Assembly: GCA_024239075.1 (NCBI GenBank)
Contig: JANBVI010000064.1
Coordinates: 558,001-622,000 of the forward strand
Source: Fischerella sp. CENA71
Lineage (GTDB): Bacteria; Cyanobacteriota; Cyanobacteriia; Cyanobacteriales; Nostocaceae
Length of the DNA stretch: 64,000 nucleotides
Direction: 5' to 3'
The notes under the pieces were generated by a model. The model saw nothing but the letters and a program-made list of their open reading frames with translations. It was not told the origin of the DNA and did no database searches. The number at the start of each line of letters is the position of its first letter. The first letter of the stretch is position 1. A program made the position numbers and the translations under genes. Shown here piece after piece: positions 1-64,000 of the stretch.

Positions 1-477
<477 letters not shown>

Positions 478-483
478 TTAAGG

Positions 484-575
484 GAAAGAGTCATCAGTCA
501 ATAGTCAATAGTCGATGGTCAATGGTCAATAGTTTTTCACAAATGACAATGGACAAATGACAATGAGCAATAATT
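484..575. repeat. Short degenerate heptamer repeats (GTCAATR / GACAAAT family)
   Basis: Tandem degenerate units such as GTCAATA, GTCGATG and GTCAATG, followed by ACAATGG/ACAAATG units. This is the short tandemly repeated repetitive sequence type common between genes of filamentous cyanobacteria. The same family recurs at 4580-4620, 31670-31695 and 36830-36945. No gene is visible here. Confidence 0.7.
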
Positions 576-587
576 ACTCTTTACTCT

Positions 588-735
588 CAGGACTTACGCA
601 AAAATCGCCAAAAAGCTTTACTTGTTGAACCGCCCTTCGGGTTCAGCAGTTCCTCATCGGGGAAACCCCTAAGATTGGACTGCTTCACCAAGACGCCAAG
701 GGCGCCAAGGATTCGTAGAGTGTGCGTAAGTCCTA
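588..735. mobile_element. MITE-like element with AGGACTTACGCA terminal inverted repeats
   Basis: A 12-bp perfect inverted repeat (AGGACTTACGCA at 589-600, TGCGTAAGTCCT at 723-734) bounds about 146 bp with no ORF. The 5-bp direct repeat ACTCT lies one base outside each end (583-587 and 736-740), consistent with a target-site duplication. The interior carries a small GAACCGCCCTTCGGGTTC hairpin. Small size, terminal repeats and absence of a transposase suggest a MITE mobilised in trans. Its right end forms the folD stop codon. A possible degenerate relative with AGGACTT arms lies at 30875-30917. Confidence 0.65.
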
Positions 736-1611
736 ACTCTTTAAGCGTTCGCTATAGCTATCCACCGTATTTTGCAATAACATGGCGACAGTCATAGGGC
801 CAACACCGCCAGGAACTGGGGTGAGGAACTCTACCACATTTGCAACTGATTCAAAGTGGACATCGCCGACTAGGCGACTATTACCACTGGGATCGGTGAT
901 ACGATTTATCCCCACATCTACCACAACCGCGCCTGGTTTAACCATCTGGGCCGTAATTAGTTCTGGACGGCCAACAGCTGCTATTAAAATATCAGCGTTT
1001 TTAGTTATGGCTGCGAGATCCTGCGATCGCGAATGGGCAATTGTCACCGTCGCATCAGCCTCTAAGAGCATCAATGCCAATGGTTTACCCACCAGAATAC
1101 TACGCCCTACGACTACTGCTTGTTTAGAGCGCAAGGAAATTTCATATTCCTGCAATAGGCGCATAACTCCAGCTGGAGTACAACTGCGTAAACCGGGTTC
1201 ACCCCGCAATAGCTTTCCCATATTTACTGGGTGCAATCCATCAGCATCTTTACTGGGATCTATTTGGTGTAATAGGGAAATAGCATCTAGATGACTCGGT
1301 AGGGGCAGCTGTACGAGAATACCATCCACTCGTTCATCTTGATTCAGGTTGTGAATCACTTCTTCAAGTTCAGCTTGAGTGGTTTGTGTGGGAAAATGCT
1401 TTCCAAAAGAGGCCAGGCCAATTTTCGCACAGGCTTTTTCTTTACCGCGCACATAAGCAGCTGAGGCTGGGTTATCGCCTACCATTAGCACTGCTAAACC
1501 GGGCGGTCGTCCCATTTGGGGTTGTAATCTGGTAATAGTAGCAGCTAATTCTTGTTGAATTTTTGTCGCTAGGGCTTTACCATCAAGCAGTTTTGCAGTG
1601 TTTGTTTCCAT
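733..1611 (-). CDS. folD: Bifunctional methylenetetrahydrofolate dehydrogenase / cyclohydrolase FolD
   Basis: Cytosolic enzyme interconverting 5,10-methylene-THF and 10-formyl-THF with NADP, supplying one-carbon units for purines and formyl-Met. The catalytic Lys region (YVRGKEKAC), the QLPLPSHLD substrate loop, the GRSxxVGKP nucleotide-binding motif and the C-terminal PGGVGPMT motif are all visible; length (about 292 aa) is normal. ATG 1611 (METNTAKLL) is preferred over an upstream TTG that lies in a heptamer repeat. The last sense codon is Ser (AGT) and the TAG stop is completed by the end of the MITE-like element, so the original C-terminus was probably slightly different. crtE follows downstream. 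Confidence 0.95.
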
Positions 1612-1665
1612 TACCAATTACCCATTACCAATTACCCATTACCAAATTACCCATTAACCATTTTC
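1612..1665. repeat. ATTACCA/ATTACCC heptamer tandem repeat
   Basis: Seven or so tandem degenerate units of ATTACC(A/C) directly abut the folD start codon, so they occupy the ribosome-binding and leader region of folD on the minus strand. Beyond it, up to the next gene at about 1760, nothing further is recognisable. Confidence 0.65.
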
Positions 1666-1762
1666 TCAGATTGCTTGCTTGAATTGAGAGTGTATTTTTG
1701 GCAGTAAGAGCATAGACTAAGTGGGAACTGATTGATTGTAAATAGCGACGAACCAACCATTG

Positions 1763-2308
1763 ATGCCAAAATTCTCTCCCAGGGTATCTTTTATGCTACA
1801 GGCACAAGAATTTTACACCAATTTGAAAAAAGAATGTGACAGATGGATTGACAGAACTCATATCTACAAGGCGATTCCCAATCCAAAATCTATAGACGCT
1901 TCTGCGGCTTCCCACAGGGTAATCCAAAATCCAAAATCGTATTACCTTCCTTTCACCGTTTTCCATTTGGGATTGACTTATTTTCTCATGGCAGGATTAA
2001 TAAGTTGTGGTAATTTTACTTTCTCTGGTATCAATGCGATCGGTGCAAATGTGACTCCGATTCGAGAACTGCGATCGCAACCAGATAGTAATACAACAGT
2101 ATACATCCAAGGCAAGGTGGAAAAAATTGCTCCCCTGTTAAAAAAACAAGCCTATCTAGTAAAGGACGAGACTGGTAAAATTTGGGCTATCACCAATCAA
2201 ACAAATTTGCAAGTCGGAGATCAAGTAGTAATTAAAGGTCAAATTCGCTACCGTAGTATTTCCATTGCAGGCAAAGAATATGGGGAAGTGTATATAGAAG
2301 AAAGGTAA
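1763..2308 (+). CDS. OB-fold-like small protein, possible lipoprotein; start uncertain
   Basis: Not assignable to a named gene. The C-terminal 100 residues (VTPIRELRSQPDSNTTVYIQ through GEVYIEER) have the beta-strand pattern of a nucleic-acid-type OB fold: a VYIQGKVEKIAP strand, a LVKDETGKIWA hairpin and a final QVVIKGQIRYR strand. Before it is a hydrophobic stretch ending in LISC-G, which fits a lipobox, so the mature protein may be a membrane-anchored lipoprotein. The first 60 or so codons overlap intergenic-type repeat sequence (AATCCAAAATC units around 1878-1940), so the true start may be a TTG near 1966 or another internal codon. ATG 1763 is only the longest ATG choice. Confidence 0.5.
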   Translation: MPKFSPRVSFMLQAQEFYTNLKKECDRWIDRTHIYKAIPNPKSIDASAASHRVIQNPKSYYLPFTVFHLGLTYFLMAGLISCGNFTFSGINAIGANVTPIRELRSQPDSNTTVYIQGKVEKIAPLLKKQAYLVKDETGKIWAITNQTNLQVGDQVVIKGQIRYRSISIAGKEYGEVYIEER

Positions 2309-2343
2309 TAATAGTAACGTCATACTGTCCCGATCAAAAATTT

Positions 2344-2787
2344 ATGAGTCAGCAACAGGTGCATGTAGCGATCGCTATTCTCTACCAAAAAGACAAATTT
2401 CTGATGCAACTGCGCGATAATATCCCCAATATTTTCTACCCTGGTTATTGGGGACTATTCGGTGGACACATTGAGCCTGGAGAAACCCCAAATATAGCTG
2501 TAAAACGAGAAGTTTTAGAGGAAATTGGCTATAATCTACCACCAATGGTGTCTGAGTTTGGCTGCTATGCTGATGATTCTGTGGTGCGTCACGTCTTTCA
2601 AGCACCGTTGTTGGTGGAATTAAACCAACTTGTTCTCAACGAAGGTTGGGATATGGGTCTAGTAACACCAGAAGACATTCACCAAGGACAATGTTATTCC
2701 ACAATTGCAGGGGAAATCCGGCCTCTTGGGCCAGTGCATCAGCGAATTTTGTTAGATTTTATGGGAAATAGAATAGTTAGTGGTTAG
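2344..2787 (+). CDS. Nudix hydrolase
   Basis: 147-aa Nudix-fold pyrophosphohydrolase. The Nudix box is complete: G41-x5-E47-x7-R55-E56-V-L-E59-E60-I-G62, giving the Mg-binding glutamates. The family hydrolyses nucleoside diphosphates linked to another moiety (dNTPs, ADP-ribose, NADH, mRNA caps). The sequence gives no substrate, although the MQLRDNIPNIFYPGYWGLFGG context resembles MutT/NADH-type members. It starts 35 bp after the OB-fold-like gene and its TAG stop lies 8 bp before the next ATG, so the two are probably cotranscribed. Confidence 0.85.
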   Translation: MSQQQVHVAIAILYQKDKFLMQLRDNIPNIFYPGYWGLFGGHIEPGETPNIAVKREVLEEIGYNLPPMVSEFGCYADDSVVRHVFQAPLLVELNQLVLNEGWDMGLVTPEDIHQGQCYSTIAGEIRPLGPVHQRILLDFMGNRIVSG

Positions 2788-2795
2788 TGGTTAAT

Positions 2796-3890
2796 ATGCA
2801 ATCTGTAAATCAGCTACCCAGATGGTTAACTTTAGCATTAGCATTTCCTTTGATCATCTTAAATGGTTGGGTATTGCTTCAGGTAATTAATTATTTTCAA
2901 CCTTTAGTAAGCATTGTTGTTGCGGCTATTTTATTAGCTTTTATTCTGGATTATCCGATTCGATTTGTGCAAGAGCGAGGGGTGAAACGTAATCTTGCCA
3001 TCTCAGGAGTACTTCTTTTGGCTGTACTAACATTGGTAGGTTTAGGTATTACTTTAGTACCGCTCATCATTCAACAACTTAACGAATTAGCTAACATTTT
3101 GCCCACATGGATAGATTCTGGTAGCCAACAACTACAAGCTTTGCAAAATTGGGCAACAACTGAACAATTACCAGTGCATTTAAGTGGACTAATACCCCAA
3201 ATTTTCGATAGAATTTCCAACCAAATTCAAAATTTCACAGGGAGAATATTAGGCTTTGCTTTAGATACCATTGGTAGCTTAGTCAATGTTTTATTAACAG
3301 TAGTACTGACTTTTTACTTAGTTTTAAATGGTGAACGTCTTTGGGATGGCATATTTTTGTGGTTTCCATCTCATATTGGCTTACAAGTGCGTCAGTCATT
3401 ACGAGAAGACTTTCAAAATTATTTTATTGGACAAGTAACATTAGCTACTATCTTAGGCTCAGGAATTACCCTAGCTTTTTTAGCTTTACGAGTTCCCTTG
3501 AGTCTACTTTTTGGATTAGTAATTGGTTTTTTTGCTTTGTTTCCTTTTGGCACAGGAATAGGTATTACTATAGTAAGTTCTTTAGTAGCATTAAGTAATT
3601 TTTGGTTAGGAGTAGAAGCTTTAACTGTAGCAGTAGCGATTGACCAATTTAACTACAATTTTGTTGCTCCTCGCATTCTGAGTAATTTAACTGGTTTAAA
3701 TCCAGTTTGGGTAGTCATCTCTTTATTAATAGGGGCAAAATTAGGGGGATTATTAGGACTTTTAGTTGCGATTCCTTTAGGAAGTTTTATCAAAAGTGTT
3801 GGTGATAATTGGCGTGAGGGAAAATTCAGTCCAGCAACTGACGAGGATGTTAAATTTAATTCCGAAATTCAGACACCCAAAAATCTTTGA
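2796..3890 (+). CDS. AI-2E family transporter (PerM/YhhT type)
   Basis: Polytopic inner-membrane protein of about 364 aa. Two hydrophobic helices near the N-terminus, a central amphipathic stretch (about residues 90-150) and five or six further membrane helices match the AI-2E exporter/PerM architecture. The LTVVLTFYLVLNGERLW segment and the final LGGLLGLLVAIPLGSFIK are characteristic. Family members export varied small molecules or act as Na/H antiporters, and the substrate here is unknown. ATG 2796 is chosen over a GTG at 2787 that overlaps the Nudix stop. Its 3' end overlaps convergent urtE by 22 bp. Confidence 0.85.
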   Translation: MQSVNQLPRWLTLALAFPLIILNGWVLLQVINYFQPLVSIVVAAILLAFILDYPIRFVQERGVKRNLAISGVLLLAVLTLVGLGITLVPLIIQQLNELANILPTWIDSGSQQLQALQNWATTEQLPVHLSGLIPQIFDRISNQIQNFTGRILGFALDTIGSLVNVLLTVVLTFYLVLNGERLWDGIFLWFPSHIGLQVRQSLREDFQNYFIGQVTLATILGSGITLAFLALRVPLSLLFGLVIGFFALFPFGTGIGITIVSSLVALSNFWLGVEALTVAVAIDQFNYNFVAPRILSNLTGLNPVWVVISLLIGAKLGGLLGLLVAIPLGSFIKSVGDNWREGKFSPATDEDVKFNSEIQTPKNL

Positions 3891-4585
3891 ATTACTTCTT
3901 GACTGAGTTCATCAGTAGAACCAGAAGCGACAATCCCGCCTTTTTGCATAGCGTAATAATAATCAGCTTGTCGGACAAAATGTAGGTGTTGTTCTACTAA
4001 TAAAACAGAAATACCAGTAGTAGCAACAATACGGCGGACTGCGGCTTCAATTTCTAAAATAATCGAAGGTTGAATTCCTTCTGTGGGTTCGTCTAGTAAA
4101 AGTAATTGGGGTTGTCCCATTAAAGCACGAGCGATCGCCAATTGTTGTTGTTGTCCACCACTTAAATCACCACCCATACGCGCCAGCATAGTTTTCAAAA
4201 CTGGAAATAGTGTCAAAATCTCTTCTGGAATTTCTTGATTTTTTGTTTGCTTTCTTCTCGCTTCTAAACCCAATAAAAGATTTTCCTTCACCGTTAAACG
4301 TGGGATGATTTCCCGTCCTTGAGGTACATAACCAATACCCATTTTTGCCCTTTGATCAGGAGATTTAGAATTAATAATAGTCTCAGTCAAAGTTATTGTA
4401 CCGCCACGGGGTTTGAGTAACCCCATAATTGTTTTGAGGAGAGTTGTTTTCCCCACACCATTACGTCCGATGAGACAAACCATTTGTCCATCTGGTACAC
4501 TCAAATCTACATTCCGAAGAATGTGACTTTCGCCGTAGTAAACATCGAGATTAGATATTTGCAACATTATTTGGTCATTTGTCAT
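3869..4585 (-). CDS. urtE: Urea ABC transporter ATP-binding subunit UrtE
   Basis: 238-aa ATPase of the branched-chain-amino-acid/urea ABC class (LivF-like). Walker A is IGRNGVGKTT, the signature is LSGGQQQQLAIARAL, Walker B is LLLLDEPTEGIQPS and the switch His is in VEQHLHF. It is the last gene of the A-B-C-D-E order on the minus strand, which identifies it as UrtE rather than LivF. Its final 22 bp overlap the end of the AI-2E transporter gene on the other strand. A 101-bp repeat-rich gap separates it from urtD, so it may be expressed less strongly. Confidence 0.9.
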   Translation of the reverse strand: MTNDQIMLQISNLDVYYGESHILRNVDLSVPDGQMVCLIGRNGVGKTTLLKTIMGLLKPRGGTITLTETIINSKSPDQRAKMGIGYVPQGREIIPRLTVKENLLLGLEARRKQTKNQEIPEEILTLFPVLKTMLARMGGDLSGGQQQQLAIARALMGQPQLLLLDEPTEGIQPSIILEIEAAVRRIVATTGISVLLVEQHLHFVRQADYYYAMQKGGIVASGSTDELSQEVIQRFLGV

Positions 4586-4686
4586 TTGTCATTGGTCGAT
4601 TGTTAGTGATTAGTTGTTAGCATTTACTCCTTGTCCTCCTTGTCTCCTTTGTCCCTTTTGTTCATATATCAAATAGAAATGCTATA
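4586..4686. repeat. Degenerate heptamer repeats between urtD and urtE
   Basis: Units of CATTTGT/CATTGGT (4563-4595) and GTTAGTGATTAGTTGTTAG-like copies (4600-4620), followed by a CCTTGTCTCC run. The sequence is of the intergenic type seen at 484-575 and 36830-36945; no gene or terminator is evident. Confidence 0.55.
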
Positions 4687-5436
4687 TTAGCTATCTTGTT
4701 TTTGTCCTAAATAAACCTCAATCACGTGAGGATCATTTTGCACTTCTTCGATATTACCTTCACACAACACCGAACCTTGATGGAGAACTGTGACTTTTCT
4801 GGCTATTTGGCGCACAAATTCCATATCATGTTCAATCACTAAAATTGAATGACTCTGTGCTAAGGTCAAAAGTAATTCTCCGACATTATAAGTTTCTTCA
4901 TCAGTTAACCCAGCCACAGGTTCATCAACGAGTAATAAATCAGGAGACTGTGCTACCAACATCCCAATTTCTAAACGTTGTTTTTCGCCATGAGAAAGCA
5001 AACCTGCTAGGATATCTGCCTTATTTCTTAAACCTATAGTTTCTAATAATCCTTTGATGCTATTTTTTTCAGCTTTACTGGAACGTCCCAACAAAGTAGA
5101 AAATACATTCTTGTTGCGATTACTAGTCAGTTCCAGATTCTCACGAGGCGTTAAATTCAGGTAGATTCGAGGAGTTTGGAATTTGCGACCAATTCCTAAA
5201 CGTGCAATTTGATGTTCTTTGAGAAAACGTAAATTTTTACCTTTAAATAAAACTCGTCCTTTTGTGGGTTGGACTTTACCTGTGATGACATCGAGAAAAG
5301 TTGTTTTACCAGCACCATTCGGACCAATTACTACTCGCAATTCCCCTACATCCATGCTAAAGTTCAACTGATTTAATGCCTGAAATCCATCAAAAGTCAC
5401 AGTGAGGTTTTCAGTTTCTAATATTTTGGCGTTCAT
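4687..5436 (-). CDS. urtD: Urea ABC transporter ATP-binding subunit UrtD
   Basis: 249-aa LivG-like ATPase. Walker A is IGPNGAGKTTFLDVITGKV, the LSHGEKQRLEIGMLV signature carries the His substitution usual in UrtD/LivG, Walker B is LLLVDEPVAGLTDEE and the D-loop/His switch is IEHDMEFVR. It begins within the end of urtC (26-bp overlap), so translation is probably coupled. With UrtE it forms the ATPase pair that powers high-affinity urea uptake. Confidence 0.92.
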   Translation of the reverse strand: MNAKILETENLTVTFDGFQALNQLNFSMDVGELRVVIGPNGAGKTTFLDVITGKVQPTKGRVLFKGKNLRFLKEHQIARLGIGRKFQTPRIYLNLTPRENLELTSNRNKNVFSTLLGRSSKAEKNSIKGLLETIGLRNKADILAGLLSHGEKQRLEIGMLVAQSPDLLLVDEPVAGLTDEETYNVGELLLTLAQSHSILVIEHDMEFVRQIARKVTVLHQGSVLCEGNIEEVQNDPHVIEVYLGQKQDS

Positions 5437-6532
5437 GCTGCACTTCTGGATCTTGTTCTAAACTGGGATAAGTGGCAATTTGAGAAGGACGTTGTAGAAA
5501 AGAAATTTTTTGCTCACGTAACCATCCAACTATGCCATCTGGTAAGACTGTTACGACTATTAAAAATAGTGCGCCTTGGAAAAATAGCCAAATTTCGGAA
5601 AATTGTTCACTCAGAAAAACACGAGCATAGTTAACAAGTAATGTACCTAAAATTGCTCCTACTAACGTGGCGCGTCCCCCCACCGCCACCCAAATTACCA
5701 TTTCAATTGAGAAAGCAATATCCATTGCTCTGGGTGATACTGAACCACTTTGCAGAGTGTAAAATGCTCCAGCAATTCCAGCTATTGCTCCCGAAACAGC
5801 AAAAACCAAGACTTTAAATTCTGTAGGATTGTAACCAGAAAAACGTACCCGACTTTCATCATCACGAATTGCGATGAGTAATCTACCGAAACGTCCACTT
5901 GTCAACCAGCGACAAAGAGCGTAGGTAGCAGCGAGAAACAATACCGTGAGCGTATAGAAAACAAACTGCGTTTTGGAATCGCTAACTGTAGCCCCAAATA
6001 AAGTTGTAAAATCTATTAACCCATTCGTACCATTAAAAAGTTTTTGTTGACCATTAAAGAAATTGAAAAAAACAATTGTCGCCGCTTGTGTCAAAATCGA
6101 AAAATATACACCTTTCAAGCGATTCCGAAATACTAAATATCCTAATAATCCTGCTAAGATTGCCGGAAGAACTACCACAGCAACAACCACAAAAGGAAAT
6201 GAATAAAAAGGTTGCCAAAACCAAGGTAATTCCGTCACCCCATACAATCCCATAAAATCAGGTAACTCTCCTTGGGGAACTTGCAGTTTCAGGTACATAG
6301 CGATCGCATATCCACCCAAACCAAAGAAAATCCCATGTCCCAAACTCAACAACCCCGTATAACCCCAAATTAAATCTATACCTAAAGCCACAATCGCCAG
6401 CGATAAAAATCGTCCCAGCAAATTCAGCCGAAAATTAGACAAAACAACAGGCATAATCACAATTAGGATGAGTGCGATCGCCACCACCACCCCCACCTCA
6501 ATTAAAATTAATTTTCTTCTATTCCCTTTCAT
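5411..6532 (-). CDS. urtC: Urea ABC transporter permease UrtC
   Basis: About 373-aa inner-membrane permease of the LivM class with 8-10 predicted helices and the conserved WGYTGLLSLGHGIFFGLGGY segment near residue 50. The EAA-like cytoplasmic loop is around RLLIAIRDDESRVRFSGY. ATG 6532 (MKGNRRK) is chosen; a longer frame from 6580 would add 16 residues encoded by a dispersed repeat containing TTCGCGAAGCG. The C-terminal hydrophilic tail (FLQRPSQIATYPSLEQD) runs into the urtD start. Confidence 0.9.
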   Translation of the reverse strand: MKGNRRKLILIEVGVVVAIALILIVIMPVVLSNFRLNLLGRFLSLAIVALGIDLIWGYTGLLSLGHGIFFGLGGYAIAMYLKLQVPQGELPDFMGLYGVTELPWFWQPFYSFPFVVVAVVVLPAILAGLLGYLVFRNRLKGVYFSILTQAATIVFFNFFNGQQKLFNGTNGLIDFTTLFGATVSDSKTQFVFYTLTVLFLAATYALCRWLTSGRFGRLLIAIRDDESRVRFSGYNPTEFKVLVFAVSGAIAGIAGAFYTLQSGSVSPRAMDIAFSIEMVIWVAVGGRATLVGAILGTLLVNYARVFLSEQFSEIWLFFQGALFLIVVTVLPDGIVGWLREQKISFLQRPSQIATYPSLEQDPEVQHERQNIRN

Positions 6533-6595
6533 GTTCTCCCAATCCCCGTTCGCGAAGCGTCTCCTCTGGAGAATCCCCAATCCCCGATCCCTAAT

Positions 6596-7756
6596 TTAAA
6601 CATCAACAGTACGGCCCTTCTGTGGAAAAATACCAGCAGGCTTCCACTGTAAAAATGCAATAATCAACGCAAACACCATCACCCTCGCCATACTCGTCGT
6701 TGCAAAAAACGTAAACAAATCTGCTAAAGGCTGAACAGGAGTCAACAACAAAGCCAGAGTTCCAGAACCAATCAAAAAATTCACCGTTCCAATTGCCAAC
6801 GCAGCCACAATACTACCAATCAGGTTGCCTACACCACCAACAACCACAACCATAAAAGTATCGATAATGTAATTTTGCCCTGTATTAGGCCCTACAGAAC
6901 CGAGTAAACTAATCGCACATCCAGCCACACCAGCCAATCCCGAACCCAGTGCAAAAGTCATCGCATCAACTTTTTGTGTCGGGATACCCAAACAAGCACT
7001 CATACTGCGATTTTGTGTAACAGCGCGAATTCTTAATCCCCAATTTGAACGTTGCAAAAATAGGTAAATCGCCACCACACAAATAACAGTCAAAGCAATA
7101 ATAAATAACCTCGCAAAAGGTAATTGCACACCACCTAGAGACATACCCCCTCGTAACCAACTGGGTGCAGTCACATCTACATTTTGAGCGCCAAACCAAG
7201 GTTGAGTCACTGCTAATTTATAAGTAGCACTTAAAAAATTGCTGACAGCGATTGTCACCCCTAGAGAAAGTAATAAGATTACTGTCACAATCCAATTACG
7301 AACCCGTCCTAAATTTGTGCGGGAATTCAAAACCCATAAACCACCAAAAAATAATAAACAAAATAGTGCGATCGCAATTATCAACACCCAATTCACACTG
7401 CGAACAAACTGCTGCAAAATTAAGCTCACGCCCCAAGTTGCCAGCAAAGTTTCTAGAGGACGTTTATAGAGATAACGCACCACACCTCTTTCTAAAATTA
7501 ATCCCACAATTGCTGTTAATAAAAAAGCAAAGATCAGAGCAAAAAATATATAACTCTCAAACCAAATTCCACCTAGTTGCTTACTAACATTTTGCACCAC
7601 AAATGTAGTGTATGCTCCCAACATCATCAACTCACCATGTGCCATATTAATGACACCCATTAGCCCAAATACAATGGCAAGACCTAATGCTGCAATTAAC
7701 AAAACAGCACCGATACTAATGCCATTAAATATGGCATCCAAAAATCCTGCTAACAC
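6596..7756 (-). CDS. urtB: Urea ABC transporter permease UrtB
   Basis: 386-aa LivH-like permease. The N-terminal GISIGAVLLIAALGLAIVFG helix followed by GLMGVINMAHGELMMLGAY is diagnostic of the family, and the EAA loop RIRAVTQNRSMSACLGI (about residue 240) contacts the ATPase. It pairs with UrtC in the membrane. A region of about 50 residues around 130-185 (VLIIAIALFCLLFFGGLWVL) adds helices compared with LivH, as usual for UrtB. It is separated from urtA by a 147-bp repeat hairpin. Confidence 0.92.
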   Translation of the reverse strand: MLAGFLDAIFNGISIGAVLLIAALGLAIVFGLMGVINMAHGELMMLGAYTTFVVQNVSKQLGGIWFESYIFFALIFAFLLTAIVGLILERGVVRYLYKRPLETLLATWGVSLILQQFVRSVNWVLIIAIALFCLLFFGGLWVLNSRTNLGRVRNWIVTVILLLSLGVTIAVSNFLSATYKLAVTQPWFGAQNVDVTAPSWLRGGMSLGGVQLPFARLFIIALTVICVVAIYLFLQRSNWGLRIRAVTQNRSMSACLGIPTQKVDAMTFALGSGLAGVAGCAISLLGSVGPNTGQNYIIDTFMVVVVGGVGNLIGSIVAALAIGTVNFLIGSGTLALLLTPVQPLADLFTFFATTSMARVMVFALIIAFLQWKPAGIFPQKGRTVDV

Positions 7757-7759
7757 ATT

Positions 7760-7903
7760 TCCCCCAAGAAAAATCAGTTGTCAGTTATCAGTTACCAGTT
7801 ATCAGTGAACAGTTAAATAGAAATCGGGTTTGATTGCTGTTGTCACTCAAATCAAAATCAGATAACTGATAACTGATAACTGATAACTGTTAACTGTTAA
7901 CTG
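7760..7903. repeat. Oppositely oriented CAGTTAT / ATAACTG heptamer arrays between urtA and urtB
   Basis: Units of (C)AGTTATC at 7778-7815 and the complementary GATAACTG, ATAACTGTTA units at 7859-7901 face each other across about 45 bp. Transcript from this spacer could fold into a long imperfect stem just after the urtA stop. It resembles the array at 59609-59688. A hairpin at this place could stabilise urtA mRNA or reduce read-through into urtB; that role is inferred. Confidence 0.7.
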
Positions 7904-9223
7904 TTAAACTTTGTATTTACCACCTTTATTTGGGTCTGACCAATCACAAGCAAATCCCTTGGTTTCTTTCACAAATTGATTCCAAGGAATTGGTTCAACT
8001 GGTGCGGGAGTAGCATAGACAATATTAAACAAACCATCATCTCTAACTTCACCAATCCGCACAATTTTAGATATGTGATGGTTGGCTTCCATTGTAACTT
8101 TACCTTCGGGTGCATTCAGGGTTTGACCGTAGGCTGCGGCGCGAACTTTTGCGATGTCAGTAGTCTTGGCTTTTTCTACTGCTTGTTTCCACAAATAAAC
8201 TCCAATATATGCAGCTTCCATCGGATCATTTGTGACGCGATCGCTACCATATTCTTTTTTAAATGCTTCGACAAATTTCTTGTTTTCGGGAGTATCAACT
8301 GTCATGAAATAATTCCAAGCGGCGTAGTGTCCTTTGAGATAATCAACACCGATGGCTTTGACTTCTTCTTCAGCAATACTTACGGACATGGTGGGATATT
8401 TATCTGGTGTTAAACCAGCACCTTGCAATTGTTTGAAGAATGCGACGTTGCTATCACCGTTGAGGGTATTGAAAATTACACCACCATTGGGTAAAGTTTG
8501 TTTAATTTTAGTGATAATAGGTGTAACTTCTGTGTTACCGAGTGGTAAATAATCTTCACCGACTGTTTTCCCGTTTTTTGCTTGTAATTGCGCTTTAATA
8601 ATTGTGTTTGCTGTCCGGGGAAAAACGTAGTCGGAACCAACTAAAAAGAATTCTTTGCCTTTATTTTTGAGTAGCCAATCCACAGCAGGTTCAATTTGTT
8701 GATTGGGAGCGGCGCCAGTGTAGAAAATGCTATTAGAACATTCTTGACCTTCATACTGCACTGGATACCAAAGCATATGGTTTTTGCTTTCAAATACCGG
8801 CTTAACATTCTTACGGCTAGCAGAAGTCCAGCAACCAAAAACTACAGCAACTTTATCTTGATCAATTAGTTTAGTGGCTTTTTCTCTAAAAGTATCCCAG
8901 TTGGAAGCACCATCTTCAACAATAGCTTCAATTTGCTTACCTAAGACACCGCCAGCAGCATTTATTTCTTTAATTGCTAATTTTTCGGCATCGACAACAC
9001 TTTTTTCACTGATAGACATTGTGCCGCTTAAAGAATGCAAAATCCCCACTTTGATGGTGTTTCCATTACTCGCAGCGCTGACAGGAGAAGCTGCATCAGA
9101 TGCGACTGGGGATGGATTTTCTGCGGTATTTGTAGAAGAATTGTTGGCACAAGCCTTTAAGAAAAAAGTTCCTCCCAAAGATGCTGAACCGTAGACCAAA
9201 AATTTACGCCGATTAATTCTCAT
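7904..9223 (-). CDS. urtA: Urea ABC transporter substrate-binding protein UrtA
   Basis: Periplasmic urea-binding lipoprotein of about 439 aa that delivers urea to UrtBC. ATG 9223 gives [12 protein letters not shown], a twin-arginine-like signal, followed by a hydrophobic segment and a lipobox-like FLKAC; a longer frame from 9265 would lie upstream of the predicted transcription start. The type-1 periplasmic fold ([20 protein letters not shown]) and UrtA-typical stretches such as [23 protein letters not shown] and [15 protein letters not shown] are clear. It is first in the operon. In cyanobacteria this operon is induced by nitrogen limitation through NtcA. Confidence 0.93.
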
Positions 9224-9267
9224 ATCTAAATTCTTTTCAAATGAATTAGCTAAAAACTTTTGCAAGC

Positions 9268-9310
9268 ATGTTAGTGTTACATTTAACTAGGAAACAGTCT
9301 ATTTTGATAC
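9268..9310 (-). promoter_or_regulatory. Putative NtcA-activated promoter of urtA
   Basis: Read on the minus strand: GTATCAAAATAGAC (9310-9297) matches the NtcA palindrome GTA-N8-TAC with one mismatch (GAC). It is followed after 23 bp by TAACAT (9273-9268), which fits the TA-N3-T -10 box. This is the class-II NtcA promoter layout. It would put transcription start near 9261, about 38 nt before the chosen ATG. The call rests on spacing and consensus only. Confidence 0.45.
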
Positions 9311-9558
9311 TGTTTGTTATCAAAGATTAATAATAAGTACTCGTGCAACGCGATCGCAGTATCTAAATGTTGTCTCTAAAAACCGATAAAATATCCAGAT
9401 GATTGGTTACTCGACTAATCTCCTCACACTCCCCACACCTCAATCCCCAATCTCTTAATGAAGAAAAAATAAATAAACCTTGAGCAATTTCTTGGTAGCC
9501 CTAATGACGCGCTATCATCGGTTATTGGCATGTTAAAAATGTGTATCCCTAAACATCC

Positions 9559-12279
9559 ATGACCGCTTCTTACTCAGCATCCCAGCCCAACGCCAGCAAC
9601 AATGCGAACACGTTTATTACTGATCATCGACTTGTGGATCGCAGTAAGCTGACTCAAATGTTTCAGCATTATGTCGAAACAAAAGAGAAGTATCCCCATG
9701 CGGTGTTGCTGTATCGAGTGGGAGATTTTTTTGAGTGCTATTTTGAAGATGCGGTGATTCTGGCGCAGGAATTAGAACTTTACCTCACCAGCAAACCAGT
9801 CGGAGAAGTAGGAAGGGTGTCAATGAGTGGTGTGCCGCACCACGCTTGGGAACGCCACGCGACTCTGCTGGTAGAAAAAGGGTATGCGGTGGTAATTTGT
9901 GATCAAGTCGAAGATGCTTCGGAAGCTGTTGGGAGATTGGTGCGGCGCGAAGTAACGCGGATTCTCACTCCTGGGACTTTGCTCGAAGAAGGAATGCTGA
10001 AAGCCGGTCGCAATAATTACCTGGCGGCTGTGGTAATTGCTGGGGAACATTGGGGTTTGGCTTATGCAGATATTTCTACCGGGGAATTCCTAACTACCCA
10101 AGGTAGCATTAGTGAACATTTGACCCAAGAGTTAATGCGTTTGCAGCCCGCGGAGGTATTGGTTCCGACGAATGCACCTGATTTGGGAAGTTTACTCCGA
10201 CCAGGAGAGAAATCAGATCATCTACCGGAATGTTTACCACCGACGTTTTGTTATGCACTGCGATCGCAACTACCTTTTTCAGCAGGCGAAGCTAGATCCA
10301 GATTATTGCAGAAATTTAGGGTGCGATCGCTCGAAGGTTTGGGTTGCGAACACCTCCCCCTCGCAGTCCGGGCGGCTGGTGGTCTTTTAGAATACCTGGA
10401 AGATACACAAAAAGAAAGTTCTGTACCCCTGCAACCACTGAGAACTTACACAATTACTGATTATTTGATTGTAGACAGCCAAACTCGGCGTAACCTGGAA
10501 ATTACGCAAACTGTCCGCGATGGCAGTTTTCACGGTTCTTTACTCTGGGCTTTAGATAGAACTTCGACGGCGATGGGTAGTCGGGCTTTACGACGTTGGC
10601 TGTTACAACCGCTACTTGATACTAAAGGTATCCGGGCGCGGCAAGATACAATTCAAGAATTGGTGGAAAATACGCCCCTACGCCAAGATTTACGACAGTT
10701 ATTACGGCAAATTTACGATTTGGAACGTCTGACGGGAAGGGCTGGTTCTGGTACAGCCAATGCTAAAGATTTGGTGGCTTTGGCTGATTCTGTGTCCAAG
10801 TTGCCGGAGTTAGCGTTGTTAGTGATGGATGCTGCGTCTCTGTTTTTGAAAGCCTTGCAGAAAGTTCCCCCTGGTTTGGAGGAGTTAGGGCAAAAAATCC
10901 GTAGCTATATTGTGGAGTCGCCACCAATACATATTAAAGAAGGCGGATTGATTCGTCAGGGAGTTAATCCCCAGTTGGATGAAAGACGGGGTTTGGTGGA
11001 AGAAGACCAAAAATGGATTGCAAATTTAGAGGTTGATGAACGGGCGAGGACGGGGATTCAGACGCTGAAGGTGGGATTTAATAAAACTTTTGGATATTAC
11101 ATCAGTATTTCCCGTGCGAAGGCTGACCAAGTGCCGTCAAATTATATCCGCAAGCAGACTTTGACGAATGAAGAACGCTACATTACTCCAGAGTTGAAGG
11201 AACGGGAAGCGCGGATTTTGACGGCGCGGGATGATTTGAACCAGATGGAGTATGAAATTTTTGTAGCGTTACGAGAGGAAGTTGCAGCCCAGGCGGAGGT
11301 GATTCGGAATCTGTCGCGGGCTGTGGCGGCGGTGGATGTGTTGTGCGGTTTGGCAGAGTTGGCTGTTCATCAAGGTTACTGTTGTCCTCAGATGGTGGAG
11401 GGACGAGAGATTCATGTTGTGGATGGGCGTCATCCGGTGGTGGAACAGTCTTTACCCGCAGGGTTTTTTGTGCCGAATTCGACGAGTTTAGGAGGAGGAA
11501 AAGACGCCTCTGAAGATACGGTGACGCAAGAAGACACGGTGACACAAAGAGTCGGTGACACGGTAACGCAAGAAGACGCGGAAGGAAATAATGTCCCCGC
11601 TTCATCTTTCCCCGCCTCCCCGCGTCCTAATGTCTCCGCTTCATCTTTCCCCGCGTCTTCTTCTCCTGACTTAATCATCCTTACAGGACCGAATGCGAGT
11701 GGTAAGAGTTGTTATTTGAGACAGGTGGGTTTGATTCAGTTGATGGCACAAATTGGTAGTTTTGTACCTGCTAGGTATGCGAAGTTGAGTGTGTGCGATC
11801 GCATTTTTACCCGTGTGGGTGCAGTGGATGATTTGGCGACTGGTCAATCTACGTTTATGGTGGAGATGAATGAGACGGCAAATATTCTCAATCATGCGAC
11901 GTCGCGATCGCTTGTGTTGTTAGATGAGATAGGGCGAGGAACGGCGACTTTTGACGGGTTGTCAATTGCTTGGGCGGTGGCGGAATATTTAGCCGCTGAG
12001 ATTGAGGCGCGGACGATTTTTGCGACGCATTATCATGAGTTGAATGAGTTATCGAGTATTTTACCGAATGTAGCGAATTATCAGGTGACGGTGAAAGAGT
12101 TACCAGACCAAATTATCTTTTTGCATCAGGTTCAGCCGGGGGGTGCAGATAAGTCCTACGGTATTGAAGCGGGAAGGTTGGCGGGTTTACCTGGGGTGGT
12201 AATTCAACGTGCAAAACAGGTGATGAGTCAAATTGAGAAGCACAGTAAGATCGCGATTGGATTGCAGAGTTTGGAGTAA
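9559..12279 (+). CDS. mutS: DNA mismatch repair ATPase MutS
   Basis: 906-aa MutS homologue that binds base mismatches and recruits MutL. The N-terminal mismatch-binding motif is F-x-E-type ([14 protein letters not shown], about residue 55), the core and clamp follow, and the ATPase has Walker A GPNASGKS (about 711) and Walker B with [12 protein letters not shown] and ATHYHEL motifs. About 55 residues between PNSTSLGGG and [12 protein letters not shown] are low-complexity (DTVTQ and PASSFPAS repeats) and come from an in-frame GC-rich repeat (see 11501-11668); family members usually go straight to the Walker A strand here. It has its own upstream region and no cotranscribed neighbour. Confidence 0.96.
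11501..11668. repeat. GC-rich repeat inserted in frame in mutS
   Basis: Purine-rich units (GACACGGTGACGC-like, giving DTVTQ) are followed by pyrimidine-rich units (CCCCGCGTC/TTCATCTTTCCCCGC, giving PASSFPAS). The two halves are partly complementary, so the element can fold back. The length is a multiple of three, the frame is kept and the insertion precedes the ATPase domain. The same family occurs in frame in nifJ (63332-63468) and as an intergenic copy near 31635-31662. Confidence 0.75.
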
Positions 12280-12509
12280 TAGAACAAAGGCGATGTCCGT
12301 TGACTCGCCATGATTATTCCTAATAAAATTTCATTTTTTTGATGATACAACGTGAGTTCGATAAATATTATCAGACTAGACCATCAACGCGATCGTAAGT
12401 AAACTGGCAAATTGAGTCATAATAACCAAAATAGCCTTTATTATATTCATCCGCCAGTGATTTCATTCAAGTATATTTAGGAGATTTAACATTATCTAAA
12501 AATCAATTT

Positions 12510-13640
12510 ATGAATCAGGATTTACCACTATCAGAAAAAGTTGATGTTAGTGTTTTATCTCAAATATTTAACAATACAACTAATTCTTATAAATACCTTT
12601 ATTTTTTATCGTTATTAGATATTCTAAAAAGAAGAAACTTTGATACTTTATCGCCTATTAGCTTTCAAGACATTATTGTTGAGATGTTAGCTAATGCTTG
12701 GTATCCTCATAACTATTTTAAACTCTCTTTTGGAACTCAAGACCAAATTGCTAGTAAATTAGACGCTCTTGAGCTAGAAATTACAGAACCGATTTTAAAG
12801 TTTAGAGATACAGATAACAAACTTTTACGTAATACCATTAATAGTCAAAATATTGATGACATTATTAGTTCTATTAATCGCTATGTCTCCTATCGTTTAA
12901 TTCGTCCTTTCTTTGCTCAAGAAACTAGAGGATTGAAAGATTATGATGTTAATCAAACTATCATTAACTTAGCCAATAATCAATTTGATAGTAAAAAACC
13001 TTTGTATTACTTTAACGCTGAAGACCAGAAAAACTGTAACGCTATTATTTTAAATCCTGATTGGATTCAGTATTTAGAAGAAAATTACACAATAGTTAGG
13101 GGTTGGGCATCTTGGGAATGGTTAAACTATATGCAGCAAAGAAACCCCAGCACGCCTAATGTGGTTAATAAATTATTTATGCCACAAGAAAGAGATTCTT
13201 TGACGAATCAAACTAAATACTGGAAAACTATTTTAGAATATCGAGACATTGAATGTATTTACTCTAAAGTTAAATTGGATAAGAATCAGATTTCATTAGA
13301 TCATTATCTGCCTTGGTCTTTTGTAGCTCATGACCAATTATGGAATTTGATTCCAACTACAAAATCTGTTAATTCTTCTAAATCTAATAATTTACCATCA
13401 GAAAAATATCTTCGTGAATTTGTAACATTACAGCATTTAGGATTAACTATTTATAAGCAAAACGTTTCTCAAACAAAATGGTTAAATGATATTGAATCTT
13501 TTGTGGCAGAGTTGAAAGTTGATCAACCAGATGACTTATTAAATTTAGAAAATCTCATGAATGTTTATACAAAAACTATACAACCTTTGATTTCTTTAGC
13601 AACTCTCCAAGGTTTTAGCCCTGAATGGATTTACACCTAA
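12510..13640 (+). CDS. HNH endonuclease domain protein (defence-island type)
   Basis: 376-aa protein with an unannotated helical N-terminal region and a C-terminal HNH nuclease motif: C249-x-Y (ECIYSKVKL), the catalytic D264-H265 (LDHYLPWSF), then HDQLWNLIPTTKSVNSSKS with the Asn/Lys-rich tail of the fold. Such proteins are frequent in restriction and phage-defence clusters. It is much more AT-rich than mutS next door, which suggests recent acquisition. It stops 11 bp before the truncated helicase frame and heads a same-strand cluster with a GHKL ATPase. The N-terminal segment may recognise a target or partner; its role is unknown. Confidence 0.75.
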   Translation: MNQDLPLSEKVDVSVLSQIFNNTTNSYKYLYFLSLLDILKRRNFDTLSPISFQDIIVEMLANAWYPHNYFKLSFGTQDQIASKLDALELEITEPILKFRDTDNKLLRNTINSQNIDDIISSINRYVSYRLIRPFFAQETRGLKDYDVNQTIINLANNQFDSKKPLYYFNAEDQKNCNAIILNPDWIQYLEENYTIVRGWASWEWLNYMQQRNPSTPNVVNKLFMPQERDSLTNQTKYWKTILEYRDIECIYSKVKLDKNQISLDHYLPWSFVAHDQLWNLIPTTKSVNSSKSNNLPSEKYLREFVTLQHLGLTIYKQNVSQTKWLNDIESFVAELKVDQPDDLLNLENLMNVYTKTIQPLISLATLQGFSPEWIYT

Positions 13641-13651
13641 AATTCTGAATT

Positions 13652-14734
13652 TTGAATTTTGAATTTCTATTAGTAATCTGGTTAGCCTATAGTGAAGAAC
13701 TATGCGAACAAGCAGTTACAGAATTTCAAAAAGCCTGGGACAGTTTAGGCGATCGCACCACCACCATTTACCGCTTCTGGGGTAGCCATGATTTAGATAT
13801 AGAACAAGTTCAAGACGGCTTAGTAGTAGCAGGATTAGCCAAAGTTTACAACGCCGCTAAAAAGAGTATCCGCTTTATTAATCAACTGGGTGTGCGTTGT
13901 TCATTGGTAATCATCGACGAAGCCCATCAAGCAGTAGCCGAAACCTATAAACTCGTCTTAGATTCTCTCGTCGTCCCCTACGAAAAAACCGCCTTGTTAG
14001 GTTTAACCGCCACACCTGGACGGACTTGGGCTGATATTAACACCGATGCACAACTCGCTAAATTCTTCGCCCACCAAAAAGTTACTTTAGAAATTCCCGG
14101 TTATGACAACCCCATTGATTATCTGGTCGCTCAACAATACCTAGCTAAAGTTAACTATCGCTCTTTATTTTACAAAACCGGGATTGAATTAACTCCCCAA
14201 GACTTGAAGCGGATAAATACAGAATTAGACATCCCCCAATACATCCTCAATCGGTTAGCAGCAGACGAACAACGCAACCTCCGCATCATCCTCGAACTCG
14301 AAGCACTCGCCCCACATCATCAACGGATCATCGTTTTTAATACCTCCGTCGAACACGCGCGACTCATCGCTTCCATCTTGCGATTACGCGGCTTGAATGC
14401 TGATGCTGTTACAGGTGAAACCCCCAAATCAGAACGAGAAAAACTGATTCAAAGTTTTAAAGACGAACAACCCCAAACCAAGATTTTATGTAACTACGGC
14501 GTATTAACCACTGGTTTCGATGCACCCAAAACCAGCGCCGCAGTTATCGCCCGTCCTACCAAATCCCTTGTCCTCTACAGCCAAATGGTAGGACGCGGCA
14601 TTAGAGGAATCAAAGCTGGGGGTAATGCGATCGCCGAAATAGTCACTGTTGTCGATAGCCAACTTCCTGGTTTTGGTTCAGTCGCATCAGCCTTTCACAA
14701 TTGGGAAGACGTTTGGAGGAAAACCCATGAATAA
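13652..14734 (+). CDS. SF2 DEAD/DEAH-box helicase, N-terminally truncated (motif I missing)
   Basis: 360-aa frame with helicase motif II (VIIDEAHQ, D89-E90-A91-H92), motif III-like LTATPG (about 119), a RecA2 domain (QRIIVFNTSVEHARLIA) and motifs V/VI (LTTGFDAPK, QMVGRGIRG). The similarity begins abruptly at VIWLAYSEEL, equivalent to motif Ia; the Walker A (GxGKT) segment and everything before it are absent. The bases just upstream are repeat-like (GAATTTTGAATTTTGAATTT), so the 5' part was probably replaced or deleted. Without motif I the protein should not hydrolyse ATP, and it may be a remnant. Family relatives occur in restriction and DNA phosphorothioation clusters. It overlaps the next gene by 8 bp. 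Confidence 0.75.
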   Translation: MNFEFLLVIWLAYSEELCEQAVTEFQKAWDSLGDRTTTIYRFWGSHDLDIEQVQDGLVVAGLAKVYNAAKKSIRFINQLGVRCSLVIIDEAHQAVAETYKLVLDSLVVPYEKTALLGLTATPGRTWADINTDAQLAKFFAHQKVTLEIPGYDNPIDYLVAQQYLAKVNYRSLFYKTGIELTPQDLKRINTELDIPQYILNRLAADEQRNLRIILELEALAPHHQRIIVFNTSVEHARLIASILRLRGLNADAVTGETPKSEREKLIQSFKDEQPQTKILCNYGVLTTGFDAPKTSAAVIARPTKSLVLYSQMVGRGIRGIKAGGNAIAEIVTVVDSQLPGFGSVASAFHNWEDVWRKTHE

Positions 14735-16550
14735 CACCCATGATATTGTTCCGACTCACTTAGCAGTCCAAGCAATGCGCGATAACGGTTATAAAAACGC
14801 CGCCTATGCTTTAGCCGAATTAATGGATAATGCCATTCAAGCTGGTGCATCGCAAGTAGAACTATTGTGTGGGGAACGTAAACAACTGCTAGAAGGGAGG
14901 AAGCGATCGCGCATTGAACAAATCGCCGTGTTAGATAATGGTTGTGGGATGGATGCGAATGTGTTGCGTCTCGCCCTGCAATTTGGTAACGGGACATATT
15001 TAGATGAAGACAAACACACCGGAATCGGTCGTTTTGGCATGGGTTTACCCTCGTCTTCTATCTCCCAATGTCAGAGAGTTGATGTCTGGTCATGGCAAAA
15101 TGGCATAGAAAATGCACTGCATAGTTACCTAGATTTAGATGAAATTAAAAATCAACGACTGACAGAAGTACCCGAACCTACACCTCAAGCAATTCCCACA
15201 ACTTGGACAAGAATCGGTCAAAAATTTGGTGAAAGTGGCACATTAGTAGTATGGTCAAACATCGACCGTTCTATTTGGCGAACTGGCAAAGCAATTATTG
15301 ATAACTCAGAATTTGTGATTGGCAGAATGTATCGCAAATTTATTAATAGCGGTAAAGTCAAAATCCGCATGTTAGCTTTTGATTTAGATACTTTTAATTA
15401 TCTTGAGCCTGAAAAATATGCCCTTCCAAATGATCCTGGTTATCTAATAGAAAAGACTTCTTGTCCGCCTCCTTTTCATAACAAAGCAATGTTTGGAACT
15501 TGGCAAGGAGATACATCTTATGAAGCGACTTTCACTATTAATTTTAGGGAACAAGAACATGAAGTTAAAGTTCGCTTTTCTTATGCCAAGGAAGAAGCAC
15601 GTCTTATAGAAGGAGTAAATAATCCAGGAAGTACACCTCATGGACAACATGCAAAGAAAAACATAGGAGTTTCTATTATTCGTGCAGGTAGAGAACTAGA
15701 ATTAGATACAGGAGTAGTTAATGGTTATGATCCTACAGAACGTTGGTGGGGCGTAGAAGTAGAATTTCCCCCTTCCTTGGATGATATTTTTGGAGTAACT
15801 AATAATAAACAATCTGCTCGTAATTTAAGTGAACTTTTGCGAATAGATAGTCAATCTTTATCAGAAGATGGGAAGACATTCACACAGTTAAAGGAAGAGT
15901 TAAAAGAAGATGAAGATCCAAAAAGACCTCTCTTAGATATTGTCGATAAAATAAATAACCAGTTGAGTATTATTCGTGGTTGGCTCAAAGCCCAAACAAA
16001 AGGTACTCGTACCACCACTGAAAAACGCCATGACCCTTATAAACCTGAAAAAGTTGCCACTACTGTAACTCAAGAACGTAAATCACAAGGTTATAAAGGT
16101 CAAAGTGATGTAGATGAAAAATTACCCAAAGAAGAACGCAAACAAGTAATTAAAGAAACCCTCAAAGAAGAAGGAGTGACAGAAACAAAAGCTGAATTAT
16201 TAGCCGCCACCACAGTAGATGATGGCTTGAAATATACCTTTGTTGAAGCACCGCTTGATACTCCTGCTTTCTTCTCTGTTAAACCCAGAGGCGGAGCAAT
16301 TATTGTTACCTTAAATACTAATCATCCAGCTTATCAAAATTTAGTAGAAATCTTAGAAGAGGATGTTGATAAAGCTGATGTAGATACTTTACGTTCTCGG
16401 TTAGTTAACTCTTTGGATGGTTTAAAATTACTCCTCATGGCATGGGCTAGATATGAAGATGAACAGCCAGAGGGTAAATTTAAAGATAATGCTCAAGATA
16501 CCCGCATTGATTGGGGGAGAGTCGCTAGGAGGTTTTTAGAGAATGAGTAG
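14727..16550 (+). CDS. MORC/MutL-like GHKL ATPase
   Basis: 608-aa protein with a GHKL (Bergerat) ATPase domain: N-box AELMDNAIQAG, G1 box VLDNGCGMD, G2 region TGIGRFGMGLPSSS and a following S5-like domain. The NGYKNAAYALAELMDNAIQAG context resembles prokaryotic MORC-type proteins described in restriction-modification gene neighbourhoods. The C-terminal third is charged and probably coiled coil (about residues 400-510). ATG 14727 is preceded by GGAGGA (14715-14720) and lies inside the helicase 3' end, so the two are translationally coupled. A conformational clamp or loading role on DNA is inferred from GHKL relatives such as MutL and Hsp90. Confidence 0.8.
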   Translation: MNNTHDIVPTHLAVQAMRDNGYKNAAYALAELMDNAIQAGASQVELLCGERKQLLEGRKRSRIEQIAVLDNGCGMDANVLRLALQFGNGTYLDEDKHTGIGRFGMGLPSSSISQCQRVDVWSWQNGIENALHSYLDLDEIKNQRLTEVPEPTPQAIPTTWTRIGQKFGESGTLVVWSNIDRSIWRTGKAIIDNSEFVIGRMYRKFINSGKVKIRMLAFDLDTFNYLEPEKYALPNDPGYLIEKTSCPPPFHNKAMFGTWQGDTSYEATFTINFREQEHEVKVRFSYAKEEARLIEGVNNPGSTPHGQHAKKNIGVSIIRAGRELELDTGVVNGYDPTERWWGVEVEFPPSLDDIFGVTNNKQSARNLSELLRIDSQSLSEDGKTFTQLKEELKEDEDPKRPLLDIVDKINNQLSIIRGWLKAQTKGTRTTTEKRHDPYKPEKVATTVTQERKSQGYKGQSDVDEKLPKEERKQVIKETLKEEGVTETKAELLAATTVDDGLKYTFVEAPLDTPAFFSVKPRGGAIIVTLNTNHPAYQNLVEILEEDVDKADVDTLRSRLVNSLDGLKLLLMAWARYEDEQPEGKFKDNAQDTRIDWGRVARRFLENE

Positions 16551-16565
16551 CGAAGTGATAAAATA

Positions 16566-16910
16566 ATGTCTAATGAACCACAAGATGATCCGTTTTTTAC
16601 AGAACTCTGTCAAGAATACACATCCTCAGAAATCGCGGAAATTGAAAAATACTTAACAGAGTGGGATAAGGCAAGTTATATCAGCGTTTCTCATAACATT
16701 TTAGATCATGCCGCCAGAAAAGAAATTGACCCGTTAAAATTACTCCGTAAAGCACATAATTTTAACAAAAAAGGAGCATTGAGAATACCAAAATCAGGCT
16801 ATCGTCAAGATGGTTCAGCCGTTTATCGTAAAGGAAATGAATATTTAATTGTCCGTCCAGATAAATTTGGAACTGAAAAAATTGTCACTTATGGAGTGAA
16901 CGATGACTAA
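16566..16910 (+). CDS. Small unknown protein of the HNH/MORC cluster
   Basis: 114 aa, not recognised. The N-terminal half is acidic and helical (SSEIAEIEKYLTEWDKASYI). The C-terminal half is a basic, strand-rich segment (ALRIPKSGYRQDGSAVYRKG) that could bind nucleic acid. It starts 15 bp after the ATPase stop and overlaps the next gene by 8 bp, so it belongs to the same transcript and probably to the same complex. Confidence 0.65.
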   Translation: MSNEPQDDPFFTELCQEYTSSEIAEIEKYLTEWDKASYISVSHNILDHAARKEIDPLKLLRKAHNFNKKGALRIPKSGYRQDGSAVYRKGNEYLIVRPDKFGTEKIVTYGVNDD

Positions 16911-17301
16911 TACTACCTTGACTAATGAAAATCCTGAACTCACTAAGAATTATATCATTAAACTGTTAGAACAATTAACGATTGACTACCAAAATACTAA
17001 ATCAGAAAGACAGGCGATCGCTCATCAATTCCCTGTATCAGAAACAGAATTTACATTATTAGAAGAAATTGAGCTATTAACTACAGACATTCGAGGCTAC
17101 GCTAGTCAAATTAAAGCCAGAGGATATATAGAGAATCCACAGCAAGCAATTGCACAACTCAAGCAAAAACGAGTGTTTGATGTTCCGAGTATTTCCCAAT
17201 TGTATTTGCATAACTCTCATGAATACGAAAATATTAAGTTATACCTGAGAATGTTAGATTATTTAAGATTACTAATTTTAGAATATTTAACCTTTCAGTA
17301 A
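16903..17301 (+). CDS. Small helical unknown protein of the HNH/MORC cluster
   Basis: 132 aa, not recognised; largely alpha-helical with heptad-like hydrophobic spacing (YIIKLLEQLTIDYQNTKSER, then EIELLTTDIRGYASQI). It overlaps the preceding small gene by 8 bp, implying coupled translation. The position suggests an accessory or antitoxin-like partner of the island proteins; no catalytic motif is visible. Confidence 0.65.
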   Translation: MTNTTLTNENPELTKNYIIKLLEQLTIDYQNTKSERQAIAHQFPVSETEFTLLEEIELLTTDIRGYASQIKARGYIENPQQAIAQLKQKRVFDVPSISQLYLHNSHEYENIKLYLRMLDYLRLLILEYLTFQ

Positions 17302-17309
17302 AATTGATT

Positions 17310-17396
17310 AAAATTCACGCTCCAAATGCTCCAAGCGCAGAGAGAGTTGTTATCATAATTCTCTGCGTTCCTTAGCGTTCCTCTGCGTTTAAAAAA
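17310..17396. repeat. Dispersed CTCTGCGTTCC repeat upstream of the cysteine desulfurase gene
   Basis: Contains GCGCAGAGAGAG and the inverted CTCTGCGTTCCTTAGCGTT and CTCTGCGTTTAAA units, which can pair as a hairpin. The same family is found at 24740-24778, 60606-60626 and 61291-61366. It separates the desulfurase gene by 95 bp from the upstream cluster. Confidence 0.6.
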
Positions 17397-18545
17397 ATGA
17401 CCAACATAATCTACCTAGACTACCACTCAACTACTCCCGTTGATCCTAGAGTAGCTGAGAGAGTCATGTACTATATGACTACCGCCTTTGGTAATGCTAA
17501 TAGTGTAGATCATGATTATGGTAATGTAGCAGCAAAAGCAGTTAAACAAGCACATCAACAAATAGCAGAATTAATCAACGCCTCACCCAAAGAAATTATT
17601 TTTACATCTGGTGCAACAGAAAGTATTAACTTAGCAATTCAAGGACATATTGCACAACAAAATACCCCCGCCAAAATCATTGTTTCTCCAGTGGAACATA
17701 AAGCCGTTTTAGATACCTGCAAAGCATTAGCTAAAAAAGGACTGGTAGAAATTATTTGGTTAAAAGTCAATCAACAAGCGCAGATTGATTTAGAAAATCT
17801 CGAAAAAGTCTGTGCTGATGGTGCTTCCTTACTTTGTGTGATGGCGGCTAACAATGAAGTCGGGACAATTTACCCCATCCAAAAAATTGGCGCGATCGCA
17901 TCCTCCTACAATATCCCTTTCTTATGTGATGCTTCCCAAGCAGTCGGTAAAATTCCCATCAACTTTCAAGACTGGGGTATTACTTATCTAGCGATTTCTG
18001 GTCATAAATTTTATGCACCTAAAGGCGTTGGTGCATTAGTAGTAAAAAAAAGTTATGAACTTGAACCGATTATTTACGGTGGTGGACATCAACAGGGAAT
18101 CAGATCAGGTACACTCAATGTCCCCGGAATAGTTGGTTTAGGAGAAGCATCTCGATTGAGACAATTAGAGATGAAAATAGATGAAAGTGCGATCGCACTT
18201 TTGCGAGATCAACTGCAAAACTTGCTGCTAGCTAAAATTCCTAACTTAGTGGTGAATGGAGACTTAAACAACCGTTTATCAGGTAACTTACATATTTCAC
18301 TTCCTGATATTCCCAATAGTGCCATGATTGCGAGAGTTAGCCACCAGTTAGCTATTTCTAGTGGTGCTGCTTGTTCATCTGGTGTTGTTGCACCATCTCA
18401 TGTTTTACAAGCGATGAACCTGGCGGAAAATATAACAGAAGGAGCGTTGAGAATTGGTATTGGTAAATTTACGACTCAAGAAGAAATCGAAAAAGCATCT
18501 TCTGTAATTATCAGTGCAGTGAATTCCATTCACCAACTTCTGTAA
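17397..18545 (+). CDS. Cysteine desulfurase (IscS/NifS/DndA family)
   Basis: 382-aa PLP-dependent enzyme that takes sulfur from cysteine as a persulfide. The PLP lysine is K204 in SGHKFYAPKG, the cofactor-phosphate region TSGATESIN is present, and the mobile-loop active cysteine is C326 in ISSGAACSSG, a group-I (IscS-like) arrangement. It is not next to iscU or other Fe-S assembly genes. Instead it follows the HNH-helicase-GHKL cluster on the same strand, recalling DndA in DNA phosphorothioation loci. A housekeeping role in tRNA thiolation or Fe-S supply is equally possible because no dndB-E genes are visible in the window. Confidence 0.85.
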   Translation: MTNIIYLDYHSTTPVDPRVAERVMYYMTTAFGNANSVDHDYGNVAAKAVKQAHQQIAELINASPKEIIFTSGATESINLAIQGHIAQQNTPAKIIVSPVEHKAVLDTCKALAKKGLVEIIWLKVNQQAQIDLENLEKVCADGASLLCVMAANNEVGTIYPIQKIGAIASSYNIPFLCDASQAVGKIPINFQDWGITYLAISGHKFYAPKGVGALVVKKSYELEPIIYGGGHQQGIRSGTLNVPGIVGLGEASRLRQLEMKIDESAIALLRDQLQNLLLAKIPNLVVNGDLNNRLSGNLHISLPDIPNSAMIARVSHQLAISSGAACSSGVVAPSHVLQAMNLAENITEGALRIGIGKFTTQEEIEKASSVIISAVNSIHQLL

Positions 18546-18759
18546 CGCTCCTACTATCCAAACCTCAAAAAACAACGCTGACACCAACCGCAAGCAGATA
18601 AAAAATCAGTGGAATTAGTGCGATCGCACACAAGCACTAAATTGGGCAAGCTACTATTTAAGAAGCTAGTACAGATGATTTCCAAAAGTCATCTGTTAGA
18701 GTCAACACACCAGCATATATAGTCAAACCTCCGAACCAGCCAGCACTAAGAGAATATTC

Positions 18760-20232
18760 ATGCTAACAAATACCCTACTTCTGTCCCAACAACTCCCCAC
18801 TCTGCAATACACCTCGACTACAGAACGATTCGATGAAACCTGGGAAGCTCCCCTAGCTACCCTCTTAGGACTAGGACGCGCTGCTGGCGCTGATTTTATC
18901 GAATTTTTCTTAGAGCGTGTTAATTACATTAGTTGTCTTGCAGAAGAAGATACCATCACCAGCATTACACCACGTCTTTCCACTGGTGCAGGAGTCAGAG
19001 TATTTAAAGGACATGCAGACTGCTATGTCAGCACCAATGACTTATCTTTTGCAGGCTTAAAAGCAGCTTTAGAAAAAGGGCTTTCTATTCTAGGATTGCA
19101 GCTACCTGCTCCCAATGCTTTAATTCCCGAAATCAACCTAGAACTACTCAGAGATTACGCCACTAAAAGAGGAAAAGATAGTTGGTTATCTCTGTGTAGT
19201 TCTATCCGGGAAATGGGAGAAATTCTCCTTGATGGTACAGCCCAACTCCAGCGTAAAGCTAATCATATCCAATCCCGCCGTGCTACCTACTTCCGAGATT
19301 GGCAAGAAGTCCTAGTTGCTGCTAGCGATGGTACTTTTGCTCGTGATATTCGCCTCACCCAATCTGTAGGATTTAATCTCCTGTGTGCAGATGGTGCTAA
19401 TCGTACTTCCATCGGTGAACGTGCTGGTAACACCAGTGATCCGAACTTCCTCAAAACCTGGGATTATCAAGAATCAGCAGAACATATCTCTGAATCCGCA
19501 GGAAAAATGCTCTACGCAGACTACGTAGAATCAGGGACTTATCCCATAATCATGGCTAATCACTTTGGTGGGGTAATCTTCCACGAAGCTTGTGGACACT
19601 TGCTAGAAACCACCCAAATTGAACGCAAAACATCTCCCTTCGCTGATAAAAAGGGTGAAAAAATTGCCCATGAAAGCCTCACCGCTTTGGATGAAGGACG
19701 TACCGAACAAGCCTTCGGTACAATTGACATGGATGACGAAGGTATGCCAGCCCAAAAAACATTATTAATAGAAAAAGGCATTCTCAAAAACTTTTTAGCA
19801 GATCGAGCCGGTTCCTGGCGCACCGGACACCCTAGAACAGGTAGCGGACGCCGCCAGAGTTTTACCTTTGCAGCTGCTAGCCGGATGCGTAACACTTATA
19901 TTGCACCAGGAGAATACACAACCGAAGATTTATTTGCTTCCGTTGATAAAGGCATTTACTGTAAAAAAATGGGTGGCGGTAGCGTTGGTGCTACAGGACA
20001 ATTTAACTTTGGTGTAGACGAAGCATATTTGATTGAAAACGGCAAAATTACCAAGCCACTTAAAGGAGCAATTTTAATTGGTGAAGCCAAGGAAATTATG
20101 AATAAAATTTCCATGTGTTCCCAAGATTTATCTTTAGCGCCTGGTTTTTGTGGCTCCGTCAGTGGCAGTATTTATACCACAGTTGGACAACCTCATATCA
20201 AAGTTGATTCAATAACCGTAGGCGGACGCTAA
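18760..20232 (+). CDS. tldD: Metalloprotease TldD homologue
   Basis: 490-aa zinc metalloprotease subunit. The HExxxH motif is at residues 275-280 (HEACGHLLE), followed by the [10 protein letters not shown] and [15 protein letters not shown] segments typical of TldD. With TldE it forms a heterodimeric protease that degrades unfolded peptides and processes some peptide antibiotics and antitoxins. tldE lies downstream, interrupted by a four-helix-bundle gene. Confidence 0.93.
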
Positions 20233-20237
20233 ACAAT

Positions 20238-20705
20238 TTTGGATTTTAGATTTTGGATTTTGGATTGTGAATGAGCAACAGTTTAAAACTAGAACTAAAC
20301 AGCTTGCATTAAGAGTGATTAATTTAGTTGAAGCATTGCCGCAGACCAGAAGTGCCGATGTAATTGGTAAGCAGCTTTTGCGCGCTGCGACTTCTGTAGC
20401 AGCTAATTATAGAGCTGCTTGTCGAGCAAAATCAACGGCTGATTTAATTGCAAAACTGAGTATTGTTGAAGAGGAAGCCGACGAAACTCTTTTTTGGCTT
20501 GAGCTTACTGTTGAAAGTGGATTGATACCAACAGAAAAGCTTGTTAATTTGATGCAAGAAACAAATGAAATTCTAGCTATGACTGTAGCTTCGATAAAAA
20601 CTCTACGAGCCAAGCAAACACATTCTCCTAACCAAAATCCAATATCTAATATCCAAAATAAACTTTCTACAAATCCAAAATCCAAAATCTAAAATCTAAA
20701 ATTGA
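20238..20705. mobile_element. Possible repeat-flanked cassette carrying a four-helix-bundle gene
   Basis: The tldD-tldE junction contains TTTTGGATTTTAGATTTTGG-type heptamers (20238-20268) on the left and the complementary AAATCCAAAATCCAAAATC-type heptamers (20671-20703) on the right. Together they form inverted terminal-like repeats around the single gene at 20267-20692. The gene's start codon and last 20 or so codons lie within the repeats. This looks like a cassette inserted between two genes that are often adjacent, but no target duplication is evident. Confidence 0.4.
20267..20692 (+). CDS. Four-helix-bundle protein (23S rRNA intervening-sequence S23 family)
   Basis: 141 aa. The core pattern (LALRVINLVEALPQTRSADV, QLLRAATSVAANYRAACRAKS, EEEADETLFWLELTVESGLI) matches the S23/IVP four-helix-bundle family first known from intervening sequences in 23S rRNA genes. 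These small proteins form pentamers and have no established function. GTG at 20267 is the start. The C-terminal tail after RAKQTHS (NPISNIQNKLSTNPKSKI) is encoded by heptamer repeats and is probably not part of the ancestral protein. Confidence 0.85.
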   Translation: MNEQQFKTRTKQLALRVINLVEALPQTRSADVIGKQLLRAATSVAANYRAACRAKSTADLIAKLSIVEEEADETLFWLELTVESGLIPTEKLVNLMQETNEILAMTVASIKTLRAKQTHSPNQNPISNIQNKLSTNPKSKI

Positions 20706-20707
20706 CT

Positions 20708-22048
20708 ATGCCAAACATCAGCGAAATTGCCAATTACGCCAAGGATAGTGCAAATAAACTTGGGATCAAAAAATTCGATATCTATGGCTCAAGTGCAGAT
20801 GCAATTAGTGTACAAGTTGATCAAGGTGAACCTAAGCAAGTTAAAGCTTCAAATCTTTCTGGTGTCACTGTCCGAGTTTGGAATGATAAAAATACAATGG
20901 GTGTCACCAGCACCTCAGATGTAGACCCCAAAGGACTAGAATTAGCTTTGAAAACAGCTTATGAAGCTAGTTTTTTTGGTGTCAAAGAAAATGTGCCAGA
21001 TTTTAGTCCAGAAGCTACTGTTGAAATTGCTGTTCAACAAAAAGATAAATCACCACAAGCACCAGTTTCTCAATTAATAGAAACTTTGTTAACGGCTGAA
21101 AAAGAAGTCTTAGCAGCTCATCCGGCAATTCAAGGAGTACCTTACAACAACCTAGCCCAAAGAGATATTGATAGATTCTATCTCAATAGTGATGGTGCTA
21201 TCAGAACTGAGTCTCACTCTTTAGCATCTATTTATCTCTACAGCAAAACCGAGGAAGAAGGAAAAAAACCTCGCAGTGCTGGTGCTTTTAGAGTTGAGCG
21301 CAGTTTAGAAAGTTTAGATATTCATGGTTGCATTCAAGAAACAACAGAGAAGACTATCAGCCACTTGAACTATGAAAAAGTTAAGTCTGGTAAATATACA
21401 GTTGTTTTTTCACCAGATGCTTTTTTAAGTCTTTTGGGTGCTTTTTCTAATTTGTTTAATGCCCAAAATATTCTAGATAAACAGAGTTTATCTACTCCTG
21501 ATGATTTAGGCAAACAAATAGCTTCTCCTTTGCTTTCTGTCTATGATGACGCTTTGCATCCTGCTAATGTTGGCGCAGAAACTTTTGACGGCGAAGGAAC
21601 TCCAACTCGGCGAATTTCATTGATTGAAAATGGTGTTTTAGCTAGCTTTATACATAGTGCAGGTACTGCCAAAAGGATGAATGCTAAACCCACAGGAAAT
21701 GCCAATATTGGTGCAAAAGTTACCGTCAGTCCTAACTTTTATCATGTTTTTGCTGCTGCACCAGGTGAACAAGAATTGAGCATAGAAACTGCTGAAAATG
21801 TAATTCTTATTGATGATTTACAAGCTCTCCATGCAGGCGTAAAATCTTTGCAAGGTTCGTTTTCTTTGCCTTTTGATGGTTGGGTTGTCAACAAAGGTGT
21901 AAAGACGAGTATTGAATCAGCGACTGTTGCTGGTGATTTTCTACAAGTTCTCAAGTCAATTATTTTTGTGGAAAAAGAACAAGAGTTGACTCCTGGAGGG
22001 GTTTGTCCAAGAATTTGGGTTGATGGACTTTCAATTACGGGAGAATAA
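20708..22048 (+). CDS. pmbA: TldE/PmbA metalloprotease subunit homologue
   Basis: 446-aa partner of TldD. TldE lacks the HExxxH site, as here, and has the conserved SVYDDALHPANVGAETFDGEG and RRISLIENGVLASFIHS segments and a C-terminal GDFLQVLKSI region. ATG 20708 (MPNISEIANYA) is preferred over a TTG two codons earlier. It ends before an 18-bp hairpin shared with the convergent SDR gene. Confidence 0.93.
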   Translation: MPNISEIANYAKDSANKLGIKKFDIYGSSADAISVQVDQGEPKQVKASNLSGVTVRVWNDKNTMGVTSTSDVDPKGLELALKTAYEASFFGVKENVPDFSPEATVEIAVQQKDKSPQAPVSQLIETLLTAEKEVLAAHPAIQGVPYNNLAQRDIDRFYLNSDGAIRTESHSLASIYLYSKTEEEGKKPRSAGAFRVERSLESLDIHGCIQETTEKTISHLNYEKVKSGKYTVVFSPDAFLSLLGAFSNLFNAQNILDKQSLSTPDDLGKQIASPLLSVYDDALHPANVGAETFDGEGTPTRRISLIENGVLASFIHSAGTAKRMNAKPTGNANIGAKVTVSPNFYHVFAAAPGEQELSIETAENVILIDDLQALHAGVKSLQGSFSLPFDGWVVNKGVKTSIESATVAGDFLQVLKSIIFVEKEQELTPGGVCPRIWVDGLSITGE

Positions 22049-22060
22049 CAAGATATAAAT

Positions 22061-22105
22061 TATGAATTATGAATTATGCAAAAAATTCATAATTCATAAT
22101 TCATA
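22061..22105. terminator. Perfect 18-bp stem between convergent tldE and SDR gene
   Basis: TATGAATTATGAATTATG (22061-22078) and its exact complement (22088-22105) enclose a 9-base A-rich loop. The position between converging stop codons suggests a bidirectional terminator; the arms are themselves built from GAATTAT heptamers. Confidence 0.6.
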
Positions 22106-22114
22106 ACTTATGAT

Positions 22115-22918
22115 TTATTTCACTTCCTGCATACTTCTAACTATTTTGGTAACTTGTTCTCTGGGTGCAAATTTGACGATTTCAACTAATAGTTTATTTT
22201 TGACGCCCGGAATCACAAGGGTTTTGTTTGCTAGTAAGCCACTGTAGCCAAGTTGAGCTACAGTTTGAGCATCCATCATTTTTTTACCTTTAACTAGTTT
22301 TGAGTCTGCCATACCTGTTCTTTCATGAAATGCAGATGCTGTTGGGCCTGGACAAAGAACAGTCACAGTGACACCTGTACCCTCTAACTCGTTGGCGATC
22401 GCTTCGGAAAATGACAGGACATAGGCTTTGGTAGCAAAATAAACTGCCATTAAAGGCCCTGGTTGAAACGCAGCAGTTGAGGATACGTTTAATATTTTAC
22501 CTCTGCCTTGTTTAACCATGTCTTTCAGAAATAATTTTGTTAAATGGGTGAGACACACCACATTTACTTGCATCATTTCCAATTCCGTAATTAGATCAAT
22601 TTCGTGGAATAATCCATAAGTACCAAATCCAGCATTATTTACCAGCACATCAATTTTAATGTGTGAGTTTTGCACTTCGGTAAATATTTCTTCTGGAGAT
22701 GTTGGTGTGGATAAGTCTTTAATGATCGATTTGACTGAAATCCCAAATTTATTGGGAAATTGTTCTGCTATTTCAGCTAGTTTTTCTCCCCACCTATCTA
22801 CTAACACAAGATTATAATTATCAGAAGCAAAAAGACACGCTAATTGATAACCAATTCCACTACATGCGCCAGTAATCAGAGCAGTTTGTCGGCTTTGAGC
22901 TTGGTGTGTTGTATTCAT
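22115..22918 (-). CDS. Short-chain dehydrogenase/reductase (classical SDR)
   Basis: 267-aa NAD(P)-dependent oxidoreductase. The nucleotide-binding TGACSGIG motif is at residues 16-23, NNAG at 94-97, and the catalytic Ser in NVSSTAA with Y160-x3-K164 (YFATK). The overall form (FKGISVKSII, VLCPGPTASAFHERTGM) resembles YqjQ/DltE-like reductases. Substrate not predictable. A soluble cytosolic enzyme, monocistronic. Confidence 0.85.
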   Translation of the reverse strand: MNTTHQAQSRQTALITGACSGIGYQLACLFASDNYNLVLVDRWGEKLAEIAEQFPNKFGISVKSIIKDLSTPTSPEEIFTEVQNSHIKIDVLVNNAGFGTYGLFHEIDLITELEMMQVNVVCLTHLTKLFLKDMVKQGRGKILNVSSTAAFQPGPLMAVYFATKAYVLSFSEAIANELEGTGVTVTVLCPGPTASAFHERTGMADSKLVKGKKMMDAQTVAQLGYSGLLANKTLVIPGVKNKLLVEIVKFAPREQVTKIVRSMQEVK

Positions 22919-23596
22919 AAATCTAAAAGTATAGATTCCTCATCTAGTTTTGCTTTGATAGTTGACAAAGTAACTTTAACCATCAACATTCAAGTCTAAG
23001 ATTGAGGAATCGAAGACACATGAAATTGAGAATTAAGAGTCAGTCAAACTAAATTTTTCACAGTCAGTAGCGCCTGTCCAAAAAATTATAATTTGACTTT
23101 TCTCTTACATGTAGGATGCTTTTAAGAAGCTCCACACATTAATTATATTGTCACTATAAAAAAATATAATTTATATTTCATGTGACTTTAGTCATATTTA
23201 ATCTTGGACTTTAGTACTAGATTCCAACATTAATAAATATCTCCAAAATAAATGTATTTTTGAGAACAAAGAGATTTTTTTGAGTTGTATCAACAACTAT
23301 ATTATTTAGGTTAGGAGATTTTTATAGCGAACCGTGTAGGAATTATTTTGTTGGCATAGCACTGAAAAAATTCTGTACACTTTTTATTCTCTGTTAAAAA
23401 ATGCATGAGGAATGCGATCGCTAAAAACATCAGACAATTCCCAAAAGATTCCCGTCTTATTCTCCCTGTCAATAAAAAAGTCAATAGAAATTTGTAGAAT
23501 CATTAAAGACTTTGTATATAATTACTATTTTATACCAGTATTATTAGTATCATATTTCACAAGAATATTACCTGGGCTTTTTAGGACAAAATTATT
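22919..23596. other. AT-rich intergenic region with no recognised feature
   Basis: 678 bp between the divergent SDR gene and the secreted repeat protein. It is AT-rich with no convincing coding frame; the 69-codon frame at 23412 lacks composition and a ribosome-binding site. The promoters of both flanking genes must lie here, but no clear consensus could be assigned. Confidence 0.4.
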
Positions 23597-24703
23597 ATGG
23601 CTGCCATCAAACAGTTATTAACGGCAACAGCAATTAGTTTTTCTATCAGCTTGCTTGCTATAGGTGAAGCAACAGCTTCTTTCACTTTCACGAAAATAGC
23701 TGATACCAAAGATGGTTTTACTACACTTGGGTCTAATCCTGCAATCAATAATGATGGGACTGTAGTTTTCTCAGCTAATTTAGATAGTACGAATAGTAGT
23801 ATTTTGATTGGCAATGGTGAAACAACCTCCACCATCACCGACACTAGTGGGATATTCAGTTTGTTTGGAAATAAACCTGCAATTAACGATTCAGGTACTA
23901 TAGCTTTTGATGGCAACATTGATACGATAGGTAGTGGTATCTTTACTGTGAGCAACGGACTCACAACCACCATAGCCGAAAGTAGTCAGCCTAGAGGTGC
24001 CTTTGGTGTTCCTGTCATCAATAATAAAGCTGCTGTTGCATTCTCATCTCAGATTGAGAATGGCAGTGCTATCTTCATTAATATTGATGGCTCAAAAACT
24101 GCTGTTGTTGATACCAATGGTTCTTACAGCGACTTTGATGGATATGCAATTAATGATGCAAATACCATTGCCTTTTCAGCTAGGCTAGATACGGGAGAAC
24201 GTGGTATTTTTACAATCAACTCAGATGGAGTAACCATCCCTATAGCTGATACAACTAGTACTAGTAAGTTTAGTTTTGTTTTTCCTCCAGCTATCAATAA
24301 TCCAGGAACCGTGGCATTTAAGGGAATCCTAAAAAAAGAAAACGGTGAAGGTATATTTATAGCTAACAACGGCACAATAACTACTATTGCCGACAACAGC
24401 AAAGACTTTAGCTTTTTCGAGAATCCTGCAATTAATGATGTCGGAACAGTAGCATTTAAAGGTGTCCTCAAAGACGGTGGCTTGGGTATCTTTACTGGAG
24501 CAGATCCCGTCGCTGATAAGGTGATTGTCGCAGGCGATGCTTTGTTTGGCTCGACAGTAAAAGCTATTTATTTTTCCAACAAGGGATTAAATAACAGCAA
24601 TCAAATTGTTTTCTATGCAACACTTGCTGATGGCACTGGTGGTATTTTCCGCGCTGATCCGGAGTCAGAGCCTCCAAACACAGGACTAACCTCATGTAAC
24701 TAA
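23597..24703 (+). CDS. Secreted repeat protein with NxxGTVxF motifs
   Basis: 368 aa. An N-terminal signal peptide (MAAIKQLLTATAISFSISLL, cut after about ATA) is followed by about six to seven degenerate repeats of 45-50 residues centred on PAIN(N/D)xGTVxFxxxL(D)...GIF. This pattern is typical of beta-propeller-like extracellular cyanobacterial proteins. It lacks a PEP-CTERM anchor; the end PPNTGLTSCN is unremarkable. Function unknown, probably extracellular or periplasmic. Confidence 0.75.
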   Translation: MAAIKQLLTATAISFSISLLAIGEATASFTFTKIADTKDGFTTLGSNPAINNDGTVVFSANLDSTNSSILIGNGETTSTITDTSGIFSLFGNKPAINDSGTIAFDGNIDTIGSGIFTVSNGLTTTIAESSQPRGAFGVPVINNKAAVAFSSQIENGSAIFINIDGSKTAVVDTNGSYSDFDGYAINDANTIAFSARLDTGERGIFTINSDGVTIPIADTTSTSKFSFVFPPAINNPGTVAFKGILKKENGEGIFIANNGTITTIADNSKDFSFFENPAINDVGTVAFKGVLKDGGLGIFTGADPVADKVIVAGDALFGSTVKAIYFSNKGLNNSNQIVFYATLADGTGGIFRADPESEPPNTGLTSCN

Positions 24704-24719
24704 CTGTACTAGGAAGCAT

Positions 24720-24780
24720 AAAAGTTAAAGAAAGACTCTGCGTGCCTCTGCGCTTACTTTGCGTGCCTCTGCGTTAAAAC
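24720..24780. repeat. Dispersed CTCTGCGTGCCTCTGCG repeat
   Basis: Three near-copies of (GCGTGC)CTCTGCG follow the secreted protein gene. It belongs to the dispersed family also seen at 17310-17396, 60606-60626 and 61291-61366. Confidence 0.55.
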
Positions 24781-24804
24781 TACTACTAGTGTATGCGTTG
24801 ATTG

Positions 24805-25794
24805 TCAACCTCTAGTAGTTCCAATCAAATACAACAGTGCCATACGCACAGCAACACCGCTTGTAACCTGTGTTTGAATCAAACTAAATTCTGGATCATC
24901 CATTAAATCTGAGCTAATTTCAACACCACGGTTTACTGGGCCTGGATGCAAAACTTTGACATTGGGTTTGCACAGTTGCAGCTTTGAGCGTGTAATCCCA
25001 AACATTTGGTGATATTCTCGCAAAGAAGGCAGCAAATGTGTAGTCATACGTTCCTTCTGCAAGCGTAGTGTCATCACAAAATCAGCATCTTTGAGGGCTG
25101 GTTCTAATTGCCAATGTACAAACAGCTTACCTGCTCTGTCTTTGCCGAAATCTGCAAAGAATTTTGGTAATAAAGTCGGTGGTGCTGCTAAATGTAATTC
25201 TGCACCACTGGCGGTGATACTCCAAATATTCGATCGCGCTACACGTGAATGCAGAATATCCCCAACAATCGCAATCTTTTTATCCTTGAGAAGTTCTAGA
25301 CGAGGAGAATCTGAATCAAGCAGAGTACAGATTGTAAATAAGTCTAACAGACCTTGAGAAGGATGCTCATGTTGACCATCACCGGCATTAAGGACACTAA
25401 CCTTGACACCTAAACGATCCATTTCCTGAGCGATCGCATTTGGTACTCCTGCTTCCTTATGGCGAATAACCATAATATCAGTTCCCATCGCCAAATAAGT
25501 CTTGGCTGTATCTAGAATCGTCTCTCCTTTAGTCATCGAAGAAGAGGCTGAAGCAAAGTTAAGTGTATCTGCGGAGAGACGTTTGGCAGCAAGTTCAAAA
25601 CTGCTACGAGTGCGAGTCGAAGGCTCAAAAAATAAATTTGCTACCACATGTCCCTGCAAAGTAGGTACTTTCTTTGTCCGCCTGGATAATACCTCCTGAA
25701 AACTGGCAGCTGTTTGCAGTACGGTGTCGTATTCAGCTGAGGTGAAATCAGCTAAAGAAAGAACGTGGTGACGAGTCCAATCAGTAGTAGGCAT
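24805..25794 (-). CDS. pyrB: Aspartate carbamoyltransferase catalytic subunit
   Basis: 329-aa catalytic chain that joins carbamoyl phosphate and aspartate in pyrimidine synthesis. The carbamoyl-phosphate-binding signature [12 protein letters not shown], the HPSQGLLDL motif and the [11 protein letters not shown] segment are present. ATG 25794 ([10 protein letters not shown]) is chosen over a GTG two codons upstream. No regulatory pyrI is adjacent, as usual in cyanobacteria. It is divergent from the CBS protein gene across about 120 bp. Confidence 0.95.
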
Positions 25795-25917
25795 AAACAC
25801 TTATCTCTTCACTGAAACAAAATGTAACATTTTTGATAGAAATCACCATGTAAAACATTAAAGGGCATTGTCAAATATTTAGTAAATTTGAGACAGTGTT
25901 CCCTAGCTTGAATAAAC

Positions 25918-26850
25918 ATGCAAATTAATGACCTCCTGCTTAGTGAACCATCTATTGAGGCGGCAATTGAGCCAAATCCGCCGATTGTTGCACCTGAAAC
26001 TTTACTGGTAGATGTCATTGCTTTAATGAACCAATCACGTTCTAACAGTAAATTTTCTGTAGATTCACCATCAATCGAATTCAGCGAATATCCAAGACAC
26101 TCCAGCTGTGTTTTAGTGGTGCAGGCAAAAGAATTAATAGGGATTTTAACTGAAAGGGACATCGTTCGGTTAACAGCTGGTGGTATTAATTTTCAAGAAG
26201 TAACAATTAGTGAAGTGATGACAAAGCCGGTGATTACCTTATCGCAGGCTGAGTTTACTGATATTTTCGGAGCGTTATTTCTGTTTCGACGCTATCGAAT
26301 TCGTCACTTGCCAATTTTAGGTACTAATGGAGAAATCATTGGTGTCGTCTCACCTAAGAGTATTCGTAGTGTTTTAACACCCGCTCATTTGCTGAAAGTT
26401 ATACGTGTGGCAGATGTCATGAATACTCAAGTTATCCGTACCCCGAAAATTGTTTCAGTGCTGACTTTAGCTCAAATTATGGCTGAGTATCGAGTCAGTT
26501 GTGTGGTCATTAGTGAAGAAGAACCACAACCAGAGTTAGGATGCTTTATTCATAAACCTTTGGGAATTGTCACTGAGCGAGATATTGTCCAATTTCAGGC
26601 AATGCAATTAAATTTGGCAAAAGTACAGGCGGAAACTGTAATGAGTACACCGCTATTTTTACTTAATCCAGAAGATTCTTTATGGACTGCTCATCAAGAG
26701 ATGCAAAGGCGACGGGTGCGAAGATTAGTAATATCTTGGGATGGTGGTAGAGGATTAGGACTAGTGACTCAAACTAGCTTACTGCGAATGCTCGATCCTA
26801 TCCGAATGCATGGAATTGTTAAGACATTGCAAAGGAAGATTGAGAACTAA
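25918..26850 (+). CDS. Stand-alone four-CBS-domain protein
   Basis: 310 aa consisting of two Bateman modules, that is four CBS motifs: about residues 15-85 (GILTERDIVRLTA), 95-160 (ISEVMTKPVITL), 170-240 (VADVMNTQVIRT, GIVTERDIVQFQ) and 245-305 (ETVMSTPLFLL). CBS pairs bind adenine nucleotides and regulate partner proteins. In cyanobacteria this arrangement is usually fused to PAS/GAF kinases or GGDEF domains; here it ends without an output domain, so it probably acts in trans. Confidence 0.85.
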   Translation: MQINDLLLSEPSIEAAIEPNPPIVAPETLLVDVIALMNQSRSNSKFSVDSPSIEFSEYPRHSSCVLVVQAKELIGILTERDIVRLTAGGINFQEVTISEVMTKPVITLSQAEFTDIFGALFLFRRYRIRHLPILGTNGEIIGVVSPKSIRSVLTPAHLLKVIRVADVMNTQVIRTPKIVSVLTLAQIMAEYRVSCVVISEEEPQPELGCFIHKPLGIVTERDIVQFQAMQLNLAKVQAETVMSTPLFLLNPEDSLWTAHQEMQRRRVRRLVISWDGGRGLGLVTQTSLLRMLDPIRMHGIVKTLQRKIEN

Positions 26851-26861
26851 CAAGATACTGC

Positions 26862-28340
26862 TCAGTAACCAGATGGGTGTCGAAAATCACCAACTACTTT
26901 GTTAATTTCTTGAGCGATCGCCAGCAATTCCATTTCTCGCCAGCGCTTTCCGACAATTTGCATTCCAATTGGTAGACCATTGTTGGTTTGTCCAATTGGA
27001 ATGACTACAACCGGATGTCCACTGAGATTAAATGGCATAGTATAAGATCCGTTTGCTACTGCATGGGGATAGGCTCTACCATCAATGTCAACAGCACTCC
27101 AAGCAGGACGATGAGTGAAAGCAGAGGTTGCAGCCACTGGGGTGAGCCACACGTCCCACGGTTCTAATGCTTGATCTATTTGAGTGATGAAGCGATCGCG
27201 TTCTGTCAATGTTTCAAAATACCCTTTCAGACTAGGATTCAACAATTCAGGTAGTAAGCGGCTAAAATCCCCCAATTTTCGCATAGATTTGTCGCCTTGG
27301 GTTGCTGTCCGAAATATCTGCTTCCAAGTACGACGCAGGTTATATTGATCTACTGGTTGAGCGTAAATGTTAAGATATGCCGCCATCCGCCCGTAAAGGT
27401 TCAGTATTTTTGACAGATCAAAATCTTGAGGATACCAACGTTCGATTTGAGTACCAACTTGAGAAAGAGTTTGGGCGATGCTACTCATCGCGGCTCGAAT
27501 TTCACTAGCAACAGGAACTTCTGCCCATTCATCAATCCAAGCGATTTTGAGATTCTGTAAAGACTTGCTGGAATGAGTATCTAATGTTACAGGCGGCACA
27601 TCAGGAGAGCGAGAATCAGCACCTGCAATTAATGAAAAGCATAGTCGGATATCTTCGAGCGATCGCGCAAAACAACCCACTGTCATCATTTGCCGAATAC
27701 ATATCGGCATTCCAGGTACTTCCGGAATTTGCCCTACTGTAGAAATGCGGCGATCTGTTGGTTTTAAACAATACACACCACAGAAATGGGCAGGTTGACG
27801 TACTGAACCCGCAATATCATTGCCTAAATCCAACGGTGATAACCCTGCTGCAACAGCAGCAGCACTTCCCCCAGAACTACCACCAGGAGTATATTCCAGA
27901 TTCCAAGGATTATTAACTCGTGGGAAAAGAGAATTCGTACTCTGGTAATCGCCAGCTAATTCAGCCATGTTTGTTTTCCCCAGAATCACCGCCCCTGCTG
28001 TCCGCAGTCTTGCAACGACGGTTGCATCTTCTTGAGGTACATAGTCTTTCAGGGGAATATAGCCTGCTGTTGTACGTAGTCCTGCTGTTTCAAAAATGTC
28101 TTTAATTGTAATGGGAACACCATGTAAAATACCCCAGTTATCACCTTGTGCTAAAGCCTCATCAGCAAGTTTGGCTCGTTCACGGGCGCGTTCTGCATCT
28201 AAAGTACAGATGGCGTTGAGTTGAGAGTTGTGTTGAGCGATTTGTGCTAAATGAGCATCCACCACTTCTAGGGATGAAACAATGCGATCGCGGATCATTT
28301 GAGCAAGCTGATAGGCAGGCGTGAAGACTAGATCGCTCAT
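26862..28340 (-). CDS. Amidase (amidase signature family)
   Basis: 492-aa hydrolase of the amidase-signature family. The Ser-cisSer-Lys triad is present: Lys in ITIKDIFETAG, Ser in PGGSSGGSAAAVAAG and the acylated Ser in GNDIAGSVRQPA. It is related to GatA but lacks adjacent gatC/gatB and contains family-typical amidase sequence (CFARSLEDIRLCF), so a catabolic amidase or 6-aminohexanoate-type activity is more likely. It is transcribed divergently from a TetR regulator with a perfect palindrome in between, suggesting TetR control. Confidence 0.85.
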   Translation of the reverse strand: MSDLVFTPAYQLAQMIRDRIVSSLEVVDAHLAQIAQHNSQLNAICTLDAERARERAKLADEALAQGDNWGILHGVPITIKDIFETAGLRTTAGYIPLKDYVPQEDATVVARLRTAGAVILGKTNMAELAGDYQSTNSLFPRVNNPWNLEYTPGGSSGGSAAAVAAGLSPLDLGNDIAGSVRQPAHFCGVYCLKPTDRRISTVGQIPEVPGMPICIRQMMTVGCFARSLEDIRLCFSLIAGADSRSPDVPPVTLDTHSSKSLQNLKIAWIDEWAEVPVASEIRAAMSSIAQTLSQVGTQIERWYPQDFDLSKILNLYGRMAAYLNIYAQPVDQYNLRRTWKQIFRTATQGDKSMRKLGDFSRLLPELLNPSLKGYFETLTERDRFITQIDQALEPWDVWLTPVAATSAFTHRPAWSAVDIDGRAYPHAVANGSYTMPFNLSGHPVVVIPIGQTNNGLPIGMQIVGKRWREMELLAIAQEINKVVGDFRHPSGY

Positions 28341-28398
28341 ATAAATTTTGCATTTTGGATTGATTGTGTTGCCACAATAAAATTAATTATATTCACTT

Positions 28399-28419
28399 TT
28401 AGTTAATTGCATTAACTAA
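28399..28419. promoter_or_regulatory. Perfect palindrome, probable TetR operator
   Basis: TTAGTTAAT (28399-28407) and ATTAACTAA (28411-28419) form 9-bp perfect arms around TGC. It lies between the divergent amidase (start 28340) and the TetR gene (start 28432), 12 bp before the latter. Position and symmetry fit an autoregulatory TetR site controlling both genes. Confidence 0.65.
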
Positions 28420-28431
28420 TTGATTTTTTCT

Positions 28432-29019
28432 ATGGGTCGCCCTACAAAAGAAAACTCTCTAACGCGTAAAGATGTAATTGAAGCTGCGATCGCTTGCCTT
28501 GATCGAGAAGGAGAATCAGCCCTTGGTGTGAATCGGGTGGCGCGGGAATTGGGTATCAAGCCACCTGCAATCTATAAGCATGTTGATGGTAATACAGGCT
28601 TGCGAAAAGCTGTAGTGATTGCCATTTGGCAGAGATTTTTTGTTTATTACAAGCAACAAACCGTTGGATTGAGCGAACCTCGCGCACTTCTGCAAGCAGG
28701 TGGACATGCAACTCGCAATTTTGCGCGATCGCATCCAGCACTTTACAGGATAATGATGCAAGTGCAACTACAACCTACTGATGCAGAAGCAGCGCCAATT
28801 ATTCAAGAAGCGCTGGGTTTTTTCAGAATCGGTTTAGAATCCTACAACCTAACTGAGAATCAATTAATTGACGTCATGCGAATAGTGAATGCAGCAGTTT
28901 CCGGTTTCATTGCTGTCGAACAAGCAGGATTACTCACACTTAACCGTTCCACTGATGCGACTTTTGAAGTTATGCTTGATGCTCTATTTGTTGCGATCGA
29001 ACACATAAGAGCAAGTTAA
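28432..29019 (+). CDS. TetR/AcrR family transcriptional regulator
   Basis: 195-aa repressor. The N-terminal helix-turn-helix spans about residues 8-55 (TRKDVIEAAIACLDREGESA, RVARELGIKPPAIYKHVDGN), and the C-terminal WHG-like ligand domain contains HPALYRIMM and VNAAVSGFIAVEQAG. ATG 28432 (MGRPTKENS) is chosen over a TTG 12 bp upstream that would overlap the operator. The divergent amidase is the likely target. Confidence 0.88.
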   Translation: MGRPTKENSLTRKDVIEAAIACLDREGESALGVNRVARELGIKPPAIYKHVDGNTGLRKAVVIAIWQRFFVYYKQQTVGLSEPRALLQAGGHATRNFARSHPALYRIMMQVQLQPTDAEAAPIIQEALGFFRIGLESYNLTENQLIDVMRIVNAAVSGFIAVEQAGLLTLNRSTDATFEVMLDALFVAIEHIRAS

Positions 29020-29036
29020 CCTAGTAATTTTTATTA

Positions 29037-29489
29037 CTAGTTATCATAGATAAACGAAGAACGCTCATCACTGTCTTCAACAGGCCAATCATCATTTTCG
29101 CCGCCGATATAAACTTCATCAATGGTGACGTATTCTACACCAAGTTGTTGAAGGGCATTGATGAGAATATCTAAAGCGATCGCATCTGAAGTTCCCAAAT
29201 CAAACCAGCAACGTCCCCATTGACCCTGATACTCAAAGTCTCCCTTGTTGTGCATCAGTGCTAGCAAAGTTCTATCATACGCATCAGCATCATAATTCAT
29301 ATAGCTGAGGTCTAACCCTGTTTCCTGCACCTGGAGATTTTCTGCATTATAGGCACCCAACTTACCCATGTAAAACCAGGAATCAAAAAGTTCTTCTACA
29401 TATTCCTTTTCACGTTGTGAAGGTACAGTACTGAACTTCAGCCAAATCCATATATCAAAAGGGTCAAATTCACGAAACTGTATTTTCAT
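29037..29489 (-). CDS. DUF3531-like conserved cyanobacterial protein
   Basis: 150 aa, acidic and soluble (MKIQFREFDPFDIWIWLKF, GRCWFDLGTSDAIALDILIN). The pattern matches a small family of unknown function (DUF3531, from memory) conserved in cyanobacteria and plastid-bearing eukaryotes. No catalytic motif is evident. Convergent with the TetR gene with an 18-bp gap. Confidence 0.7.
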   Translation of the reverse strand: MKIQFREFDPFDIWIWLKFSTVPSQREKEYVEELFDSWFYMGKLGAYNAENLQVQETGLDLSYMNYDADAYDRTLLALMHNKGDFEYQGQWGRCWFDLGTSDAIALDILINALQQLGVEYVTIDEVYIGGENDDWPVEDSDERSSFIYDN

Positions 29490-29552
29490 TACTTAAAATT
29501 GCTTAACAGAATCTTACTCAAAGCTACCAAAATAAATTATAGGTGAATAAAA

Positions 29553-29607
29553 GTTCGTAGTAAGGACTTTAGTCCTTTATCTAAGCGCTAAAGCACTTAC
29601 TACAAAC
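29553..29607. repeat. Hairpin repeat, GTTCGTAGT ... ACTACAAAC family, copy 1
   Basis: 55-bp unit with ends GTTCGTAGTAAG and CTTACTACAAAC (inverted, one mismatch) and internal GGACTTTAGTCC and AGCGCT palindromes. A second copy lies at 38685-38742. Likely a small non-autonomous mobile repeat or REP-like hairpin. Confidence 0.7.
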
Positions 29608-29632
29608 CAATCAAAATCAATAGCACAGTCCA

Positions 29633-30571
29633 CTACCTTTGAGCGCGAGCAATATCCTGTGCTGTTTTGCGGCGTTCGCGTTCAATTTGTTTTACCAAAC
29701 CTGCTGGTAGCTGAGATTTTTTCGCCAGTGCTTGGTCAAAATTGCTGACCGCCTCCTGTAACAGTTGTTGATTTTTCTGTTTTCCAGCCATCCCTCGCAA
29801 AATTTGGGCTTTGAGGTAGTACACCTCTGGATTACTTGATGTCGCCTTTAAAGCACGATTGGCATATTCTAGTGCTTGATTATACTGTTTTAAATCTCGA
29901 TATCCATAGGCAATACCCCGATCTGCCAAGTACTCAGGTCCAGCACTTTTGTCTAAGCGTTCAATTGCTTGTTGGGGATTGGCAAACGGTAAATTTACAG
30001 CTAGCATCAAATCCATGTAGCCTTTGAGTAAATTTAGCTCTGGATCGTTGGCAGAAATTGCCTCTGCTTTGTCTAAATATTTATAAACTTCCTGCAACTT
30101 ACTTAACGCCTGTGCCGCACCGTTGACTGTACCTTGACGACGAACCTGTGCTGCTCCCTCTAAAAAATGACCAACAGCAGTGTAAAGATTACCACGCAAG
30201 GGATCACTAGCAATTAATTTTTGCCCAATTTCGAGAGTTTTTTGGCTGTAGGTATCAAGCGCAGCCCAATCTTGATTTGTATACGCTAGCGATGCCTTCA
30301 TTGCATAAGCTAAAGGTTCATTTGGTTCGCTGGATAATGCCTGTTGCAGGTAAGCTTCTGCTGCTTTGTAGTCACCCTGTTGAAAAATAGCTTTGAAAGC
30401 TGCCTCAGTTTTATCACCTATATTACGTGCTTCTTTTGTCCGAAAAGGATCAGCAGCAACAGAAGGATTAACCAATATATTCAGAATTAAAGTCGTTGCA
30501 AAACCGACTTGAATGAAGGTTTCAAGCCTACCAGACAAAATTGCTTGCACAGATGGAAACCATTTATTCAT
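29633..30571 (-). CDS. TPR protein, Sll0314/Alr1548-like
   Basis: 312 aa. An N-terminal membrane anchor or signal (FIQVGFATTLILNILVNPSV AADP) is followed by a helical TPR domain: QQGDYKAAEAYLQQALSSEP, EPLAYAMKASLAYTNQDWAA and LKQYNQALEYANRALKATSS. The pattern recalls the cyanobacterial Sll0314/Alr1548 TPR family (from memory). Probably exported or membrane-attached and a protein-protein interaction scaffold; role unknown. Confidence 0.75.
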   Translation of the reverse strand: MNKWFPSVQAILSGRLETFIQVGFATTLILNILVNPSVAADPFRTKEARNIGDKTEAAFKAIFQQGDYKAAEAYLQQALSSEPNEPLAYAMKASLAYTNQDWAALDTYSQKTLEIGQKLIASDPLRGNLYTAVGHFLEGAAQVRRQGTVNGAAQALSKLQEVYKYLDKAEAISANDPELNLLKGYMDLMLAVNLPFANPQQAIERLDKSAGPEYLADRGIAYGYRDLKQYNQALEYANRALKATSSNPEVYYLKAQILRGMAGKQKNQQLLQEAVSNFDQALAKKSQLPAGLVKQIERERRKTAQDIARAQR

Positions 30572-30941
30572 TGTTGTGTTTCCTTCAGAATTATTACCGT
30601 TGAGATTGTTGTATATGTTACTTAAAATTCAAAAAGATAAACAAACTATTTGGGGTGTTGCAGGTAAAGCCTGGTATACACTTTGACTGTGGTGATGTTA
30701 ACGGGTTCCCATATTTTGTTTTAGCTGTTGTTCCAAAATAAGTTTGCCACAATAAAAACAATTGTGAGTGAGGTTTGCTTGGTTGTTGCTTTTAAAATTT
30801 AAAGAAAAGCTGAATATCCTATAGTCGCTAAATATTTACCATGTAAACAAGGCGAATGTCCTGTGAACTTTTTCAGGACTTGGCATATGCTCAGTGTGTA
30901 TTTAATAAATAAGTCCTAACTCTCTTTGGTATTCTTAACAA
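30572..30941. other. Intergenic region with a possible degenerate MITE relic
   Basis: 370 bp without a gene between divergent neighbours. AGGACTT (30875-30881) and AAGTCCT (30911-30917), followed by AACTC, recall the ends of the element at 588-735, but the interval is only 43 bp and the arms are short. Nothing else is recognised. Confidence 0.35.
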
Positions 30942-31616
30942 ATGCTCTATCTCAGAAATGTCGTTTACCACCCCACAGCTTGTCCGACAGCAATTCTCAA
31001 ATCAATTCATCTAGACTTGGCACCCCAACAGTTGGGTTTGATCATTGGGCCAAGTGGTTCTGGAAAAAGCACACTACTCGAAATTTTATCCGGACTAGCT
31101 GAACCAACATCCGGTTCTGTTAGTTGGCACGAACAAACCCTGACTGCTGAGGAGTTACAGCAATTAGCAGGTTTAGTATTCCAGTTTCCCGAACGGCATT
31201 TTTGCGGTGGTACGATTTTAGAAGAATTACGCTTAGGACATCCAGAGTTAGGAACACAAAGAGTTAAAGAAGCGTTGCAAGAGGTGGGTTTAGAGCATTT
31301 ATCATTGGCAACATCACCACAAGCTTTGAGCGGAGGTCAGCAGAGACGTTTAGCCCTCGCTGTGCAATTAATTCGTCAACCACGCTTATTATTACTCGAT
31401 GAACCCACCGCCGGCTTGGATTGGTCAATGCGTCGGCAATTAGTCAATTTATTAGCAAAACTAAAAAAAGATTGGACACTTTTGGTAGTAACTCACGATG
31501 CTGGGGATATGTTAGCGATCGCCGACCGTTGCTGGAGTATCAAGCATGGCGAACTCGAAGCAATCGACCCATTGACACTCACAAGCAAAGTTGACGAACC
31601 CCTTTCGGTGGTGTGA
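30942..31616 (+). CDS. ABC transporter ATP-binding protein, ECF/CbiO-like
   Basis: 224-aa ATPase. Walker A is GPSGSGKST (36-44), the Q-loop is VFQFPERHFCGGTILEEL (the QFPE form typical of energy-coupling-factor ATPases), the signature is LSGGQQRRLALA, Walker B is LLLLDEPTAGLD and the switch is VTHD. No permease gene is adjacent, so the membrane partners must be elsewhere, as is common for cyanobacterial ECF components. Confidence 0.85.
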   Translation: MLYLRNVVYHPTACPTAILKSIHLDLAPQQLGLIIGPSGSGKSTLLEILSGLAEPTSGSVSWHEQTLTAEELQQLAGLVFQFPERHFCGGTILEELRLGHPELGTQRVKEALQEVGLEHLSLATSPQALSGGQQRRLALAVQLIRQPRLLLLDEPTAGLDWSMRRQLVNLLAKLKKDWTLLVVTHDAGDMLAIADRCWSIKHGELEAIDPLTLTSKVDEPLSVV

Positions 31617-31620
31617 TTGG

Positions 31621-31695
31621 GGATTGGAGAACGTGGGGACGCGAAGACGCAGGGACGCGGAGAATAACTAGTGACCATTGACAAATGACTATTGA
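31621..31695. repeat. GC-rich GACGCGGGGACGC-type and heptamer repeats
   Basis: GGGGACGCGAAGACGCAGGG-type units (31635-31662) are the intergenic form of the repeat that interrupts mutS and nifJ. They are followed by TGACCATTGACAAATGACTA-type heptamers (31670-31695). Confidence 0.6.
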
Positions 31696-31956
31696 CTAAA
31701 TTCTTCTGAATTGCCTGGTAGTCAATACTGCTTCTCCATGATCTGGTATCCAGGCTACCCATTCAGATTGAGATATTGGACACAGCAATAGTGCTTCGTC
31801 AAAGCTGTAGGGGTTGGGAAGTTCCAAGAGTCTCACCCAGGTATTAGCTTGAAAATGTTGCTGCTCGATTTTGATGTCACACTCATCAGTTGACCAATCC
31901 AAGTTGGATTTTCTGGACTGTACTGCAAAATCTGGTCTACTTAAATCTAATTTCAT
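31696..31956 (-). CDS. Small conserved hypothetical protein
   Basis: 86 aa, not recognised by name. It has coding-like composition and an SH3/OB-like strand pattern (NTWVRLLELPNPYSFDEALL, EWVAWIPDHGEAVLTTRQF). It is not overlapped by any better frame and ends cleanly before the repeat region. Probably a small soluble cyanobacterial protein; function unknown. Confidence 0.6.
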   Translation of the reverse strand: MKLDLSRPDFAVQSRKSNLDWSTDECDIKIEQQHFQANTWVRLLELPNPYSFDEALLLCPISQSEWVAWIPDHGEAVLTTRQFRRI

Positions 31957-32208
31957 GGCTCTGCCTTAACCTTCAGCCAAGTGCTTGTTCAAAAATATTT
32001 CTGTAACTAAGACTACAAAATTAATAAGATTTTTCAAAAGAGATTGTCTTATAACTTAACTTTTCCAATTTGGTTGGTTGTTATTTTTTGTGGCTTGTTT
32101 GCGCTCCTACTCACCAACCATTAACAATTGAAATATGTTGCAACCTGGATTGGGCGGTGTATGGTGGGCTGTACACTGGCTACTAGATTAAGATTCCTGG
32201 GTTAAAAA

Positions 32209-32946
32209 ATGTCAACTACTTCTATTCCCTCACTGCGTGACCAACAACATCCTCTGATTCGTCAACTTGCTAACAGTATTGAAGCAGCTTGGCATAAACA
32301 CCTAGACCTTTCGCCCTACCATTTACCTGCGGAGTTGGGGTATGTGGAAGGTAGACTAGAAGGCGAAAAATTGATCATTGAAAATCGCTGTTATCAAACG
32401 CCTCAGTTTCGTAAAATGCATCTAGAACTGGCAAAAGTGGGAAACATGCTGGATATTCTCCACTGTGTGATGTTTCCTCGACCTGAATATGACTTGCCAA
32501 TGTTTGGTTGTGACTTGGTTGGTGGTCGGGGTCAAATTAGTGCAGCGATCGCTGATCTTTCACCTGTTAACTCTGACCATTCTTTGAGTGAATCTTATAC
32601 TTCTGCACTCGTGGCGCTACCAGTAGCAGATTTTTCCCAACCGCGTGATTTACCAGAGTGGGGAGATATCTTTTCTGAGTTTTGTATGTTTGTGCGTCCG
32701 AGTTCGACTGAAGAAGAGACTATGTTTCTCAAACGTGTAGAGGCATTTTTAGATATTCATTGTCAAAATGCGATCGCCTCTAACCAAATTTCACCCGACA
32801 AGGTGACGGAAATTATTGCTGGACAACATAATTACTGTACCAAACAACAACAAAACGATAAAACTCGTCGTGTACTAGAAAAAGCTTTTGGTTCAGAATG
32901 GGCAGATAATTATATGACTACTGTTTTATTTGACCTGCCAAATTAA
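32209..32946 (+). CDS. pcyA: Phycocyanobilin:ferredoxin oxidoreductase PcyA
   Basis: 245-aa ferredoxin-dependent bilin reductase that converts biliverdin IX-alpha to phycocyanobilin, the chromophore of phycobilisomes and phytochromes. The family core is unmistakable ([39 protein letters not shown]). The catalytic residues Glu, His and Asp correspond to E73, H85 and D102 here. It marks the organism as phycobilisome-containing. Its own promoter should lie in the 250 bp upstream. Confidence 0.96.
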
Positions 32947-33476
32947 TTATTTTTTTGGTATTAGTTGGTAGTTGTTAGTTGGTGGTTGGTAGATGGTTGT
33001 TTGTAATTAATATTTTTCCATTACCAATTACCAATTATCAATTAGCTATCATCTGTTAGGTTTGTTACGTTTCACCAAAACTTATTAATGTAGAATTTAT
33101 TCAAAGCGAATAAAATGGAGTAATATAACTGTAATAGCGCCTATAAACTCCACTGCATCTCTTCAAATAACCAGGTGTATCTAGTAGTAACAAATTTAGT
33201 TTTTTTATTTTACCAAAGTTTCATCTAACTATCTATTAAATAAGTAGTTTGTAATTGATAGTTAGTTTCTCCACAAGCGCCATTGTGAAAAACATTGGCG
33301 TTGAATTGTCTTGATAAATAAAAATTGAATATGAGGAACAGCTTTAAATTCGTGTAATTTATGGTTGGTAATTTGCTATTTCTAAAAAACTATTTCTAAT
33401 TCATACAACTATGCTTAATTCGCTACTTTTTGCTTGCTTTAGTATTAGCAAAATTTAAAGAGAAGGGTAATTTACA
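32947..33476. other. Long leader region upstream of devB with repeats
   Basis: 530 bp. The first 100 bp hold GTTGGTAGTTGTTAGTTGG-like and ATTACCAATTA heptamers. The remainder is AT-rich leader, with AGAGAAGGG just before the devB start acting as a ribosome-binding site. No convincing NtcA box with a properly spaced -10 element was found. Confidence 0.45.
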
Positions 33477-34769
33477 ATGACGCGGATGACAGAGGAATCA
33501 GCATTTAGAGAACAACCTCAACTTTGGTGGGCGATCGCGATCGCTCTACCAGTCACAGTTGCGGCTGGGGTGCTGACTATGGCGAAAATGGATCAGTTGA
33601 AACAAACCGAACCTATAGCCAGCGCACCAATTGTCACCACTGTTCATGCTGTGGGACGCATACAACCACTAGGAGACGTGATCAAACTTTCTGCTCCCGC
33701 TGGAATCCAGGGGACTTCGCGAGTTGAACAACTTCTTGTCAAAGAAGGAGAACGTGTTAGAAAAGGTCAAGTAGTGGCGATTTTGGATAGCTTTGGTAAT
33801 AACAAAGCTGCATTGGAAGAAGCCAGATCCAGAGTTCAAGAAGCTCGTGCTAACTTGGAACAAATCAGAGCGACTTTACCAAAAGATATTGAAGCTCAAA
33901 GAGCAGTTATTGCTCGTTTAAACGCTCAGTTACGTGGTGAAAGCATTGCTCAACGAGCCTTAATTAACCGTATAGAAGCAGAATTAGCGGGACAAAGAGA
34001 TGTCTTTGGAGCCAGTGTTGCACGTGTTCAAGCCCAACAACGTAACGCCCAAGTCGATGCTCAACGCTATGAGATGTTATACAGAGAAGGCGCAATTTCT
34101 CAGCAAGAGCGTGACAATAGACGCTTGAGTGCAGTCACATTTGGTGAGCAACTAGCTGAAACCCAAGCCACACGTAGACAAACCATTGCAACTTTGCAAC
34201 AACAAATTGCAGAAGCTCAAGTAAATCGAGATAAAACTATAGCGATTTTGCAACAACAAATTGATGAAGAAAGAGCCAGATTGCAAAGACTTCTGGATAC
34301 TCGTCCGACTAATTTACAAATAGTACAAGCTCAATATGTTAATGCGATCGCTAATCTCAGAAAAGCAGAAGCACAACTGCGTTTAAGCTATGTTGAAGCA
34401 CCCATGACCGGAGAAGTTTTAAAAATTCATACTAAGGCTGGGGAAACAATGGGTGTAGATGGTATTGCTGAGATTGGAAAAACCGATCAAATGATAGTTG
34501 TTGCTGAAGTTTCTGAAGACACAATCGGTAAAGTACGTCTTGGTCAAGAAGCAACAATTAGTAGTGAAAATGGAGCTTTTAACGGCGAATTAAAGGGAAC
34601 AGTTAGCGAAATTGGTAGAAAAGTGGGTAAGAAAGATGTACTCAATACAGACCCAGCCGCAGATGTAGATGCAAGAGTAGTAGAAGTCAAAATAGCCTTA
34701 TCTGCTGAAGATAGCGCTAAAGTCGCAGGCTTAACTTATGCCAAGGTAGTTGTGAGCATTGATCTTTGA
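33477..34769 (+). CDS. devB: DevB-type membrane fusion protein (HlyD family)
   Basis: 430 aa. One N-terminal membrane helix (LWWAIAIALPVTVAAGVLTM), then a lipoyl-like half (VEQLLVKEGERVRKGQVVAIL), a long coiled-coil hairpin of Gln/Arg-rich repeats (about residues 115-280), and the second lipoyl half plus beta-barrel (LSYVEAPMTGEVLKIHTKAG). It links the DevCA inner-membrane pump to TolC. In Anabaena the founding devBCA operon exports heterocyst glycolipids, but Nostocales carry several paralogues, so the substrate here is unproven. Confidence 0.88.
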   Translation: MTRMTEESAFREQPQLWWAIAIALPVTVAAGVLTMAKMDQLKQTEPIASAPIVTTVHAVGRIQPLGDVIKLSAPAGIQGTSRVEQLLVKEGERVRKGQVVAILDSFGNNKAALEEARSRVQEARANLEQIRATLPKDIEAQRAVIARLNAQLRGESIAQRALINRIEAELAGQRDVFGASVARVQAQQRNAQVDAQRYEMLYREGAISQQERDNRRLSAVTFGEQLAETQATRRQTIATLQQQIAEAQVNRDKTIAILQQQIDEERARLQRLLDTRPTNLQIVQAQYVNAIANLRKAEAQLRLSYVEAPMTGEVLKIHTKAGETMGVDGIAEIGKTDQMIVVAEVSEDTIGKVRLGQEATISSENGAFNGELKGTVSEIGRKVGKKDVLNTDPAADVDARVVEVKIALSAEDSAKVAGLTYAKVVVSIDL

Positions 34770-34867
34770 ATTATGAATTATAAATTATGAAATTAAAGTC
34801 ATAATCTAGCTTTTCACTGAGAAAACTATTTCAAAATTTTTACATAAAATGCTTGGAGACAAACATA

Positions 34868-36025
34868 ATGTTTGGCAGCAAAATACCTCTGGCTTGGTTA
34901 CAACTAAAACGTGAAAGAACGCGCCTAGCTGTAGCTTTAGCAGGAATTGCTTTTGCCGATATTTTGATGTTTATGCAACTCGGATTTCGGGATTCTCTGT
35001 ACTATAGTAACGTTAGGTTTCATACTAGCTTACAGGGTGACATTGTTTTAATTAATCCCCAATCTAGTGCATTACTATCAATGAAGCCCTTTTCCCAGAG
35101 ACGTTTATATAAAGCTTTAGATTTAAAAGCAGTACAATCAGTACATCCTATTTACTTAGACTATACGAGCTGGAAAAATCCGATAACAGGCATCCCCCGC
35201 AACTTGCTTGTCATTGGTTTTAACCCCGGATCTAACGTATTAAAACTAGAGGGGCTGGAAGAAAATTTAGACAAAATTAAAATTCCAGATGTGGTTTTAT
35301 ATGATAAATCATCTCGACAAGAGTATGGACCAATAGCTGCTAAATTTCAAGAAGGTAAACTAGTTACCGCAGAAGTGAGAAGGCGGTTAATTAAGGTCGG
35401 AGGATTATTTACTTTAGGCGCTTCTTTTGGTGCAGATGGTAACTTAATTACTAGTGATGTCAACTTTTTGCGGATATTTTTTAATCGACAGCCGGGATTA
35501 ATTGATATTGGTCTAATTAGACTCAAACCAGGTTCAAATGCAGACGCTGTTGCTCAAGAATTGAAAAATTATTTACCATCAGATGTGAGAATTCTAACGA
35601 AGCAAGAATATATTGATAAAGAGAGAAACTTCTGGGCAAGTAGTACAGCTATCGGCTTTATTTTTACTTTAGGAACAATCATGGGTTTTATTGTTGGAAC
35701 TGTGATTGTTTATCAAATTCTTTATACAGAAGTTGCAGATCATTTAGTCGAGTACGCCACTCTCAAAGCAATTGGCTATGCACAAGAATACTTACTAATT
35801 GTGATTTTGCAAGAAGCTTTTATTTTGGCAGTTTTAGGATATGTACCTGGATTGGCTTTTTCTTTATTTCTTTATCAACAAGCTAGACAAGCAACTCTAT
35901 TACCAGTTTATATGAGTGCTGCACGAGCAATTCAAGTACTAATTTTGACAATTATTATGTGTTTTATTTCCGGTGCGATCGCAGTTAGGAAATTACGATA
36001 TGCCGATCCCGCAGATATTTTTTAA
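34868..36025 (+). CDS. devC: DevC-type ABC exporter permease
   Basis: 385-aa MacB/FtsX-like permease with four membrane helices: one near the N-terminus (RLAVALAGIAFADILMFMQL) and three at the C-terminus (about residues 260-375), around a large periplasmic domain. ATG 34868 (MFGSKIPLAW) has GGAG upstream at 34855; a TTG five codons earlier is less likely. It lies between devB and devA in the canonical order. Confidence 0.88.
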   Translation: MFGSKIPLAWLQLKRERTRLAVALAGIAFADILMFMQLGFRDSLYYSNVRFHTSLQGDIVLINPQSSALLSMKPFSQRRLYKALDLKAVQSVHPIYLDYTSWKNPITGIPRNLLVIGFNPGSNVLKLEGLEENLDKIKIPDVVLYDKSSRQEYGPIAAKFQEGKLVTAEVRRRLIKVGGLFTLGASFGADGNLITSDVNFLRIFFNRQPGLIDIGLIRLKPGSNADAVAQELKNYLPSDVRILTKQEYIDKERNFWASSTAIGFIFTLGTIMGFIVGTVIVYQILYTEVADHLVEYATLKAIGYAQEYLLIVILQEAFILAVLGYVPGLAFSLFLYQQARQATLLPVYMSAARAIQVLILTIIMCFISGAIAVRKLRYADPADIF

Positions 36026-36035
36026 TGGGTCATTA

Positions 36036-36057
36036 GAGACGCGATGAATCGCGTCTG
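36036..36057. repeat. 22-bp GAGACGCGAT palindromic element, intergenic copy
   Basis: AGACGCGAT (36037-36045) and ATCGCGTCT (36048-36056) flank GA. It is the reverse complement of the copy lying in frame in the giant kinase gene at 44020-44041. It sits between devC and devA. Confidence 0.7.
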
Positions 36058-36108
36058 TACAATGGGCATTGGGCATATTTAACAACCACTAAATACTAAT
36101 TATTTACT

Positions 36109-36825
36109 ATGACACAAGAACCTGTAATTTCTATTCAACATCTCAATCATTATTATGGTAAAGGTGCGCTCAGAAGACAAATTTTATTTGACATTAATCT
36201 AGAAATTAATCCAGGTGAAATTGTATTGATGACTGGACCATCAGGGTCAGGTAAAACGACATTACTCAGCTTAATTGGTGGTTTGCGATCTGTACAAGAA
36301 GGAAGCTTGAAGTTTTTAGGTAGGGAATTATATCGAGCTAGCCAAACAAAATTAGTCAATGTTCGGCGCAATATTGGTTATATTTTTCAAGCCCATAATT
36401 TATTAGAATTCTTAACCGCCAGGCAAAACGTACAAATGGCGGTAGAATTGAACAAAAATATATCTCAAAAAGAAGCGATCGCTAAAGCTGAAAGTATACT
36501 CAGAGCAGTTGGTTTAGGACAAAGAATTAACTACTATCCAGATAGTTTATCTGGAGGACAAAAACAAAGAATAGCGATCGCTCGTGCTTTAGTCAACAAT
36601 CCAGCATTAGTTTTAGCTGACGAACCCACAGCAGCCTTAGACAAACAATCAGGACGCGATGTTGTGGAATTAATGCAGCGTCTTGCTAAAGAACAAGGGA
36701 CATCTATTTTATTAGTGACTCATGATAACCGGATTTTAGATATAGCCGATCGCATCATCGAAATGGAAGATGGTATTTTAGTACGTCAATCTCAAGGTGG
36801 CGTTGTAAAAGGTAAAGTTTATTAA
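36109..36825 (+). CDS. devA: DevA-type ABC exporter ATPase
   Basis: 238-aa LolD/MacB-like ATPase. Walker A is GPSGSGKTT, the signature is LSGGQKQRIAIARAL, Walker B is LVLADEPTAALD and the switch is VTHDNR. It completes the devB-devC-devA exporter, with an 83-bp gap to devC that contains the palindromic element. Confidence 0.9.
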   Translation: MTQEPVISIQHLNHYYGKGALRRQILFDINLEINPGEIVLMTGPSGSGKTTLLSLIGGLRSVQEGSLKFLGRELYRASQTKLVNVRRNIGYIFQAHNLLEFLTARQNVQMAVELNKNISQKEAIAKAESILRAVGLGQRINYYPDSLSGGQKQRIAIARALVNNPALVLADEPTAALDKQSGRDVVELMQRLAKEQGTSILLVTHDNRILDIADRIIEMEDGILVRQSQGGVVKGKVY

Positions 36826-36829
36826 TTGA

Positions 36830-36945
36830 TTTGTCATTTGTCATTTGTTATTTGCAAGGATTTAGTGCATTTTTATTGACCATTCACCATTGACCATTGA
36901 TTAATGACTATTGACTAATGACAAATGACTATTGACCATTGACTA
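36830..36945. repeat. Heptamer repeats (TCATTTG / TGACCAT / TGACTAT)
   Basis: About a dozen degenerate 7-bp units, first as TTGTCATTTGTCATTTG, then as ATTGACCATTCACCATTGAC and inverted relatives. They lie between the convergent devA gene and the next minus-strand gene. Confidence 0.65.
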
Positions 36946-36949
36946 GAAT

Positions 36950-37729
36950 TTACTTTTTTGGATTATTTAGCTGGCGGCTAGTGCGAAAAGTCACATTCAC
37001 GCCTTCATTGGATTGTTCTAGAACTAGTAAAGGTGTGGGTTTAGCCTTCTGATCCCAATGCATATAAGCAACTCGACCTTGAATAGTAGGTTGCCAGTTA
37101 TCTTCCTCATCTACAGGTCCGAGATAAGTTTCAATACATTCGATAATCTGGCTAATTGTGGCTGAAGTTGCTTGTGTTGGTAATTTCATGAGGCGAATTT
37201 GAATGCGAAATAGCACTCGCTTAGTAATGTTTGGTGCAGTACCAGTTTCATACTCAACATCAAAAATTTCATCAACTTGGCGTCCTGTACTGCTAGCTAT
37301 TCCCACTACTCCTTGTTGGGCTTGATTAGGTCGTAGTGCTTGAGAAATTTTATCTTTGACTTTGATTTTGATTTGATTGAGGATCGCAAAATGAAAAACC
37401 TCTTCTGACATCCGCATTCGCAAATAGTCTAGATTAAATTCCCGTGAGTTAATTAAATCAGGATTAGTTTCCATTTTGCGAATCGTATCCAAAGCGAGTT
37501 TAAACTTTTTGTCTAGTTCTCGCGTACGGAATTTTTCAAACTTGATCTGTTTGTATAGCTGATTCATTTTCATTTTGATATAGACAATTAAAGCAATCAC
37601 AACTAGGGCTAATCCTCCACAGGTAGCCACTAATAAAGGTGCTATTTGCGGATCACTAGCCGGAGCTGGTTGAGATACCTTTTGAGTTTTGGTCTCAGAG
37701 GATTGAGCAATAAACATAGAATTTGGCAT
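36950..37729 (-). CDS. Conserved single-helix membrane protein of unknown function
   Basis: 259 aa. One membrane helix around residues 33-52 (LLVATCGGLALVVIALIVYI) is followed by a basic coiled-coil segment (MNQLYKQIKFEKFRTRELDK) and a soluble C-terminal domain (VDEIFDVEYETGTAPNITKR, VEDNWQPTIQGRVAYM). Type and order suggest a cytoplasmic-facing membrane protein. The start could be ATG 37729 or 37717. Not recognised by name; it looks like a cyanobacterial conserved hypothetical. Confidence 0.7.
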   Translation of the reverse strand: MPNSMFIAQSSETKTQKVSQPAPASDPQIAPLLVATCGGLALVVIALIVYIKMKMNQLYKQIKFEKFRTRELDKKFKLALDTIRKMETNPDLINSREFNLDYLRMRMSEEVFHFAILNQIKIKVKDKISQALRPNQAQQGVVGIASSTGRQVDEIFDVEYETGTAPNITKRVLFRIQIRLMKLPTQATSATISQIIECIETYLGPVDEEDNWQPTIQGRVAYMHWDQKAKPTPLLVLEQSNEGVNVTFRTSRQLNNPKK

Positions 37730-37894
37730 AGTAAGCAAACATCAATACTTGACTCTTGATGTATAGGATGCCCAAATTCTTAGTGTCATTTTGCCGTATT
37801 GATGGTATTTTTTAGGGATTAGGGATCGAGCATTGGTTATTCTCCCTTGTCTCCCTTGTCTCCCTTGTCCCCAATTCCCAATTCCCAATCCCCA

Positions 37895-38671
37895 ATGTCT
37901 AGACTCCTACCCTTATCTCAAGTTTCATCAGGCGATCGCTTCAGTGATATTCGTCTAGTTGCTACAGATATGGATGGGACTTTGACTATGATCGGTAAGT
38001 TTACAAGTAAGCTGCTGCGAGCTTTTGAGGATTTAGCAGCTGCTGGGATAAAAGTGCTAATTATTACCGGGCGTAGTGCCGGATGGGTAAGTGGATTGGC
38101 AGCTTATTTACCTGTTGTTGGGGCTATAGCCGAAAATGGTGGTTTGTTCTATCCTGGCGACAGCGAAAAACCTATTGTCTTGACGCCTATTGCTGATATG
38201 GTTAACCATCGTCAGCAATTAGCTGCGGCTTTTGAAAAATTACAAACCGAATTTCCCCATCTGCAAGAATCATCAGATAATCGTTTCCGTATTACTGACT
38301 GGACTTTTAGTGTTGCTGGATTAAGTACAGACGAAATCCAAACCTTAAACCATCTTTGTCAGCAAATGAATTGGGGATTTACTTACAGCAGTGTCCAGTG
38401 TCATATCAAACCCTGGGGACAAGACAAAGCAGTTGGGTTATTACAAGTGTTGCAGAGATACTTTCCCCAGTACGCACCCCAAGAAATAGTGACTGTTGGT
38501 GATAGTCCCAATGATGAAAGTTTATTTGATGACCGTTGTTTTCCTATTTCTGTGGGTGTCGCCAATGTTTTAGAGTATGCAGAACAGTTGCAGTATCAGC
38601 CTGTTTATATTACTAATGCTGCGGAAGGCGAAGGATTTTGTGAATTGACACGATATTTGATTTCATCTTAG
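37895..38671 (+). CDS. HAD-superfamily (IIB, Cof-like) phosphatase
   Basis: 258-aa HAD phosphatase. Motif I is VATDMDGTLT (nucleophile Asp), motif II is IITGRSAGW, and motifs III/IV are in WGQDKAVGLLQVLQ and TVGDSPNDESLFD. The IIB cap lies between motifs II and III. The family dephosphorylates sugar phosphates and cofactors. ATG 37895 (MSRLLPLS) is preferred; the longer frame from 37847 would encode repeat sequence (CCCAATTCCCAATCCCCAAT). Confidence 0.82.
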   Translation: MSRLLPLSQVSSGDRFSDIRLVATDMDGTLTMIGKFTSKLLRAFEDLAAAGIKVLIITGRSAGWVSGLAAYLPVVGAIAENGGLFYPGDSEKPIVLTPIADMVNHRQQLAAAFEKLQTEFPHLQESSDNRFRITDWTFSVAGLSTDEIQTLNHLCQQMNWGFTYSSVQCHIKPWGQDKAVGLLQVLQRYFPQYAPQEIVTVGDSPNDESLFDDRCFPISVGVANVLEYAEQLQYQPVYITNAAEGEGFCELTRYLISS

Positions 38672-38684
38672 CTTTAAATTCAAG

Positions 38685-38742
38685 GTTCGTAGTGAGGACT
38701 TTAGTCCTCAAATATTCAAGCGCTAAAGTGCTTACTACAAAC
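38685..38742. repeat. Hairpin repeat, GTTCGTAGT ... ACTACAAAC family, copy 2
   Basis: 58-bp copy of the element at 29553-29607 in the same orientation, with the same inverted ends and an internal GGACTTTAGTCC palindrome. The central few bases differ. Confidence 0.7.
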
Positions 38743-38924
38743 AGACTAGTAGTTTAATTTTAATTAAATATTTTTACTTTCAATTAACTAGTTTCTTGTA
38801 TGGTCACTATGTGTGTCAACAATTGATGATATTGCCAAATTTCAAGTGAGGAGCAAAACTTAGCATCGAGTATAACAGCTATTAGCTGAGTGCCTATTTA
38901 CTTCACGCCAGCGAAAAGATAAAC

Positions 38925-41900
38925 ATGAGCCTTTCCATTGCTGATTACAACTTTATCGAAGTTCTCTATGAAGACAATATTACTTGCATTTATCGTGCTT
39001 TTAGAGAATCAGATCAAACTTCGGTAATGATTAAAACACTCAAAAATGAGTATCCAACTATAGAAGAACTTGCTCGATTAAGACACGAATATAAAATACT
39101 CCAATCTTTGGAGATAGAAGGAATTGTGAAACCCTTAGCTTTAGAAAGCTATCACAATGGTCTAGTCTTGATTTTCTCAGACTTTGGGGGAGAGTCTTTG
39201 CAAAAATTGATTAGCAAAGAAAATTTTAATTTAAACACTTTTTTGCAAATCGGTATTCAATTGTCTTCTATTTTGGCTCAATTACATCAAAATAATATTA
39301 TTCATAAAAATATTAAAACTCATAATATTCTCATTAACTCGAAAACAGAGCAAATTAAACTAATAGACTTTAGCATTTCATCGTGTCTATCACGTGAAAA
39401 TTTCACGGTTAGTAATCCTAGTTTGCTTGTTCGTGAGGCACTTGTTGAAGGAGTAAATACTCTTGCTTATATGTCACCAGAACAAACTGGTAGGATGAAC
39501 CGTTCAATTGATTATCGAAGTGATTTCTATTCTTTAGGAATAACCTTTTATGAAATGCTCACTGGACAGTTGCCTTTTCAAGTTACTGATCCTTTGGAAC
39601 TAGTTCATTCTCATATTGCCAAAATTCCAATTCCCCCTCACGAACTCAATGCAAATATTCCCCAGGCAGTTTCGGAAATTGTGATGAAATTATTAGCTAA
39701 AACTGCTGAAGAAAGATATCAAAATGCCTTGGGAATCAAAGCTGATTTTGAAGAATGTTTACGACAATTACATACGACTAGCAAAATTGAACATTTCATA
39801 ATTGGTCAGCTTGATTTATACAGCCAATTTCTGATTCCGCAAAAACTTTATGGTCGCGAAGCAGAAGTAAATAAGTTGATGGAAGCCTTTGAACGAGTCA
39901 GTTTAGGGGCAAGCGAAATAATGTTAGTAAGTGGATACTCAGGAATTGGCAAATCTTCCTTAGTAAATGAAGTTCATAAACCCATAGTACGACAACGGGG
40001 TTATTTTATTTCTGGTAAATTTGATCAACTGAAACGCAATATCCCTTATGCTTCCTTGATTCAAGCCTTTCAAGATTTGATGCGGCAGTTATTAACAGAA
40101 AGTGCTGATAAAATCGCTAATTGGAAAACAAAAATTTTAAAAGCTATTGGTACAAACGGTCAAATTATTATTGATGTTATTCCTGAAGTCGAACAAATTA
40201 TTAATCCTCAGCCAGCGGTTCCTCAATTAGGTCTTACTGAATCACAAAATCGATTTAATCGGGTGTTTCAACAGTTTATTCATGTATTTTGTCAATCGCA
40301 ACATCCACTAGTGCTGTTTTTGGATGACTTACAGTGGACAGATTCAGCTTCCCTCAAGTTAATTCAAATATTGCTCAGTGATCCAGAAAGCAAATATTTA
40401 TTACTAATCGGAGCTTATCGAGATAACGAAGTTAATCCAACGCATCCACTGATGTTGACTTTAGAGGAAATCCGAAAATCTGGTGCAGTTATCAATAATA
40501 TTGTTCTTCAGCCTTTGGAAATTACTCATGTTAACCAATTAGTTAGTGAAACACTCCGCACTGAACAAAAAAAATCACAGCCGCTAGCTGAGTTAGTCTT
40601 TAACAAGACTCAGGGGAATCCTTTCTTCTTGACTCAACTACTGAAATCTCTTTACCAAGAAAACCTGTTGTCATTTAATTTCACTGAAGGTACTTGGCAG
40701 TGGGATATTGAACTGCTACAAGATATTGATATCACTGATAATGTGGTTGAGTTGATGGTCAATCAGATTCAAAATTTATCACCAATAACACAAAATGTCT
40801 TAAAGTTAGCTGCTTGTATTGGAGATAAATTCACTTTAGATGTTCTGAGTATTGTTCATCAGAAATCATTTTCAGAAACAGCAAAAGATTTATGGGAAGC
40901 TTTGCAGACAGGTCTAGTTTTACCCTTAGATGAATCTTATAAAATACCTCTAGTTATCAATCATCAGCAAAATGAACAATTGATAGTTGCTTATAAGTTT
41001 CTACACGACCGAGTGCAGCAAGCTTCTTATTCTCTTATTCCCGATTCGCAGAAACAAGAAACTCATCTTTTAATCGGTCAACTCCTGTTAAAAAACACTA
41101 CAGTTGAAGAACGAACAGACAATATTTTTGCTTTGGTTAATCAACTCAATTACGGAATTGATTTACTGACATCAGAGTCAGAAAAATATGAACTGGCTGA
41201 ACTTAATCTGATCGCAGGACAGAAAGCAAAAGCAGCGATGGCGTATGAGTCTGCTATTCGTTATCTCAAAAAAGGTTTGGATTTATTAGCAGATTTTAGC
41301 TGGCAAAATCAGTATGAGTTAACACTAGCTCTCTATGAGTCAGCAGTTGAAACAGCGTATCTCAATGGCGACTTTGAGCAGATGGAGAAATGGACAAATA
41401 TTGTCCTACGACAAGCAAAAACTCCTATCGACAAAATGAAAGTCTATGAAGTCAAAATTCAAGCTTGTATGGCGCAAGTCAAACAACTTGAAGCGATTAA
41501 TATTGGATTACAAGCGCTAGAATTATTAGGGGTAAATTTGCCGGAGTCGCCTAGTTCATCAGAGATTCAGCAAACTCTGAGCCAAACAGCAACAAATTTG
41601 ACTGGAAAAAATATAGAAGACTTGATTGATCTCCCATTAATGACAGATATAGATAAGCTAGCAGCCATACGGATGCTAACGAGTATGGGTTCTCCTACTT
41701 ATCAATCTGCACCTGCATTGTTTCCATTAGTTATATGTGAACAAGTAAATATATCTATTCAAAATGGAAATTCACCCTTCTCAGCTTATGGTTATGTTTG
41801 TTACGGTGTGATTTTAAACGGCATAGTTCAGGATATTGAATCGGCTTATAAATTTGGTCAGTTAGCTTTAAATGTAGTAGAACGGTTCAACGCTTTAGAA

Positions 41901-44900
41901 ATTAAAACAAGTGTATTTTTTGTCGCAGGAGCATGTACGATTCATGGCAAGGTTCATGCTAGAGAAACTTTGCCACTTTTACAGAATGGTTACGCGAGTG
42001 GCTTAGAAAACGGACATTTTGAATATGGTGGCTATGCCGCTATGCAAAAATGCCAATATTCATATTACATTGGTCAGGAACTACCAAGACTTGAACAAGA
42101 AATAGCAACAATCAGTACTACCCTTGCTCAACTCAAGCAAGAAAACGCTTTAAGCTGGAATCAAATTTTTCAACAGTCAGTTATTAACTTGCTGGAACCT
42201 TGTGAAAATTGCTGCTGTTTACTAGGTGAAATATACAACGAAGAGAAAGCATTACCGCTTCTGCAAGAAGCTAATGATAGAACTGGACTTCACTACTTTT
42301 ATTTAAACAAACTTATCCTTTGTTATTTATTTGAAGACTATGAGCGAGCATTGGAAAATGCGGTTCAAGCCGAGCAGTATTTAGATGGAGTCAAAGCATT
42401 TCTGGCTGTGCCAGTTTTTCATTTTTATGATTCTCTAGCACAGCTTGCAATATATTCATTATCCTCAGAGTCACAACAAGAACATCTCTTAAATAGAGTA
42501 ATTAATAATCAGAAAAAAATGCGAGAATGGGCAGATCATGCCCCGATGAATTTTCAGCATAAATATAACTTAGTAGAGGCGGAGAAAGCGCGGGTATTAA
42601 GGCAATATTCGCAAGCGATGGAGTTTTATGACAGATCAATTGCTGGTGCTAAGGAGCAGGGATACATCCAAGAAGAAGCGCTAGCAAACGAACTTGCAGC
42701 CAAGTTTTATTTTGAAAATGGTAGAGAAAAGGTAGCTCAGGCTTATCTCACTGATGCTTACTATGGATATATTCATTGGGGAGCTACAGCAAAAGTTAGA
42801 GATTTAGAAGCAAAATACCCTCAAATTCTCTCACGGATATCGGAGCGAAAAAATCAAGGATTAGAGACGACGAACACAGATATTCCCAGTAATTTTGATT
42901 TAGCCGCAGTGACTAAAGCCTCACAAGCTCTTTCTGGCGAAATTGTGTTAGACAAGTTGCTGTCTAAGTTAATGCACATTTTGATGGAAAATGCTGGTGC
43001 AGAAACTGGTTTTTTAATTTTAGAAAAAGCAGGAACTCTACTAATAGAAGCTTCGGGAAAATTTAGTGAGGATGAAATAATTGTACGGCAATCGATACCT
43101 GTAAGTTCTTGTCAAGAGATACCAATATCTGTAATCAATTATGTCTATCAAACTCAAAAAGATGTTGTATTAAATGATGCAGCAAGTGAGGGAATTTTTA
43201 GAACTGATAGTTATATTATCAATTACAAACCCAAATCAGTATTGTGTATACCAATTGTCAATCAAGGTAAACTGATTGGCATTTTGTACTTAGAAAATAA
43301 GTTGATTGCTGGAGCATTTACGCCAGAAAGATTAAAGATTTTGCAACTTTTATCTTCTCAAGCAGCAATTTCAATTGAAAATGCACGTCTTTATAATGAT
43401 TTAGAAGAATATAATCGGACGCTAGAAGCAAAAGTAGAAAAGCGAACACTAGAGTTACAAGATAAAAACTTACAATTACACCAAGAAATTCGCGATCGCC
43501 AACGAGCAGAAGAAACCGCAGACGCAGCCAATCGCGCCAAAAGCGAATTTCTCGCTAACATGAGCCATGAACTTCGTACCCCACTAAACGGTATTTTAGG
43601 TTACGCCCAAATTTTCCAGAAGAGTAAAAACTTAACAGAACAACAACTAAATGGTGTAAAGATTATTTATCAATGTGGTGAACACTTACTCACATTAATT
43701 AACGATATTTTAGACGTCTCCAAAATTGAAGCTCGCAAAATGGAACTTTACCCCAAAGAACTGCATTTGGAGGAATTTTTGGAGAGTATAGTCCAAATGT
43801 GCGGTATTCATGCTCAGGAAAAAGGAATTAATTTAATTTACAAAGCATTAACCCCCTTACCAATCATCGTTCTAGCTGATGAAAAACGGTTGCGTCAAAT
43901 TTTGATTAATTTACTTAGCAATGCCATCAAGTTTACACAAAAAGGTAGTATAACTTTCACAGTAGATGTCATTAGCCAAGAGTCAGAGGATTTTAAACCA
44001 ATAACAAATGAAAATTATAGAGACGCGATTCATCGCGTCTCCACTCATCACAAAATTCGATTTCAAATCGAAGATACAGGAGTGGGCATTGCACCGGAGA
44101 AATTAGAAGATATATTTCTGCCATTCAAGCAAGTGGGTGAGGACAGTCGTAAGATAGAAGGAACAGGATTAGGATTGGCAATTAGCCGTCAACTAGTAGA
44201 GATGATGGGCGGTGAACTGAAGGTAAACAGTACATTGGGTAAAGGGAGTATTTTTTGGTTAGATTTAGATTTACCAGAAGCTAGTCAACTAACTAATGCT
44301 CAAAACGCCGATAAACGCAATATTATTAGCTTTTTTGGCTCTAAACGCAAGATTTTAGTTGTTGATGATAAATTGTCAAATCGTTCTTTTTTGGTAAATT
44401 TATTACAGCCTTTGGGTTTTGAAGTTCTAGAAGCAACAAATGGTTTAGATGCTTTGCACAAAGCGCAGGAATTTCAGCCAAATTTGATTTTTATGGACTT
44501 GGTGATGAGTGTAATGGACGGGTTTGAAGCTACTCGTCGCTTGAGAAGTCTTCCAGAAATGAAGGGACTGATAATAATTGCTGTCTCGGCTAGCGTGTTT
44601 GAGTTTGATAAACAACAGAGTCGAGAAGTTGGTTGTGATGATTTTCTTGCTAAACCCATCCAAGTAGCAGAACTTTTAGAAAAATTAAGGGTTCACTTGG
44701 GATTGGAATGGGTTTATGAAGACGTAAGCAACTGGGAATCCCAAGAATATACTAATCCAAAATCTCAAATCCAAAATTTAAATTTAATTGCTCCACCAGC
44801 AGAAGAACTAGCTATTTTGCTAGATTTAGCAATGAGAGGTGATCTTAGAGGTATTACTCAAAAAGCCACAGAATTAGAGAAGTTGGATGAAAAATTAATT

Positions 44901-44978
44901 CCTTTTACTAGCCAATTGCGTCAACTTGCCAAAGCTTTTAAAGGTAAAAAAATTCTAGAATTTCTCAAAAAATTTTAA
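38925..44978 (+). CDS. Giant multi-domain sensor: pseudo-Ser/Thr kinase, AAA, TPR-like, GAF, hybrid histidine kinase
   Basis: 2017 aa. Order: N-terminal protein-kinase-like domain (about 8-280) with HKN (127-129) in place of HRD and DFS (148-150) in place of DFG, so probably catalytically weak or inactive; AAA/STAND ATPase with P-loop GYSGIGKSS (K343) and [12 protein letters not shown] Walker B; a long helical TPR-like region (about 740-1300); GAF domain (about 1330-1490); coiled coil; HisKA with His1548 ([12 protein letters not shown]); HATPase ([28 protein letters not shown]); and REC with Asp1858 (LIFMDLVM). It is followed 13 bp later by a second hybrid kinase, suggesting one pathway. The C-terminal ~110 residues are helical and unassigned. 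An in-frame palindrome (44020-44041) and heptamers (44755-44790) interrupt the domain linkers. Confidence 0.9.
44020..44041. repeat. GAGACGCGAT palindrome, in-frame copy in the giant kinase
   Basis: GAGACGCGAT-TC-ATCGCGTCTC, perfect 10-bp arms, translated as part of [14 protein letters not shown] between the HATPase N-box region and its DxGxG motif. It is the reverse complement of the intergenic copy at 36036-36057, so it is a dispersed mobile palindrome that entered the coding sequence without breaking the frame. Confidence 0.75.
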
Positions 44979-44991
44979 TAAAAGAGGGTTT

Positions 44992-46986
44992 ATGAAAACT
45001 AATTTAAATCAAAAGGGTGTGATCCTAATTGTGGATGACACTCCTACAAACCTCGAAATGCTATTTGATTTTTTAGGAGATTCTGGATTTACAGTTTTAG
45101 TTGCAGAAGATGGGGAAAGTGCGATCGCCAGAGCAGAATATGCTCCCCCTGACCTGATACTGTTAGATATACTCATGCCGGGAATGGACGGTTTTGAAAC
45201 ATGCCGTCATCTGAAAGCGAATGAATTAACAAAAGACATTCCCATCATTTTTATGACTGCGCTTTCCGACACAGTCGATAAAGTCAAAGGCTTAAATCTG
45301 GGTGCAGTTGATTACATCACCAAACCGCTTCAGCACGAAGAAGTTTTAGCACGGATTGAGCTACATCTGAAGTTGCAGAAGTTGACAAAAGCACTCCAAG
45401 AACAAAATCGACATCTGGAAGCAGAGATTTCTGAGCGCAAACAAGCAGAAGAAAAAATCCGCGAACAAGCTGCTTTGCTTGATATCACAACAGATGCAAT
45501 TCTCTTGCGAGACTGGAACAATACCGTTTGTTTTTGGAATCAAGGCGCTGAAAATTTGTATGGATGGAAAGCTCAAGAAGCCATCGGCAAAAATGCAAAT
45601 GAGCTTTTATATAAACCAGAAACAGTTTCTCAACTCGAAAACGTCCGTAAAAGTTTAGCTAAATCTGGTACATGGCAAGGGGAATTGCATCAGATTACCA
45701 AACAAGGAAAAACAATTATTGTGGCTAGTCGTTGGACTTTGATGCGTGATCAACATGGGCAACCAAAATCAATTTTGACAGTTAACACCGACATTACAGA
45801 GAAAAAACTCCTCGAAAGTCAGTTTCTACGCGCCCAACGGCTAGAAAGCATAGGGACGCTGGCTGGTGGTATTGCCCACGATTTGAATAATATACTGACT
45901 CCAATTTTGACAGCAGCCCAACTACTACAACTCAAACAATCAAACATCGATGATCGCAGTCAGCAGATGTTTAAGACTATAGAATCGAATGCTAAACGTG
46001 GGGCAGCTTTGGTCAAGCAAGTGTTACATTTTACCCGTGGTGTTGAAGGTAAGCGGACAATTGTGCAAATTAGTCACTTGTGTTCGGAGATTAAGCAGAT
46101 TGTCGAAGAAACATTTCCCAAATCGATTGAATTTTCTACAAATATCCCATCAGACCTTTGGGCTGTAATTGGAGATCCCACCAACCTGCATCAGGTGATC
46201 ATGAATCTAGTAGTCAACGCCCGCGATGCTATGCCCAACGGCGGGACTTTGAGTATTTCTGCGGAAAATCTCTTCATTGATGAACACTATGCCCGTATGA
46301 ATATTGATGCTTGCGTTGGCCCCTACATTGCCATTACCGTTGCCGATACAGGCCTTGGGATGCAAGCCGAAATACTAGATAGAATGTTTGAGCCATTTTT
46401 CACAACAAAAGAAATTGGCAAAGGTACAGGCTTGGGTCTTTCTACTGTCAGAGGTATCATTAAAGGGCTTGGCGGTTTTGTGAGCGTATTTAGTACAGTA
46501 GGCAAAGGAACGAAATTTAAAGTCTTCCTCCCAGCAGTCGAAGCAACAGCAACACCGCTCTCAGAAGACTTAGAACTGCTCAAAGGTAACGGAGAATTAA
46601 TTTTAGTTGTAGACGACGAAGCCAAAATTCTCGAAACTACCAAAATTTCCTTAGAAACCTACAATTACACAGTGATGACAGCGAAAGATGGCATTGAGGC
46701 GATCGCACTTTATGCCCAGTATCAAGATCAAATCAGTGCTGTCTTAATGGATATGATGATGCCATCAATGGACGGTGTAAATACATCTCGCACTTTGCAA
46801 AAAATCGACCCTTTAGTCAAAATTATTGCTATCAGTGGTTTAACCCCTAACGAGAAATTAGCAGGAAATCCCGCAGTCAAAGCATTTATTGCTAAACCAT
46901 ACACGACGAAGGAACTGTTGCAAACTTTACAGTGTGTTTTGTATCGAGAAGCAATGCAAAAAGGGTGTGAGGGTGTGAGAGTGTGA
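44992..46986 (+). CDS. REC-PAS-HisKA-HATPase-REC hybrid histidine kinase
   Basis: 664 aa. N-terminal receiver (phospho-acceptor D59 in LILLDILMPG), coiled coil, PAS (about 165-285, ITTDAILLRDWNNTVCFWNQ), HisKA with H296 in GGIAHDLNNILTP, HATPase (NARDAMPNGG, DTGLGMQAE, GTGLGLSTVRGI), and a second receiver (D587 in VLMDMMMPSMDG). It begins 13 bp after the giant kinase, so the two are cotranscribed and likely exchange phosphate. The stop codon is followed immediately by a MITE-like element. Confidence 0.92.
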   Translation: MKTNLNQKGVILIVDDTPTNLEMLFDFLGDSGFTVLVAEDGESAIARAEYAPPDLILLDILMPGMDGFETCRHLKANELTKDIPIIFMTALSDTVDKVKGLNLGAVDYITKPLQHEEVLARIELHLKLQKLTKALQEQNRHLEAEISERKQAEEKIREQAALLDITTDAILLRDWNNTVCFWNQGAENLYGWKAQEAIGKNANELLYKPETVSQLENVRKSLAKSGTWQGELHQITKQGKTIIVASRWTLMRDQHGQPKSILTVNTDITEKKLLESQFLRAQRLESIGTLAGGIAHDLNNILTPILTAAQLLQLKQSNIDDRSQQMFKTIESNAKRGAALVKQVLHFTRGVEGKRTIVQISHLCSEIKQIVEETFPKSIEFSTNIPSDLWAVIGDPTNLHQVIMNLVVNARDAMPNGGTLSISAENLFIDEHYARMNIDACVGPYIAITVADTGLGMQAEILDRMFEPFFTTKEIGKGTGLGLSTVRGIIKGLGGFVSVFSTVGKGTKFKVFLPAVEATATPLSEDLELLKGNGELILVVDDEAKILETTKISLETYNYTVMTAKDGIEAIALYAQYQDQISAVLMDMMMPSMDGVNTSRTLQKIDPLVKIIAISGLTPNEKLAGNPAVKAFIAKPYTTKELLQTLQCVLYREAMQKGCEGVRV

Positions 46987-46987
46987 C

Positions 46988-47100
46988 CAATACGGTTCGG
47001 TTAAGAATTTTTCGTCATGCTTTGGGATGTAGAGACGTGCCATGGCACGTCTCTGGTGGGTTTAGATGTCTCATCGATTTGTCTTATCCGAACCGTATTG
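46988..47100. mobile_element. MITE-like element with CAATACGGTTCGG ends
   Basis: 113 bp bounded by CAATACGGTTCGG (46988-47000) and its exact complement (47088-47100); with one mismatch the ends extend to about 19 bp. The centre holds a perfect 24-bp palindrome (47031-47054, centred on CCATGG). A 10-bp direct repeat, AGAGTGTGAC, directly abuts both ends (46978-46987 and 47101-47110). No ORF. The left copy of the direct repeat contains the stop codon of the preceding kinase gene. Confidence 0.75.
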
Positions 47101-47149
47101 AGAGTGTGACGGCTGTAGGGGTGTGAGATAACTAAGGGTTTTTCTGAAA

Positions 47150-47250
47150 TTCATATCTTCATATACTCCTATACCCCTGCACCCCTATACCCGTCACACC
47201 CTTTTTTCCAAAAAAATATTCCTAAACCCCTATACCCCTGCACCCCTATA
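47150..47250. repeat. Direct repeats of CCCCTATACCCCTGCACCCC
   Basis: Two long copies (47167-47195 and 47226-47252) of a C-rich unit, CCTATACCCCTGCACCCCTA-like, lie between the MITE-like element and the end of the NB-ARC/TPR gene. They flank CGTCACACCCTTTTTTCC. Purpose unknown. Confidence 0.55.
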
Positions 47251-47253
47251 CCC

Positions 47254-49797
47254 TTAACCAAACCGACAAAAAATCAAAGTCAACTTTTTAACTAATGACC
47301 ACGGTAGGAAAATCGGTAAAATTACTATCGTCAACAAGATTCGCCCCAAACCTAAACAACGCATCCAGAGCGAAACAGAATGACGCTGCTTTTGTAGATT
47401 GCTGAGATTTTCTCGGATTTTCACTGTCCAAGCATGATTAACCCCTAGTAAGCGTTCGCACATCATCAAGGCTTCTTTTAACAAAGGTTCGGCTTTGGCA
47501 TATTGGCCTTGAGAACGATAGAGTGAAGCTAAATTGTTCAAGCTTGTAGCGACATCGGGATTGTCACCCTCATACAGCTGCTTTTTCATCGCCAGTGCTT
47601 CTTGAAACAGGAGTTCGGCTTCGGTGTATCGCCCTTGGCTATTGTAGAGTGAAGCTAAATTGTTCAAGCTTTGGGCTAGGTCGGGATGTTCGCTTGTATA
47701 CAGGCGTTTTCTCATGGCTAGGGCAGCGATGTAAAGAGGTTCGGCTTCGGTGTGCCGCCCTTGACTGTTGTAGAGTAAAGCTAAATTGTTCAAGCTTTGG
47801 GCTAAATCAGAATTGTCGCCTTGATATAGACGTTTCCTGATGGCGACGGTTTCGGTGTAGAGAGGTTCGGCTTCGGTGTATCGTCCTTGATTTTTGTAAA
47901 GACCTGCTAAACTGTTCAAGCTTTGTGCTATTTCTGGGTGGTCGTCCTGATACAGGCGCTTTCTCATCGCTAAGGCTTCGATGTAGAGAGGTTCAGCTTC
48001 GCTGTACCGCCCTTGGATTTTGTAAAGACTCGCTAAACTGTTCAAGCTTTGCGCTAAATCGAGATGATCGCCTTCATACAGGCGGTTTCTCATCATTAAG
48101 GCTTCGATGTAAAGAGGTTCGGCTTCAGTGTACCGCTTTTGGCTTTTGTAAAGCCTTGCTAATCCGTTTAAACTTTGGGCTAAGTCGGGATGATCGGTTT
48201 CATAGAGGCGCTTTCTCATGGCCAGAGCTTGGGTATAGAAGGGTTCGGCTTCGGTATATACCCTTTGGGAACGATAGAATTCTGCTAAAGCATTCAAGCT
48301 TGTGGCCAAGTCGGGATGATCGCCTGAAAACAAAGCCTGACAAACTTGCAGAGATTGCTCATACCAAAACTCTGCTAATTTATATAATCCTTGTCCTTGG
48401 TAAAATCTTCCCACCCCCACAAATATCCAGGCGACTTCATCTACACCATTTGCAGCCAGAGACTTTTTCTGTTGCTGTGTGGTTTCGCTGATCTCTGCAA
48501 TCAAACTTTCTCCCAAGTCTTCAAGATGGGGAATGATGTCTCGAAAGAATTTGACATCTTTAAGAGTAAAGGAATCAGGGATAGTTTTGGCAAGAGCGAT
48601 CGCATGATTGGCAAATATTTTTTCTAGGACAGACTTAACCTCGCCAGATTCCGCTAACTTTTCCTGGAAAAACAACCGTAATAAAGAATGCATCTGATAG
48701 CATTTGTCTCTGTGTTCTAGCTGTTGTAGTAAGTTGCGATCGCAAAGTTGTTTTTTGGCTACATTGAGTTCATCTTCTGACCAAGTTAGCTGTGCTTGTT
48801 CTGTAGGTCTTGTCGCTATCCAAACCACTAAATCCCAAACAATCAACTGGGGAGAAAATAAACTCAACAATTTTCCCAGTTGTTGCGCCAAGGGGTCGAG
48901 TTCTGACCAAATTAAAGCAAAAACAGCTTTGACTCCCCGTTGCGATGCACTGAGATTTTCTCCTTGATGGAGGGTTGCGTCTGCTAATTTCTGACCTTGC
49001 AACCGCTCAAGCATGGTATTTAGAGATACTTCCGGGTTTTTCGCTAAATAGCCCCCGACTAACTTTATCCCCAAAGGCAAAAATCTCAGAGCTTTGCATA
49101 TTCCAAATGCGGCTTCTAGTTCATTGTCAATTCGCTTGTCTGTGTCTCCTAAAAACTTTTGTAAAAGTTCTAATGCTTTTCCTGGCTCTTGTTGTGGTGA
49201 GAGGACATTTAAGGAAATCTCTTGGATAAAACTGGGGTCTAAATACCGTAGCCTTGTAGTCACCAGGACTCGAAAACGCAGATCAGTGGGGACAACTTCG
49301 CGGAGATTGGCTAGGTCAGTAATATTCTCAAAAATAATTAAGATTGGCGAAGAAGATTCAGGATATTTAGACCAACACCAAGCAACTTGTTCATTGAGAC
49401 TTAAGAGTTTTTTTCCTTGTTTTTGGGGAATTTCCAAACCAAACTGCAACCGAAAGAATTGCAAAATTTCGGTGGTGAGATTGGTTTGGCTAGCGTCAAA
49501 CCAAGCTATTCCCCCATACACATTTTCATATTGTCTAGCGTATTGGGTGACAAATTCGGTTTTACCTACCCCTTCCATCCCCACTATTGCAACATAATTT
49601 TCCTGGCGTAATTCTTGATGTACAGTAGCCAGTTCCTGTTCTCGCCCCACAAAATGACCACAACTGGGATTGGGGATAAATTTTGTGGGAAATAAGCGCT
49701 TTTGTCCCTGATGAATCTGAGTGTCAATGCTAATGTGATCACCAGGAACCGTAAAATCGCCAGTTGTATCAGCGAACTTCCGAAAGTCTTCAGGCAT
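47254..49797 (-). CDS. NB-ARC/TPR protein with C-terminal membrane segment (NLR-like)
   Basis: 847 aa. A short N-terminal lead, FVGREQEL, and an NB-ARC NTPase with P-loop GMEGVGKT (73-80), an ILIIFENITD Walker B and LVTTRLRY sensor; a helical winged-helix-like segment; then eight kinesin-light-chain-type TPRs of 42 residues (AEPLYIEALAMRKRLY...LAQSLNNLASLYNSQGRYTE consensus), several nearly identical; and a C-terminal hydrophobic helix (ILLTIVILPIFLPWSLV). This is STAND/NLR architecture, in which the repeats sense a ligand and nucleotide-driven oligomerisation triggers output. No N-terminal effector domain is seen; the terminal membrane helix is the only candidate. Many cyanobacterial members have unknown roles. 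Confidence 0.82.
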   Translation of the reverse strand: MPEDFRKFADTTGDFTVPGDHISIDTQIHQGQKRLFPTKFIPNPSCGHFVGREQELATVHQELRQENYVAIVGMEGVGKTEFVTQYARQYENVYGGIAWFDASQTNLTTEILQFFRLQFGLEIPQKQGKKLLSLNEQVAWCWSKYPESSSPILIIFENITDLANLREVVPTDLRFRVLVTTRLRYLDPSFIQEISLNVLSPQQEPGKALELLQKFLGDTDKRIDNELEAAFGICKALRFLPLGIKLVGGYLAKNPEVSLNTMLERLQGQKLADATLHQGENLSASQRGVKAVFALIWSELDPLAQQLGKLLSLFSPQLIVWDLVVWIATRPTEQAQLTWSEDELNVAKKQLCDRNLLQQLEHRDKCYQMHSLLRLFFQEKLAESGEVKSVLEKIFANHAIALAKTIPDSFTLKDVKFFRDIIPHLEDLGESLIAEISETTQQQKKSLAANGVDEVAWIFVGVGRFYQGQGLYKLAEFWYEQSLQVCQALFSGDHPDLATSLNALAEFYRSQRVYTEAEPFYTQALAMRKRLYETDHPDLAQSLNGLARLYKSQKRYTEAEPLYIEALMMRNRLYEGDHLDLAQSLNSLASLYKIQGRYSEAEPLYIEALAMRKRLYQDDHPEIAQSLNSLAGLYKNQGRYTEAEPLYTETVAIRKRLYQGDNSDLAQSLNNLALLYNSQGRHTEAEPLYIAALAMRKRLYTSEHPDLAQSLNNLASLYNSQGRYTEAELLFQEALAMKKQLYEGDNPDVATSLNNLASLYRSQGQYAKAEPLLKEALMMCERLLGVNHAWTVKIRENLSNLQKQRHSVSLWMRCLGLGRILLTIVILPIFLPWSLVKKLTLIFCRFG

Positions 49798-49971
49798 GTA
49801 TAGAATTTACTGCAAATAAAGTAAAAAATGACTGATTTTGGATGTTTTCCGTTGCTGCACCTGGTATCTTAACGATACCAATTTTTGGTGCTAATTGTTG
49901 CAGGTCGGAGATTAGGGATTGGGGAGCAGGGATCGGGGAGACAAGGGGGTTGAGGTTTTTCAGATCCGTGA

Positions 49972-50275
49972 AGGTTCTTGTTTGAAGTGGGAAAGTTCTT
50001 GTTTGAAGTGAGAAAGTTCTTGTTTGAAGTGAGAAAGTTCTTGTTTGAAGTGAGAAAGTTCTTGTTTGGAACGAGAAAGTTCTTGTTTGAAGTGAGAAAG
50101 TTCTTGTTTGAGGTGAGAAAGTTCTTGTTTGAAGTGAGAAAGTTCTTGTTTAAAACGAGAAAATTCTTGTTTGGAACGGGAAAGTTCTTGTTTAAAACGA
50201 GAAAATTCTTGTTTGAAGTAAGAAAGTTCTTGTTTGAGGTGAGAAAGTTCTTGTTTAAAACGAGAAAATTCTTGG
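49972..50275. repeat. 21-bp tandem array (about 14 units) with heptad reading frame
   Basis: Fifteen TTCTTG anchors occur at exact 21-bp steps from 49975 to 50269 without a single indel. Consensus on the plus strand is GAAAGTTCTTGTTTGAAGTGA. Three frames stay open across it. Of these, the minus-strand frame K-Q-E-L-S-H-F puts Leu and Phe at heptad a/d positions, and its substitutions (L/F, H/R/Y, mostly F/L) are conservative. That frame is open from 50292 to 49963 (110 codons) but contains no start codon and is preceded by TGA. A relative lies at 54058-54142. Confidence 0.8.
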
Positions 50276-50303
50276 AGAGCATCCCAATTTTTTCAATGTA
50301 CCA

Positions 50304-50385
50304 CTAAGGGTTTAAACCCTTAGCCAATAGCATAAGTCGTCTGAAGACGACTCCAGCAAATCAAGTAGTCTGCTTAAAGCAGACT
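50304..50385. repeat. Triple-palindrome element
   Basis: Three perfect palindromes in 82 bp: CTAAGGGTTTAAACCCTTAG (50304-50323), AGTCGTCT-GA-AGACGACT (50335-50352) and AGTCTGCTT-A-AAGCAGACT (50367-50385). Such multi-stem elements are dispersed in cyanobacterial genomes. It may act as a terminator for neighbours or as a small mobile repeat. Confidence 0.65.
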
Positions 50386-50429
50386 TGAACTTTTATTCTT
50401 GAATTTTCGGTAAATACGGAAAAACTTAG

Positions 50430-50741
50430 CTATGCGCTTTGGGAGTGATCTATTGGAGTCAAATGGATCACTACATTTTGATTCAGTGCGCGAGCAATTT
50501 TTTGCAACATTGAAAGGGAGTGTCCTTCATAGTCAGCATCTTCAAGTCGCGCAATCACGGGTTGTCTTGTGCCAACAAGATCAGCAAGCTGTTTCTGTGT
50601 TAACCCTGCTTTGGTTCTAGCTTCATAAATCAGTTGTGCCACTTCTGCATTAATTGAGGCTTCTGCTACCATTGCCTCAAGTTCAGGGTCGTTACTAGTC
50701 ATTTTGTCGATGATTTTTATCGCATTGCTAGTCTTCGCCAT
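50430..50741 (-). CDS. XRE-family antitoxin (HigA-like)
   Basis: 103-aa helix-turn-helix protein. The HTH core is about residues 39-93 (ARTKAGLTQKQLADLVGTRQ PVIARLEDADYEGHSL). ATG 50741 (MAKTSNAIKI) has a strong GAGGAGGA ribosome-binding site; the longer frame to 50786 is less likely. It overlaps the 3' end of the toxin reading frame by 14 bp, so this is a toxin-first (higBA-type) operon. The antitoxin looks intact. Confidence 0.8.
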   Translation of the reverse strand: MAKTSNAIKIIDKMTSNDPELEAMVAEASINAEVAQLIYEARTKAGLTQKQLADLVGTRQPVIARLEDADYEGHSLSMLQKIARALNQNVVIHLTPIDHSQSA

Positions 50742-51126
50742 TCTCTTCCTCCTCAACGTATGTGTGAGTATCTGAGTCTTCTTCAAATAAATGCTTTCGC
50801 TTTATTGCGCGTTCAATGTCAATAGCTGGTACTGCCGATTGTTCCTTTGTAATCGCATGTGTGAGAATTGCTACGTTTTGCCCATGAAAGAAGTATAGGA
50901 TGCGGTATTGTACATGAATATGCTTGGCTCGAAGCTCATAGATCCCATCTTGCAAGTAATCTGCCGCAGGGCGGCGCAGTTCGTATCCTGATGTCGCAAG
51001 TTGTTTAATTCGGGCAACACAGTTTGCATAACCTTTGCGGTCTTATTTTGAAAGTTGAGTTAACCATTCAAGCACAGGAACTTCCCCATTTGCTTCCTGA
51101 TAAAAAACAACGTTGGTTTCAGGCAC
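50728..51126 (-). pseudogene. RelE/HigB-type toxin with an in-frame nonsense codon
   Basis: Reading from GTG 51126 gives PETNVVFYQEANGEVPVLEW and then, after LTQLSK, a TAA at 51045-51043. The frame continues with DRKGYANCVARIKQLATSGY, ELRRPAADYLQDGIYELRAK and the RelE-fold core VQYRILYFFHGQNVAILTHA to EENGED. All sequence on both sides of the stop is family-like, so one base change has inactivated the toxin. A shorter product from ATG 50955 would lack the N-terminal third. Consistent with degraded Gp49/DUF891-type HigB. Confidence 0.75.
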
Positions 51127-51251
51127 GGTAAGTTTTCTTAAATATATCAATATTGTTATATTACGTCAACTCAAGGAACTTAAGCCATGTCTGTCTTATG
51201 ATCCAAGCTTGTAAGTCCGTTACTCCCTGTTCTGGTAAGGGAGCGTTTTTA

Positions 51252-51279
51252 GAAACCCCATCAATTGTGATGGGGTTTC
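51252..51279. terminator. Perfect 12-bp stem-loop GAAACCCCATCA
   Basis: GAAACCCCATCA (51252-51263), loop ATTG, TGATGGGGTTTC (51268-51279). It is flanked by T-rich/A-rich ends and lies in a gene-free gap upstream of the toxin gene and downstream of the next gene. Probable terminator or dispersed hairpin. Confidence 0.55.
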
Positions 51280-51423
51280 GTGAACATATTTTGCTTGCGT
51301 GCGTGCGATCGCGAATCAGTCACTTAGATGGTTGAGCAATGATTCTGCTTTCTCCCCTATTTCGTCCAAAACACCATTGCTTACACTCTAAAACCAGGAT
51401 TTTTGGACAAAGCGTAAAAAACC

Positions 51424-51891
51424 TTAAGAAGGTTGAGGCTGGACTTTGGGAGTTTTTCTAGCAAAGCGTCGTCCCATATCATCTAAAGCCGCATCCAAAC
51501 CCGCACCTTTACCATTTGCTTTGGCGTAGTTATACACTAATAACCCAGCTGCGTAGGCTTCACTACCAACTGCAACAAAAGTATCATCAAGTAATTCTTG
51601 GAGTTGCGTGAGTGATAGCAAAATTGGATACAATGCTTCAAATAGTTCCACATCCCGGCGCATTTCATCCAAATCAAAGGAGCGAGGCAAAAAATCGGGA
51701 TTCTGGGTAGCGACTTCCAATGTTTTACTGACAAATGCACGGCTTTTATAGCCTAACTTTGGTAGCGATTTACGCTCCTCGGTTGTTAAATCCATCAAAA
51801 ACGGTAACTTGGCTTTGATAGTTGCGATCGCTTGCATGACTTCTTCTCTATCTGCTGGGGAAAGATTGGCACTGACGCGATTAGCCGTCAT
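51424..51891 (-). CDS. Conserved hypothetical helical protein
   Basis: 155 aa, all-helical (ADREEVMQAIATIKAKLPFL MDLTTEERKSL; LFEALYPILLSLTQLQELLD). ATG 51891 (MTANRVSANLS) has CAGGAG eight to ten bases upstream; the longer frame from 52023 runs into repeat DNA. Resembles small cyanobacterial proteins of unknown function. Its promoter lies next to a hairpin repeat (51986-52027). Confidence 0.65.
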   Translation of the reverse strand: MTANRVSANLSPADREEVMQAIATIKAKLPFLMDLTTEERKSLPKLGYKSRAFVSKTLEVATQNPDFLPRSFDLDEMRRDVELFEALYPILLSLTQLQELLDDTFVAVGSEAYAAGLLVYNYAKANGKGAGLDAALDDMGRRFARKTPKVQPQPS

Positions 51892-51985
51892 ATATATTAC
51901 TCCTGTGGAAACTAGATTCAGTGTTCCCAAATTCAGACAAGCGATCGTACTGGCTGGATAATTTATTCTGCCCTGCTTTTCTTGG

Positions 51986-52027
51986 TGTCTTGGTGGTTCA
52001 AAAATTGACTTGTTAACCACCAAGACA
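51986..52027. repeat. TGTCTTGGTGGTT inverted repeat
   Basis: TGTCTTGGTGGTT (51986-51998) and its exact complement (52015-52027) around a 16-base loop. The ACCACCAAGACAC motif is a known dispersed type; a partial relative (CACCAACACACTAAG) is at 58202-58218. It could terminate the exoprotein gene transcript. Confidence 0.6.
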
Positions 52028-52065
52028 CTTAGACGCGATCGCGGCTTCCGTAGGTAGGCACGAAG

Positions 52066-53906
52066 TTAAAATGCAGGACAAGCAGCAGTTGGTTTAGAAC
52101 CCCGTTGAGCAGTATTAATCGCTGTGGGATCATAAGCTGTCAGCACTACTTCGCCTTTGCTGTTAAATATCCATCCTTGAGCAGGGATAATCGGTTTATT
52201 AGTATTAGTTACGATTAGTCGTTGGTTGGTTGTTGCAGCTTGGGTACTGCTACTAGCGACAGGTTCTACTAAATCGACACGAGCCTCATTGCTCCTAAAA
52301 TCATCATCTGGCTTGGAGGCAAAACCACCTCGTCCGTTGACGGTAAATGAGCTACCAGTGCCTTTTTTACAAGGGTTTTGGGCAATTTGGTTACTGGGGT
52401 CTGTGAGATTTTGTGGTACTTCAGGTAATCCCAGAATGAATTGGATGAAGACTATACCACTAAAAGCTAATGCAGAATTAGCAGTAATATCGCTGTCGGG
52501 AGTTTTAAAAATAGTATCAGTGTTGATCAATATAGTGCCACCAAAGATTGATTGAGAATTGGCGCTGATGTCGCTATTGTCGAAAGCAAATAAGTTACCA
52601 GTATAAATATTTATATTGCCACCTGTGGCTGTGCCTGTGGCGTTAGTCGTAATATTGATGTTGTGACGCAGGATTAAATCACGGGATCTGAGGAAAATGT
52701 TACCTTGACCACCTGTAGTAGTGGCAGTAATCGATGCTCGATTATCTAATCGGATGTCTTTTGCAGTTATGACTTGTATATTACCTGCTGTACCAGTTCC
52801 TTGACTATCTGTAGTTATGGTAGCTCCATTAGAAAGAGAAAGTGATCGTCCAGTGATATAGATACCACCAGCATTTCCTTGTGCTGACGAGCCAACTTGG
52901 CTAAAAATTCCACTGGGGAATCCTTGGTTATCTTCACCGGAAGCGGAGATATTACCTGTTGCACTAATGAGTACACTTCCAACATTTCCTTTTCCAAAAG
53001 TGCTGGCACTAATTACTCCACCATTGATCAAAGAAAGGTTGTTAGTCGTGACATTAATATCGCCACCAGTCCCAGTTGTGCCAGAGAACACAACATTTTG
53101 TACTCGTGCATTTGAGATGGTGATATCTGAGAGCAAACTATTAGTAGGAAAATTTAGCTTAAAGCGATTGCCAGTTACATCTAACCCTACTGTCCCTGCG
53201 GTTGCTAATCCTCCTAATTCAATGCTGCCTCCTGATGCGGTCAATCTACTACCATCTGATAAATTAATATTGCCACCGACCAACGTTAAAGAGTTTCCTG
53301 GTTGCACCTGGAGTCCAACCAAGTTATTGTTTGCATTGCGAAATATCGATTGATTGGTAATACTTCCAGGATTGTCCCGAAACCGCAAACCAATGGGAAT
53401 ATTTACACTTAACAGTGGTACTGCTTGGGGATTAGTCGCACTAAACTCAAAGTTATCGTTAAATATAAAACTATCGGCTGTGGTTCCAAAAAACGAGCCA
53501 CCTAAATCTAAAATGGCATTTCGCCCAAAAAAATCCCTTTCGGGTTGAGTAAAAATAGATTTGCGTTACCTAAAACACCAAGCCTTCCGAGAATATTAGA
53601 AGGATTACCGCCTGTGACTCTGGTGAGAATATTGGTGATATTAGCCGGATTAGAAAAATAGGCTCCTCTACCTTCACCAACATTAAATTCTTGAAAACTG
53701 TGAAATAAATTTGAACCGCGAATCGCACCGCCGTCAATGCGATCGCTCGGTATACCATTAATTACATCTGGATTAACCACAGAACTTTCCGCACCCAAGC
53801 TGCTATCTGGTGTGATTTGCGCTGTTGCAGTGGTGATAGATGCAAGGCTGGCTACGGTACATAAGAACAAGGTGGTGACAGGAGATAGGTAACGAAACAA
53901 TTTCAT
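52066..53906 (-). pseudogene. Filamentous-haemagglutinin-type exoprotein, frameshifted
   Basis: ATG 53906 gives a signal peptide (MKLFRYLSPVTTLFLCTVAS...ATAQ) and the haemagglutination-activity domain (GSNLFHSFQEFNVGEGRGAY, NLFLLNPKGI). The frame then ends at PF-stop, one base short: restoring one T in the T7 run (A7 at 53527-53533 on the plus strand) joins it to FFGRNAILDLGGSFFGTTAD and the downstream frame (52066-53388) of beta-helix repeats, ending in the CKKGTGSSFTVNGRGG and IFNSKGEVVLTAYDP segments usual for cyanobacterial TpsA-like proteins. The restored length would be about 613 aa. The change may be a real mutation, slippage-based phase variation or a sequencing error. Confidence 0.8.
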
Positions 53907-54057
53907 TACTAATGCCTTATAAGGATTGTGGGGAAGAAGACGGTAAGCTTGAAAATTTGATACACATGAGATCCATATAAGATAATATGACAATTTTGCT
54001 GGTCAGAACTAAATACTGAGGTGCTTTTTCTTGTGCGATCGCTCTCAAGTCTCCAAA

Positions 54058-54142
54058 ACTTCTCATTTCAAACAGGAAACTTCTCACTTCAAACAGGAAA
54101 CTTCTCACTTCAAACAGGAAACTTCTCGCTTTGAACTCGAAA
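54058..54142. repeat. Second 21-bp heptad-encoding array, plus orientation
   Basis: About four units of ACTTCTCACTTCAAACAGGAA give T-S-H-F-K-Q-E heptads ending in TSRFELETP-stop (54148). It is the same family as the array at 49972-50275 (K-Q-E-L-S-H-F) but in the opposite orientation. An open stretch of 39 codons begins at TTG 54031. It lies between the haemagglutinin pseudogene and the TPR gene. Confidence 0.7.
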
Positions 54143-54177
54143 CGCCATAGGTTATATCAGGATCGCTTGATTACTTA

Positions 54178-55218
54178 TTAATTCCCGTTCCCTGTCCTTA
54201 AAGCCGACTGTAACAACTGGCGCAGAGATTGAGCATGTATATGATTTGGAAAAATAGTTAAAAAATCATCCAAATCACGGATCGCTTCATGAATACACTG
54301 CAAACAAGCAACCTGAGATAAAGCATATCGATATATCTGCTCTGCTGTGGAAGTATAATCAACAGCCAAATAGTAAAGCGCTAAATTAAACGTATTGTGC
54401 CAGTCTTGAGAATCTTGTTTATAACGCTCTTTGGCAATTTGAACTGCACTAGCAAGATTTGAACGCGCTTTGTCTGGCTGTTTCAGAGCTTGGTAGGCTA
54501 AAGCTCGAACATACAAACACCAATCATGATCAGATTCCAACTCTATAGCTTTGTTAAAATCTGCCAGAGCATCTTTGTATCGTTTGAGCAGCAAGTAAAC
54601 TTCTCCCCTAGTTACCAACACCCAAGCGTAATTAGGGTTAAGTGCGATCGCACTATCAAAATCTTGGAGTGCTTGTTTGTACCGTTGCATCAAGCGATAA
54701 GTTTCACCCCGCCCAGCTAACGCCCAAGCATTACCGGGGTTAAGTTTAATCGCACGATCAAAGTCTTTGAGTGCTTGTTTGTAACTCTGCATTAATTGAT
54801 AAGTTTGACCTCGACTTGCCAACACCCAATCCAAGTTAGAGTTAATTTTAATTGCACAGTTAAAGTCTTGAAGCGCTTCGTCGTAGCGCTGCATTGAGTA
54901 ATAAATTTGACCCCGACTTGCGATCGCCCAGTCAAAGTTAGGTTTAAGTGCGATCGCCCGGTTAAAATCTTGGAGTGCGTCGTCATAACGCTGCATTAAC
55001 CGATAAGTTTCACCTCGAAGTGCAAATGCTTCAACAAAATTGGCGTCAAGTTCAATAATGCGGTTAAAATCCTCAAGAGCATCTTCGTAGCGCTGCATTG
55101 AGTGATAAATTTGACCCCGACGCACCAGTGTCAAAGTGTGGTTGGGATTAATTTTCAGAGTACGGCCAAAGTCTAGGAGAGCTTTCTTATTGTTGTGAAT
55201 AATCTGACTAACAAGCAT
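54178..55218 (-). CDS. Tetratricopeptide-repeat protein
   Basis: 346 aa with about seven canonical 34-residue TPRs (ALQDFNRAIALKPNFDWAIA, RGQIYYSMQRYDEALQDFN pattern) and a C-terminal helical domain (DWHNTFNLALYYLAVDYTST). No effector or membrane domain. Soluble scaffold; many such proteins accompany NLR-like genes, such as the one at 47254-49797, but no direct link is shown. Confidence 0.82.
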   Translation of the reverse strand: MLVSQIIHNNKKALLDFGRTLKINPNHTLTLVRRGQIYHSMQRYEDALEDFNRIIELDANFVEAFALRGETYRLMQRYDDALQDFNRAIALKPNFDWAIASRGQIYYSMQRYDEALQDFNCAIKINSNLDWVLASRGQTYQLMQSYKQALKDFDRAIKLNPGNAWALAGRGETYRLMQRYKQALQDFDSAIALNPNYAWVLVTRGEVYLLLKRYKDALADFNKAIELESDHDWCLYVRALAYQALKQPDKARSNLASAVQIAKERYKQDSQDWHNTFNLALYYLAVDYTSTAEQIYRYALSQVACLQCIHEAIRDLDDFLTIFPNHIHAQSLRQLLQSALRTGNGN

Positions 55219-55389
55219 TACTGCTTTGCAACTTTAATATAATTTTTCGGTGCTTTTCTTTACTTTAGCGATTTGCCATCATGAGGGAGCATCCTAATTC
55301 AAAAATACTCCACACTCCCCTGACACTCCCACTACTATCCCCAACTAAGCTAGGATCTAATGTATTACCGCCAATGCCAATAGTGACCA

Positions 55390-55791
55390 ATGAATGGATC
55401 GAAGCGATCGCCTAAATCATCTTTGCCTAGTTTTGAGCAAGATGACGATGTACTTTTAGAAAATACAGACCACGAATCTACAGATGAAACTCATAAGCAT
55501 GGACAGTCGCCTCATCCCCACGTTCACAGTGAAGAGTCTTTGCGGAGACTGGTAAATCGACTGTCGCGCATAGAAGGACATATTCGTGGAATCAAAACAA
55601 TGGTGCAGCAAAATAGCCCTTGTCCTGATGTGTTATTGCAAATTGCCGCAGTTAGAGGTGCGCTGGATAAAGTAGCACGTATCGTTTTAGATGAACATTT
55701 AACTGAGTGTATTGCTAGAGCCGCAGAAGAAGGCAATATTGATGTAGAGATTGAACAACTCAAAGCAGCTTTAGATCGGTTTTTGCCATGA
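55390..55791 (+). CDS. CsoR/RcnR-family metal-sensing repressor, InrS-like
   Basis: 133-aa four-helix metal-responsive repressor. The metal ligands fit the nickel sensor InrS of Synechocystis: H46, C78, H103 and C107 reproduce the H21-C53-H78-C82 spacing with a constant offset of 25. The N-terminal extension is longer and His-rich (HKHGQSPHPHVH). Members bind DNA as tetramers and release it when charged with Ni or Cu. No efflux gene lies beside it in the window. Confidence 0.85.
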   Translation: MNGSKRSPKSSLPSFEQDDDVLLENTDHESTDETHKHGQSPHPHVHSEESLRRLVNRLSRIEGHIRGIKTMVQQNSPCPDVLLQIAAVRGALDKVARIVLDEHLTECIARAAEEGNIDVEIEQLKAALDRFLP

Positions 55792-55990
55792 GGAGATCAA
55801 GAAGACGGGAAGAGGAAAATGGGAAGGTTAGGTTTATCGAACTCAGTTAATTCTGAGGCTAATAAAGTTTTACAAATCTCATCGAGTTCCCAAAAAAGAT
55901 TATGTCTACAGGGTGTGTGTGAGGATATCAGAAATATAGAAGCAGGCTTGCTCCTATTTCCAGATTTGAGAATTATTTTTTACGGCTTTG

Positions 55991-56314
55991 TCAGTGCTTT
56001 CGCGGGTGAGTGGTTTGTGACTCGAAGTTATGTCCTTCATCAACCTTGTTGATAAAATTACCGTAACCGGTTTTATGCTGGCGATCAGTATGAGAATTTT
56101 GCGCTGAACCTTGGTTTTGATGAGGTTTTTTTCCTCGATTTTGTTGTTGGATACTAGTGTTATAAATATTTTGGATTATGGTATTGTTGTCGCCTTGAAT
56201 GACAGCTGTTTGACTACCAGTTTGACCGCTTGTTTGCTGTGCTATGGTTGGTACAGAAAAAAAGCCTAGAGCAGCTATAGAAAAAAGACTAAGCAGGCAA
56301 GTTTTTTTCAGCAT
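55991..56314 (-). CDS. Small secreted protein with curlin-like repeat
   Basis: 107 aa. A signal peptide (MLKKTCLLSLFSIAALGFFS, cut near IAQ) is followed by AVIQGDNNTIIQN, whose Q-x-G-x-N-x5-Q spacing recalls a single curlin repeat, then a charged disordered tail (QNRGKKPHQNQGSAQNSHTD). Probably exported; function unknown. Upstream 56315-56581 is AT-rich and empty. Confidence 0.65.
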   Translation of the reverse strand: MLKKTCLLSLFSIAALGFFSVPTIAQQTSGQTGSQTAVIQGDNNTIIQNIYNTSIQQQNRGKKPHQNQGSAQNSHTDRQHKTGYGNFINKVDEGHNFESQTTHPRKH

Positions 56315-56581
56315 TCTTGATATACCTTTGTACTCTTTGACAAATGTGAGAAATGAATTTTCGTCATCACCTCAGTACTGACTAAGAATCCATTTCTTCA
56401 ATTTTTACAAACCATATACTATGCTGTCAAAAAACTGAAAAGAATTCGCACATGCTTTTTCAACTTTTTATATAGCTATGATGATTGATTTTCAAATTTA
56501 CCTTGAAGTCATCGGCAATATCTCTGTAAATGCCCAAAATTATTTCTCAAATATCGCCTGCTCTTTCTGGTATTTTGCCAA

Positions 56582-58093
56582 TTAATTCTCATCTATTTGC
56601 CTAACTACTGTGAGTGCAGAATAACTCACGCCTGCTGTACCTTCGCCAGGGTGGGTGGAGTCACCAACTAACCAGAGATGATCTATGGGTGTACGATTAG
56701 CAAATCCGAAGGGGCCAAATGTCGGTATCCTTTGACCAATACCACCAACAATACCGCGATCGCGTGCTGTGTAATGAGCAAAGGTACGGGGTGTGGCGGC
56801 TTCGATATGAATGATGGTTTCTGGTTTTAAATAAAAGTATTGTGCCAGACGAGCGATCGCGTCTTCAGTGAACTTTTGTTTTAATCCTTCGTAATTATCT
56901 GTCTTCCACCAAGTTTCCGGATCTACAAAGGACGAAGCAATAATTGTAGCTTGACCTGTAGTAGCACGACCATCACCAGGATGACTTACAGATACAAATA
57001 GGGAATTATTTTCGCCAATCGGGCCATTAGCATCATACATAAATTGCAGGTGGGGGGGACAATCAAGGGGAATCGCGCTTGCATCCACGCCTAGATACAC
57101 CACAAATGCACCGGATGCTGGAGGCAGTTTTTCTACCCGTTTTTTATACCCAGATGGAGCTTTTTCACCTAGTAATTTTACTAAATTCTGGACTGTCACA
57201 TTTGCAACTATATGATCAGCTGATTCTGTCCAAGTTTCCCCAGTTTTTTGGTTGCGAATCACTACAGCTTTAGCTTTACCTTGGGCGACTTTTATTTGTT
57301 CAACGGTGTGGCGCATTAATAATTTACCACCATCTCTTTCTAAAGCAGAAACTAAGCGATCGCTCAATAACTGCATACTACCTTGGAGATGAAACAATCC
57401 TTGTGGTTCCTGAGATACACTCAAGGCTGTTGCTGCATAAAGTAATGCTGTTTCTTCTGCATCTACCTGAGAATATAGCTTCAGTTGCAAATCCAGAAAT
57501 GTCCTCAAGCGGCGATCGTCTGCCAATTTGTAAGCACGTAACGCATCCCCGACCGTAAATAACGTATAAGGTACAGTAATTAAAGTACCAGGACGGACTG
57601 CCTTAGTCAGCTGTAACAAATCCCAAAGGTTACGCGGTGGAAGTACTGGATCACGCCCTTGAAATTTCCAACTCGCCTTAAATAGTGCTGCTATCAACTC
57701 CCAAAAAGGTTCACTACCAGGAAACTGTCGCTGGCGTTCTGCTTGCCATTTTTGGCGATCGCGCCAAACATTGATGGGTGTATTTTCTCCTGGCAAAAAT
57801 ACTGCACAAGCAGGATCGCAAGGTATTGCGGGTGGGAGATCAATTTCTAATTCTGAGAAAATCCGATGATGAATTCCTCCAGGTTCCAAACCTGCAACTT
57901 GAGTTGCACCCACATCAAAAGTAAAGCCTTTGCGTTTAAATGTAGAAGCACAACCACCAGGCACTAAGGCTTGATCTAAGATGAGGACACTATAACCTCG
58001 ATGCGCTAGTAAAGCCCCAGCAGTGAGTCCGCCAATTCCTGCACCAATGACGATGACACGGGATTTGATTTTGCCAACACGATGACCTGGCAT
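56582..58093 (-). CDS. crtD: Carotenoid 3',4'-desaturase (CrtD-like)
   Basis: 503-aa FAD-dependent phytoene-desaturase-superfamily enzyme. The dinucleotide-binding motif is at residues 14-26 (IVIGAGIGGLTAG), followed by PGGCASTFKRKGFTFDVGAT and the C-terminal LVGDSTHPGEGTAGVSYSAL FAD segment. The sequence form fits cyanobacterial CrtD, which acts in myxoxanthophyll synthesis, better than CrtH (carotene isomerase). The start at 58093 is well supported. Confidence 0.82.
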   Translation of the reverse strand: MPGHRVGKIKSRVIVIGAGIGGLTAGALLAHRGYSVLILDQALVPGGCASTFKRKGFTFDVGATQVAGLEPGGIHHRIFSELEIDLPPAIPCDPACAVFLPGENTPINVWRDRQKWQAERQRQFPGSEPFWELIAALFKASWKFQGRDPVLPPRNLWDLLQLTKAVRPGTLITVPYTLFTVGDALRAYKLADDRRLRTFLDLQLKLYSQVDAEETALLYAATALSVSQEPQGLFHLQGSMQLLSDRLVSALERDGGKLLMRHTVEQIKVAQGKAKAVVIRNQKTGETWTESADHIVANVTVQNLVKLLGEKAPSGYKKRVEKLPPASGAFVVYLGVDASAIPLDCPPHLQFMYDANGPIGENNSLFVSVSHPGDGRATTGQATIIASSFVDPETWWKTDNYEGLKQKFTEDAIARLAQYFYLKPETIIHIEAATPRTFAHYTARDRGIVGGIGQRIPTFGPFGFANRTPIDHLWLVGDSTHPGEGTAGVSYSALTVVRQIDEN

Positions 58094-58323
58094 TGATGTT
58101 ACAAAAATATACTTAACTTTCTTAATTATACTTTACAAACATTTAATATAATTTAGCAATGTGAATTTGTTTAACTTTGGCGTCTTGGTGTTGAAAACAA
58201 ACCACCAACACACTAAGAAAAACTTACCGCAGATATAGTAAATATTTGACAGTCAAGCGATCGCTTTAATTATCATTGTAAGTGCTATGTAAGATAGAGT
58301 TAACGGCTCACTTACAACAACCC

Positions 58324-59604
58324 ATGACCTCGACTCTGCTAGAATTTTCTCGTCTCAATGCTCCTACAATACACCAGTTGCCTAATGGTTTAACAATCAT
58401 AGCGGAGCAAATGCCGATAGATGCGGTTAACTTGAATTTGTGGATTAACGTTGGTTCAGCCATAGAAACAGATGCGATTAACGGCATGGCTCACTTTTTA
58501 GAGCATATGATTTTTAAGGGAACAGAGCTACTTGTAAGCGGTGAATTTGAACGTAGAATTGAAGAGCGGGGTGCTGTTACCAATGCTGCTACCAGCCAGG
58601 ATTATACTCATTACTATATAACTACTGCTCCTCAAGACTTTGCTGCTCTGGCGCCTCTGCAAATTGATGTAGTCACTAATGCAAGTATCCCTGATGATGC
58701 TTTTGAACGAGAAAGGTTGGTAGTCTTAGAAGAAATTAGACGTTCCGAAGATAATCCTCGTCGCCGTACCTTCAGAAGGGCGATGGAAATGGCTTTTGCA
58801 AAACTACCGTATAGGCGGCCAGTATTGGGGCCAGAAGAGGTGATTTCTCAACTCAAAGCCCAACAAATGCGAGATTTTCATGCTAGCAGGTATCAACCCC
58901 AGTCAATTACTGCTGTAGCTGTGGGTAATTTACCAGTAGAAGAATTAATCGCAACCATTGCCGAAGGCTTTACAAAAACTAATAATCAACAATTAACTAC
59001 CCACAAACCACTACCAGCACTTGCTCCCGAAGCACCATTTACTGAAATTGTCCGAGGCGAATTTACTGATCAAAGCTTACAGCAAGCACGAATAGTAATG
59101 GTTTGGCGAGTTCCAGGTTTAGATAAACTTGATGAAACTTACGCTTTGGATGTTTTAGCAGCAATTTTAGGACATGGACGGACATCAAGATTATTCCGAG
59201 ATTTACGCGAAGAACGGGGACTAGCTTCTCACATCTCTGTGAGTAACATGAGTCATAAGTTGCAGGGGACATTTTATATTTCTGCCCACTGTCCAATTGA
59301 AAATGTAAAGTTAGTAGAAGAAGCGATCGCTCAACACATCAGAACCTTACAAACAGAATTCGTGCAAGAATCAGAAATTAACCGCGTACACAAACGAGTA
59401 GCCAATAAATTTATTTTTAGCAACGAGACACCGAGCGATCGCGCACGTTTATATGGTTACTATCAAACACTAATAGGTGATTTAGAGCCAGCCTTTGACT
59501 ATCCCAGCCATATCCAAGCCCAAGATGCAACAAATTTAATTCAAGCTGCCCAAAAGCATCTTAACCCCGATGCGTATGGTGTAGTAATCATGAAACCAAT
59601 TTAG
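58324..59604 (+). CDS. M16-family zinc metallopeptidase
   Basis: 426-aa insulinase/processing-peptidase-like protease. The inverted zinc motif H57-F-L-E60-H61 (MAHFLEHMIFKGT) is present, with a downstream Glu in ERLVVLEEIRRSEDN as third ligand, plus the R/Y substrate-binding segment GLASHISVSNMSHK. ATG 58324 (MTSTLLEF) is preferred over an upstream one at 58282. Cyanobacterial genomes often carry two M16 genes in tandem; only one is seen here. Confidence 0.9.
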   Translation: MTSTLLEFSRLNAPTIHQLPNGLTIIAEQMPIDAVNLNLWINVGSAIETDAINGMAHFLEHMIFKGTELLVSGEFERRIEERGAVTNAATSQDYTHYYITTAPQDFAALAPLQIDVVTNASIPDDAFERERLVVLEEIRRSEDNPRRRTFRRAMEMAFAKLPYRRPVLGPEEVISQLKAQQMRDFHASRYQPQSITAVAVGNLPVEELIATIAEGFTKTNNQQLTTHKPLPALAPEAPFTEIVRGEFTDQSLQQARIVMVWRVPGLDKLDETYALDVLAAILGHGRTSRLFRDLREERGLASHISVSNMSHKLQGTFYISAHCPIENVKLVEEAIAQHIRTLQTEFVQESEINRVHKRVANKFIFSNETPSDRARLYGYYQTLIGDLEPAFDYPSHIQAQDATNLIQAAQKHLNPDAYGVVIMKPI

Positions 59605-59608
59605 TGGA

Positions 59609-59688
59609 CAGTTATCAGTTATCAGTTATCAGTTATCAGTTATCAGTTGTTAGATAATGTTAACTGTTAACTGTGAACTGTTAACTGA
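59609..59688. repeat. CAGTTAT heptamer array
   Basis: Five perfect tandem CAGTTAT units (59612-59647) are followed by TTAACTG/TGAACTG units. Same family as the urtA-urtB spacer (7760-7903), here directly before the fructosamine kinase start codon. Confidence 0.75.
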
Positions 59689-59691
59689 ATC

Positions 59692-60555
59692 ATGTGGACT
59701 GACATCGACGCTCATATTACTCAAATCACTGGTGAAAAATTCTACTCTGCACAACGACGTTCTGTTGGTGGCGGGTGCATAAATCAAAGTTATGCTATAT
59801 CTGATGGCAAACTTACCTACTTTGTGAAGCTGAATCAAGCATCCCAAGCTTCCATGTTTGAAGCGGAAGCACTGGGTTTAAAACACATGTATAACACAGG
59901 TACTATTCGTGTTCCCAAACCAATCTGTTATGGAACAACAGGTAATTCTTGTTACTTGGTTTTAGAGTGGTTGGAAATGGGTTCAGGTAATACCAAAACC
60001 TGGGAAGATATGGGGCGTAAGTTAGCCGCGATGCACAAAGCCACGAGTCAGAATGGTTTTGGCTGGGATATAAATAATACCATTGGTTCTACACCCCAAA
60101 TTAATACCTGGACATCCAACTGGATAGAATTCTTTGGTAAGCATCGCTTGGGTTATCAGTTTCAATTAGCAAGGCGACGGGGTGGTAGATTTCCACAAGC
60201 AGAAGAGTTACTGACAGCAATTCCTGAAATCTTAGCAGATTATTCTCCGCAACCTTCCTTAGTACACGGTGATTTGTGGGGGGGTAATGCTGGATGTACT
60301 GTCACAGGAGAACCAGTCATTTTTGATCCAGCAACTTATTTTGGGGATAGAGAAGTAGACATCGCCATGACTGAACTTTTTGGTGGTTTTCCGGCGGCGT
60401 TTTATCGTGGTTATGACGAAGTGTTTCCCCTAGAATCAGGATACGAACGAAGGAAGACGTTGTATAACTTGTATCATATTGTCAACCATTTTAATTTGTT
60501 TGGGGGTGGCTATGAGTCACAAGCAAATAGTATGATTGCAAGACTTTTGCGGTAA
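59692..60555 (+). CDS. Fructosamine kinase family protein (FN3K-related)
   Basis: 287-aa APH-fold kinase that phosphorylates ketosamines on glycated proteins, causing deglycation. The catalytic loop H192-G-D194-L-W-G-G-N199 and the metal-binding D of FDPATYFGDREVDIAMTELF are intact. ATG 59692 directly follows the heptamer array, so its ribosome-binding site is within repeat sequence. Confidence 0.9.
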   Translation: MWTDIDAHITQITGEKFYSAQRRSVGGGCINQSYAISDGKLTYFVKLNQASQASMFEAEALGLKHMYNTGTIRVPKPICYGTTGNSCYLVLEWLEMGSGNTKTWEDMGRKLAAMHKATSQNGFGWDINNTIGSTPQINTWTSNWIEFFGKHRLGYQFQLARRRGGRFPQAEELLTAIPEILADYSPQPSLVHGDLWGGNAGCTVTGEPVIFDPATYFGDREVDIAMTELFGGFPAAFYRGYDEVFPLESGYERRKTLYNLYHIVNHFNLFGGGYESQANSMIARLLR

Positions 60556-60695
60556 ATACTTTGTTATTGATTGCATAAATTCATAGCGAAATTTTGACAC
60601 CAAAACTCAGCGTTCCTCTGCGTTTAAAACCGCTACGAATTAATGCAAATCTGTACTTAGTTGTTATACCACTGAATTGTAAAACGGATTTTTCT

Positions 60696-61019
60696 ATGAA
60701 TGATGCTATACCCCCTCAAAATGTTATCAATTGTTTTCAGACTATCTTAAATGCTATTGCCACAGGAGATTACGAGCTTTTTACAACTGTGGGTGATTCA
60801 GGCTACAAAGAAGGCATAACAAAGCAAATGTTTGAGAGTGTTAGTGAGCAGCTTGCTTCACGCATGAAAGAAGGTTATTCGATAACTTATTTGTGTCATC
60901 TCAAACAGAGTCAATATCAAGTTTATTTGTGGAAGCTAAGTTTTGAAGATGGTGGAGACGAATTTGTAGGACGTATGGTAATGAATGCAGACAAAGTCGT
61001 AGGAATTATGATTACCTAA
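60696..61019 (+). CDS. Small hypothetical protein
   Basis: 107 aa (MNDAIPPQNVINCFQTILNA), with an alpha+beta pattern (EGYSITYLCHLKQSQYQVYL, DEFVGRMVMNADKVVGIMI) that resembles an NTF2/SnoaL-like cone fold. ATG 60696 is chosen because the longer frame from 60594 encodes a CTCTGCG repeat. Function unknown. Confidence 0.6.
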   Translation: MNDAIPPQNVINCFQTILNAIATGDYELFTTVGDSGYKEGITKQMFESVSEQLASRMKEGYSITYLCHLKQSQYQVYLWKLSFEDGGDEFVGRMVMNADKVVGIMIT

Positions 61020-61460
61020 TTCTCGAACCCATGCCCCAAAAAAATTTTATATTTTCTAAAAAACTAACTCATGGATAGTTTTTGTGGATGAGTACAGTTA
61101 TTAATTAACATCAATCAATGCATTTTTTGTTAATGAGATAATCTAAATAATTCATAACTATATCTGGGGTGATTTCATCGCTCAAACATCATATGTTTTT
61201 TAGAGACGTGAGGAACATCTTATCTCTACAGTAAAAATAAAATGTAGTGGCGTGGCAAGACCAAAATGATGCAATAAATCTCTGATTCTATCTCTGTGTT
61301 CTCTGCGCCTCTGCGGTTAAATAAATTACTTTTTTTGAACCGCAGAGACACAGAGAGCGCAGAGAGAAAAGTAAAGCTTATAAGTCACCTTGACAGCGTT
61401 ACTACTAACCACTAACAACCAACAACCTTAACTTTTGAGGGTAGCTTGCAGGAGGAAATA
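61020..61460. other. Repeat-containing leader of nifJ
   Basis: 440 bp without a gene. A long inverted repeat of CTCTGTGTTCTCTGCGCCTC (61291-61320) and its complement (61337-61366) forms a large imperfect hairpin about 95 bp before the nifJ start. GAGACGTGAGGAACATCTTA-type sequence (61202-61230) recalls the GAGACG palindrome family. GGAGG at 61451-61455 is the nifJ ribosome-binding site. No NtcA box was found. Confidence 0.5.
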
Positions 61461-64000
61461 ATGCACACAACCTTTGCAACCATTGATGGGAATGAGGCTG
61501 TAGCCCGTGTTGCTTATCGTTTAAGTGAAGTCATAGCCATTTATCCCATCACCCCCTCTTCAGCGATGGGTGAATGGGCTGATGCTTGGTCGGCGTCAAA
61601 TCGGCGTAATTTGTGGGATACTGTTCCCAGTGTAATTGAGATGCAGAGTGAAGGTGGAGCAGCTGCGGCTGTACATGGAGCGCTACAAACGGGTTCTTTA
61701 ACGACCACATTCACTTCGTCTCAGGGATTATTGTTGATGATCCCTAATTTGTACAAAATTGCTGGAGAATTAACTAGTGCAGTAATTCATGTGGCTGCAC
61801 GTTCTCTAGCTACCCACGCTTTATCTATTTTTGGCGATCACAGTGATGTCATGGCAGCCCGTGGTACTGGGTTTGCGTTGCTGTGTTCTGCTTCTGTGCA
61901 GGAAGCCCATGATTTTGCGTTGATTGCTCAAGCTGCAACTTTGGCGGCGCGAGTACCGTTTATGCACTTTTTTGATGGTTTTCGGACTTCCCATGAAATT
62001 CAGAAAGTCCAGTTACTCACAGATGATGATTTGCGATCGCTCATTGATGAAGAATTAATCATAGCTCATCGCACTCGCGCTTTAACTCCAGATCGCCCCG
62101 TATTACGGGGAACTGCTCAAAACCCTGATGTTTATTTTCAAGCCCGCGAACGTGCTAACCCTTATTACAATGCTTGTGCAGAAATAGTCCAGCAAGTTAT
62201 GGACAAATTTGGGGAACGCACAGGACGACATTATCAAATTTATGAATATTATGGTGCAACCGACGCCGATCGCGTCATTGTCCTCATGGGTTCTGGTTGT
62301 GAAACAGTCCATGAAACCGTAGATTATCTCAACGCCCGTGGAGAAAAAGTCGGTGTTGTCAAAGTCAGATTATATCGCCCCTTTGATGTCGAAAGATTTA
62401 TTCAGATATTACCAAAAACCACAAAAGCGATCGCAGTTTTAGATCGTAGCAAAGAACCAGGTTCAGCCGGAGAACCATTGTATCTCGATGTTGTCACCGC
62501 TATTCATGAAACCAATCTAAAATCTAAAATCCAAAATCTAAAATCAATAGTTGGTGGTCGCTACGGTCTTTCTTCTAAAGAGTTTACCCCGGCAATGGTG
62601 CGGGCTATTTTCGATAATCTTGCCCAAACACAACCGCGAAATCACTTTACTGTTGGTATTAATGACGACGTTAATCATACTTCTCTAAGTTTTGACCCCA
62701 ATTTCTCAACTGAACCAAATCATGTTGTCAGAGCCATGTTTTATGGCTTAGGTTCTGATGGGACAGTCGGTGCAAATAAAAACTCAATCAAGATTATTGG
62801 TGAAGAAACCAACAACTACGCCCAAGGTTATTTTGTCTACGATTCCAAGAAATCTGGCTCAATGACAGTTTCTCATTTGCGTTTTGGCCCGAAGCCAATT
62901 CGCTCTACTTATCTGATTGGTAAAGCAAATTTCATCGGTTGCCATCAGTGGGTCTTCTTGGATCGAGTAGATGTACTGAAAGATGCTGTAATTGGGGCAA
63001 CTTTTTTACTGAATAGTCCTTATGATGCTGATACCGTCTGGGAAAATTTACCAGAGAAAGTCCAGCAGCAAATTATTAGCAAACAATTAAAATTTTACGT
63101 TATCAATGCGACTCAAGTTGCCCGTGATAGTGGCATGGGTGGACGCATTAATACAATAATGCAAGTATGCTTTTTTGCCTTAGCAGGAGTTTTACCTCAA
63201 GAAGAAGCGATCGCCAAAATCAAGCAAGCTATTGAAAAGACATACGGTAAAAAAGGTGCAGAAGTCGTCCGCATGAATCTACAAGCAGTGGATCAAACGC
63301 TGGAAAACTTGCACAAAGTCGATGTCAGACGTGGAGAAGACACGGAGACGCGGAGAGTGGGTGATGCGGAGAGAGAAGAATTCCCCGTGTCCCCGCGTCA
63401 GAACCTCCCCGCGTCCTCTTCATTCCCCGCGTCCCCGCGTCAGAATCTCCCCGCGTCCTCATCTGCGCCTGAGTTCGTGCGAGAAGTCTTAGGCAAAATT
63501 ATGAGGTGGGAAGGAGATGATTTACCTGTAAGTGCGTTACCTGCGGATGGAACTTTCCCTACGGGTACTTCTCAATGGGAAAAACGCAATGTAGCGCTAG
63601 AAATTCCGGTTTGGGAAGCGGATGTCTGCGTACAATGCAGTAAGTGTGTGATGGTTTGTCCCCATGCGGCAATTCGCAGTAAGGTTTATGTAGAGAGTGA
63701 ATTAACCAATGCTCCGGTAACATTCAAGTCTATTTCTGCCAAAGATAAAGACTTTGCTGGACAGAAATTTACGATTCAAGTAGCACCGGAAGATTGTACA
63801 GGATGTGGTATCTGCGTTGAAATTTGCCCTGCAAAAAATAAATTGCAACCAGAAACTAAAGCAATTAATCTCAAACCCCAGCTACCTTTACGGGAGCAAG
63901 AACGAGAAAACTGGAATTTCTTCTTGAATTTACCAAATCCTGACCGACGGCAACTCAAAGTCAACCAAATTCGTCAACAACAACTGCAAGAACCATTGTT
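61461..64000 (+). CDS. nifJ: Pyruvate:ferredoxin (flavodoxin) oxidoreductase NifJ, 5' part
   Basis: 846 codons present; the gene continues past the window. NifJ oxidises pyruvate to acetyl-CoA and reduces ferredoxin or flavodoxin, for nitrogenase or fermentation. Domain I (PITPSSAMGEWAD), domain III (GADGTVGANK-like GSDGTVGANKNSIKIIGE), the intersubunit GRINTIMQ segment and two 4Fe-4S ferredoxin motifs (CVQCSKCVMVCP and CTGCGICVEICP) are visible; the TPP domain is off the edge. Two in-frame repeat intrusions occur: heptamers at 62513-62547 (LKSKIQNLKS) and a GC-rich hairpin at 63332-63468. Confidence 0.95.
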   Translation, partial: MHTTFATIDGNEAVARVAYRLSEVIAIYPITPSSAMGEWADAWSASNRRNLWDTVPSVIEMQSEGGAAAAVHGALQTGSLTTTFTSSQGLLLMIPNLYKIAGELTSAVIHVAARSLATHALSIFGDHSDVMAARGTGFALLCSASVQEAHDFALIAQAATLAARVPFMHFFDGFRTSHEIQKVQLLTDDDLRSLIDEELIIAHRTRALTPDRPVLRGTAQNPDVYFQARERANPYYNACAEIVQQVMDKFGERTGRHYQIYEYYGATDADRVIVLMGSGCETVHETVDYLNARGEKVGVVKVRLYRPFDVERFIQILPKTTKAIAVLDRSKEPGSAGEPLYLDVVTAIHETNLKSKIQNLKSIVGGRYGLSSKEFTPAMVRAIFDNLAQTQPRNHFTVGINDDVNHTSLSFDPNFSTEPNHVVRAMFYGLGSDGTVGANKNSIKIIGEETNNYAQGYFVYDSKKSGSMTVSHLRFGPKPIRSTYLIGKANFIGCHQWVFLDRVDVLKDAVIGATFLLNSPYDADTVWENLPEKVQQQIISKQLKFYVINATQVARDSGMGGRINTIMQVCFFALAGVLPQEEAIAKIKQAIEKTYGKKGAEVVRMNLQAVDQTLENLHKVDVRRGEDTETRRVGDAEREEFPVSPRQNLPASSSFPASPRQNLPASSSAPEFVREVLGKIMRWEGDDLPVSALPADGTFPTGTSQWEKRNVALEIPVWEADVCVQCSKCVMVCPHAAIRSKVYVESELTNAPVTFKSISAKDKDFAGQKFTIQVAPEDCTGCGICVEICPAKNKLQPETKAINLKPQLPLREQERENWNFFLNLPNPDRRQLKVNQIRQQQLQEPL
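62513..62547. repeat. AAAATCT/AAAATCC heptamers in frame in nifJ
   Basis: Five heptamer units (AATCTAAAATCTAAAATCCA-type) encode NLKSKIQNLKS between domains I/II and III of NifJ. The same heptamers form intergenic repeats at 20238-20268 and 20671-20703. Confidence 0.7.
63332..63468. repeat. GC-rich inverted repeat in frame in nifJ
   Basis: GGAGAAGACACGGAGACGCG units (RGEDTETRR) are followed by inverted CCCCGTGTCCCCGCGTCAGA units (PVSPRQNLPASS), about 46 residues in the linker before the 4Fe-4S domain. Same family as the mutS insertion at 11501-11668. Confidence 0.75.

Follow-up and report, generated by a model that had tools for sequence, protein, structure and literature searches.

A probable relic of an Ssp-type phosphorothioation island between mutS and tldD in Fischerella sp. 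CENA71

Six genes on one strand between mutS and tldD of Fischerella sp. CENA71 raise the question of whether they form a single defence system or are what remains of another. The window analysed here is a stretch of 64,000 nucleotides (contig JANBVI010000064.1), in which six + strand open reading frames occupy positions 12510–18545, flanked by mutS (9559–12279) and tldD (18760–20232). We favour, with a probability of about 80%, the reading that this locus is the eroded relic of an Ssp-type phosphorothioation (PT) defence island.

12280–12452, + strand: mutS-side sequence, which in the same-genus genome G004 reaches the sspB start (blastn, window against L145)
12510–13640, + strand: HNH_4 endonuclease without its XRE helix-turn-helix, core retained (Pfam HNH_4; relatives have XRE-HTH plus HNH_4)
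13641–13675, + strand: junction of the HNH stop with helicase codon ~182, short AT-rich repeat (junction comparison)
13652–14734, + strand: SF2 helicase, C-terminal two thirds, spanning codons ~182–540 of the 540-residue form (tblastn)
14727–16550, + strand: intact MORC/paraMORC-type GHKL ATPase (HATPase_c_3; partial MzaB model match)
16566–16910, + strand: SM1, gene 1 of a separate cyanobacterial two-gene cassette (45 of 291 genomes)
16903–17301, + strand: SM2, gene 2 of the SM1–SM2 cassette (60 of 291 genomes)
17397–18545, + strand: intact SspA/DndA-type cysteine desulfurase (PADLOC DndA 475 bits, SspA 472 bits)
About 18592–18600, no strand: right edge of the island, where homology to congeners G001–G003 restarts (blastn)

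Pfam assigns the window proteins to HNH_4 (E 5e-11), Helicase_C (2e-13) and ResIII (2e-9), HATPase_c_3 (2e-21) and Aminotran_5 (4e-75). A sequence-only reading of this DNA had described the same-strand run between mutS and tldD, 8-bp overlaps (the ATPase ATG at 14727 against the helicase stop ending at 14734, and 16903–16910 between the small genes), an HNH motif, the N, G1 and G2 boxes of a GHKL ATPase and two unrecognised small proteins, and each of these observations holds. The HNH motif residues and the GHKL boxes (E40/D43/N44, D79–G83 and G110–L116 in segment numbering) lie in near-invariant columns kept by the window, and neither small protein matches a Pfam family up to E 0.1. Overall, the window retains 86 of 87 near-invariant columns in the HNH protein, 46 of 46 in the helicase, 121 of 122 in the ATPase and 62 of 62 in the desulfurase. 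Such near-complete retention fits recent damage and continued use alike.

Co-occurrence of the six genes

The ATPase was sought in 100 genomes and SM1, SM2 and the HNH core in 291, with joint counts drawn from the genomes common to both samples. Among these, the ATPase is absent from 13 of the 14 that carry SM1, 16 of the 17 that carry SM2 and 10 of the 13 in which the HNH core occurs. Outside the 291, it accompanies SM1, SM2 and HNH in G041, SM2 and HNH in G028, and SM2 in G029, and it is missing from G004, which has SM2 and HNH. The HNH gene is mostly found without the ATPase, and it occurs in 0 of 24 non-cyanobacterial ATPase loci. The sequence-only reading had proposed that all six genes form one new defence system. 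Their common strand and overlaps favour this idea, as do loci L058 and L113, which hold a similar set (HNH, part of the helicase, ATPase, SM1, SM2 and SspA); however, both loci also retain sspB and sspC, and L113 sspD as well. Most sampled genomes with SM1, SM2 or the HNH gene lack the ATPase; this is an outcome that the sequence-only reading had itself named as refuting, and we reject the proposal of a six-gene co-conserved unit as highly improbable. What survives of the defence-locus claim is the origin of the ATPase, helicase and desulfurase, together with the suggestion that the desulfurase pointed to phosphorothioation: the window enzyme is SspA.

SM1 and SM2 are a separate cyanobacterial cassette unrelated to the Ssp locus. 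They adjoin one another in 44 of the 45 sampled genomes with SM1, and SM2 lies within 450 bp of SM1 at 47 of 49 places among those listed. PADLOC, NCBIfam and Pfam returned no family for either protein, the sole NCBIfam match (SM2, E 0.064) falling far below its cut-off, and family and PDB searches with SM1 gave nothing useful (best PDB E 0.039).

Parent Ssp loci and deletions at the window

Related loci, whose SspB, SspC, SspD and SspE proteins were identified with PADLOC and Pfam, reveal the setting from which the ATPase comes. Within the fetched stretches, sspB, sspC or sspD is present in 43 of 47 ATPase loci and the helicase in 45 of 47. Plasmids tell the same story, with SspC on at least 12 of the 13 that encode a full-length ATPase (a lower bound, as 60 of the 69 SspC plasmids were listed). 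The three genes sspB-sspC-sspD are found together in parent loci, and the typical cyanobacterial order is sspB-sspC-sspD-effector-helicase-MORC-PLD-sspA, an operon that is whole on plasmid A of Trichormus variabilis ATCC 29413. The helicase-MORC-PLD module is modular: it can share the operon with exchangeable SspE, DndB-like, GIY-YIG or HNH effectors and adjoins sspFGH on at least one plasmid. Record titles place it in at least the cyanobacteria, Pseudomonadota, Bacteroidota, Bacillota, Myxococcota and Actinomycetota. We came across no account of it in the open-access literature searched; many bacteria seem to pair it, as a hitherto undescribed component, with systems that mark DNA with sulfur.

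In intact relatives, SspA would take sulfur from cysteine and SspB, SspC and SspD would insert it into the host DNA backbone, functions published for the Ssp family and assigned here by homology. The helicase-MORC-PLD module would then probably attack unmarked DNA, with the GHKL ATPase clamping or looping DNA, the SF2 helicase translocating and the PLD nuclease cutting. We lean, by a modest degree, towards seeing in this operon a third kind of Ssp restriction module, so far undescribed. If so, it would help to account for the 2,211 of 2,678 sspBCD loci that PMC8092258 reports as having neither sspE nor sspFGH; for this majority, the conserved module is a concrete candidate partner. It would also tie MORC-type ATPases, whose bacterial restriction role was predicted from gene neighbourhoods (PMC2292703), to one defined DNA mark.

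Comparison with G004 shows how the window departs from this arrangement. At the same mutS–tldD site, G004 carries sspB-sspC-HNH-helicase stub-SM2-sspA. Relative to one another, the window has a 5.85-kb deletion and G004 one of 3.24 kb. The window deletion, with its breakpoint at 12452|12453 (letters compared between the window and L145), took sspB, sspC and the start of the HNH gene. Also missing are sspD and PLD; sspB, sspC, sspD and, in many loci, PLD are core companions of the ATPase, and all four are absent here. Proteins matching SspC, SspD or PF13182 (DUF4007, sspB) were not found anywhere in the window genome, G000; a missed ssp gene is unlikely but possible, given an assembly of 95 contigs that is 99.9% complete by its table. 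What is left is a desulfurase, a MORC ATPase and an HNH core, all intact, plus the unrelated two-gene cassette. Since sspB, sspC, sspD, the helicase Walker A motif and PLD are gone and the HNH N-terminus is cut, the locus can very probably neither mark DNA nor work in the ordinary way. With two congeners bearing different deletions, the window is a clear case of stepwise erosion, and, if the operon is indeed a third restriction module, it captures that module decaying once the genes that write the mark are lost.

The truncated helicase, HNH gene and desulfurase

Unremarked in the sequence-only reading, the window helicase is truncated by ~180 residues at its start, and the ATP-binding Walker A (motif I) is gone with them: no GxGK[T/S] occurs in its open frame, while DEAH and the motif-VI region are retained. 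Of 51 helicase rows compared, a count that takes in two duplicate contigs, 37 contain Walker A. Truncated copies are shorter still in L018, L022 and L029 (open reading frames of 275–279 residues); in L019 the gene has an internal deletion, L113 has it cut to codon 372, and only a stub persists in L145. A short AT-rich repeat marks the HNH/helicase junction in both the window and L113. Median pairwise dN/dS was 0.118 for truncated and 0.102 for full helicases, values that do not test selection after truncation because the two kinds of copy interleave on the tree. An intron- or intein-like insertion of HNH that merely splits the helicase was rejected: in the fetched stretches, HNH loci with a truncated helicase lack the part before codon 163, and the HNH gene terminates at the junction with a stop of its own.

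The HNH frame of the window also, again unremarked in the sequence-only reading, starts without the XRE helix-turn-helix that its nearest relatives carry at the N-terminus: the deletion removed some 66 codons from the start of the 462-residue form and left the catalytic core. A fold search with the HNH model returned 396 matches at E ≤ 10; among the best 50 of these, none reached E ≤ 0.001, and a good TM-score for its length was seen solely where the XRE domain matched a controller protein. A phage search yielded a single record, 24% identical. An incompatibility of HNH with any PT was discarded, as the share of genomes with DndC is alike among those with XRE-HNH (17 of 22) and in the order (226 of 291).

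The desulfurase is 66% identical to that of the T. variabilis ssp operon, and its K201 and C323 (aligned-segment numbering), which we take to be the PLP lysine and catalytic cysteine, are in near-invariant columns kept by the window. The strain also carries dndBCDE on another contig with no dndA beside it, and the window enzyme could for that reason serve PT chemistry in trans.

Might the remaining genes be a stripped-down but working system, in which the HNH nuclease and the MORC ATPase restrict DNA by way of the double-stranded PT marks of the strain's own Dnd system, the helicase without a motor serving as scaffold? Intact active-site columns and the dndA-less dnd locus would suit such a system, as would the state of the HNH frame, open in 32 of the 37 matches that span at least 300 residues, when only 5 of the 36 stretches fetched around HNH hold an sspC that is ≥95% complete. 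We nevertheless consider it unlikely, as DndC is not enriched in XRE-HNH genomes relative to the order, HNH itself decays (9 of 14 listed shorter core fragments contain stops), truncated helicases erode further in the six loci named above, and in G004 HNH and sspA have outlasted the helicase and ATPase.

A selfish or competing HNH gene that erodes ssp loci after insertion is very unlikely in our estimation. In its favour, the ssp genes adjoining XRE-HNH are cut at many different points, and intact SspD is found in 2 of 22 XRE-HNH genomes versus 9 of 16 short-HNH genomes (Fisher p = 0.003), a p-value that is optimistic because the genomes are related, for classes that we set ourselves, leaving out G000, whose XRE is gone, and G250, which a contig end truncates. 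Against this explanation, a short HNH sits between intact sspC and sspD in L137 and beside a full helicase in L134 and L146. An XRE-HNH also accompanies a fully intact sspBCD in L113. The eroded Ssp island is the most likely reading, for a locus whose remaining proteins retain nearly all conserved residues.

Comparison with known systems

Several described systems share individual parts with the window or its relatives. The ATPase gives partial MzaB matches, but at 76.6 bits against an NCBIfam cut-off of 850, and the window proteins include no further part of Mza. The PLD protein of related loci matches DrmC of DISARM weakly, far below family level, and no DISARM component exceeds that level among the window proteins. 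PbeA is the best PADLOC model of the helicase (full form E 4e-28), although the match is partial. According to PMC10853773, PbeA is a fusion of HKD nuclease and SF2 helicase, and a helicase with a separate PLD gene therefore resembles a split PbeA; unlike PbeABCD, the window proteins include no PbeB–D match, and a MORC ATPase is present instead.

A GHKL ATPase adjoining an SF2 helicase and nucleases recalls the MORC/paraMORC neighbourhoods of Iyer et al. 2008 (PMC2292703), and the Fig. 2 legend of that paper names Nitrococcus mobilis, the organism of locus L044, possibly for the same gene. Those neighbourhoods are, however, described in the sections consulted with methylases and restriction endonucleases; in the text of the paper 'PAPS' does not occur and 'sulf' appears only within a genus name.

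Two sulfur-marking systems complete the comparison. The window SspA scores equally as DndA and related loci contain DndB-like proteins, but the window proteins include no DndC, DndD or DndE, the strain's dndBCDE being elsewhere. From SspABCD with SspE or SspFGH, the window differs in lacking sspB, sspC and sspD, and the helicase-MORC-PLD module matches neither model set. Unlike SspE, the window HNH protein has HNH_4 as its Pfam match, its PADLOC matches are confined to Cas9 models, and no window protein combines DUF262/GmrSD_N with a C-terminal HNH; nor does any match the PADLOC models of SspF, SspG or SspH, which do match L193. SspFGH is reported to be toxic when sspBCD is absent (PMC8092258). 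The parent loci, by contrast, carry sspB (DUF4007), sspC and sspD (PAPS reductase), mostly with sspA in cyanobacteria, and some add SspE (L024, 1117 bits) or, on one plasmid, SspF, SspG and SspH.

Phosphorothioation genes around the ATPase

A homologue search with the MORC-type GHKL ATPase (14727-16550) matched 15 of 100 related genomes, some weakly or partially, and the GTDB contig set supplied 39 loci, for which wider flanks were then fetched. Clustering of neighbouring ORFs revealed recurrent partners, named with PADLOC and Pfam as SspB (DUF4007, E 2e-67), SspC (up to 1611 bits), SspD (PAPS reductase, 383 bits) and SspE (1117 bits in locus L024), together with a DndB-like protein and one of PLD type, which Pfam PLD models match weakly. 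Counts were made on 47 loci with ATPase coverage of at least 90% and identity of at least 38%, a set that omits the window, duplicate contigs L057 and L060, the weak or partial rows L067-L070 and L045, the short first fetches L001-L016 and HNH-derived fetches. Within the fetched stretch, sspB, sspC or sspD was present at 43 of the 47 loci, the helicase at 45 and PLD, at a threshold of our choosing, at 25. Loci L062 and L065 lack ssp genes at the ATPase stretch, yet these occur elsewhere in the same genome; for L040 and L053, none were found in either place.

Thirteen plasmid records in a second collection carry the ATPase over at least 80% of its length, among them two T. variabilis records that nearly duplicate each other and two that are apparently genomes already sampled (G072, G140). 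Twelve fall among the 60 listed of 69 records with SspC (hypergeometric chance ~3e-36, relatedness ignored); in the thirteenth the ATPase is merely 25% identical. Plasmid A of T. variabilis ATCC 29413 has a full annotated operon:

DUF4007
hypothetical protein (SspC)
PAPS reductase
two hypothetical proteins
DndB
helicase
ATP-binding protein
PLD
cysteine desulfurase

Two Synechocystis PCC 6803 plasmid records (NC_005229.1, NC_020296.1) match the first half of sspC alone (residues 5-565 of 1168).

The HNH-helicase junction

In Nostoc-type loci, helicase codon ~182 directly abuts the HNH stop codon, the exceptions being L020, L113 and the window. HNH accompanies all 12 truncated helicases (window and L113 counted) and none of the 35 full helicases of the ATPase set; L134 and L146, by contrast, pair a short HNH with a helicase that is full-length or mostly retained. 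On both the helicase and ATPase trees, truncated forms are mixed among full ones, and the junction therefore probably spread by recombination.

Of 291 genomes in the order, 87 had a match to the HNH query, many of them in the XRE helix-turn-helix part only. Among 36 fetched HNH loci, which include congener G004 and a second stretch from G072, 29 retain one or more pieces of sspA, sspB, sspC or sspD, often truncated. SspD is intact in 2 of 22 XRE-HNH genomes versus 9 of 16 short-HNH genomes, a comparison that omits G000 (the window's genome) and G250 and counts among the nine one SspD interrupted by a contig end. Four related genomes (family f14; L134, L138, L139, L146) share an sspC match in two pieces, split at residues ~758-764.

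Deletions and probable decay at the window locus

The six ORFs (12510-18545, plus strand), motifs and 8-bp overlaps described in the sequence-only reading were all confirmed on re-examination. The genome (G000, with the window on contig C64) is cyanobacterial, its nearest named relatives in the GTDB contig set being Nostoc and kin. Two window proteins are incomplete: the helicase starts downstream of motif I, with GxGK[T/S] absent from its frame, and the HNH ORF is without the XRE helix-turn-helix carried by its closest 462-aa relatives. Near-invariant columns are kept in the ATPase (121/122), SspA (62/62), HNH (86/87) and the helicase part (46/46).

A genome search of G000 gave no match to SspC, SspD or DUF4007. 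In G004, the order is mutS-sspB-sspC-HNH-helicase stub-SM2-sspA-tldD, and SspD was not found there either. Relative to G004, the window is missing 5.85 kb at breakpoint 12452|12453, comprising sspB, sspC and ~66 HNH codons, and G004 is missing window stretch 13712-16951. In congeners G001-G003, homology returns only from ~18595, and no mutS lies in the 12.7-13.9 kb that were fetched upstream of tldD.

Elsewhere in the window, a small ORF (20267-20692) between tldD and a second TldD-like gene (20702-22048) aligns in G004 and lies largely inside an alignment gap in G001-G003. Around 11512-11547, the window mutS (9559-12279) contains low-complexity sequence in frame (DTVTQED..., PASSFPAS...), part of which is an 18-bp tandem repeat. 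A minus-strand ORF (49869-50282) with repeated KNFL-type units is probably DNA repeats in translation.

The small genes SM1 (16566-16910) and SM2 (16903-17301), previously counted as members of the system, are instead a cassette of their own. Of 291 genomes, 45 have SM1 and 60 have SM2; among the matches listed, 47 of 49 SM1 places have SM2 no more than 450 bp away. By likeness of layout, they are perhaps a toxin-antitoxin pair.

Predicted activity and comparison with known systems

In published Ssp systems (PMC8092258, PMC13251355), phosphorothioation is written by SspABCD and restriction is by SspE or SspFGH. On an Agrobacterium plasmid (NZ_CP039925.1; L193 5705-18991), the helicase and MORC ATPase form a row with SspF, SspG, SspH and an endonuclease-like gene, ~13 kb from SspC. 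Since SspG is a separate gene in this row, the ATPase is not SspG. The closest PADLOC model to the helicase is PbeA, described in PMC10853773 as an SF2 helicase fused to an HKD nuclease. Because these fused parts stand here as separate genes flanking the MORC ATPase, helicase-MORC-PLD would most likely act as a clamp-translocate-cut restriction complex.

Writer genes, helicase motor and PLD are all gone from the window, and its genes are therefore unlikely to form an active restriction system. Other sulfur users may still draw on the desulfurase: G000 has a dndB/C/D/E locus (contig C4; L189 2552-10277), which includes a further 521-aa gene but lacks an adjoining dndA; dndB was named there from DGQHR-like sequence, with no PADLOC match. 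However, G000 also encodes three more desulfurases that score over 400 bits with the DndA model, and two of them outscore that of the window. Across the order, DndC is above cut-off in 226 of 291 genomes.

No description of the helicase-MORC-PLD module was found in open-access literature, supplements aside, on Ssp or phosphorothioation with MORC, GHKL, PLD or helicase, nor in the available portions of PMC2292703, PMC10853773, PMC12839542 and PMC8011034, which is no proof of novelty. The module is at most a new variation, and the window locus itself is a damaged example of an already known system type.
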